Below are positions 1-64,000 of a stretch of DNA of 64,000 bases, piece by piece. The notes under the pieces are model-generated. The model worked only from the letters and a program-made list of their open reading frames with translations, was not told the DNA's origin and made no database searches. Source of the stretch: Dysidea avara (lineage: Eukaryota; Porifera; Demospongiae; Dictyoceratida; Dysideidae). The position numbers and the translations under genes were made by a program. Location of the stretch: assembly GCF_963678975.1 (NCBI RefSeq), contig NC_089274.1, positions 44,670,075 through 44,734,074 on the forward strand, given 5' to 3'. Position 1 is the stretch's first letter, and every line of letters starts with the position of its first letter.

Positions 1-370
1 GTGCAACCAATTTCCCAGGATACATTTCAATGCACACCGGTGTACATTTAGATGTCTCCCTGTGTTGAGGTATACATGGCAAATGTATCCTCTGGAATTC
101 CTTTGATCTGAGGTGTGAAAGTGTTACATTTCCAGTTATTGCATGTTCTTAGAGGCCTTGTAGTTTTAGCTTCATAATTCTAATTGTATTATTCTCAGTA
201 CTTGGTTGTGTTAAGAGGAAAATTATGAATTTTAAGGGATCATAGCAAAAAAAAGGGAAACAAGGGAGGTGTACTAGTGAACATTTAATCCCTACTTCAG
301 TCAGGCTTTGTTCCCCTACTTTTTCTATGATCCCCAATCAATCCTACCTTTTCTTTGTGTACTATTTTTG
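1..370. other. no recognisable gene
   Basis: AT-rich sequence in which I see no coding exon, RNA gene or clear repeat boundary. The missing 3' exons of the ENGase gene that runs leftwards from 13199 should lie in or beyond this end, but none could be identified here. Confidence 0.5.
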
Positions 371-379
371 TGACATTGT

Positions 380-960
380 GGTATGACTGGTGAACCAACA
401 CATACCACATCAAAAGAAAGGAGAGCAGCAAAGTTAATATTTTTTTTTTTTGAATGTGAGTTACTCACTTGAAGATGAAGTGGCCATTACGCTTTGCTTT
501 CAGCTATGTTCACCCCATTACACAGTGCTACAAACGAAGGAGAACCCCTCTGCCATCAAACCAGTCACCACAGAAGATACGGACGATTTGCACACCTCAA
601 CTATTCATTACTGACTCAAAAGTGGCTATAACACTTCACTTTCAGCTTTTTCAGCCCATTTCACGGTGTTACAAAATTGAAGAACAGTAGCAGAAGCACC
701 TCTGCAGCCACCATAAAAAATACAGACAATTCCCATTTACAAGTGTAGGGAAGCCATTGTGCTACCGCAAATTGATACCTAGTTGTAAGCAAAAAAAATG
801 GGACACAAAGGAGGACAAAGGTAAGTCCATGATGCGTGGATTGTACATACTGCAGTATTCCAAAAGGCACGCTCGGTGGCTTCATATATAGCCAAGAACG
901 ACTGCCTTACCATGAACGGTTCATAATAAAAATCTAGGTTTTTTTGCAAAAATCCAACAT
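380..960 (+). repeat. dispersed repeat, plus-oriented copy
   Basis: The left part starts near TGACTGGTGAACCAACAC. The body holds two diverged tandem units, about 475-545 and 620-690, both built around CTTTCAGCT followed by a CCCATT-type box and a GTGCTACAAA-type box. The right part contains GGACACAAAGGAGGACAAAG followed by GTAAGTCCATGA. The same order of blocks recurs in reverse orientation at 2950-3325, and the right-hand block recurs inside both copies of the segmental duplication (about 23550-23650 and 46225-46330). No coding capacity is evident. Class is unknown. Confidence 0.6.
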
Positions 961-1458
961 GCACACCTAAAATCCATGTATTTTCTTTTCTGACACTACA
1001 TCATTTATACTACTGTGCACCATGCAGTGAGTCAGTCATGATGTAATACAGTAATAGTGTTTAACTTACAACTGCCTTATCAGAGTTTCTCATGTCTTGT
1101 GACACTGAGGTAGCTATAGTTCAGTATACATTGCTAGCATCTTTTGCATTTTCATGAGTGCCGCATCAGAATGCTAATGTGATGATAATGACTAAGAGTC
1201 CTGAGACTACAAATACGCATGAATGTAGTATGCCAACAGCTGCTCAATATTAGGAATGTGTAATATCTAGTCTCATGCACAGCCAAGAACAGTCACGTAA
1301 ATACTCTAATAATGCAGTCAAGTGTGTCTGTTAACAACAAAGCTTGCACTGAACTTGACAGCTATTAAAGATAATAATGTAATTATTGCTCTATCTACAT
1401 CATTATCAATAAAACAAATCCATTATTGGAGTACACAAATAATAAAAAGTACACAAAC
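961..1458. other. no recognisable gene
   Basis: AT-rich spacer between two repeats. I see no exon, RNA or repeat here. Confidence 0.5.
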
Positions 1459-1716
1459 TAGATGAATAAAAAACGAAAATCTTAAAAGGGGAATAGGGAT
1501 CACTATAAACACCCATACAAGAAGGGATCACTGGGGGTGGTAATGTAAACCACAAATCCCTATTTTGACTGGGTCGTTAATTTCAGTTACATGCTCCGTC
1601 ATATTGAGACAACTCAAAATAGGGATTTGCAGTTTACATTACCACCCCAATGATCCCTTCTTGTTTCATGGCTTTTTAAAGCAATCCCTATTCCCCATTT
1701 TTTATTCATCTAGTAT
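1459..1716. repeat. hairpin-forming fold-back repeat (MITE-like)
   Basis: The left arm (about 1459-1562) and right arm (about 1605-1716) are imperfect reverse complements, sharing blocks such as ACTAGATGAATAAAAAA, GGGAATAGGGAT, AAGAAGGGATCA and GGTGGTAATGTAAAC. A loop of about 45 bp separates them. It resembles the other fold-back repeats of this window in having an AGGGAT block near the end and an AAACAAG block inside the arm. No open reading frame of note. Confidence 0.7.
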
Positions 1717-2949
1717 CCAATTAAAAGATTGTGGGCACTGTGTATATGGCTTCATAATTAGCTCGCATAAACACATGGTAATGACACTGCATTGTGATTG
1801 CCAGCACTGCACATTTGGTGTTTAACACCTTATTGGACAATATGGTAGGTATTGTCTGGGCAATAATATTTAAAGTATGGCTTCACTGGGATATAATTAC
1901 AGTTAATTTACAAGTGAAATATCACTAATACTATGCTGGATTGGCAGGCTATTGGAGAAAGGGCATACACAGATCAAGATGCTCTAATAGAGTAGTCAAC
2001 TAATAGCGTACATACTTTTATTCGTCAGTGACACTGACCGACAAGATACAGTCTTTGGCTAGCTACCCTGAATAAAGTTTGTGCTTATGTAGACGATATA
2101 CAAGAGTGTACAGTAGCTAAGTCACTCTGGTCCTCTATATCTAGCCAGCAAATGCGCGCAGATCAAAATACTCAAATAGAGCAGTCACTTACACTAATCA
2201 GTCAACTTACCACTACAGCTTACCCTTCTATAGAGCTGGGCGATATACCGATATTGTTAGTAATCTGTGATATTTAAGTCATACCAGTTTTGATACTGTC
2301 TGTTGTCGTTGTTTTTTAATACTACCATACCGTCTGGGCACTATGGCTTCCCTGTAGGCTTGTTTCATCCCACATTTAGAAGATAACTAGACATGTAACA
2401 ATGTTTGTAGGCAGGTGCTGGTGTAGCCAGCTAACCAAACTATGTAAACAAGTTTGTTTGTGAGGAGAGGTTTGCTGGGTATTTGGTGCTTTTGTTGAGG
2501 TAAATGGCAGTTAATTAATACCAATGGCTTTTACAGTAATACCGTGATACTCTCTATTATGAACTCTTGCCAGCACTAACAATTACATTAGAAATTCATG
2601 TTGATAAGTAATATCATTGGTGTTTATACAATGGTACACTGGAAGTAGCTACTATATGTGTTGTTCTCTCTTTTGTACTAGCTACACACAGTTAGGTTGA
2701 CCCATTGATGTATGTGATGAGGTCCTAGTAGTATTACAATACTAGTATACAATTAAAGTGAGATCGTCTATTAAACCAGACCAGTACAGTACAATACAGT
2801 AAATAATGTCCTAAAAGTGTTAATCTTGAACTCGTTAATGGAGGTGGCTTTGACTACATTTGGAGTAAACTGTTCCATTTGCTGATTACTCTTTTTCTAA
2901 CACCCGATCTTGTACAATGTGTATGGGTAACCCCTGGTATGTGTAGTAT
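1717..2949. other. intergenic or intronic, no gene seen
   Basis: No exon or RNA recognised. Two copies of the short dispersed motif lie here (near 1975-2000 and 2160-2190; consensus CTCTAATAGAGCAGTCA, usually preceded by GATCAAGATA). A stretch around 2237-2290 resembles the GATA/CGATATA-rich ends of hAT-type MITEs, but no pair of ends was found. Confidence 0.5.
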
Positions 2950-3325
2950 GTAAACATTCAAAAATTCTGTGCTACCAATGTACTACACTATACTATCTTT
3001 TACCACAGTACATACAGTACATTCTTCATGGACCAACCAGCTAGTATCCTCCTTTGTGTCCCATTCATCTTTGCTGACAACGAAGTGTCATTTGGTGGTA
3101 GCACGTCATGGCTCCCTTCGTAATGGAAATCATCATATTTTCATAGTGGCTACTTTGATTGTAGAGGTGCTTTTCGAAAAGTTCTTGATTCGTACTGCTA
3201 TGTAACGGGTTGAACATAGCTGACAATGAAGCCTAAGGGATACTCCACTTTTCAGATGATAATTGGTAGCTGGGATATGCACCATTTCTTTTGATGCGGT
3301 ATTCGTGGGTTCACCAGTCATAATA
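2950..3325 (-). repeat. dispersed repeat, minus-oriented copy
   Basis: On the minus strand this reads through the same blocks as 380-960: a TGACTGGTGAACC start at about 3322, a CAGCTATGTTCAACCC box, then GGGACACAAAGGAGGA near 3050. The two copies therefore face each other across about 2 kb. Divergence is high, and there is no convincing gene. Confidence 0.6.
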
Positions 3326-3373
3326 ATTTTAAAAAAAAGTAAACAAACAAGTACACAAAAATTTGGAATTTTC

Positions 3374-3611
3374 AACTAGAGTAGGGACCATAACACATCG
3401 ATAAAAAGTACTGAAACAAGCTGGAGTACTGCACGATATTAAATCACAGTAAAACAATAAGAAGTGTTATATCCCTACTGTGCTCAAGATACTATAAGAA
3501 GAGCACAGTAGAGATATAACACTTATTGTTTTACTGTGATTTAATATCGTGCACTACTTCAGCTTGTTTCAGTACTTTTATTGATGTTCTATGGTCCTTA
3601 CTCTAGTTGAT
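3374..3611. repeat. long hairpin repeat (fold-back MITE-like)
   Basis: A near-perfect inverted repeat with arms of about 110 bp (3374-3490 and 3496-3611) and almost no loop. Arms share CAACTAGAGTA, AAAAGTACTGAAACAAGCTG and CACGATATTAAATCACAG. The AAAAAGTA..GAAACAAG block also occurs at 5622-5640, 11716-11734 and, reversed, near 54090-54105, which makes a small family. Confidence 0.8.
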
Positions 3612-4508
3612 TTTTTTTTGTGTACTCATACAAAGATGATTGATGCGACCTCTATTCATTTGGTGAATCTCATGAACCTTTTCTAGCTTTGTCATGTCCA
3701 AACTATATTATTCCACACAATATTCCAAGTGAGGCATTCCTCTACAAAACTCATCAGTGACTTTTAGACTATAGCACAGCTCATTTAGAGGTTTACTAAA
3801 TCACTTAGTCACTTACACATGTTCACTTAGTTTACACTTATAGGGAAAGCCAATCTGACTATAATGTGGTACAGCGGATAGAAAGTTATCAAACACCTGC
3901 ACTCTTAAAGAGTTAGAAGTTCATTGCTGAAACTCTGTTCAATTACTTTAATAGAACACACACTAACAATGAAATACTCCAATTGAACAGTCATTATAGG
4001 GAACCTATATGGCAGGAGCTTATAAACACTGAAGGTGCCTTGTGGCACTTATGAGCTCCTGTATACGTAATTCATTCATAATTGCTAAGCAACTGCAGCT
4101 GCCAGTCATGTTTGGGACAATGTGATAACATATTTGCATTATTTGCAATGGAGTGAATGTATTTTACAGCCCGCTATAAAGGTCGATAGAATTGTGTATT
4201 AAAAAAAATTATTAATCACCAATTTCACAAAGCCAATGTTGAGGAATTCTATTTTGAACATACATATATTGTATCTCTGCTTTTCACTATACCCAGCATT
4301 TAGTAATATCAACTTCCAATATGCCACAGAATGATCTGAAACATGACAACCATTGCTAGATCATGTAGTCACAAGTGCAAATTTTCTATTGGTGTTGGGA
4401 TAATCTTGGAAAAGCAAGGATCAAAAGTAATTGACAATTCTAAACAGGGAGTTTCCCTTAAGGTGTTACATTATTTGATGCAAGTATCATATAAATATGC
4501 AGACTTAC
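3612..4508. other. probable ENGase intron, no exon seen
   Basis: This follows the splice donor of the last visible ENGase exon (minus-strand GTAAGT at 4508-4503). No further ENGase exon could be recognised, although the enzyme family normally has about 300 more residues. The rest of the gene probably lies beyond the left edge or in small exons I cannot see. Confidence 0.45.
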
Positions 4509-4701
4509 TTGTTCTGGTTCTTGATAAATTCATCCTTGTTTTGGTTCTCAAATACCCAACCTGGTGCAAATATGGCAGCAGAGAGGCCATGCTTCCTAGC
4601 CACCTTCAGTGCCTGTTATCAAGTGGACATGTAAAACATCACAATCTACATATTGTAGACCACATACTAATGATTACACAAATATACATCACATATGTGC
4701 A

Positions 4702-4785
<84 letters not shown>

Positions 4786-7700
4786 ACACACACGCTATTC
4801 TACAACTCACAGCAGCAGAATTATATCCACCACCTCCAAAGCATCCTCTTCCAAACACGTCAATACCAACATATACTTGGGTGGCCCGGTTCTCTCCAGC
4901 AAGAGACTTACTCGATGCCAACATCCAGTCATTCCAAATATAATTGAGGAAGACACCATCACAGGCATCAAAAAAGACTTGGTTATAATGGTTTAGCGAG
5001 TTCTGCCACTTTAGTTGCCCAGTAACAATGACACTGTCATACCATATGACCTGAGACCATGGCTTGGCCGCATGCATGGCGTGCGTCAGTGATTTTACTA
5101 GATCCAGCATCACATTGACTTGATCTTGCTGTGGTCATAGAAAGATGAATGTACAAACATGTAGTACATACAGTCTTTCAATGAGGTATGATGGTATGGA
5201 CATCTTGGAGACCTACTAAAAAAGGTGTCCTGATTACCCTGGCCAATGCATACGTATAATGGACTAAAGGCACTTGGGAACTCTTTACTAAAAGTCCATA
5301 TTTTCAAGTGTCTATATTAATTAATAGACTTTATTGTATACCAACAGCTACTTTAGATTTAGATATATGGCTACAAAACACTTAACATAATTATGGATGT
5401 AGTGGATACAACAAACATACAGCCAAAAGTAACTCCTCTAATAATTATATACCAATGTATTTCAAGGATGCATTCTGTGAAAACTACTAAAAGTGAGTCT
5501 AGGGTGTCATAACCACATACGTAGTACGTAGGTTGTATTGACACTGATTACAACATGGATCCCTACTCTTTTAAAAAAATATTAATTTAAAAATGAAGTA
5601 GGGATCTATGCATCTATCCAATAAAAAGTAGTGAAACAAGAGATGAATGATGGTATTACAGCATAGCTTGGTGGAAAGTTCCCGCCGAGCTATGTTGTAA
5701 TACCATCATTCACTTCATTTTTATAATAACAATTTTTATTGTTTGTTTAGTTTTTGTTGTAGCACAGTTAGCTACAGTGTAACTAGACTGTTGTATTAGA
5801 GTATCTTGAGCCAGCCAAGGGGTGTGCAGTTAGCTAGACCAATAAGGGATGAGTTTACTGTTAAGTAAATAGCTAGTGTAGTAGATTACTTATTAGGCAT
5901 GTGTATATACTGTTGTACCTTGCGCATGTACGAGTGCTCGTTAATAAGAATATGCTAATGACAGCGTGGTAACAATTGTGTCCTAAATATACTACAAACT
6001 GGCGATGAGGTGATTCCCTAAGTACAGAGGACCCATGGCGAGTAACTTCATGTTAGAAACTTTCAACCCAGCAGTCGAATCAGTTGACGATTACAAGGAG
6101 CATTTTAATTTCCATTGTACAGCGACTGGAGTGAGGCAGGATCGGCAAAAGGCACTGTTTTTGTCCCGTATTGGACAGGAGGTATTCGCGAAAGTCAAGC
6201 CCAAGACTCTTAGCCGACCTAGACCAACAACAAATCGTGGAACTAATGCGAGAGCACTACAAGAAAGGCACAATTGAGATCGCTGAGCATTTAAAATTCT
6301 TTAAGCGCATCCAACAAGAACAGGAGACCCTTGCCAATTATCTGACAGAACTGAGAAAACTCACAAAACATTGCAACTTTGATAATTACATTGACGCCAC
6401 CCTTCGTGACCAATTAGTGTGTGGGCTGCAAGACCACAAGACTCAATGTGAATTGTTGTGTATTCCCAACCTAACATTGGCTGTGGCTTCAGAGAAAGCC
6501 AGAGCAACTGAAACTGCTACTAGGGAAACTCAGCAGCCGAATCCTTCACCGGCCACAACACACAGCCTTGCTCAACATGGTAGAGAGTGTCACAGGTGTG
6601 GAAGAGTTGGCCATACAGGTGCCAATTGTATCCATAAAGATAAGCGTTGCCACTACTGTAAAAAAAAGTGGGTTACTTAAGGTTGCAGGATACTGTAAAC
6701 CCCACATGTACACTATCAATCATTTTTCATGATTAGAAGTCTGATTTTTCTTAATGCATTGCTATCAAATATTTATGCATTCTTAACTTCTCATTAATCG
6801 ACATGGAATTCAAATGTTGTTATGGAAACATGCCAATTAGTGAAAGCTATGAACCAAAATCAGACCAATGAAGAACCATGAGAACTTACTAACAATTCTA
6901 AGGTTTGAAGAACATCACTTGTAAAGGACTGACAAGAGGATCTGTGAATAATGTGTATAGTTGCTGAAATATGACTACAATATGGTCTAAAGCAAGACAC
7001 TGATCACAAAATTAATTTTTAAACTGATATCACAAGCACTAGAAACATTATTTCTAACAAATGGCTCCGTCAGGACCCTAGACAAGAAGCCAAACTAGTA
7101 GTCTGTTTATACAAAATGTTAACAACTAGTTTGACAGTCCTGATTTTTGGTTCAGGAAAATATTGCCATTAGTCAGCAAAGCTACGCATGTGCTTACAAG
7201 TGCGCCAGTTGCTAAGTGTGTTGTTTCTATGTTATCTTGTACCGTTATGGGTGTTTTCTTGTACCTTGTACCTGTCCAGTCAGTGTGCTATGATTCTCCC
7301 CAACAATTTAAGCCTGTTACCAGCTGATACACAACACAACAACACCAAGCTAACATTTTTGTTTGACAGTCGCTCAGCTCAGTATCGTAACCTAAAGTTC
7401 AGTATGTTCTAAGAAGAAAAGTGAATCAAAGGTCACAAAGAAGAACCAAAAGAGCAAGCAACGCAAAGCACATGTGGTGGATGCTGATACAAGTGAGAGT
7501 GAGGAGGAAGCTTTGATACAAGCCATAATCATGTCCACCATAATGGCTGCCGTGGACGCACAAAGAAGTTAACTACCACGCTTCTCTTGAGCAATGTTGA
7601 AATTCAGATGGAAATAGACACTGGAGCTGAATTGTCTACCATACCTTACTCGATATACAAGGAAAAGCTATATAATATCAAGCTAGAGCCATCTACGATC

Positions 7701-10700
7701 AGTCTACGTCAGTATGATGGCACTCCTCTGTTGGTAAGGGGAGAGATAACACTTAATGTTCAAAAGGCAGAGCAAAATCTATCGGGAAGATTTGTGGTTG
7801 TAGACAATGTGACAAACCAGCTACCACTACTAGGAAGAGATTGGTTAAGAAGAGCAAGACTGGATTGGACAAGGCTTTTCAGTGGCATGCAGTTGAAATC
7901 AATCAATGTGGTGAATGTTAAATCAATCAGGGAGGAGTTTCCTGATGTTTTTAAAGAAGAACTGGGCATGTTGAAAGGGCTAGAGGCAGAGATAGAACTT
8001 CAACAAGGGGTCTCGCCCAAATTTTGTAATCACGCCCAATTCCATTTAGCTTACGTAGCCAAGTGGAACAGGCCCTGCAACAGCAAGTGGCTGATGGTAA
8101 ACTGCTACCTGTAGATCAAAGTGATAGGGCTACTCCCATTGTGGTTGTCACCAAGAAGGATGGAAAATTATGAATATGTGCTGACTTCAAGGTGCCTGTA
8201 CTTGAAGATACCAAAGTACCCGCTACCAACTCCGGATGAAGTTTTTGCAGCACTGGCAAATGGTGAGTCATTCACTAAATTACATTTATCACGTGTGTAT
8301 AAGCAAATGAAGGTAGCAGTGGGAGCCAGGGGTACTTGACAATCACCACACATTTGGGTTTGTTCCGTTACCAACGGTTACCATTTGGTATAGCGTCAGC
8401 CCCTGCCATATGGCAGAAGGCAATGTCTATAGTGCTACAAGGCTGTGGTGGGGTTGTATGTCACCTGGACGACATACTTGTCACGGGGCCTACTAGGGAG
8501 GAACACATGCAGAATCTACAACAGGTGTTGGCCCACCTACACAAGTTTGGATTAAGGCTAAATGCTTCCAAGTGTAAGTTCTTCCAAACTTCAGTGGAAT
8601 ATTTAGGTCATTTAGTCACCCCTAGTGGAATAAGTCCCACCCAGGAGAGGTATTACTGAAGCTCCACCCCCCAAGAATAAGTCAGAACTTAAGTCCTTCT
8701 TGGGTATGATCACCTTTAATGCACATCGTTGTCCACTATGCTGCATCCATTGTATAAGCTATTGAGAAAGGAAACACATTGGAAGTGGACTAAAGTTTGT
8801 CAAGCAAGGCTAAGACATCTGTGAGCCAAGCCCCAGTACTAGCTCATTACGATATGACAAAACCTATCAAGTTGTATTGCGATGCCTCTCCGTACGGCTT
8901 GGGAGCTTGCTTAATGCATGTAATTAATGGAGAAGAAGAATAACCAGTGGCATATGCATCCCGAATGCTAAGTCGAGCGGAAAGAAATTACGCACAACTT
9001 GAACGGGAAGTCCTTTCCATTATTTTTGGGGTGAAGAAGTTTAACCAGTACCTTTACGGTAGACAGTTTACACTGGTAACTGATCACCAACCCTTTTGTA
9101 AACTTTTTGGGCACAAAGAGGGAGTACGTCCACTCACAGCAGCCCGCATGCAAAGATGGACCCTCATACTAAGTGCCTATGCTTACAAGATTGAGTTTAC
9201 TCCAGGCTCAACTAACCAATGTGCAGACTGCCTTTCTCGACTACAACATCCAGCAACTGCCACACACCCAGCTGAAAAGGGAAATAAGGTTCATGCAATG
9301 TCCATTGATAACCTTCCTGTTACTGCTAAATTGATTTCAGCTAAGACTAGCAAGGACCCTGTCCTGTCAAAACTATCAACTTACATCCGACATGGCTTAT
9401 GGCCATCACCAACACCAGATGAGGTCAAACCCTTTTTGTGAAGGAAGCTTGAATTAACAATGGTAGATGGATGTATCCTCTGGGGCAAGCGTGTGATTGT
9501 CCCAAAACAGTTGAGAGATTACCAAAGGAATTGCATGTTGGACATGTGGGAGTGTGCCGTATGAAGGCTTTGGCACGTAGTCACATTTGGTGGCCTGGCC
9601 TAGATGATGACATCGAGACACTTTCATCGCAGTGTGAAGCCTGCAAAACAACTGCAGCCATGCCAGAACCAGCGGCACAGCATCCTTGGCAGTATCCTAA
9701 TGCACCATGGGAGCGGGTACATGTTGATTTTGGGGAATGGAATAAAACCAACTTGCTAGTGCTTGTAGATGCTTTCAGTAAGTGGCCAGAAGTGAAACTG
9801 ATATCTTCAACAACAATTCAGAAGACGATTGAGGCTTTAAATGACATATTTGCAACCCATGGTTTTCCAGCAATCCTAGTATCCGACAACGGACCTCAGT
9901 TCACATCCTTTGAATTTGAAGAGTACCTGCAAGGGAATAATATCACCCACTACAAGTCACCACCTTATCACCCAGCCTCGAATGGGTTGGCAGAGAATAT
10001 GGTCAAGAATGTTAAACACCACCTGAAGAAAGAAGTGCCAACTACTAAGACTGACATTAAACACAGTATCACCACCTATCTTTCAACATACCAAAATATC
10101 CCACATACAGTCACAGCAAGCCCCCACTGATTTAATCTTAAAGCAAGCGCCACGCACTAGACTATCACTAACCTCACCTAATGTCAATTTGCGAGTCAAA
10201 ACTCAGTTGCAATCCAAATCTCGCCAGCCAGAAACAAAAACAAGAGAGTTTTGCATTGATGATCCTGTTTTAGTTAGAGACTTACATGTACGACCAGGAC
10301 AACACACTAAGTGGCAGAAAGGAACTGTAACTGCAGCACTTGGGGCCCCAAGATATCTTGTGAATTAGGGGGGAGAGCACACCAGAGAAGCACATGTAGA
10401 CCATCTACAACCTGGTGTACATAAGGACCAGCCTTTAGCTGAACCAACCATAAATACTGCAGAGCCAATCATAACTACTGCAGAAGATACTGAGCAATTG
10501 GCAGACAGTCCCCCTATACCACCACCTAGAAGGTCACAGCGTGAAAAGGTTCAGCAAAAGAGACTATTAGAAGAAATGTAACTGTATTTACTAAAATGTA
10601 GACTTTTAGGTTTTATTTGTTCTTGTAGCATTCTTTGATTTTGAACTTTTAGATTTTTTGCTGTTGTAGTTTTTACCCTAAGTGGGAAGGAGTGTAGTAG

Positions 10701-13199
10701 ATTACTTATTAGGCATGTGTGTATACTGTTGTACCTTGTGCATGCGCATGTATGAGTGCTTGTTAATAAGAATATGCTAATGACTGTGTGGCAACAATTG
10801 CGTCTTAAATATACTACAGCTAGATTGTTAAGAGATGTGGTCTCTATACTCCATTGCTGTTAGATCTTTATTTGATGGGCGTGGTCGCAAACCTATCGCA
10901 AACAGGATCCTGATTGCAAAGTTACAGTTGTCTAGCTAGTGTTCTTGTTATAGTGCTGAAGCACTTCTGAAGTCCAGCTCTGGATTCTGTGGCATCTAAA
11001 TATACTGCTGAAAGAAAGTGTTGATATGAAAAATTAATGCCTCGATATGGTTTTGTTGGATAAAGAAGACAAGCAGCCTGATTGAAGAGGGCAAAGAAAA
11101 GACAAGGCACAGAGGGCCTACACTCATCGGAACCACAAAAGGCACATCACACAGATGAATTCATTGTTGTGGTGTAAATAATGGTGGCCATGCATTGCTT
11201 TGTTTGGCCTCTAGCCTTGCGACCGTGGTCAGGCAGTGAGACTAAAATTTGAGCTTTGGCAATTTTATTCAAATTCTATATCCAACCACCTGGAAGGGTT
11301 TTGTCATATTTCATGCTGTATTATACATTATATATGGACTAATACTATTCCGTAAAGGTGATTTTCGTAGTGTAAGATGTCTCTAGGATAATTTTCAAAG
11401 GCAGAATTTACAGCGGCGCATGAAATTTTTGGAGCGATCCCTACTGGTATTTGATGCACTATAACTACATTAGTACGTGTATCCATCTACATCACTTTAC
11501 AATTTCCTGACTATTGCATTAGGATGTCTACTGTATGTATGTCGATTATTCCTGCTACTGAAGCAGTTGTTATACTCTCATGAGGTATCATGCATAAGGG
11601 TTATACAGACTCTTTGTATGTCTCATATCCTGAAATGTCTCTCAAAACTAACACATACTAGTGCAACTAAAAAAATTATTAATTTAAAAATGAAGTAGGG
11701 GTTCCAGTGATAAAAAGTAGTGAAACAAGATATGGTAGTTATGAGGGGAAATCCCTAGCTACTTGGTACCATATAGCCTAGAGACAATTTTTTTTCAATG
11801 TTGCTAAAAATAAACTTTTCACGGATTTGCAAACAATCCCAAAATGTATTAGACTATATGGAGATCTTAATATTTCAAGGTTAAATTTTTGCTGATAACC
11901 CCCAAAACCCCAAAATCAGCAAAAACTTCTCCCCTTGAAATATTTAGGTTATACAGTATTATAGAAAAGTGGAAAAATCACTATTTTGGCATTTCCCAAA
12001 AGCAGCAAAAACTGATAACATCTAAAGTGCATTTTACCATTCAGTGGACTTTTAAAGTAACCATTGATCTTAGGTATAGAGGTGTTATAACAGGGAAAAT
12101 CAATAGAGTAGGAACCATAAGATTACAAGGAACTCACTTGCAGATTGTTCTCAATGTTGATCAGCCACCCATCAAACTGGTAGTAATTGGCCAGACTCAC
12201 ACACTGCTCCACAAACTGGTCTACGTTAGCCTTAGTTGACAACAAGTGGTTACAGGTACGTGCACCATCCTCCCACTCTGTAATAATCGTGCCAAGAGAC
12301 AGGACTCCGTTGGCATGGGCTGCGTTGGTCCATGTTGAGGGTGGTATTGTGATGAAATTGTGGCTGAAATAAATGAAGCTCTCTATCAAATGCCAGTGAT
12401 AAAAGTGATAGTCACTGGTGGCATTGGCTCCTTGTGGGTACTTGTCTTGAGTATACCCTCCCATCATGTCATGGCAGACCATTATTCTGGCACTCGGATT
12501 ACTGTTGCTTCTTCGCCGCAGTGGAACAGTGGCTACATTGAAGGCATCAAATCCTGGTAGCCAAGAGAACAACTTGTAAATAGATTTAATTGGCTGGATT
12601 ATGGGGTGACCACAATCATCATATCCCTCAGTAGGTAGTTTGGTGCTTGGTAAAGATGAGTACTTGTAGTGGATCACTTTCTGTTTAACTGGTGTTATCA
12701 ACATAGAGGCCCTCCTATCATCTTCATTTTCCGTCCTTTTTCCCTCCATCTTTTCAGCCTTCACGTATACGGGACTTTTACCTGAGGTCATAGGGGATTT
12801 TACCCCTAGAGTGGCGGATTTGCTTGGGGTGGATGAACTTTCGTCAGTCTCCAAAATAGTGTCACGATTTCGGGGCCTTCCGTCACGATCTTGCTGCTCT
12901 TTGCTTGCCCAGGTATGCTGTAACTTCGTGAAGCTGAATTCTCTCCTCGTACCTACGTCTGTTCTGTCAGACTTGCTTGATTCAGTTTGTTTACTTACTC
13001 CTTCCGTGAGTTGTTCATTTGTAAGTTGCTCGTAGAAACGACTACGAGCTTCTCTCAAGTCTTCCTGAGGAGATGGAATTTTCATGGGTTTTGAGCTGTT
13101 CACCTGACGCTTTCTTGCTCTGCTGGCCCACCATATTGTGGATACTAACACAACTAGAATCGATATAACTATAAGCAATGCTATCTCTACTTCCTCCAT
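4509..13199 (-). CDS. ENGASE: cytosolic-type endo-beta-N-acetylglucosaminidase (ENGase, GH85), 3' end missing
   Basis: ENGase cleaves the chitobiose core of free or protein-linked N-glycans. Three exons are visible on the minus strand: 13199-12138, 5128-4811 and 4612-4509. Each ends in a GT donor with matching phases (0, 0, 2). The first exon encodes the start of the GH85 domain, including HFYHWHLIESFIYFSHNFIT and the catalytic stretch DGWLINIEN, where N and E are the active-site pair. Exon 2 gives VIWYDSVIVTGQLKWQNSLN and YVGIDVFGRG; exon 3 gives KHGLSAAIFAPGWVFENQNK. All are typical of animal ENGases. I chose the ATG at 13199; an upstream in-frame TTG is unlikely to be used. Residues 6-25 form a hydrophobic segment followed by RARKRQ, which looks like a membrane anchor, and a ~170-residue polar linker precedes GH85. 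Intron 1 (7 kb) carries a Gypsy element. The C-terminal third is not in view. Confidence 0.9.
4703..4793. repeat. (AC)n microsatellite inside a 198-bp ENGase intron
   Basis: About 40 AC units interrupted once near the right end. It fills nearly half of the short intron between ENGase exons 2 and 3 (4613-4810). The reading frames it opens (runs of TH or CV) are artefacts of the repeat. Confidence 0.95.
5572..5726. repeat. hairpin repeat in ENGase intron 1
   Basis: The outer part begins TTAATTTAAAAATGAAG and contains AATAAAAAGTAGTGAAACAA. The inner arms (5642-5674 and 5681-5712) are reverse complements over 31 of about 33 positions, around a 6-bp loop. The same outer block recurs at 11670-11740, and most of the unit recurs reversed at about 54050-54110. 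The adjoining stretch 5129-5571 has no recognisable exon. Confidence 0.75.
5877..5996 (+). repeat. 5' LTR of the Gypsy element
   Basis: About 120 bp, beginning TGTAGTAG and ending ACTACA. It matches 10693-10818 closely along its length apart from a small indel. Very short for an LTR. Confidence 0.9.
10693..10818 (+). repeat. 3' LTR of the Gypsy element
   Basis: About 126 bp, the partner of 5877-5996, with the same TG...CA ends. It is followed by the second copy of the GCTAG target duplication. Confidence 0.9.
11670..11740 (+). repeat. partial copy of the hairpin repeat family
   Basis: Matches the left half of 5572-5642: TTAATTTAAAAATGAAGTAG and ATAAAAAGTAGTGAAACAAG. The second arm is not found at the expected distance. 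Confidence 0.65.
11866..11950. repeat. stem-loop with a C/A-rich loop
   Basis: AATATTTCAAGG..TTTTTGCTGAT pairs with ATCAGCAAAAA..CCTTGAAATATTT across a loop made of two CCCCAAAA-like units. It may be the core of another fold-back repeat; no second copy was noticed. Confidence 0.5.
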
Positions 13200-13354
13200 G
13201 GCTCCATTCAAAGCTCACTTCGAGACGCGTCAAATAGAGCGCTTAGTAACCATTTTAGAGGCGTCTACATCAGAATTTATAAATTACACGCGCTTGGTTC
13301 AGTTCGAGTAAACGATTTTCTTACCGTGCTATTTCCTTTTGTACGTCGCCTCCG
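13200..13354. promoter_or_regulatory. probable bidirectional promoter of ENGase and TMEM184
   Basis: Only 155 bp separate the two divergent ATG codons, so both transcripts must start here or inside neighbouring exons. The stretch is richer in CpG than its surroundings and has a TATA-like TTATAAATTA near 13275. The bidirectional role is inferred from spacing alone. Confidence 0.6.
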
Positions 13355-27738
<14,384 letters not shown>

Positions 27739-27809
27739 ATGTATATCTTTGCTGAGCCAATACAATGTAGTGTTACAGTATATGTATATCAGTACAGTGC
27801 AGTGTTTAT

Positions 27810-28359
27810 AGTAGCCATGGCCTTCATACAGTTATAAATATGTTTAATCATATAGTACGATTGTACAGGGACCACAAAGGTATGACATGGCCCATGAAAA
27901 AAACATCGCCCAAAAACCAGCCTCTTTTTTACCTGACGACAATGAGGCAGTATTGGGTAAGCCCAAACAAGCCTTTAATTGACCCAAAATGCTTTCAGCA
28001 AGTTGCTATGACTTTTTTTTAAGTTATAGCTAAAACGGAATTTTGTACTGAATGACTGATGCCTTCAGACAAGCATAAACCTCTAAGCTACCAAGGGCGG
28101 ATCCAGAGGGGGGCTAAAGTTCCCTTTTAGGCTTTACTTGATCAATATACTGAGGATTATAATGAAAATTTCTCTTAGCATAATTATATGATTGCTAACA
28201 ATACAAATACTCATAAACCCACCTTTAAACATCTATCTAAGACATTATCACTGGATTTATGCCAAAGGTTATGAAATAAGGACCCGGATCAGCATTGGAG
28301 GTGTACAAGATTGAGATACTCTAATAGAGCAGTCACCTAACTACTCTAATAGAACATTC
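27810..28359. other. 3' flank of TMEM184, no gene seen
   Basis: Alignment with copy 2 stops near 27806. No exon seen. A copy of the dispersed motif (GATACTCTAATAGAGCAGTC) lies at 28315-28335, with a second half-motif ACTCTAATAGAACA just after it. Confidence 0.5.
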
Positions 28360-30100
28360 AGCAATTTTATTAAGCTTTTCAGCATGGGTACAATGCAATA
28401 CAAAATAGTGCAATTACAGCAACAAAAAAAGAAAAATCAGTCCATGCTGAGGGTCCACTAGCTAGTAGCTATCAGTGCTAGTGGCCTAAGTACAGTAAGT
28501 ACATCTTATTACAGTAAGTAAATTAGTTAAATAATGTTAAGTTAGGTTATTATATAAAGACTTGTTAACTAGCTATAGACACTACAGTTTATCAAAATTA
28601 GGAGGTTTGGGGTGCTTATTACAAGGACAAAGAAATGGAAAAGTACGTGTATTGGTAGGATCAAAAGTTTGCTCAAAATGATTCCATAGGAAATTTATTA
28701 TAGACAAAATTTAATGGTAGGGATACTAAGATCACAATCAACTACAGGTAGTGCATTCCATATTCTAGCAATTCTATTAAAGTTGTTAAGTCATTAATAT
28801 TGAAACAATCTGATGGAAATTTGATAGACTTGATAAGGAAGACTACATTGATGTCAAGAGTGTACATTAGCGGTAAGATCTTAAGCTTTACCAAATGGGT
28901 TTTATAGTCACTTGAGTAATCGTTCAATATGAACTTGCACGTTGTTGAATTTGTTCAATTAAGTAATATCTTTTATCAGGTGTGGCTTCCACAAATACTG
29001 CAGAACAATAGTTGAGAATGGACTAATAAAATCAGTATAGAGGTGCTCCTTTGCTTCTACATGACTATTTGAAGAGAAAGATCAGTGTAGTAGACCTAAC
29101 ATTTTGTAGGCTTTGCTAAGAATATCAGTAGTGAGCTTCCCACGATAATTTGGAGGAAATCATTATTCCTAAGTCTTTGTGAGTATATATCAGTTTTAGA
29201 GATGGTACTAAATATCGAATAGAGTAAATTGTGTCTTAGATAAATTGAACAGTAAATTTGTGTCAACACTCCAAATATTAAGTAAGTTGAGATCTTCTTG
29301 CAGTTGAATAGAGTCTATTATATCCACAATAGTCTTGTAGCATTTAGTGTACATGTCATCAGCAAATAATACTAGTATAGAAGAAAGAACTTGCTGAGGA
29401 AGATTGTTTATATAAATGAGGACCTAGCACACTTCTCTGCAGAACACCAGATAACACTGGAAGAAAATCTGAATATTTGTTGTTTATCTTAACAAATTGT
29501 TTTTGGTGCAATAAACAGTGTCAGAACCATAGCCATAGGTTTCTAGCAATACCAATTGACTTTAATTTTAAAAGAAGCTGATTATGAGATACACTATCAA
29601 ATTCCTTTTGAAGTCCAAGTATATTATATCAGTTTGTTGGGGAGTATTTATAATGCTATTAGAAATAATAAGAAGTTGTTGGATAACAGATCTGTTTTTC
29701 AGGAAGCCAAATTGTGAACAAGAAAGGTGTTTGTGGGCGTGTCCAATAATTTTGTCGTAAATCAGTTGCTCAAGAACTTTTGATGAATTATAATGATATC
29801 GGCCGATAGTTGGTAACTGATGTTTTATCACCGGACTTGAAAATAGGGACAATGCAATGAATGCACCATTCTGAAGGCAAAGTATGTTGTCGAAGGATGA
29901 GATTGTACAGGTAATGGAAAGGTTTGTAAAGCAATACAGCGCAGCCCTTCAGGACTTTAGCTCCAATATCATCTATTCCCACAGTTTTACAAGGGTTGTG
30001 TGAGTTTAGAGCTTGAAATGTGTCGTGTTCAGAGGTAGTTATGGAGACAAATTCCATAGCAGAACCAACTATTAGGCCGTGCAAAGTTAATTATATGTTT
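28360..30100 (-). mobile_element. LINE (non-LTR) fragment with reverse transcriptase
   Basis: On the minus strand, 30084-29788 encodes a reverse-transcriptase N-terminal part: VGIDDIGAKVLKG, then LPSEWCIHCIVPIFKSGDK and TNYRPISL. Next comes HLSCSQFGFLKNRSVIQQLL with IIYLDFKR (29750-29570), and near 29360 the catalytic LFADDMY. Frames are interrupted by several frameshifts and stops, so it is dead. The 3' end lies near 28380-28600 and matches a lone tail at 53283-53410. The type is close to CR1/Jockey-like LINEs. Absent from the corresponding part of copy 2. Confidence 0.85.
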
Positions 30101-31170
30101 CTGGTCCTACCAATTCCCCAAAATTGACCAGGTGACCAGGATTTTTTATTTATTTATTAACTTTTGGATGTGGTACACTACATTTGACAATATATAAAAT
30201 TATAGGGGAAAACAAAGTTAATGTATAAAGTTATAGCATCTTTATAAGAAAAGGGTGTTTATAGGACATGAATACCTTTCAACAGAGTATGGTGATTGCA
30301 CAATTCATTTGGCAAATAGATAACCAGGAAGGGAACCAGAAACATATAAATAACTTTTTGTGGCCTTAATGCACAATACACTACTACTGTACTTACTTAA
30401 TACAGATCATTAACTGTCACAGACACCATCATTACCTAAGAATGCAGTGGGAGAGGTAACGTGGAGTACCATTAGGTGACTAAGTGCCTTTAATATATTC
30501 TGTGTCACTGGCCACGAAGCAATAAATTCAATTGTTTTAAGAATAAAATGGAAAACACTGCAAAAATTATGCATGATTGATATTGTTATCTTAGTGATTC
30601 AGCTCTAGATTAAGTGATGGTATATGGACTTATAAACATTATTTTTATCGGTCATCATAATCATTTTACACCATATATGCAACTGGCTACCTTGTAACTA
30701 TCTTTGCACAGAACCATGTAGCAAACAAGCATCACCACAAAAGAATATGCTCCAATTCCCCTTCTATGTCTTCTTTAAGCAGCAATATTCATACAATTTG
30801 TCCTTTTGGAATAACTTAAGCATAGTAGGCAGGGGGGACTACAGGCCAGCAGTCATCTTAATGAAACATCAATAAGCTTTCCCCTTCAGTAATTGATCCC
30901 CTTTTACAAGATTATTTCCTTCTGTAGGCACTTATAGAGCCATCAAATAAGTAAGATGTATATTTTAAGAGTGTGGAAGACAAACTTGCTCTTTGGTCAA
31001 CTGATCACTGTTGAAGAACAGTTAGCTACACGGACAACAAAGTTGAAGTATACACTATACTTGCATAGTATATACTATGGGTTGAAGTAACATCATCTGC
31101 ATTACTGCATAACATTTCACTGAATGCTCAGCAGAAGTCGGATTGGAGGGTTTCCATTTGATTTTACTAA
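30101..31170. other. duplicated intergenic block
   Basis: About 30360-31170 aligns with 49200-50015 (for example CATTACCTAAGAATGCAGTG at about 30432 and 49277). No gene is visible. 30140-30350 is not obviously shared. Confidence 0.65.
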
Positions 31171-32590
31171 CAACTGGTCTGCTCCAGTTTTTGATTTCCG
31201 ACTATCTTTTGTCTGCTCCATAGTCACAAGTGGTCACAAGTTTCCAGGAATGTCATGGCCTACTGGGATGTTCATGACTAAAACAGGTCTTCAGCTTTTG
31301 CCACCATCTCGCCCAGATGTCATAGGCTCTCCTGACACTACATTTGCTGGTTCTCGCAATGGCTTATCTGCTTTGCTTTGGTGGACCTACATCAGCACCC
31401 ACAGTTATGATAAACACTTGGAGGAAGTCCTTGACTGTCTAAAATTAATAGAGTACACTGAAAAAGAGCTGGAGAAGGTTGAGAGGGAAATTGGAAGAAA
31501 TATATGGATTGCCCGCACTCCCTCAGCTTTGTGTGTTTGTTTCAGGAAACCAAATGATGACATTGTGTATAAGTACATATTAGCAAGTGAAGGAGTTTAC
31601 TATGGTAATGAATTACGCCTGTACACTCATATGCACATAATGAAAGGTGTTAACAAAGAGAAGATAGACAGCTTGATGAAGAACTATACGTAAACCAGGT
31701 ATCTTCCCAGAAGACAAACCTATAGCAACACCACTGAGCATTGAAGCAACTATTACAACAGTGGTCAGGTTAAAGAGATGGGTGGGCATTGCAAAGCAGA
31801 ATCTTTACAATGGTATGGCTATTGGAAAAGATCAAGCAGGCATTATAAAGGGTATCAAACCACTGTCAAATTGGCCTCGTCAAGGTCGTGGTTTTAAGTG
31901 ATCATTAGCTACTTATAAGGTCATCGTTAAAGTAGTGTATTGTAGAATGTAATGGTATATTTCTATTAAAGGAAATATTTTAGTATGTATATTACAAAGA
32001 AATTATTATACATAATTACCATACACAGTTTGTAGCTGTTACACATGGCACATAGAAAAATGTCAACACCATATATGCAAAGGTCTGTTGATAACTTTTT
32101 GATCATATGCTATTTGAACAAATGGCATGTAACTAGCTCCCAATGCTCCATCCACATGAATCCAATAACCCTTTCAAGGACATGCAATAGTATTACCAGT
32201 ATCAGGATTAGTGATCTCAAGATTTTGCTCATCCATCCCATGCTTCTTCAGGATTGGCATTAGCTTCTCACCAGCTTCCTGCACACTGTCATATGCACCT
32301 TTAATGTTGTACCATAATTGAAAATGAGTAGCACAGGGTAACCTTTCTCTGCAAAGAATTCTACAAATTTGCAAAGTTTCTCCACATCAACATATCCTAG
32401 ACCAGTGTTACCTTCTGCTGAAGGGACTCTCAACCGGCCATTCTCCACCCAGTGGACAAGAATCATGGTACAGTTCCATTGCTACTTCACAGTAGGTCTT
32501 GATGTGAAGCATTGAAGTAGCCTTGATGACTGAATAGTGCATGGGTTTCTTGTGAGTAGAAAGCTATTGGAGTATATATAAGCATTGGAT
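31171..32590. pseudogene. decarboxylase pseudogene with an internal inversion
   Basis: A second copy of the group II PLP decarboxylase of 51332-53170, rearranged. The C-terminal half (FDFRL through TSGHKFPG to the GRGFK end) reads on the plus strand from 31178 to about 31901, with its 3' flank running to about 32085. The adjoining N-terminal part reads on the minus strand from about 32578 down to 32090. The split falls in the AYDQGRTNIK stretch. The minus-strand part has frameshifts, and the gene is cut off at about 32580, so the first ~200 codons are absent. The plus-strand part also shifts frame near 31680. It keeps a Gln codon (CAA at about 32229) where the full-length copy has TGA. Not functional. 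Confidence 0.88.
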
Positions 32591-32946
32591 TTGTTTTTGG
32601 GAGCATGCGGGCGGGTGGTCCATTTCCATTATAAGATTGGCTAGCTTTTCAAGCCATTATTTTTCAAGCCATTATTTTCGGCCTGGCACAGCCAAAAAGG
32701 CTGCACAAAAGCATGCTTAAGCTTGTTCCTTCCTTTGTAAGTTGCACAAATAACTCAAACGTGAAGTTTGTGCTGACTTGATAGCACTGCTGACACGTGA
32801 GCTGACACTGTTTCAAGATAGCTTTTATCAGTATGCAAGAATAACCAGAAAATAATGGAAGAATACGGAATAATGGAATATTTAGAGCTGGCAGTAACCA
32901 GATGCGGGCAGTGGACGGGAAACAGAGAATTTATTTGGAGTAGCCT
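32591..32946. other. junction between the two duplicated copies
   Basis: Sequence not found at the corresponding place in either copy. It contains TTTTCAAGCCATTATTTT twice in a row (about 32650-32680). It marks the head-to-tail join, with possible filler DNA. Confidence 0.6.
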
Positions 32947-33317
32947 TACCTCTAAGCACTGAGATGTCACTCCAGTATACTTGTTACGATAACGCTGTGC
33001 TGTTGAGAAACAAAAGTTGAATTTGTGTACAGAAAAGGTTGGGACATGTGTCGTATAACCCTATGATGTAGTGCTGCGTATGATTATCCAAATATAAACA
33101 TCGTACTTTTTACACATTCAGGAGAGGTGTGCATGGTGTAGTGTTTGTTTCTTAAGTGTTAATTGGCTGAAATAAGGGATTTGGGAGCAATTATTTCATG
33201 ATATCAATTCGCACATTCGATTATGGTATAGTTTAGGAGTTAAATTGGATGAAGATTTCTTTGGGTGTTTAATGACAACCTCCTCTGATTTGTTTATATT
33301 TCATGATAAACATGTTA

Positions 33318-33691
33318 TAGTATGTTCACGTTGAGCTGAACCCTGAAAAGCAGCTAAAAATTAAAAGTGGATTTTTTCTCAACAGAGTTAACATTTCTGT
33401 CAACCAGATGATTACTGGTAACAGCAAAAAGTGTCAACAACAGACAAGTACGGTTTGGCTCCATTACAAGTTCAGGAAAGGACTCTAATGGATATTGTAC
33501 TTATATGGCTTCCCCATAGGAAATGTATTGTGAAAATTTAAATATTATGTCAAACTTTTGAACAAAAAGATTTTGAAATATTTTTAGCGGGTCAAGCAGT
33601 ACTACAAATGAGCCAAATTTCAAGATCGTGTGTAATTGCATCCATGAGTTATTAAATGTTTTTGAGGATTCAGCTCAACGCGAACATACTA
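33318..33691. mobile_element. TA-flanked MITE, copy-2 specific
   Basis: 374 bp. Inverted ends TAGTATGTTCACGTTGAGCT and TAGTATGTTCGCGTTGAGCT, with TA on both sides. The empty TA is at 14606-14607 in copy 1. Non-coding; Tc1/mariner-type target. Confidence 0.85.
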
Positions 33692-33701
33692 TAGGTGGTA
33701 T

Positions 33702-33771
33702 CAAGAGTATATAATGTGGGAGGGAGAGTGTCGAACTACGCTATAGCCTGTGAAAAATGAGCCCGTTAAGT
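33702..33771 (+). repeat. left terminal inverted repeat of the P-like transposon
   Basis: 70 bp beginning CAAGAGTATATAATGTGGGA and ending CCCGTTAAGT. Pairs with 38793-38862 with one mismatch. Confidence 0.95.
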
Positions 33772-33895
33772 GTTTCCGGATATTTACGGATGCCTACTTG
33801 TATTTACGTAATCTCGACTGGTGTTGATAGGCACGAATCGACACGTCTATGTCAAGGCGGCTAAGACCTCATGGCCGCAAGAACCAAAGTGAACG

Positions 33896-36800
33896 ATGGC
33901 TGAAACCCCTTCGAGACATACAGTGGTTCAGCAAAATGTTGAAATGTCCAGTGATATTGAACGGGAAATCAATTATGAGTTGCAAGATGGCATCGCCGGT
34001 GACAGTGAAGGGACTGAAGCGAACGCAGTAAGTGAAGAACGAGGTGAAGGAGTGCCTGGAGAGGAGAACAACGGTCCTGTAGAGATTGGGGAGGTGGATC
34101 GAGCGGAACATGAGCTTTTTCATCACGAAGTGTGCGAGCTGGGGACCAATGGTTTTCCGGATCTGTGTTTTGTTAAAGCACAAGACGACGCAGGGAACTC
34201 TATGGTAGTGATAACTCAGCAAACACTAATGTTTCACCGTCCATTTGGCTTTACTTCGCGAGTCCAAGTAACCATCAGGGGAATGGAGTACGAAGTTCAT
34301 GTGATGATGAAGAAACTGATTTCAGGTACCTTGAAGTCTGTCAGGGATGTGAAGGAATTGTGCCGTCAATTTCGTGCTGGCTCTGGATACAAATTTTGTC
34401 CTGGTATTGACCCAAAGTATTACAACTCGCATTATTTTGAAACTATCCGCTTTGATATTAAAAGTGTGAGGAAAACTGCAGAGCCTTTTGCCCGAGTAGA
34501 CTCAGTAAACTGCAATCTATGGTTTTTGCTGGCCAGCAATGCAACTGCAGCTGAAAAAGCATCTATGGAAGTTCACTGTGCTGCTTGTAAGAGGCTAATC
34601 CACTATTTGAATTGCCAAAGACGCCGTACTTTAGCAGAAAGCCCTAGTCGGAAGCTGAAAAGGCAATTGTCATCATCACGGGCCAGGCTTTCATATATGT
34701 CTCCAGCTAGCCAGAATAAGAGAAAATGCCATGCGCAAAGTGAGAGATCCAATTTGTTACGAAAGTTGGAAAAGTGTTCCGAGTCAGATGTAACGTTGAA
34801 TGATGAACAACATGACGAGATGTGTGCTATTGTGGAGAGTATTAGGACTGAATAGTTGGAAAAGATTTTACTTGAAGGTAGTGAACACGGAGTTGGTGAT
34901 TTAATGAAGGAGATCTGGTACACTGATAGTAAGCGTCAGAAGCAGCAGTTCCTGCATGATCAGTCCAAGAATGGTAAGCTTTACAGTACTGTTTAATTGA
35001 TTATATTATTATTATATGATTGTTTGTCAGTTTCTGGAGAGCGAGGTAACAGATGGAGCATGATGACTGTTAGAATTGGTCAGTTACTTTGTATGTTGAA
35101 CCCCATTTATATAGCACTTTTATGTTTAGCCTTAGCAGTATATACCAGGAGTCCTGCAGCTTATGAGGCTCTTAAAAGTTTTGGAATTTTGCAATTGCCA
35201 TCCAGGTCAACATTACAAGCCTACACTGGAGCATTTATGCATGAACCAGGAGCAAGCAGTCAGTGCATAGAGAGGCAGGTTGCTCGTTATGTAATCTTTA
35301 AGGAACAGTGCAGAGAAGCTGGTAAACAAGAGCCCAAATCGGATGGGGTACTCATATTTGATGAGGTGAAAGTTGCATGTCAACTGATGTGGAACTCGCG
35401 TAGCCATCAGCTGATGGGCCTTGCCATGACCCACCAAGAATTGTCTTCCCTTAATGACATTTATAGATTATTGAAAGAACCTGACAGTGCACAGCAAACA
35501 TCTTATATACTCCAGTTTCTATGGCGTGACCTTACCAGTGAATTCGACATTGTGGGACCTTACTTTACAACTTCTTCTTCCATGGAAGGGAAATTTGTCA
35601 TAGCATGTGTTTTAGAGACAGTCAAGCTGTTTCAGTTTTATGGCATGAAAACAAGCCTGTTGGTTTGTGATGGCGCATCTTCAAATGTTTCAGCCATAAA
35701 AGCAAGCCACAAACACAATGGAGTATATTCAGTTGCTCAAAACAAAGATGATATTTTTGAAGTGAAACCATGGATGGTGAATCCATTCAATCCACCTCAT
35801 CACATTTACTGGCTAATCTGCCCATCTCATCAGGTATGTACCAATCATAATGCACGAATGATCTTAAATTTTCACTTTCTACCAGCTCAAAAATATGGTG
35901 AATGCACTGTTCTCTTCAAAGAGCACTGGTACTAAGCATTTTCAGCGCAGTGGCCAGTGCAAGTTTGGATGGGATACGATTGATGACTTGTATCAACGAG
36001 AATTGAGTCGAGTGAAGCTTAATTGTGCAAGAATGGTACCAAAGCTGAAGGAAACTCACTGCTTGCGGGATGCGTGGACTAAATTAAATGTCTTACCAGC
36101 AAAGATAATGCAGGTAATAATGTGGTTTTGTGAGAAATGTGTATTTATGTCATCTGGCTGTGAAATAGCAAGAACAGGTATTGTCAGAGCTCCACTGGCA
36201 TATTCATCAGGACCATACTACACCTGAAGAAGCAGCTAAGACAGCTGAAACATTGGCATACTTGGAAGCCTGTCAATGCCTGTTTGAACATGGGTTTCTG
36301 AATCATGAAAGAATTAGAGGTCTCAATTCTGAGGTGCTGAATAACATCAACAAGGGATACCGCTACTTTTCCGGATGGCTTACTGATCTGCTTGAATGCG
36401 GTATTTTACTTTGAACATATGTGTGAGATTTTAGTTTTCTTTCTACAGACCCAAATTTCCCACACACTTCCAACACACAAAGGGAGTTCCTGTCATGGCA
36501 AAGTAAGCTGATTCAGAATGTGTGTATTTTCTATTTTTCTATTTGTAGCATGGGACCTTCTACGGATAGACGTCTATGGCTTTAACGCCTTTGCTAAATG
36601 GTTTTTTAATTGCTATCCAACATACTTTATTTCACCCCTTCGAATTTCTGGATCTGCAGTGGAGAGTTTGTTTAGCCAATATAAATACAGTGCTGGTGGA
36701 AAGTTGGATGCGGCAAACTATGCAACAGCAAGATGTTCTCATTTGGTTAAGCAGTGTGTTGCTAGCCATCAACCTGGGAAAGATTATCGAGACCAGTCTG

Positions 36801-36913
36801 TTGGAATTGAGCTACCATTAGTAAAGCACAAGTATGGTAAAGCAAGCACAAAGGACTTGTTAACTTGTAATATATTGACCAGTGTATTTAATGTACTACT
36901 TTATCTTTATTGA
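33896..36913 (+). CDS. P-superfamily transposase, one stop codon
   Basis: Six exons join with consistent phases to 917 codons: 33896-34973, 35031-35833, 35886-36113, 36178-36400, 36449-36502 and 36549-36913. P/THAP9-type features: RWSMMTVRIGQLL, then YEALKSFGILQLPSRSTLQ, the first acidic residue in VLIFDEVKV, the second in LLVCDGASSNVS, the HQLKNMVNALF segment, LRDAWTKLNVLPAKIMQ, and a C-terminal GSAVESLFSQY that probably holds the last catalytic Glu. The N-terminal ~330 residues are acidic, then globular with CAACKRLIHYLNC, then basic; I see no C2CH THAP finger. A TAG at 34853-34855 interrupts exon 1 while the frame stays open on both sides. The intron positions are my prediction from splice sites and phase. 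Confidence 0.85.
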
Positions 36914-36963
36914 AATTTCACATGCACAATATGTGCCAAATCATACAGTCAAGAATGCATGTA

Positions 36964-38698
36964 CTATATTGCAGTGAACTTAGCCCCCAGTTGTGTGTGA
37001 TGAGTTAACAGTGTGTTCCGTAAGTTTACTTCTACAGTGGATGCCACACCCTTCTTAGTTGCTAGTTGTTGTTTCATTGAAGAGACGAACTCTTGAATTC
37101 TAGTATTGCACAATTTCCTAGTAAACTCTACAAAAACACTTTCTAAAACTTCTTCATTGAAAGTCTCGATGTTTGGTAGCTTTTGGGCCAATACAGTTTT
37201 AAATGATTCCCATAGATCATGACGTGCAGCGACAGTAGTGTGTCCCACCTGCAAGAAACAACACCAGTTATAATTCGATTTGCAAAGGACAACAACATAT
37301 TTCAAAATATACACAAGCGTTTGAGACTATCACACCCAGTCATGGTCTCTAATAAAGATGAATAGTTTTTAGAATTTACTATAAAGTTAAACTATCTACC
37401 AGTGTTCACCTTTATTAAATCAGCCCCATGTTCATTTAACCCTTTTGAATTGACCACCTGCTTTAAGACCATGTCCACTTCACGAAGGTATGGTACAAAA
37501 AGTGGATCAGGGAAATACATGTAACCCCTGTCACGATACTTTAAGTATCCTGGAATGCACGATTTGTCCTTGGTATTGATAGCTTGTAGCACAGTGATTT
37601 TTTGAGAAAGGACATTTCTTTGGTCATCAGAGCACTGTTTGATTTCCTTGTATAGCGCATGCAACACTACAAAGTGCTGCTCCTCCAAAACGGTAGTACA
37701 CGCCGTCTTCATCTGTTCCTATTGTTACACTCCCAGACTCAACAAGTTGTTTCTGAAATCGAGTTACATGTTCTAATAGAAAGTGGTACACAGTAGATGA
37801 CACTGTTATCATAACCTTGTTACAGTGGGGAACAGGCATTCCATTTGCTTTACAAAATTCCAACCATGTGCTTCGAAGGGTATTCACAGGGTGTTCAGCC
37901 AGCTCTTGGTAATCTATGTCTTGCAAAGAATATTCTTCACTAAGCAGGAAAACACTACAGTAATTGTGCCAATCTAGCTGGAATCGTAAGAAGGAGTCTG
38001 GAAGTTTCTTGCTGCTGATGTAAAGTGTCCCAAAGTAACGATGGTGATGCACAAGTACTTCTCGAAGAGGCTGCTCTGATGTACACAACACATTTGCAAA
38101 ATCTTTCAGTAATCCACCATCATCAAAAGTTTCCTTCAGTTTACTGATTACTTCCCACTGTATAACCTCACTACTGATACTTTGTATTGACTGCAACAAC
38201 TCATCCCTCTCTGATTTCTTCATTGCTTTAGTTTTACTAGTTTTGCCCTTCTTTTGAGAGGTTTTCTGCTGCATGGCTTGAGCTGCTTGAGCCGTGGTTG
38301 CTCCAGCACTTGAACCTTTGCCGCTTATAAGCTCTGAGCTTTTTGTTCCCTTTGAACTGCTTGTTCTTAGACTGGCCTTCTTCTGAGCGGGTTTTTGCTT
38401 TGTGGCTAGGGATGCTCGAGCCGTGGTTACAGTTGAGCCATCGTCGTTTGTGGACTCTGATTCCTTGGAATTGTTTGCTCTAGCCTTCTTTCGAGGGTTT
38501 TTTTTGCTTCGTGACTTGGGCTGCTCTAGCTGTGGTCGCTCCTGCATTCGAGTTTTCTCCATTATTTGTCTCACACTGAGTTACGTCCGTCCTTCTTTGC
38601 TTGCTCGCCGATTCTACTTCTTTTTCTAACAGTTTGCGCCGTGTACTTCGTCTTCTGGCACCTACAACTCCATTCTCAGTCGAACTGCACTCAGCCAT
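36964..38698 (-). CDS. second transposon gene, unknown function, two frameshifts
   Basis: Two exons, 38698-37410 and 37248-36964, with a GTGAAC donor and a TTGCAG acceptor, give about 520 residues. The start MAECSSTENG is preferred; an in-frame ATG 18 codons upstream is possible. Residues ~40-170 are basic and repetitive, with three imperfect ~40-residue units around TTARA...QKKA. The rest looks globular: LLREVLVHHHRYFGTLY-like helical stretches, STWLEFCKANGMPVPHCNKV, GVYYRFGGAAL, and YLKYRDRGYMYFPDPLFVPY. One frame change lies in an A8 run near 38507 and a second near 37680. I recognise no domain. Its placement inside the terminal repeats suggests an accessory role in transposition or regulation, which is inference. 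Confidence 0.75.
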
Positions 38699-38792
38699 AT
38701 TTGTGACGCACGTGCATATAAGCGTGCGCGCCCTCAACCCACAGCATCGCACGCCGGTCTCACCTATTTACACTTCTTGTCGAGGCCATAGG

Positions 38793-38862
38793 ACTTAACG
38801 GGCTCATTTTTCACAGGCCATAGCGTAGTTCGACACTCTCCCTCCCACATTATATACTCTTG
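38793..38862 (-). repeat. right terminal inverted repeat of the P-like transposon
   Basis: 70 bp, the reverse complement of 33702-33771 except for one base in the TATAGCC/TATGGCC block. Confidence 0.95.
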
Positions 38863-39904
38863 GTGGTATACTATAACATTTACTATGTTACTATATTCTT
38901 ATGTTTTCAGTCGGGCTTTTATGACATGTACATGTTGCCTACATAATGCTGGGTTTTCTTCACTTCTGTAAGCATGTATGTTTTTTTTGTCTGTCCACTC
39001 TGATAAGCATGTAGTGGTGCATTTTTGTCAATGTTTCAGGCTACACTACAATTTTGTGTTGTGAAGCTGATTACCGCTGTGATAACAATAATTCTTGAAG
39101 CGAATGGCAAATTTAACATGGGCAACTGGAGGTAAAGTGGTACATTGAACCTTGGTTCACCTGTAGAAGGTCGTACCCTTTAAGGATATGAGAATATTGT
39201 TCATAGCATACTGATACTATACACAATATTTATGGCTTATTAATATGGGGTGGTCCTATTCCTGTTAATAATGTTGCTGCAGTTACAGTTTTGTTACTGG
39301 TTGCTATAACTTGCTGAGTACTACGTAACTTGTAACCGAAACCTCTCTGGATATCGCAGCTGTCAATCAGCCATATTATTGGTTGCTTTAATTGTATAGT
39401 GTAAGAATACCGTATGTGGTCTCACTGTCTAGTTTTGTGTGTGTACGTACAGTACAAGTGTATGTTGTTTAGTCTCTGTTACATGTCACACACTATTAGT
39501 CAGGGTGTTATACTTTCTGTAACCTGTGTGTCATGCTCTATTACCAGTTGAGTTATGCTATGTCACTGTGTGAGCACTGCTATCATGTATGTGCCCTATG
39601 CATGTCTTCTTGCAGTAGTAGTGGCGTCTACCACATGAAATGGCATTTCTTTCTCATGCTGTTAGCACTGCTTAACTAGTCCATTTGCATTACTTTGCTG
39701 TTCCATTTACAATCCCATTTGGAGAACACTAAGCCTTACTATTAAGTGAAAGGCCATGGCTGTGCATTTAAGGATTGAAAGTGAGGACTAGCATTAGGGG
39801 TGGGCAATATTTCATTAATATATCGAGAAATTCAATATTTTACTAATACCGATGTGCAAAAATGATATCGAGATACAGTACAATGTAACAAGCACAATGT
39901 GTTA

Positions 39905-40308
39905 TAGACCGTATTCCAAATGACATCACACAAATTTTCTATTTGGTGGATTCTTATATTTTCGAGTATTATCACCAATGGCGATAAGATTTCGAAGATT
40001 GATATAGAGGCTAACAAACTAGATATCAAGGGAAATTACCAGACTTGGTTATTACAGCAAATTAAGAAACAATAGTTTTTCTTCTAAACTTTGAAAACCA
40101 GCTGAAAATTTCTAACCCGGCGTTAGAGAATAGATTTTATACCCTTATAACTGTACCTGTTAGTTTTAGGTCAATATCTTCTTCCAGGATTGAATAGTGA
40201 TTTGAATCTTATTAAGCCCCATTGGAACTCTTACTCAAAATTGTTAGAATATCCCAAATAGCCGCAGCCATTTTAATTATTTCGTGACGTCATTTGGAAT
40301 ACGGTCTA
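39905..40308. mobile_element. TA-flanked MITE (copy 2, uninterrupted)
   Basis: 404 bp; the copy-2 version of 16230-17312, without the nested hAT-like insertion. Ends TAGACCGTATTCCAAATGAC in inverted orientation, TA on both sides. Confidence 0.75.
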
Positions 40309-40479
40309 TAGTTGCTGTTACCTTGGTAAGCATGATGCAACATCTAGTACTAAAAATCATGGGTACAGGTCAGGCATACAATACTATGTATTGACAACCA
40401 GCTGCACTGTACTATGAGCATACTTGGAATTTGAACAGGTGCAGGTCAGTTGATAAGGACTAGTTATGAGTTATTCAAG

Positions 40480-43400
40480 AGATATTAGTACAGTAGTTAT
40501 CGAGATACTGTGCCAACTCTCTCAGAGAGGTGAGATATTCATTCCTCCAATGCACCCAAAACTGCTTGTTGACTTGTGTCTTGTCTTCCTGTTTCCTTAT
40601 CATACTCAAAGTAAGGAAGTCTGGATCATCTATATCTTCTGGATCTTCTAGAGTATGAGGAATTATCTGTATTAGTATGAGGAATCATTTGTATTCTTCT
40701 ACAGTACAGCAAATAGGATGGTATGAGAAGCTCGGGATCAGAGAGGTTGGAAGAAACATAGGTCAGAGGTCTGCCATTTAACATGGTCCACTTCAACAAT
40801 GATTGTTTCCAGTTGTTTCTGTGAGATAAAGGCTTGTCCCAATGTTTTCTTCACTGCTTGCTTTGTAAGTCCAATCATGCATTCCTAGAAGCCCCCATAC
40901 CATGGGGCTCGTTTGGGAATGAACTCCCATGTAACATTCTGGTGTTCCAATGCTCCTTTCAAGATTTCGGATTGTAATAACTTCTGTATAGCCTCCACGG
41001 CGGCAAGATATGTAGATGCATTGTCAGAGATCATCTTGCATGGTGATTTTCAGCTAGAAAACCTTCTAAAAGCCAACAAGAATGTCTCGACAGTTAGGTC
41101 GCCCAAAGTGTACTGCTCTTGTTGCAGTGCATGTGAAGAGATAGGACTTTCTTCTCTTGTTCTCCTTCCTTGACAAATAAAGCTCCGGTAAAGTCCACAC
41201 CAGTGATGGTAAAGGGTGGAGCTTCAGTGACTCTGATCTTTGGTAACGGTGGAGGGTCTGGGGCTCTGTATGGCTTTCCAGTGAGCTTCCTGCAGGGTAC
41301 ACAGCGTCTCAATAGACTCTTAGCATTGAGGGTATCCATTAACTTGGCGTACAGCTGTAGTGGTTGTACTCACTCCTCCCTGTTGTAAGTTCTTATGAGT
41401 GTCCATTACAATCATTTGGGTGACGGGGCTGGGCAGGAGGTAGGGAAACTTGCTGAGGTCTGTTGTTAGTGCATTTGTGTATTTGTCCTCCGCAACGGAT
41501 TAACTTCTTGTCATCAATGAAAATTCTAAGCCTTTTTATCAGGGTGGGACAGATACTTGGAAGATGTCTTGAGCAGGTAAACAATTTCTTCTGGATAACT
41601 ACAGTGTTGTACTGCAATGATCAAACGTCTACATGCATAAGATAACTATGAGCTAGTAAGAGGTCCGGAAAGTGGGGGTTGTAACTTGCGTAGATTATGG
41701 ATAAAACGGTAAATGTAAGCAATAGTGGCCAATGGACAATTAAGGTGGCTGCACCGCGAAGCATCAACAATTGTCAGTATATCTGTTCGGTCTTTCAATA
41801 AAGTGATGGTAGTGCAAGGTACAAATTCTGCAGCTTTAGTTGCTACTATGTCAAGGATATTGGTTGGCGTCCATGTTGGCCAATTGGAAGTGTTCGATAA
41901 CCACTGTGGACCATGCATCCATAACTCAGATGACTTCAATTGTTCCGTGGATATGCCTCTGGTGAGGAGATCTGCAGGATTGTCGGCCTAGGGTGTAAAT
42001 GACCAATTGGTTGAAGAAAAATAAATTCTTGAGAATTCTGTTACCCGTTAGTGTACAAAGGAGTTGGAATGGCCACCATTGTGTAACCAATGAAGTACAA
42101 TTTGAGTATCTGTCCAGAGGTGTACTGGAATAAGGTGAAAGTAAGGCTTGAACAGATTTTATCACTCTGATAGCAGTGACAGCGGCCATCAGTTCCAGTT
42201 TTGGTAGAGTTAAAACCTTAATGGGAGCTATGCGGGTTTTGGACATGACAAAGGAAATGTTGTTACTGCAAAGATAAACAATCTCACCGTATGTCTTAGT
42301 GCTGGCTTCCGCAAATATACTTATGTGATCAATAACTTTATTTGGTAGATGAGGGAAGTAGGCTCTTGGAAGAGTTACAGTAGGTTGGAAAGCTTAAGGA
42401 TGTCGTCACAAATACTTAGCCATTTGTCTCTAAATTCTTCATGAAGTGGAGTGTCCCAAGAACGTTTCTGCTGCCATACTTCCTGTAATGATATCTTGGC
42501 ACGGATGGAAACTGGAGTAGCCCATCCTAGAGGATCAATATTTGTGATGAATCCTGAAGAACACTACGCTTGTATACTATATTACTAGAAGGCAGTGATT
42601 TGGAAGCCAGTGACGTTGTATCTGTACATGTATTCCAGAGAATACCAAGTATCTGAACAGTGGTATTGTGGTCTATGGTCTTATTGGCAGTGGCAATCTG
42701 CTTTAGTGTGGTATTGTTTGAAGCCCATGACCTTAGATAGAAATTACATGATATTCCATGCTTGGGTGTAGTATTGGACAAGTTGAGTGTCAGTGTCGCA
42801 CCAGGATAGGATATTGTCAACATAGATATTGCATTGAACGTCTTCAGAAACAGATGACTGAAACTTGGGTAAGTGTAGATCAATGGTGGCATGCAACATA
42901 AAGGGGGAACTGGCTGTACCAAAGGGAACGGATGCAAAACGAAAAATCTTAAAGCAACTGTCAGGGTTCTCAGGTTGCATTGGCCACAAAAAAACAAGTA
43001 AAATTTCTACCGTCTTCATGGAATCTGATGTGAAGAAAGGCCTTTTCAATGTCTGTTGACAGTGCATAATTGTGTAAACGAAAACGTAACAAAATGGGGA
43101 ATAAATCATTCAATAAAGGAGGTCCCACCTCTAAGCAATCGTTCAGGCTGGCTGCAGAGGGATTCTCATGACAGCTGCAGTCATATACAATCTGAATGGG
43201 AGTTGTTTGAAAGTCCTTCTTGATGGGATGATGGGACAAGGAGTGAACTGATGGTTCAGGAGTAGAAAAGGAAGGAATGTCATTGACCTTTTCAATAAAA
43301 CCACGGCATTCCTGATCCATTATAATGTTGTCATACAGCTTCAGTAATTGTGGGCTTTGTCTTAACCTTGTGAGCAGATTTTTAGTCCTTTCACATGTGT

Positions 43401-45125
43401 TGTAATTCGATGGCAGATGTCGTTTGTCCTCTTTCCAAGGAAATTTAGCTGTATATGTACCATCTGGTAGCTGAGAGATGTTGCGAGACTGGTAGGATTT
43501 GAGAAAAACAGAACTAGAGTCTGTACCAATGGCTTCTATGGACCATAGTTTTTGCAAATCAATCCCTTTGTTGTCAGCTGCAGTGGCAAGTTGAAGCAGG
43601 ATAGACGTCAACAGTTGGGTAGTGACAATGGTAGAGGTCCAGATAGAAGATAGCCAAGTCAAGATTGCTGTGCTGTAGGACCATTTCCTCTGATGATGTG
43701 GTCCTGTACAAATGACCAATAATATTGGTTTCAATTAGAATAGAGACTAGAAATTCATCACTGTCTGTAACGGGATTTGCAAGCTTCAACCCTTTGAAAT
43801 GTGGTGTGTTGTCCAATTCTACTCGACAGGAATTCTGAATAGGTGTGGCTATTTTTTGGAACAACAAGGACAGAAATAGGAACAAGATCACCAGTAAGTG
43901 TCTGTATCTGGGTAGTGACAACTCCTAATGTTTGAAACAATGGTGAGTCATTGCCAAATGAGGACAGAGCTACTTGTGTAGTGGTGGATGGCACAACGTG
44001 AAGTTAATTAGCTAGTTGTGAACAATTAAATGAGCATTGTGCTCCTTCGTCAAATAATTAACATTCATCCTTGTATCACTACCAATAACAGGAGCTATAG
44101 CAGTCTTGAGTCAAATAGGAGTAGCATGGTGGGAAGCAGGTATGAGATACAATTCAAGTGATACTGGTATAGCGGTAGTGGTAGGTGGAAGAACAGGTTG
44201 TGGTATAACTGGTGGATGTGTGACTTGAGATGTGTTCCTTGGTACATCAGTTCTGTGGTCACCATTGCACAAGCTTGTATGATGTTTCCGTTTGCATTGT
44301 CTACATCGAAATTTGGAGCTACACTGGGAGACTGTATGTTTGGGCCACGGGTTGAGCCATATGCATGGCCATGGGTGGAGCCATGGGTGATCCAGCGTCG
44401 TCAAATCGTAATTATTTGAGATTTGTACATCTTAAAATACTTGAACTGACTGAGCTAGCTAGAGCCAAGAACTTGCTGCACTTAGTAAGAAGTTCTTAGC
44501 TAATGGGTGTGAGTGATACAGGTGAAGTAAAGATGGGATTGAGTCAAGTGTTGGGAGTGTGAGTGATGGGTTTGATACAATAGTACTAGGAGCTCCAGAG
44601 CTAGCATATACCACTGGTGTATCACTAATGACATTTGCTACAGGTATATCATGTGCAGTACATAACACTGGGGTGCCACTGACAGTTGTGACGGTGCATC
44701 ACATGAACTTGTTGGTAATGTGCTAGCTACATCACTCACATTCTCGTGATCTGATTTTTGCATTGTAACTTCATGATCTTCACCTGATCCTTGCTGTGTA
44801 GTAGTAGGAGGTTGTAGCTGGAATAGTTCCACACGTTTATTCAACTCATTGACTTTCTCTAATGTGATGTTTGTAACTCCTCTGAAGCATCTTGTATAAG
44901 ATCAAGAATCTGCTGATCAAGCTTCACAATCTGTTCTTTCTTCTTCTCTAGCTGGGCAACTGCGGTGTTGAGATAGGTTATGGCAAGTTCATCAATCTCA
45001 TTCACTAGAGTTCCTTCTACCTTGTTGAAGATTCTAGTCACGTGGGAGCAGTATGCTCTTTATGAGGTCTGGAGACGAGTTAGCCCTTCCATCGTTCGTC
45101 CATTTTTTTTTGTATCATTAGCGAT
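40480..45125 (-). mobile_element. BEL/Pao-type LTR retroelement, broken (copy 2)
   Basis: Paralogue of 17455-22260, carried along by the segmental duplication. The same parts in the same order: gag-like zinc knuckle region (about 45040-44110), protease-like (43995-43570), reverse transcriptase (43330-42530), Pao peptidase/RNase H region (42250-41640), integrase (41340-40750), tail (to about 40500). LTRs not found. Many breaks, most shared with copy 1, showing it was already dead at duplication. Confidence 0.86.
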
Positions 45126-47360
45126 ATCATTAGTTGAACATGATATCGATTGAATGCGGACATTCCTAACAACATTGCTAGCAACCAAATTAACTACAGC
45201 CCTATTATAATTAGTGTTTCTCACCAAACTACAATCGTTCCTTCGTGGTTTTAGACTACTTCGTAGGCATTTCTTGCTAGGTCATTCACGAATACTGAGC
45301 ATCGTGAGTGTAAAGTGGTGTTTCCACTTTTACGGCTGCTCGTACGTCACAAACCACAACACGTTGTCGTTGTGTCATAACTTTATGATACACCCTTCTA
45401 CAAGGGTATATGAGAGTCTCCTCAGTATTATTATTATTATTAGCACTTTACAGTGATCAGCACTGAAAATCTGACAGCAACATGTGCTGCAGCCTTGTAT
45501 ATTATGAACTCACAACAGGCGAGTTGAATCGTTCTTTGAGGTGAAAAGTGTTACAGTGTTTTTGATAATAAAGTGTTATACGTTGATGGAGACAGATAAA
45601 GTTGATAGTGGCATGGTGGACATGAGTGCATATATGCATGCGCCACAGGTGTAGAATTGATTGCACTATAAGTAAACTGTAAGACTTTTTCCTTACATAA
45701 TGTGAAACATTAATAGATGTCACTTTGTGTTACATCATATATAACCAGCAAGTTAACCCATAATTACCCATTCATAAGTGATCTTGACATTTTTGGTCAC
45801 TTAATACATGTTGCAACAGGACAAAGAACTACTTAGTAACCATATGAAATACTACAGACTATTTACAAAGATGTCTTAATACTCCAAAGACCCCCCAACA
45901 CATTTTATTGTAATGATCTGGTTTTCCTTATACTACAACAATGTATTAAATGAAAAAATGGTGCTAGATGTTTGAGGCATACAGCAAAATGCATGTCCTT
46001 ATACTGGTTACTAAGAAGCAATGTACCTGTTTGCATAGTTTTCAAATTTGTTCTGCCTGTAACACAGCCATACACATAGAGAATGATGTGTGAAGCTGAC
46101 CTACAACCAATCTGCTTACTTCAACTGTTGGAGGCATGGTTCAGTAATTTCCGTGTTATGCTTACGTGATAGGACACACAATGTTGTGTTTCCGTGAATC
46201 AATATTTTGCACTGTCAGTGACAAGAAATTGGTCACAAAGGAGGACAAAGGCAAGTCCATGAAACTTGTATTGTTCACACTGTGGTTTTGGCACACCACA
46301 TGTGGTGACTGCTCAGACTGAAGCAATGTCATACAGTGAAAAATATAGCATGTCAGTACCCACTGCTTTTCTGCTTGGATGCTATGACTGCTTTATTAGA
46401 GTATTGACTGTTCTATTTGAGTATATTTATCTTGCATATAGACACCTCTGGTAGTGCACCAGAGTTCTTTGGTTAAGTCTCACCCCTAGATATGCCATTA
46501 CATGTTGGCCCATCAAACACTCTGCACGACAAGTTTCGTTTTTTGTTAACTGATATACTAATAGCAAATAGGTCCCCAAAACTCTAATATCGGACTAATG
46601 CTTTAGCCAGCAAGCACTCATGGCATAGTCCAGAGAACTCATATCAAACCAGGTACAACAACTTATTCATTGTATATATTACCTTGGTCACAGTGCCCAT
46701 GGAATATATCTAGTGCCTACTACTACACATATTCGGTACAATGTTTGTACTGGGCATTAGAGGAACTGCAACACTGTGCATTTTGCATGAAGCAGGTTGT
46801 AAATCAGATTTACAACCACAGGGAAGAGCAAATTCAGAGCAGTCACCAAATGTTCACACCGTTAAACACTCTATTAGAGCAGTTAAGATAACAGTTTCCT
46901 TAAGGGTACAGTTGTGGCATAATAGAGCACAACTGAGCTGAATTAGAGTGTAGAAAACTTCAGAGCATTACTCAAAGCATAACAGACACTTTTACAAATG
47001 TCCAGGCCTACTATTGTGTAGAGGGGTAAAGGTTTTAGTGCCAGGAAGTAGTATAATAGTGTGCATGTACTTTTGGCTGCTATGGCTCTACTGTACTCAT
47101 GTACATTTTCAGTAGACAACTTCTTCACACCAGGAAGTGTGTGTTTGCATGTTGAGTGTAACTGAGTTGTGACGTGCCAAACTTTTTTTCTTATATGTAG
47201 AACCAGGGGTACACATACAGTATGTATTATGTGTACATATGCTAGTGTGATGTCACTTGCCACATTGTATGGCATACATCCACCACTGTGTCATGTCAAT
47301 GCTACAGTATTATCTGTCACTGTGTCTGACACATTGTATGGTGCTGTTTCTTTGTGTGTA

Positions 47361-47890
<530 letters not shown>

Positions 47891-48409
47891 TGATGTATTT
47901 ATTATGTAGGATTTCTGCTTAGCGCTTTGATGTGGGTGGGCTCAATTGAAGGACCAACTTCTGCTGCTCTTTATCAGAACTTTCTTGATGTTTATTGCTG
48001 CCATTTGGTTACTCATTCCTTTTCCACACAAGCAGTACATAGACCAGCAGACAGGGAAGGGAATTCCCATGCCAAAGATTGCTGGTCATTTAAAGGACAC
48101 TATCAACCCTCACGATGTTGTGAATGATGCCATACAAAATTTCTCAATGGTATACCAGAAGTATGCTAAACAAGAACAGGTTGATGAAGATGAGGTGCAC
48201 GCAGATGAGCAGGTCATTTACGACAGGAATGGCACCATAAATAACCAGAAAAGAAGTCTCCCACATCATGATAGTTTTACTGTGGGCAACGAAAAGGCCG
48301 CACTGCTGAACAGTGATGACAATGAAGATGATGATGATGAGTAAATGTATATCTTTGCTGAGCCAATACAATGTAGTGTTACAATATATGTATATCAGTA
48401 CAGTGCAAT

Positions 48410-50015
48410 GTCCTATATTATATAGCCATGTAATCTTGAAAATATTATTATTTGTATGTATAAAAAAGTAATTTCAGACTCCATGCTTGGTTAGATGCTT
48501 AATGGAGTAAATTGCTTTATGTAGTTATGATATTAATCACATACAATGAATGATATTGATCCAGTGGTACTTGGTATTGTTTGCATCTGACATGTAATAT
48601 ATTTTATGCATCAGTTGAGAAGAGACTCAAAGAAGTTGTAATTAGATATTGAAACCATTCAGCCCACCGTGTAATTTTCTACTTTGGAGGTGACGAGACA
48701 TCAGTTTCTATAAACCAACCACATTTGGCAACATGCATATTTGCATGTTCTCAAGTTTTGCTGATTGTCAATAATAGGTTTATAAAAACTATCTCATCTT
48801 GGAAAAATACTTGTATATAGGCTTATCAAAACCTGTAAAAATTGGTTTTGAATATGTAATTATTGACATTCCGTTTCAAGCAAGTCTCTTAATTAAAAGA
48901 CCATTTTCATACATAAGATGACTACTGCAATACATTGACACCTCTCTCTAATAGTGGTTAATTCTGCAATAACTTTTCAGAATACCGCCTACCTTGTGTC
49001 TGTTTGGTAACTCTTTGGGTGTCATTCCTGTTCCAGATGGGATTTTTGCCATAAAGAAAGTATAACTAGTGTCTGCAAACTTCATACAAGTGCTCAGTGC
49101 CTCACTAAAATGTCATGAAGTATTAACTCGCTCCATATAAAGGTGATGAAAACTACAGAATATGGTTTTGTGGTTTCCACCTAACAGTGATTTTATGCAA
49201 ACCACCACTAAACATGTGTGACATTGCATTGCAGATAATCTAGTTATAGTATTTATAACTACAGGTCATTAACATCATTACCTAAGAATGCAGTGGGAGA
49301 GGTAACGTGGAGTACCATTAGGTGACTGAGCGCCTTTAAGTATACATCCTGTTAGCCATGAGGTCACTGTGGCCACAAAGCAATTAATTTTAACCACAAT
49401 CCATCATCTAAGAATGCAGTCAGTAAAAGGATAGGACTTGGCATAAAATTATCATGATTGATATAATTATAGCTAGTTATCAGCCCTAGATTTTATTGAT
49501 GATATAGGCTTCTATATAAACATTGTTATTGGTCATTGTAATCGTTTTACACAACATATACAAGTACGTATAATAACTACCTTGCAACTATATCTTTGCA
49601 CAGAACCATGCAGCAAACAAACATCACCACAAAAATATGTTCCGACTTCCCTTCTATATATCCCAGCAATACTCATACAATTTGTCATATTGGAATAGAA
49701 GATTGGAGGCCTGCAGTCATCTTAATGAAACGTCCCCTTCCCCATTGACAAGGTTATTCCCTTACTTGTAAAGCCATCAGATATACATTTCAAGGTGTGA
49801 AAGACAAACTTGCCGTTTGGTCAACTTGAAGAACAGTTAGCTACATGGACAATGAAGTTGAAGCATATAGATAGTATTATGCTACGTACGTAGAATATTA
49901 TCTATGGCTGAAGTAACATCATATCATTTGCATAACAATTCATAACAATTCACTGAATGCTGGCAGAAATCAGAAAGGGTTTCCATTTGGCTTTACTAAC
50001 GACTGGTTCTGCCTG
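48410..50015. other. intergenic, no gene seen
   Basis: 48410-49200 is AT-rich with no recognisable feature. 49200-50015 aligns with 30360-31170 of copy 1. Confidence 0.55.
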
Positions 50016-51331
50016 AAGTAACTCATGGTGTGTTTCATGTAGTGATTGGTTACATGACATGTGAGACACCACAGTATCCATCAAGAACTTCCAGGTTTCA
50101 TGGTAAGATTAGTAATGTTTTATTAGTTTTACGTTGTAGTGTGATGTATGGATTAATTTTAAGTTTTGTTGTTGTAATTGTATTGTGTATGTATGCATTG
50201 TGTGGTGTATAATTGTATTTGTGTCTCTGCCAAGGAGGAACGGCCATGGCCAATTGGTGCAGTATAAGTTAACAATCAATCAACAATCATGTAATAAAAT
50301 TATAACCACTGGTGCACAGAGTGATCACTGTTACATTCATGTTATACATGATAGGTATTGTGCATGTAGGATGACATTGATAAGGTAGATGATAATTTTT
50401 TTATTAAGGCTTTACAGCACAAGTGTTGAAGGTCTGTAGGACACCTGGTCCTATGGCCTGTTTAAAGTTGTTACGTAAAGTATGTTTGAAAGGGTGGAGA
50501 AAGGAGAAAATCCATTACTGGACCTGGGAATTTATATACAGATAGCCAATATTTAGGCAAAAAGCCATTTCTTATCTGTAATTGTTTGTGCATGCATGCA
50601 TGTGTGTGTGTGTGGTGCAATACTTGTTATTGTCACGTGTTTGTATATGCATGTATGTTTAGTTTGTTGTTGCTGTTGTCTTTTGTATCACTCCAACAAG
50701 GAGGAATGCCAGCATTGTGCCAATTGTTGCAATTGTAAAATACTCAATCAAATCAAATCAGATACATGTACAGAGGACCATTGTTCATTTAGCAAGTGGA
50801 TGTCTTGATGTTCTTGTACATGCATGATAGTGGTATCTGTTAATGGAACACTGAAAAGACTCACACAAACTGTTGCAATAACACAACTATGTCAGATATA
50901 TACGTACTTCATGTCTTACTACACATTCTCTTACAGTGAAACTGACACTATATATAATCAGTTGCCGGCATAAGATTAATATCCATAGCTATAACCACAC
51001 ATGTGAGTAAAAAATTGAAAGTGCCCAGTGCATGTACAAACTTCTTTGGAATCGAGTTCATTTCCAAATAGTTTCCAATGTACACACTGAGGCTGTTCTT
51101 GCTGTGTTGATAAAAGTTATCAACATACCATTGGTGTCGACATTTTTAAACATGCCATGTATATCAGCTACAATACATACCAGTATAACTATCAACTGTG
51201 TGTGGTAATTACAGCACTATATGTATAATTTTATTTACTATATCTTTAACAGAAAATATATCATTACATTCATATAAAATCTATAATATGCTATACACTA
51301 CTTTAACGATGACCTTATAAATAGCTAATGT
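50016..51331. other. intergenic, with two related repeat tails
   Basis: No gene seen. Two related segments, 50225-50290 and 50690-50760, share CCAA..AAGGAGGAA, GCCA and CCAATTG blocks. They end in ATCA-rich tracts (CAATCAATCAAC; AATCAAATCAAATCA), like the 3' tails of non-LTR elements. From about 51130 to 51331 the sequence is the 3' flank of the decarboxylase gene and has a counterpart, inverted, at about 31905-32085. Confidence 0.55.
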
Positions 51332-53170
51332 TCACTTAAAACCACGACCTTGACGAGGCCAATTTGACAGTGGTTTGATGCCTTTCATAATGCCTGCTTG
51401 ATCTTTTCCAATTACCATACCATTGTAAAGATTCTGCTTTGCAATGCCCACCCATCTCTTTAACCTGACCACTGTTGTAATAGTTGCTTCAATGCTCAAT
51501 GGTGTTGCTGTAGGTTTGTCTTCTGGGAAGGCACCTGGTTTACGTAGTTCTTGCATCAAACTGTCAATCTTCTCTTTGTTAATACCTTTCATCATGTACA
51601 TATGAGTGTATTGGCGTAATTCATTACCATAGTAAACTCCTTCACTTGCTAATATGTACTTATACACAATGTCATCATTTGGTTTCCTGAAACGAACACA
51701 CAAAGCTAAGGGAGTGCGGGCAATCCATATATTTCTTCCAATTTCCTTCTCAACCTTCTCCAGCTCTTTTTCAGTGTACTCTGTTAATTTCAGACAGTTA
51801 AGGACTTCCTCCAACTGTTTCTCGTAACTGTGGGTACTGATGTAGGTCCACCAAAGCAAAGCAGATAAGCCATTGCGAGAACCAGCAAATGTGGTGTCTG
51901 GAGAGCCTATGACATCTGGGCGAGATGGTGGCAAAAGCTGAAGGCCTGTTTTAGTCATGAATATCCCAGTAGGCCATGGCATTCCTGGAAACTTGTGACC
52001 ACTTGTGATTATGGAGCAGACAAAAGGTAGCCGAAAATCAAAAACTGGAGCAGGCTTGATGTTTGTGCGACCTTGATCATAAGCCATTTGAACAAATGGC
52101 ATGTAACTAGCTCCCAATGCTCCATCCACATGAATCCAATAACCCTTACGAGGACATGCAATAGTATTACCAGTATCAGGATTAGTGATTTCAAGATTTC
52201 ACTCATCCATCCCATGCTTCTTCAGAATTGGCATTAGCTTCTCACCAGCTTCCTGCACACTGTCATATACACCTTTAAATGTTGTACCATAATTGAAAAT
52301 GAGTAGCACAGGGTAACCTTTCTCTGCAAAGAATTCTACAAGTTTGCAAAGTTTCTCCACATCAACATGTCCTGGACCAGTGTTACCTTCTGCTGAAGGG
52401 ATCTCAACTGGCCATTCTCCACCCAGTGGACAAGAGTCACGGTACAGTTCCGTTGCTACTTCATAGTAGGTCTTGATGTGAAGCATTGAAATAGCCTTGA
52501 TGACTGAATAGTGGGTTTCTTGTGAGTAGAAAGCTATTGGAGTATAAGCATTGGATTTGTTTTTGGGAGCCTTGGCCTGAGTGTAGTAGCAAACTGGTAT
52601 GTCTGATGACTCATCTGTCAACATAAATTTTCCCTCCAGATAGTCTCGAGCATTCCACAGGCCATAAATATTTCCTTCACTTGATCCCATTGTCAAGACG
52701 TACCCCCAGTAGGTATCTGGGTCAGTTGCATCATGAGGCCACTTTGCATTCCACAAACTGGCATAGTGATCTAGTACATTTCTCTCCATCCATTTTGTGT
52801 TTAGCGAATATGTGCCGGAAATAAAAGGGTCACCTACGTTGTTAAGAAGGGTGTCCAGATATGGAAATAGCACATCTGTGTAGCTTTTTCCAAGCGAGGC
52901 TTGGTAACCAAGATGATTAGCTGTCTGTTGCCTAGTGTGCTGGGCGGTTTCTTCTTGAGCTTGATGGCATTCCTGTTCGGTAAAGCCTGTAGATGGTACT
53001 TGATAGAAAGCAGGAGTGATTCCTCTTTCTAGTTTAGGAAAAGAATACAGTCCAGTAGGGTCCATCGAGGGCGGCGTAACTTTCAAATCGCCATTGCCAC
53101 TAATCGCCAGAGGAGACAAAGTTTCCCTCCATGGTTTTCGCTCTGGACCATAAGGAATGTCTTCAGACAT
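51332..53170 (-). CDS. group II PLP-dependent decarboxylase (histidine decarboxylase-like), in-frame TGA
   Basis: One uninterrupted exon of 613 codons. It belongs to the pyridoxal-dependent decarboxylase family (Pfam00282 type), nearest by motif order to the histidine/serine decarboxylase branch, so it should remove the carboxyl group from an amino acid to give an amine; the substrate is unknown. Visible motifs: VLTMGSSEGNIYG (around 158-170), SQETHYSVIKA with the PLP-stacking His at 220, FNYGTTFKGVYDSV, HVDGALGA with the Asp near 349 that contacts the PLP nitrogen, and TSGHKFPG with the Schiff-base Lys near 393. The ~100-residue N-terminal part precedes the usual start of the family. Codon 324 (52201-52199) is TGA, where the pseudogene copy has CAA; the frame is open on both sides. 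Either this allele is inactive or the base calls are wrong. Confidence 0.88.
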
Positions 53171-53282
53171 CCTACTGACTGCTCAACTCACTGCAGGCAA
53201 ATTAAGCGTATGCAATCATAGATTGTATAGCAAATTATAGGGATTCCAACGGTGACGTCACTACAGCTAATCCTCAATTAAT

Positions 53283-53410
53283 AAATACATGTATGAAAGA
53301 AAAACTAGTCCATGCCGAGGGTCCACTAGCAACCAGTGCTATAGCTAGTGGCGCGCGTAAACTATATACTACTAGTCTAAACTATCAAAACTAAGGGGTG
53401 TAGACCAAGG
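53283..53410 (-). mobile_element. LINE 3'-tail fragment
   Basis: Matches the 3' part of the LINE at 28421-28615: AGTCCATGCCGAGGGTCCAC, then a CTAGTGG block and ATCAAAACTAAG. No coding sequence. Confidence 0.65.
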
Positions 53411-53950
53411 TGCAGACAGACTTTTGGTGATGCCAGAACCTAGGTATTTAACACTTTAGCTATAGGTCAATCCCATCAGTGCAGCATGTCCCACCCCTAA
53501 ATCTGAGAACGATCTTAGCAATCTAACTATATATCACAATACCAGCTATACTTGACTGTTGTATTAGAGTGGCTGACCTATTAGGGTATCTCAATCTTGG
53601 TAAAGCTCATGCCACCCTGCAGGGAATTTTTAAACATTAGATCCTTTGAAATTTAATGTGAGGCTGATTTCACCAATTTACTAGTATTTTGACTCTCCAT
53701 GCAGGAATATAATGCATGCTGATGTAAAATTACAATGAGGTACGTTACAGTAATGATAGTGAGTGCTAGTTTTTGCTTAAACGCTTCTACACACACTGAG
53801 TCAGTCTCGATAATCTCATCTATTCCATTCCTATATTGTACAGTTCTTGCATGGCTACTATTACTGAATATTTGCCTGACTGCTGCATTAGGGCAACAGT
53901 TACTGTTCTATTAGAGTATATCTCAATCGTTTTTAATGCAGCCGTGCATG
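53411..53950. other. intergenic with dispersed-motif copies
   Basis: No gene. Two copies of the TATTAGAGTATCTC-type motif lie near 53560-53600 and 53895-53935. Confidence 0.5.
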
Positions 53951-53964
53951 AGTCCTGCGGGAGG

Positions 53965-54225
53965 TGAAAGTAATAAAGCACGAAATAGGAGATACTTGAT
54001 TCCAGTAGTCTAGTCCACCACTCCAGTACACTAGTGATTGTATACAACCTCGAGCTATGCTGTAATATACCATCATTCATCTCTTAATTGTTTCACTACT
54101 TTTTGAACAGTCACATGCATATGCATAACTGGCTATACAAAAAAACTTAACAAAGTAGTATATATTTAAAAGTTATAATAAAGTATAGGGATCCAAGCAA
54201 TAAAACAGTAGTGAAGAATGATGGC
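53965..54225. repeat. hairpin repeat family member, reversed
   Basis: 54050-54105 is the reverse complement of 5617-5700 (CTATGCTGTAAT, ACCATCATTCATCTCTT, GTTTCACTACTTTTT). 54180-54225 holds a partial opposite arm (AGGGATCC, AATAAAACAGTAGTGAA, GAATGATGG). The second arm is incomplete. Confidence 0.65.
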
Positions 54226-54998
54226 ATATTTTGAGTTTACTGTTCCTTGCTACTCTATTCATGTTGAGAATTTTTTTCATTGCTCATATCAAGCATGTAT
54301 CCTACAGCTTTCAGCAGACTGTGTGGTATACTGTCTTACATTTTCTAGTGACAAGCACTCTCACAGGTTTTGCATGTGTTCTGTGCAAACTGCATGCACC
54401 TGTGTAGTATATCAACCAATGAAAGTAGGTATTTTTCATGCATTCCAATGGTGGTATACCGTTTTACAAGATGAATGACCATGCATTAGTAGTTTGCACA
54501 AATCTATACATGTTTTAGTAAACATTAAACCATGCATGGCCACAGCCTTTGAGCCTTAGTAAGCCCCATCATAAAGCATAACTGTATAAATCTTGTTTGA
54601 TGTTGAAGCTACATACAACCCATACAGTACAAAACAAAGAGTCCACAAGACTAATAAATTTCTCATGTTACATCTCCATCTTCAAGTTGTGCTACACAGT
54701 ACATTTGATTTATACCCACTGCACAAGATAAATTGCAAATTATACCATTCTGCTTACTCCTTCATATACAGTACTGCTTTTGAAACTGAAATATTTCCTA
54801 AAAAGAGGGTGCATAAAAGGTTAGTACTTACTGCTCTGTTATAAATTTGTAGACATGATGCACTCAACATGTACAGAAGGTCACAAATAATCATGCTCAA
54901 TCCATTCTCAATCAAACAAAGGTATATGCAATAAGTTTATGGCTTCTGTGGGATGTGTTAACTATGAAACCATGTATGCGATTTAGCCTACACATGTT
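54226..54998. other. intergenic, no gene seen
   Basis: AT-rich spacer without recognised exons or repeats. Confidence 0.45.
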
Positions 54999-55370
54999 AC
55001 TCCATGCAGTATAATGGGTTGTATTGGAGGCTGATGGAGCATTATAATATACAAACTACTAACACTGCTCTTTGAAATGATCCATGGTGGTGGTTCATTA
55101 GTTTCAAGCCAGGGTCTGTGAATACAGTTTCCCTACCCCACACAATAAAAAAGCAGTCACCATGTTGCTCCAGCATAATAGGTTGTATTGGAGGCTGATA
55201 TGGAGCATTATTATATAAGACTGCTCTTCAAAATGATCCATGGTGGTGGTTCATTATAGTTTCAAGCCAAACCGCTTTCTTTTGTGTGAGGGAGAAAAAT
55301 GGGTCTGGTTTATCTCTGAATGTGGTTTCCCTACCCAACCCAAAATATTTTTTCAAAGCGGTCAGGACAT
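54999..55370. repeat. two-unit tandem repeat, ~165 bp unit
   Basis: 54999-55161 and 55162-55370 share GGTTGTATTGGAGGCTGAT, GATCCATGGTGGTGGTTCAT, TTTCAAGCCA and GTTTCCCTACCC in the same order. Non-coding. Confidence 0.75.
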
Positions 55371-55657
55371 GAGAATAGTTCATACTATGAAATGTGTGGG
55401 AGCATTTTTAATTATTTGTGTGTAGTTACTGATATATGAACAGGCTTCAAACAATGCCTTGCAGTCATACAGTTGCTACAAAACAAAAGAACAGCATCAT
55501 CGACAGTCACAAACCCATGACAATGCATGGGAGAAGGTATAAACACATAACCTCAAAAACCACAGTGATACTTAAGGAGCTATAATCACAACTGACATAA
55601 AATGGCACCAGTGCATTAAAAAATAAATAGCATACAAAAAAAAGATAACTAATCATG

Positions 55658-58600
55658 TCATCTGGGGGATCTCATTTGTGATCTTAACACATCAAGAGCA
55701 CTTTCATATGTCAAATTATCCAGATCTCTGTCTTCATCATCATCTCTATCTGGTCGCTTGTAGTGACATGCTAGCCACAGATAGAGCAGGAGTGCAAAGA
55801 ATGACAGGATCATCACAATGGGTAAATTGGTTAGAAACAGTAGGATGATTTCTGCAACTAGAGATCCCAAGCCCCACATGAAATAAAACATCCCGATCAT
55901 AAATCCCTTCATTTCACGTGGTGACTGTGCATATGCAAATTCAAGAGCTAACAAAGAAACATACACAACAGTACATTACATATTTTATGTACACTATGTC
56001 ATAATATATGTATAACTAATTGGCCTCTCACACTTTACAAAATTTCAAAGCATTATATATCACAACCCATACTGTATAGTAAGGACCACTGAGATTTGTA
56101 TTATAAAGATATCAGCCTCACTTATCCTTAAGATGACCTGGAAGTATTGTTATCAAGCCCAAATGTAGATTCAGAGCAAATTCTTCCAATAAGTTTTATG
56201 GAATTTTAAACTTTTATTTACATAATTTTTTGCTGATTGACAACTTAATGATTCCCTCAGATAAGCGTAACTCAATATTGGCTTACGCATTACAGGCTTA
56301 ATTTCTTCGCCATTTGAGATCACTTGGGTCTGATACATGCCACCATGGACTTACTTTTGGCCTCCACTTCTTTCTGCTTGCAGCACAAAGCATTAATTTG
56401 TGGTAGCACATCTACAGCTTTGTGTGCTGATGTAAGCATAGAGCAGAAACACCTTCAACAGTCAAAGTAATCGAGTCTAGACAAGCTTCACATATTGCTA
56501 ATTCCAGATTTTTGTAAACAGCTATAACAACAAGATGAGGAAAGTATATTGTCCTTTAGTCAGCTTACCCCATGCATGGGTCACCTCAAATTAAGCTACA
56601 CAGTAAACAGACAGAACACATCCGAAAATAACTAAAATGCTATTTGCTTACTACCATACAGTACGATAGTAGGGACGACGAAGGTGTGGGTGCCCACTGG
56701 TAGCAACTATTGATAATAGCTAAAGTGTATTTTACTATTTCAGTGGACCTTTAATTAGCATGCTCATGGATGTTAAAGGCAACGTGCAGTTGTAAGTGCA
56801 GGTGCGAATGTTTCTGCAGCAGTGCATATACACACAAGTAGAGATTGGGTGATTTTTGTACATAAGATCTAATGGAACAGCTATAGAACAGATAAAGCCA
56901 TGTGTGACTGTTCTAACTATTACAATATTGAACATGGCTGTTGTGTTAGGGTGACTGCTTTATCAGAGTATCTCAAGTGGGCCTCAGCTAACTGGACTAC
57001 ATTCAAGTTTCGACAATTTAAAAAAAAAAATCAATATCTGGCTGCCTGTGTATATAGTGTTTAGTTTTTAATGCTGTATTTGATGTTAGATGGAATAATA
57101 GTATTCTGTAAAGGTGATTTTCGTCATGTAAGTCGTCTCTAGGATGATTTTTAGAGGCGGAATTTATGGACAGTGCCCATCGCTTTAGGGGAAATCCATA
57201 CTAAACAGTGATAATTGAACATATGATGAGTATTAATAAAAAGTACAAATTTAAAGCTATTGGTAGTCATTTTTAAAACTTAGTAAACCACACTCTCAGT
57301 ACTGCATACAATGCAGCAGATTGCAGAGCAATGTTGTACAAATCTCTGTAATGGAATTACATTGTAAGGAAATATTCCAAGTAAATATAGTAGTAAATGA
57401 ATCAGAGATTGTGAATGTGGTGGCTAAGGACTAGGGACCCAGCTTTTCTCAGGATTTACTATAAATTTACACTTTGTAATGTTTTTACAGTCTTTACATT
57501 GTATCAGCTAACACTGCAGGTCACCATTTTCCTTGTCCTATGAACCTCTACTATGAAAATTTTGGTTAGCATAAACCAGTCTTTCTCCGCAATGAACACA
57601 ACATGATACTACCCCATTACACCATCTTCTCAGCACGTTGTTATAGCTTGTTCTTCAGTGAAGAGGTCACTGTAGGCGCAAGCTATGCAACAGAAACATA
57701 GAACAAGTAGTTCAACGTGCAGGCCCCATGGTTAAGTGGAGTACAAAATCCTTCCACAATATGAGTAATTGCAGGCAAGACAAACACTTATTGAAATTCT
57801 ATAATAGTAGTGATTTGAACAAGTGCCCTATGCTAACTAGTCTGAACTATTTTTGGAGTATGCACTTACGACAGAGAAAAGTGGTCTAACCATTGCAGTA
57901 CCAGGTAAGGAATGTACACATGTTATGAAATACACATCGTATCAGTAAGATCCTGAAAAAAGTTGGGTCCTTGAGTCCCTGGTCTGGTCTCCAGGTCCAC
58001 TGTTTATACTAACTCAAGAATCAGCTTTTCAACCTCAGTAAACTAATAGCATTTACAACTGCACATATATACATACACAGCACAGCAGCTTACCACCAAC
58101 TTCTATCAGTACTTCACTCAGCCCCAACATTACTGCACTACCTATGGAAAGGGCTGCTGGTATGTACCAAATGGAAGAGTTGGGATGGTGGATCATTGTA
58201 TGAGGAAACTTCCTTGCTAGGTCAAATGAGTAGAGGACCGCAGTTATTGTTGATGCTGATATCAAACACAGAACTGACCCAATGCCAACCCTATTTAGCA
58301 TGTTAGGAGTATATCCACCCAAAAGAGGATACGCAAGTTTATCAAATACTGGTATAATTGTGAGGATTGTTAAATCTTCTGCTATAGTTAACAAGATGCT
58401 GCCATTAAAATAGCATTCTGTGCTTTTTATTATGACATCGGAAAACAACTGCAGAACAGTTATTACCTATAGACAAAAAATACAATGTGTACATTACAAC
58501 AGAGGCACTTACAGCTGTGATCAACATCAGTGTTCCTATCATGGAGAAAAGGATCAATAAAAGTCGATAGAATGTCTTAACATCTTCTACTTGCGTACTA

Positions 58601-59499
58601 GTAAATGGTCCACCATATCTTAACTTAGCTAGGTCTAATCTGGGAGGTGGGTCTTTGTTAATCGTGAAGGCACTCTGGTGCGGGTCATACTTTGCTTTCC
58701 GTGCAAAACCTATCACCTTTACTACCAGAGATAATGGGTTCTTGATTTCCTTCTGATGATGTAGCCACTGCTTGCAACAGAAAAGTACACAAGAAGCTAA
58801 ACTAAGAGCAACTGTAGACAGTGTCAAAGTTACATAAGCTACAGTTTCATCATCGTTATGTCTACTGTCACTTGGATGTTGACTACAGCTGAGTACCAGC
58901 TGAAATATAACAGCGACAGCACCAATGTTCCTTGTCCAATAGTACCAGTGAAACAATGAGCTCAACTCCTCACCCCAAGCCCCCCTGACTTGGTCTGCCA
59001 AAAAGGGTACCATGTTCACTTGCACTGCAGCAGATCCAGCACACAACACAACAAACAGAATTGTGAACAGTACAACCATTGATACTCCTTGCCAAACTGC
59101 TGCAAATCCAAGTGAAAACATCAAAGCAAGAAGACCATAACAAACCGCACATATCAGTACACCAGATGTGATGACATTTAGTCGTCCAAACCTCACGTCG
59201 GCGAGGTAACCAGCAAATGGATACAACAGAAATGGAACAGAGTTTAGTACTGTTTCAGCCAAAATCGTGTTGTGAATGCTCTCGTTGACATGCAGTCGTG
59301 AATAAGACTCTGCAATTCGAAACGCCGAAGACGTAACGTTGTGAAAGGCGTACCTCTCCAAAGTGGAAACCACTAGAAGAGCCAACACTGCTCTATTTAT
59401 AGGAAATTTCCGGGGATGGTACCTGCAACATCTGGAAATATCTGATTCCAGCACTTCAGTAGACTCATAACCAGAATGGGACTGAGAATCAACTTCCAT
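55658..59499 (-). CDS. proton-coupled oligopeptide transporter (POT/SLC15 family)
   Basis: POT proteins are 12-helix symporters that take up di- and tripeptides (and, in the SLC15A4 branch, histidine) with protons at the plasma or lysosomal membrane. Three exons, 59499-58513, 58466-58094 and 55947-55658, join with matching phases to 549 residues. The N-terminus has STLERYAFHNV, corresponding to the family ExxER region with its first Glu not conserved. Next comes the PTR2 signature FAGYLADVRFGRLNV in the loop between helices 2 and 3. Exon 3 has LEFAYAQSPREMKGFMIG, the second PTR2-like signature near helix 10. Hydrophobic segments are spread along the chain, and the tail is polar and acidic. 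A cytosolic DxxxLL-type lysosomal signal is not clear at the N-terminus. Family is certain; subfamily and substrate are not. Intron 2 (55948-58093) holds only repeats. Confidence 0.9.
55948..58093. other. intron 2 of the SLC15-family gene
   Basis: No exon seen. Contains the dispersed repeat GTAAAGGTGATTTTCGT at 57110-57190 (copy at 11335-11430), a repeat near 56715-56755 shared with 12010-12065, and a motif copy TTATCAGAGTATCTCAAG near 56960. Confidence 0.6.
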
Positions 59500-59560
59500 T
59501 GTTTTACTCCTCTATTTAACGCGCACAACCATAGCTACGCGCGTGCGCGTTTTTGCATGT
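59500..59560 (-). promoter_or_regulatory. probable promoter region of the SLC15-family gene
   Basis: Just upstream of the ATG is a CpG-rich stretch in otherwise AT-rich DNA: AACGCGCACAACC and ACGCGCGTGCGCGTTT. The alternating GCGC core resembles an NRF1-type site (GCGCATGCGC) but is not exact. Assignment is inferred from position and composition. Confidence 0.4.
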
Positions 59561-59939
59561 AAGGGATAGAAATTGAGTCAGGAGTTCTTTCACCTTTAAG
59601 TTTTTTTGTTTTTTTTTTTAATATAAAGCGATCAATCACATAATTAAAATTGTAGCTAAGTACATGTGTACTTAATGAGTCACTGCATGAGAATAATATC
59701 GCTGTTGTACGTAAATTGAAATATTAGCTACTCACTTGTCCAGCACTTCAAGTGATCACACAACTGATATATCCTAGTCTCTGTGTCCTGCATTGCCATT
59801 ACACTGCATGACATACTACCCGCCTATAACATTTGGAGCACAGCCTCAGCTGCATCACAACTGATCAGTGTCCACCAACTTTTGCTATTCAACACTCCCA
59901 GGTGCTGTCTATCAACTATTATTAATATTGTTAATTAGC
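59561..59939. other. spacer, no gene seen
   Basis: AT-rich, with a T-rich run near 59598-59620. Nothing recognised. Confidence 0.45.
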
Positions 59940-61490
59940 AAAGCCCACAAGGGGTAACACGTTAATGTGCATTACAATCAAATTATCTGAGTGGTTTTAA
60001 AATGTTTCGAGACTAATTGTGTGAATATCAGGAACACATTGAATGATTGTTCTGGGTAGAAAAGAATACTTGAGCTTGAGAGGATGTATGACACCAGGGA
60101 TGGTATTGGTAAGTAATGATCAGGTATTACCGGACAACTACTCCGAGCTTGAAAATTAAGGTGAGTCTCAAGCAACTGTTTTTCGATTTTGTAGTATATA
60201 GGCCACTTAAGATAGGTTAACACGTCTGTGATGTTGTCATGGTTTTGGTTAGATCTATGCCATGGTTTATTGAAGTGAGCAGCGTGGTGTTGAATCTTTT
60301 CTAATTTACTATTAGTCATGTGATGATAGGGGTCCCAGATGGCTGAGCAATATTCTATCGATGGTAAGAGCAAATGTTTATAGACGTGTTCTTTAATTTC
60401 TAATGGCGCATTATGAAGGTTTCTTTTCAAGAACCCAAGTAGTTGGTTTACCTTGTTACAGATGTAATCGGTATGAAAATGCCGTGATAGTTTGTGGTGC
60501 AGACAGACTCCAAGATAAATACTGTAGCCAGTGGAATATCAGACATTTTGTATGTGAAAGTACTCTTATTATGGTGTGTTGTTATTAACTACATTTGGAG
60601 ATGTTGAAATCCATCATCCAGTCAGTTGCCAATTGTGCATCTTGAAGTATTTGATGGCCGTTCGGTGTTTTGATGGCTTTAAATGTAAATGAGGATATCG
60701 TCAGCAAATAATCGGATTTCACTTTGTATGTTGGTAATAATGTCATTGATATAAATTAAGAAAAGAACTATAGTCCAAGAACAGACCCTTGGGGAACCAG
60801 ATGCATGTCACATCACCAATAGATGATTTAGAACCTTCTTGTTGCGTGTGACCACGAAGAAAGGATTTAAGTTTCCATAATAACTTAGTTTGTAGAGGAG
60901 TCTTGAGTGGGATACTTTATCAAAAGCCTTAGAAAATTTAGTATTGCAGCATCAACTTGTCTAGCAATATCGTTAATGGCGATATGCAGGAGTGCTTTGA
61001 CCTAAATCCGAACTGTTTGTCAGAGCTTTGACCTATATAAATCCGAACTGTTTGTCAGAAAGAATATTTTGATCATCTAAATGATTCATTTTTGACTTAC
61101 TATAATGTGTTCCATTGATATTGCTGATGTTAATGAAATAGGGCAGTAGTTCTTTGGGTCGGATTTTTGAATATCGGACTGACACGGTATATTTCCACTG
61201 TGAATCTGTGATGGTACTATTCCAGTTTCTAGAGATATGTGAGTATAAGCATAGGAGAAATTTCAGCTGCTGTTGTCTTTAGTACATGTGGATGTATAGA
61301 GGAGATTTTGATGGTTCACAGTTGGTTAGAATTTGTAAACTCCTTGTTCAGTGATTTCAAGTGTTGGCAGGGATGGATGTAATGAAGGACTTTTGTCAGG
61401 AATAGTAAGTACTGCTGTTGTCATCAGTTGTAAACACAGATTTGAAATGATCATTTAAGATTGTGATTATACACTGGAAAGACAGCAATA
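59940..61490 (-). mobile_element. LINE (non-LTR) fragment, C-terminal reverse transcriptase
   Basis: Minus strand. Near 60710-60680 is the catalytic LFADDILIY. 60430-59978 encodes FLKRNLHNAPLEIKEHVYKH, LLLPSIEYCSAIWDPYH and KLEKIQHHAAHF, the usual end of CR1/Jockey-like LINE proteins. Several frameshifts and stops make it non-functional. A 30-bp piece (CTTTGACCT..AATCCGAACTGTTTGTCAGA) is repeated in tandem at about 60994-61060. A second copy of the same family starts at 63215. Confidence 0.85.
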
Positions 61491-61536
61491 CAGCTGATTA
61501 TATCCAGGAGGGTTAAACCCTCAGAAAGTAAAAAAA

Positions 61537-61810
61537 GGGGGGGGGGGGGTTAATTACAACAAATTTAAGTTAAGAATGTAATTATTAAATTGTGTAAAGT
61601 TTCTGCTTCAATAATGTAATTTGGGAGGCTATTCCACTATTTGGTAGAATGTGGAAAGAAGCTCTGTTGGTAGGCAGTTGTTTTGGTTGCAGGGATGATA
61701 TCTATACTGATGGAGATGCCTAGTTGGGTATATTGTAGACTTGTAATGCAAGGGGAGTTGAATGGATAGTAAGTCATGGTGTAGTACTTTATACGGTAAA
61801 GTTAGACGAT
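61537..61810 (-). mobile_element. LINE C-terminal fragment
   Basis: On the minus strand, 61800-61600 reads LPLHYKSTIYPTRHLHQYRY followed by LPTELLSTFYQIVE. This has the feel of the last part of a LINE protein, but the family differs from the neighbours. It is next to a 13-G run at 61537-61549. Confidence 0.5.
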
Positions 61811-63214
61811 CATTTAAAATAGTTGCTTTTTCAATTTGGTCTGTTAAAGGGGTATGGCCATTTTGGGGGTACCAATGCCATCCATTATCTTGCTTTCAAG
61901 TTTTTAAGTAGCGCTAAAGAGACTTTTTTATTGTTTGATGATATTATAAGATTTGTCACATATGATTTGTGCTGGTATTTAAGTTTAAGGTTCACCTCTT
62001 TCTGTAGTGATTTGTATTCTGACCAGTCTCGTAACACTTAGCAACTAGCTATATTATTTCAGATGTATAAGGCTGCAGAATCACTAGCAGTGGAACAAAT
62101 CGCCTAAGGAACTCATCACTGATGGTTATGGCAACCATTCGCAGCCATCTGTGCCACATATTTTGGTGTTTATATAGCTAGCTTATTTCCAGTGTGTGCA
62201 TGTGTGCGTGTTTTTATACATACGTTCTAATTAACATCTGTATGGAAGATCGGAAAGCTAAGTACAGGTTCAATCAATCAACTGTTTTCATAGTGGTCAG
62301 AATGTCGAAATAAACAAAATTCCAAAGGTATATAGACTATCTACTAGAGTATGTGCTAGTATTGTGAGATAGTGATAATTATGAGTTCATTATGAGTTCA
62401 TTAATGGTGATTATATAGAAGTCAACCACATAAGCTGATAATTTACAAGTGTAATTTTATCTTATCAGCATTATAGTTTTCTGATAGTCTCCTTACTCAG
62501 ACTCTACAAAACTGAGTCAGGGAGCACACAAAACATATATATATATAAAAAACATGCACTTATAGTTAGAGTACGCCACAAATAAAATTAATATGAACAT
62601 AACAATACACATGAATAACCATGTATTAAATATTAAACTATAAGTTACAGTCAACTACTGAAAGTGGGGAATGGGACAATGGGCATTGCAGTAGGGAGGG
62701 GTGAATACGGGGTGGTCTGGGAGGCACAGGAATAACTAACAGAAAAGCTTTTTGCACTAATGTCAGAAATCAGAGCTTAAACTGATTAAATGATGAAGCC
62801 ATTCCCATAGCTGCTCAGGGGTGGAATTGCATTCACAAATAATGTAGCAGAGTATGTACAGGGACAGCTCCAGGGGGTTTCTGAGGTTTCCAGAAACCGG
62901 TAACCTTTAGATCAAGATACTCTAATAAAACAGTCCATCACCCTAATAAGCAGTCACAGTATTTAGAGCAGCAGTGTAAGAAGCTATGTAGCTATAAATA
63001 GGGACTTTTATGTACTTTATTTTATCAGTGATATTAATACATAGTTAGTAGAGGGCAGTTATTCTCAGCGGCAGTGAAGCTGGTGCATTGGGTAATGCAG
63101 CAAAGGTTGTCTCACAATCCACTACATGATGGGTCGTTGGTCTGGTCAACTATGTTATTGTCCAGACATCTGGACTAGTCAGAACACTATTATTGTTATT
63201 ATTATTGTTAATTA
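61811..63214. other. no gene seen
   Basis: No exon recognised. A repeat tail with CAATCAATCAAC ends near 62282, similar to that at 50270. A dispersed-motif copy (ATCAAGATACTCTAATAAAA) is at 62911-62930. TATATA and AATAAC tracts occur near 62535. Confidence 0.5.
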
Positions 63215-64000
63215 TTACTTACAGCGTTCTTAAATGTTTCGAGATCTATTGTGTCGATGTTAGGAATTTGAAGGGAGTTCCATTGAATAATTGTTCATGG
63301 GAGGAAGGAGTATTTGTACACATCAACTCTTGTTTGCAATTGAGTTAGCTTGAGAGGATGTTGAGCATGGGTGTAGGACACTGGAGTTGGTGACGGTAAG
63401 CAATGATCAGGTATTGCGACAATCTTGAATAGGAAGGTGAGTCTAGCAATTGTTCTTCTGTTTTGAAGTGTAGGCCATTCAAGACTAGTTAACATGTCTG
63501 TAATGCTATCATGATTTTGGTTAGATCTGTGCCAGGGTTTGTTTAAAACGAAATGAGCAGAGCGGTATTGAATCATTTCTAGTTTACTATGATAGTGTGA
63601 TGATAGGGTTCCCAGATGGCTGAGCAGTATTCTAATGATGGTAATTTATAAGAGCAATTGTTTGTAGACGTGTTCTTTAATTTCTGATGGCGCATTGTGG
63701 AGATTTCTTTTTAAGAATCCAAGGAGTCGATTTGCCTTGTTACAGATGTAATTGATGTGAGGATCCCATGATAGTTTGTGGTGGAGACGGATTCCAAGGT
63801 AATTGTGTTCTAATACTGTAGCCAGTGGAATGTCGGACATTTTGTATGTGAAGGTACTCTTGTTATGGTGTGTTGTTTTCTGTAAAATTTTACATTTGGA
63901 GATGTTGAATTGCATCATCCAGTCAGTTGCCCATCTTGTTAGTGAGTTTAAATCATCTTGAAGTATTTTATGGTCTTGTGGTGTTTTAATGGTTTTGTAA
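63215..64000 (-). mobile_element. LINE fragment running off the right edge
   Basis: Same family and strand as 59940-61490. 63918-63646 encodes MSDIPLATVLEHNYLGIRLH, HKLSWDPHINYICNKANRLL and FLKRNLHNAPSEIKEHVYKQ. 63576-63295 encodes the C-terminal end (NKPWHRSNQNHDSITDMLTS). Frames are broken between the two. The 5' part continues beyond the window. Confidence 0.85.

Follow-up and report, generated by a model that had tools for sequence, protein, structure and literature searches.

Two convergent genes in P-superfamily transposons of the sponge Dysidea avara suggest a divided transposase

Introduction

P elements are textbook transposons, and the structure of their one-chain transposase has been solved. 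A locus in Dysidea avara raises the question of what a second gene, placed tail to tail with the transposase gene inside the same terminal repeats, contributes to an element of this superfamily. Positions below are those of the window, the whole stretch of 64,000 nucleotides that was analysed. The initial annotation took the locus for a distinct two-gene lineage with an accessory protein. Its two-gene unit proved to be real, but the layout belongs to many P families of this genome, not to one odd lineage, and comparisons of the encoded proteins indicate that gene 2 is probably a C-terminal part of the transposase, detached from it, rather than an unrelated accessory.

Structure of the element and its two genes

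The P-superfamily transposon is 5161 bp long and spans positions 33702–38862 (Table 1). The annotated 70-nt terminal repeats are 99% complementary, and the annotated target duplication is the 7-bp GTGGTAT on either side. Among 22 elements examined with CAAGAG...CTCTTG ends, 20 have an exact 7-bp target duplication, and the remaining two (L027 and L061) have copies that agree at 5 of 7 positions; a duplication of 8 bp was rejected on these counts, and the target-site consensus is NTANTAN. The empty site claimed for copy 1 of a segmental duplication also exists, with a single GTGGTAT, but it is not a clean one, owing to a separate 0.38-kb MITE-like insert (33317–33693) and 5 additional bases next to the target in copy 2.

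Table 1. Features of the two-gene element and its target sites in the window
Feature	Position	Strand	Remarks
Empty target site	14609..14615	no strand	single GTGGTAT; other copy of segmental duplication
Left target duplication	33695..33701	no strand	GTGGTAT, 7 bp
Left terminal inverted repeat	33702..33771	+	70 bp, starts CAAGAG
Transposase exon 1	33896..34973	+	acidic N-terminus, no THAP; in-frame stop 34853-34855 in window copy
Transposase exon 2	35031..35833	+	RNase H domain PF21787; presumed first two catalytic aspartates D471, D574
Transposase exon 3	35886..36113	+	
Transposase exon 4	36169..36400	+	
Transposase exon 5	36449..36502	+	
Transposase exon 6	36549..36859 (end approximate)	+	presumed catalytic glutamate E838
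Gene 2 exon 2	36964..37248	-	C-terminus, conserved
Gene 2 part aligning with CTD-like part of canonical second genes	36967..37711	-	about residues 330-524; limits inferred
Gene 2 exon 1	37410..38698	-	basic low-complexity N-terminus, then conserved domain; two frame disruptions in window copy
Three imperfect 56-nt repeats	38244..38537	-	N-terminal coding part of gene 2
Right terminal inverted repeat	38793..38862	-	70 bp, CTCTTG at end
Right target duplication	38863..38869	no strand	GTGGTAT, 7 bp

Gene 1 is indeed a six-exon gene for a P-type transposase: all its introns are GT-AG, and exon 2 alone matches PF21787, the P-type, TNP-like RNase H domain, at E 3.5e-10. That domain is present in all four families of the window lineage (best E 5.4e-8), across which D471, D574 and E838 (numbered on the 902-aa transposase) are invariant; these residues were assigned by motif, not by structure, and their spacing fits the P superfamily. 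Between the second aspartate and the glutamate lies an insertion of 264 residues with no match to PF21788, the GTP-binding insertion domain of the P superfamily; the fly protein does match PF21788. The window-family transposase profile has no match in the PDB up to E 10, and a match of a single transposase sequence to coronavirus nsp4 in the PDB was dismissed as chance.

Also of interest is what the catalytic chain does not carry. Pfam matches include no THAP domain in any of the four window-lineage families or in L067, and none of 150 listed THAP matches lies within 5 kb of the 150 listed PF21787 matches. Past the presumed glutamate the chain continues for 64 residues in the window family and for 67–76 in L066, L067 and L068 (counted by hand, in the transposases read), so that in the families read the C-terminal domain of the Drosophila protein, the CTD, is not on the chain of the catalytic core. 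The stop codon of the L009, L010 and L013 transposases corresponds to 36857–36859; it is lost in the window copy, where the frame runs beyond.

The convergent gene had been described as having two exons and about 520 residues, and its product is 524 aa long in the single copy with a whole frame (L011). The intron (37249–37409) falls inside the CTD-aligning part. With the window-family protein, Pfam and PDB searches gave nothing above cut-off; pattern matches to gene 2 numbered 104 in viral_contigs and 58 in genome_contigs, none of them confirmed; and, compared by profile, gene 2 and its own transposase gave E 0.3. An AlphaFold2 model of a 90-aa piece from the window, built from the single sequence, had a mean pLDDT of 42 and was set aside.

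Convergent pairing across families

The second gene is convergent in every related family with a long enough locus, over a range of transposases that are 45–80% identical. It is present in this orientation at 23 of 30 loci retrieved by the transposase; the other seven are centred on exon 1 and end before gene 2. At L059, L060 and L061 the convergent gene lies within inverted ends of 65–104 bp. When transposase loci were merged, gene 2 was convergent in at least 38 of 57 and, among the matches listed, never on the same strand or upstream; tblastn adds gene 2 at four further loci of the 57. This count used all 96 gene 2 matches listed and one or a few matches per transposase, further exons being omitted by eye. 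Altogether gene 2 has at least 96 matches in the genome, and it stands convergent beside a P transposase wherever the locus was read.

Another group of P transposases, more canonical in type, likewise has a convergent second gene downstream. Within 8 kb downstream of the PF21787 matches (150 listed, of 151), a second-gene match occurs at 98, and 97 of these are convergent; three of the 150 have one upstream. Random placement, for which the size of one contig (C9) was guessed, predicts 0.44, and chance pairing was rejected. Among the matches listed, 52 of the 150 with PF21787 and 74 of the 172 loci with a second gene have no listed partner. The candidates scored in these searches were 150 of 447 for PF21787, 82 of 785 for gene 2, 50 of 926 and 55 of 921 for the transposase, and 150 of 586 for THAP; further genome searches scored 121 of 444 and 126 of 364.

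Joint mobility and integrity of the two genes

A 199-bp query from the left end (40 of 523 candidates scored) was matched over its whole length in at least seven places: six are two-ended copies, the window copy included, and all six carry both genes, while the seventh, L012, is a left-end stump of 202 bp. The six complete copies occupy six unrelated sites, each with a 7-bp duplication; the two-gene unit has transposed as one piece, as had been proposed from the window alone. Copies with the same ends but without gene 2 were looked for as well: among the copies read, gene 2 is missing just from 13 short ones with similar ends, 494–573 bp long, and each of these also lacks the transposase. L016, a right part of 3.8 kb, retains gene 2 together with the final portion of the transposase gene.

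In the window copy neither gene is intact: transposase exon 1 contains a stop, and the gene 2 frame is disrupted twice. The transposase frame is whole in three of the six complete copies (L009, L010 and L013), and gene 2 is whole from its first ATG in one (L011); in L009 and L010 gene 2 is open after a single N-terminal frame disruption. Between L016 and L011/L010, dN/dS points to constraint, with 0.40 in gene 2 and 0.30 in the transposase; other pairs are not low (gene 2, L011–L014, 0.79; transposase, L010–window, 1.25, and L010–L009, 0.80). Because none of the copies read combines a whole transposase frame with a whole gene 2 frame, each counted from its first ATG, the two genes are not kept jointly intact in the copies seen. 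This is one of two points for reading gene 2 as a regulator: a CTD-like or DNA-binding protein standing on its own would repress or titrate the transposase, in the manner of the truncated products of Drosophila P. The other is that a CTD set free from the catalytic chain, with its basic tail, could compete for the ends or the target. We consider a regulator unlikely: gene 2 accompanies many families, and the transposases read end soon past the presumed glutamate, a combination that a needed subunit would fit better.

Resemblance of the second protein to the Drosophila CTD

In the fly transposase, according to the available part of PMC7776569, the CTD is attached via a flexible, disordered linker and touches both donor and target DNA. 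A canonical second-gene profile aligned by hhalign with this domain (chain 6p5a_B) at E 9.7e-5 and 2.1e-4, scores that 0 of 100 shuffles equalled in each case, with modest probabilities of 58% and 46%. PF12596 (Tnp_P_element_C) is matched by three of 11 canonical second proteins (best E 0.0052), more than any other Pfam family. The window-family protein is in turn weakly connected with the canonical ones, by hhalign scores of 32.1 and 31.7, where the 100 column shuffles of each comparison gave no more than 23.3 (probabilities 12.5%, 10.8% and 6.4%), and by one tblastn match at E 0.010. We take these sequence comparisons to support homology of the second protein with the Drosophila P CTD.

Slightly less probable again than a regulator is an ancient accessory unrelated to the CTD, serving for example in targeting, nuclear import or host interaction, whose likeness to the CTD would reflect convergent short helical motifs. 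It would account for a direct comparison of window-family gene 2 with the fly CTD that falls short of significance (64 of 200 shuffles reach its score), for the failure of a PDB profile search with the 11 canonical second proteins to find 6p5a, and for the want of a Pfam family for the window-family protein; it sits less easily with canonical second proteins that beat all shuffles against the CTD and match the right Pfam family, or with a second gene that keeps the same place and orientation. That gene 2 is a host gene, acquired by a single element and then carried further by chance, we reject, having found no point in its favour: signs of a capture confined to this element were looked for and not seen, four of four sampled gene 2 places with no listed transposase do have a convergent one, and gene 2 is 32–100% diverged between families and paired throughout the loci read.

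Discussion

The reading that we favour, and hold to be rather probable, is that the element is an autonomous-type member of the P superfamily with a transposase divided into two convergently encoded subunits, a catalytic chain and a separate CTD chain. Gene 1 would yield a catalytic protein with the RNase H core and the presumed DDE residues, ending shortly past the catalytic glutamate; gene 2 would yield a separate protein, the second half of which would be the CTD that Drosophila P transposase has on one chain. The two proteins might meet in the nucleus via the acidic tail of one and the basic tail of the other, the CTD protein would bridge target DNA and transposon end, and their complex would cleave at the CAAGAG ends and use NTANTAN targets for insertion, with a stagger of 7 bp. 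The physical complex, the requirement for gene 2 in transposition and the role of the tails are what we infer. More tentatively, at a little under even chances, the P transposase of this genome would be generally two-subunit, in the window and canonical lineages alike; the split would perhaps be the older state, with the one-chain P/THAP9 transposases derived from it through fusion, and would make a second, independent case beside the RAG1/RAG2-like DDE elements with a convergent partner.

If the transposase is indeed split, it would parallel the RAG1/RAG2 pair, and a widespread separate CTD protein would let the role of the CTD be probed by omission or by supply in trans. The annotation of P-type elements would change too: such second proteins, being Pfam orphans, would pass for host genes.

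Comparison with known systems

The elements described here have the TNP-like RNase H domain, the D/D/E spacing, the inverted ends and the 7-bp target duplication of the P superfamily; they have neither the N-terminal THAP, nor the same-chain CTD, nor the 8-bp target duplication of the P element proper and THAP9-type elements. With Drosophila P (6P5A) they share PF21787, inverted ends that start with CA and cut-and-paste movement with target duplication, and their second protein resembles its CTD. Drosophila P has a single gene, with THAP, HTH, RNase H, GBD and CTD on one chain, and 8-bp target duplications (both from the available part of PMC7776569), with ends of 31 bp; here there are two genes, no THAP was found, duplications are of 7 bp and ends of 70 bp. 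Zebrafish THAP9/Pdre2, of the same superfamily, has a P-type RNase H, GBD and CTD and 8-bp-type cut-and-paste; unlike the two genes here, it is a single protein with THAP and a fused CTD (PMC10983969, available part). Galileo, a P-superfamily element of Drosophila, makes 7-bp target duplications as here, with the consensus GTAGTAC (PMC2775673, available part), and unlike in the element here its inverted ends are very long and its transposase carries THAP (PMC3688188, available part); a second gene is not mentioned in the available parts of PMC2775673 and PMC3688188. GTAGTAC fits the NTANTAN consensus of the elements here.

The Kolobok superfamily targets TTAA, a target duplication not seen in the elements here, and RAG-like (RAGL) elements make a 5-bp duplication, against 7 bp here. 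Kolobok with KolX and KolobokP are animal DNA transposons that, as here, have a second protein beside the transposase, namely a ballast-fold protein or a His-Me nuclease (PMC9587614, available part), of which Pfam gave no sign in our elements. RAGL transposons resemble our elements in arrangement, with two convergent genes, for a DDE-type recombinase and its partner, within inverted ends (PMC7204232, available part); neither protein has a Pfam match to a RAG family, and the likeness is one of layout, not of family.

Structure of the two-gene element and its copies

The window (C3:44670075–44734074 of a 550.8-Mb assembly with 108 contigs) contains a 5161-bp P-superfamily element with 70-bp inverted ends that are 99% complementary (starting CAAGAG, finishing CTCTTG) and with the target duplication GTGGTAT on each flank; the initial annotation had described the 70-bp repeats and a target duplication. 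The plus-strand transposase gene comprises six exons with GT-AG introns, and its ~900-residue product carries a P-type RNase H domain (PF21787; E 3.5e-10 for exon 2, 7.9e-8 for the 902-aa protein). Tail to tail with it, on the minus strand, lies a second gene of two exons (gene 2), which encodes 524 residues in a copy with a whole frame; both proposed gene structures, including the predicted length of about 520 residues, are borne out. Both genes are broken in the window copy.

Features of the window (window coordinates)
Feature	Position	Strand	Details
Retrotransposon pol pieces (aspartic protease, RT RNase H, integrase core)	7503–10127		
Exon with start of glycosyl hydrolase family 85 domain	12126–13214	-	E 1.4e-38
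Segmental duplication	14.2–32.6 kb and 39.2–52.6 kb		~89–97% identical in pieces
Single target, element absent (copy 1)	14609–14615		
Inverted stretch inside the segmental duplication	31.2–31.9 kb against 51.3–52.1 kb		
MITE-like insert	33317–33693		0.38 kb; ~34-bp inverted ends, apparently at TA; adjoins P element; missing from copy 1
P element	33702–38862		
POT-family transporter exon (PF00854)	58408–59511	-	E 4.2e-9

The left end (199 bp) has at least 41 matches in the genome (40 of 523 candidates scored). Among the matches listed, the full 199 bp is found at seven places, namely the window element and loci L009 to L014; L012 is a 202-bp stump, and the other five have both ends and match the window element at 97–99% identity along most of their own length. 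Whether copies with the same ends keep both genes had been asked: all six two-ended copies among the matches listed do so, albeit with a 0.4-kb insert in L013 and a deletion in gene 2 of L014. L009, L010 and L013 retain an intact transposase frame. Gene 2 reads without interruption from its first ATG only in L011; in L009 and L010 it carries an N-terminal disruption and is open thereafter. The most diverged copy, L016, consists of a 3.8-kb right part at 93% identity that holds gene 2 and the 3′ part of the transposase. Relative to it, dN/dS comes to 0.40 for L011 gene 2 and to 0.30 for the L010 transposase; values for the remaining pairs, based on few changes, range over 0.22–0.79 for gene 2 and 0.41–1.25 for the transposase.

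The gene-less relatives among the places fetched are thirteen short elements (494–573 bp; L015, L017–L028), whose ends are closely similar (93%-like) and in which neither gene was matched. They appear to be mobilised by a related transposase, since 12 of the 13 have exact 7-bp duplications. Such duplications flank 20 of the 22 elements inspected (six complete, thirteen short, and L059, L060 and L061 from related families), and the target consensus over both strands is NTANTAN, which the Galileo consensus GTAGTAC fits (PMC2775673). The initial annotation had also invoked an empty site in copy 1 of the segmental duplication: the target is indeed present there once and the element absent, but the site is not otherwise identical, because copy 2 has the additional MITE-like insert and five further bases. 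The duplication and the 7-bp target repeat together show that the complete two-gene unit came in as a single piece, as had been proposed.

Conservation of the arrangement in related families

The window-family transposase has at least 118 genome matches (50 of 926 candidates scored). By tblastn, gene 2 lies convergently behind it in 23 of 30 excised loci; the other seven were centred on exon 1 and end short of the place of gene 2. Seventeen of the 23 are members of other families: ten copies of one family, and L035, L047, L048, L050, L052, L053 and L055, which are 48–68% identical in the scored transposase exon. In the three families fetched whole (L059, L060, L061), both genes lie inside 65–104-bp inverted ends, with exact 7-bp duplications in two. 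The ten-copy family (L037–L046, L059) is near-identical among its members and 78–80% identical to the scored window transposase exon; it may be one recent burst, as all ten share the same stop pattern in that stretch.

Gene 2 itself has at least 96 matches at 32–100% identity (82 of 785 candidates scored). Among the matches listed, it occurs within 7 kb downstream in 38 of 57 merged transposase loci, convergent in all 38, and upstream in none of the 57; four of the other 19 have gene 2 by tblastn (L035, L047, L050, L061). As to whether gene 2 occurs outside such elements, 43 gene-2 loci are without a transposase among the matches listed, and all four sampled do have one, convergent.

Canonical P families with second genes of their own

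PF21787 has at least 151 genome matches (best E 3.9e-24), and the top families share only ~23% identity with the window lineage. Three of these canonical loci (L066, L067, L068) have a convergent open frame of ~320–330 residues that begins close behind the transposase, which finishes 67–76 residues past the presumed catalytic glutamate (hand count). Searching with two of the three second proteins gave at least 172 merged loci. Such a locus lies within 8 kb downstream of 98 of 150 listed PF21787 matches (97 convergent, one on the same strand) and upstream of three, against 0.44 expected under random placement; conversely, 98 of 172 listed second-gene loci have a convergent listed PF21787 match. 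Among the matches listed, 74 of the 172 and 52 of the 150 are without a partner. The genome is rich in THAP domains (at least 150 matches), yet none of 150 listed lies within 5 kb of 150 listed PF21787 matches, and the transposases of four window-lineage families and of L067 gave no THAP match.

A possible link between gene 2 and the transposase C-terminal domain

Window-family gene 2 matched no Pfam family above cut-off, no relative in PDB, and none in viral_contigs or genome_contigs. The canonical second proteins carry the motifs Y-GY---KL, RGGL and TIRG...K-K-LRK, in which they resemble, by eye, the C-terminal domain (CTD) of Drosophila P transposase (sequence identical to chain 6p5a_B). 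A three-protein canonical profile aligns with the fly CTD by hhalign at E 9.7e-5 (probability 58%; score 35.1, maximum 20.0 in 100 shuffles), and an eleven-protein profile at E 2.1e-4 (46%; 33.0, maximum 29.7 in 100 shuffles). When the eleven canonical second proteins were compared with 24736 Pfam models, Tnp_P_element_C was the family hit most often, by three of them (best E 0.0052, below cut-off); 6p5a was absent from the results of a PDB profile search with the same proteins. Alignments between the canonical and the window-family second proteins span 137–189 columns and score 32.1 and 31.7 (maximum 23.3 in 100 column shuffles each), at low probabilities of 12.5% and 10.8%, and 6.4% in a further comparison. 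Since the canonical profiles align with both the CTD and the window family, whereas direct comparison of window-family gene 2 with the CTD gave nothing (64 of 200 shuffles were equally good), the link passes through the canonical proteins; it is supported, not proven.

In Drosophila, the CTD sits on a flexible linker and contacts transposon and target DNA (PMC7776569). We hypothesize that here the CTD part would be supplied as its own separate chain, that both chains would come together at the CAAGAG ends, and that the element would then insert at NTANTAN with a 7-bp stagger. Net charge is −12 and −8 per 60 residues over the first 120, acidic residues of the transposase, and +6 and +9 per 50 over the basic stretch 51–150 of gene 2; conjecturally, these opposite charges could help the two chains meet. 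The main rival to a separate CTD chain is that gene 2 encodes a repressor.

Comparison with known systems

In searches confined to the open-access literature, neither a P element with two genes nor a P transposase split into separate chains turned up; an earlier description may exist in Repbase or in subscription papers. RAG-like transposons share with the present element a convergent two-gene layout, in their case of a DDE enzyme and its partner (PMC7204232), and Kolobok elements likewise have known second proteins (PMC9587614).
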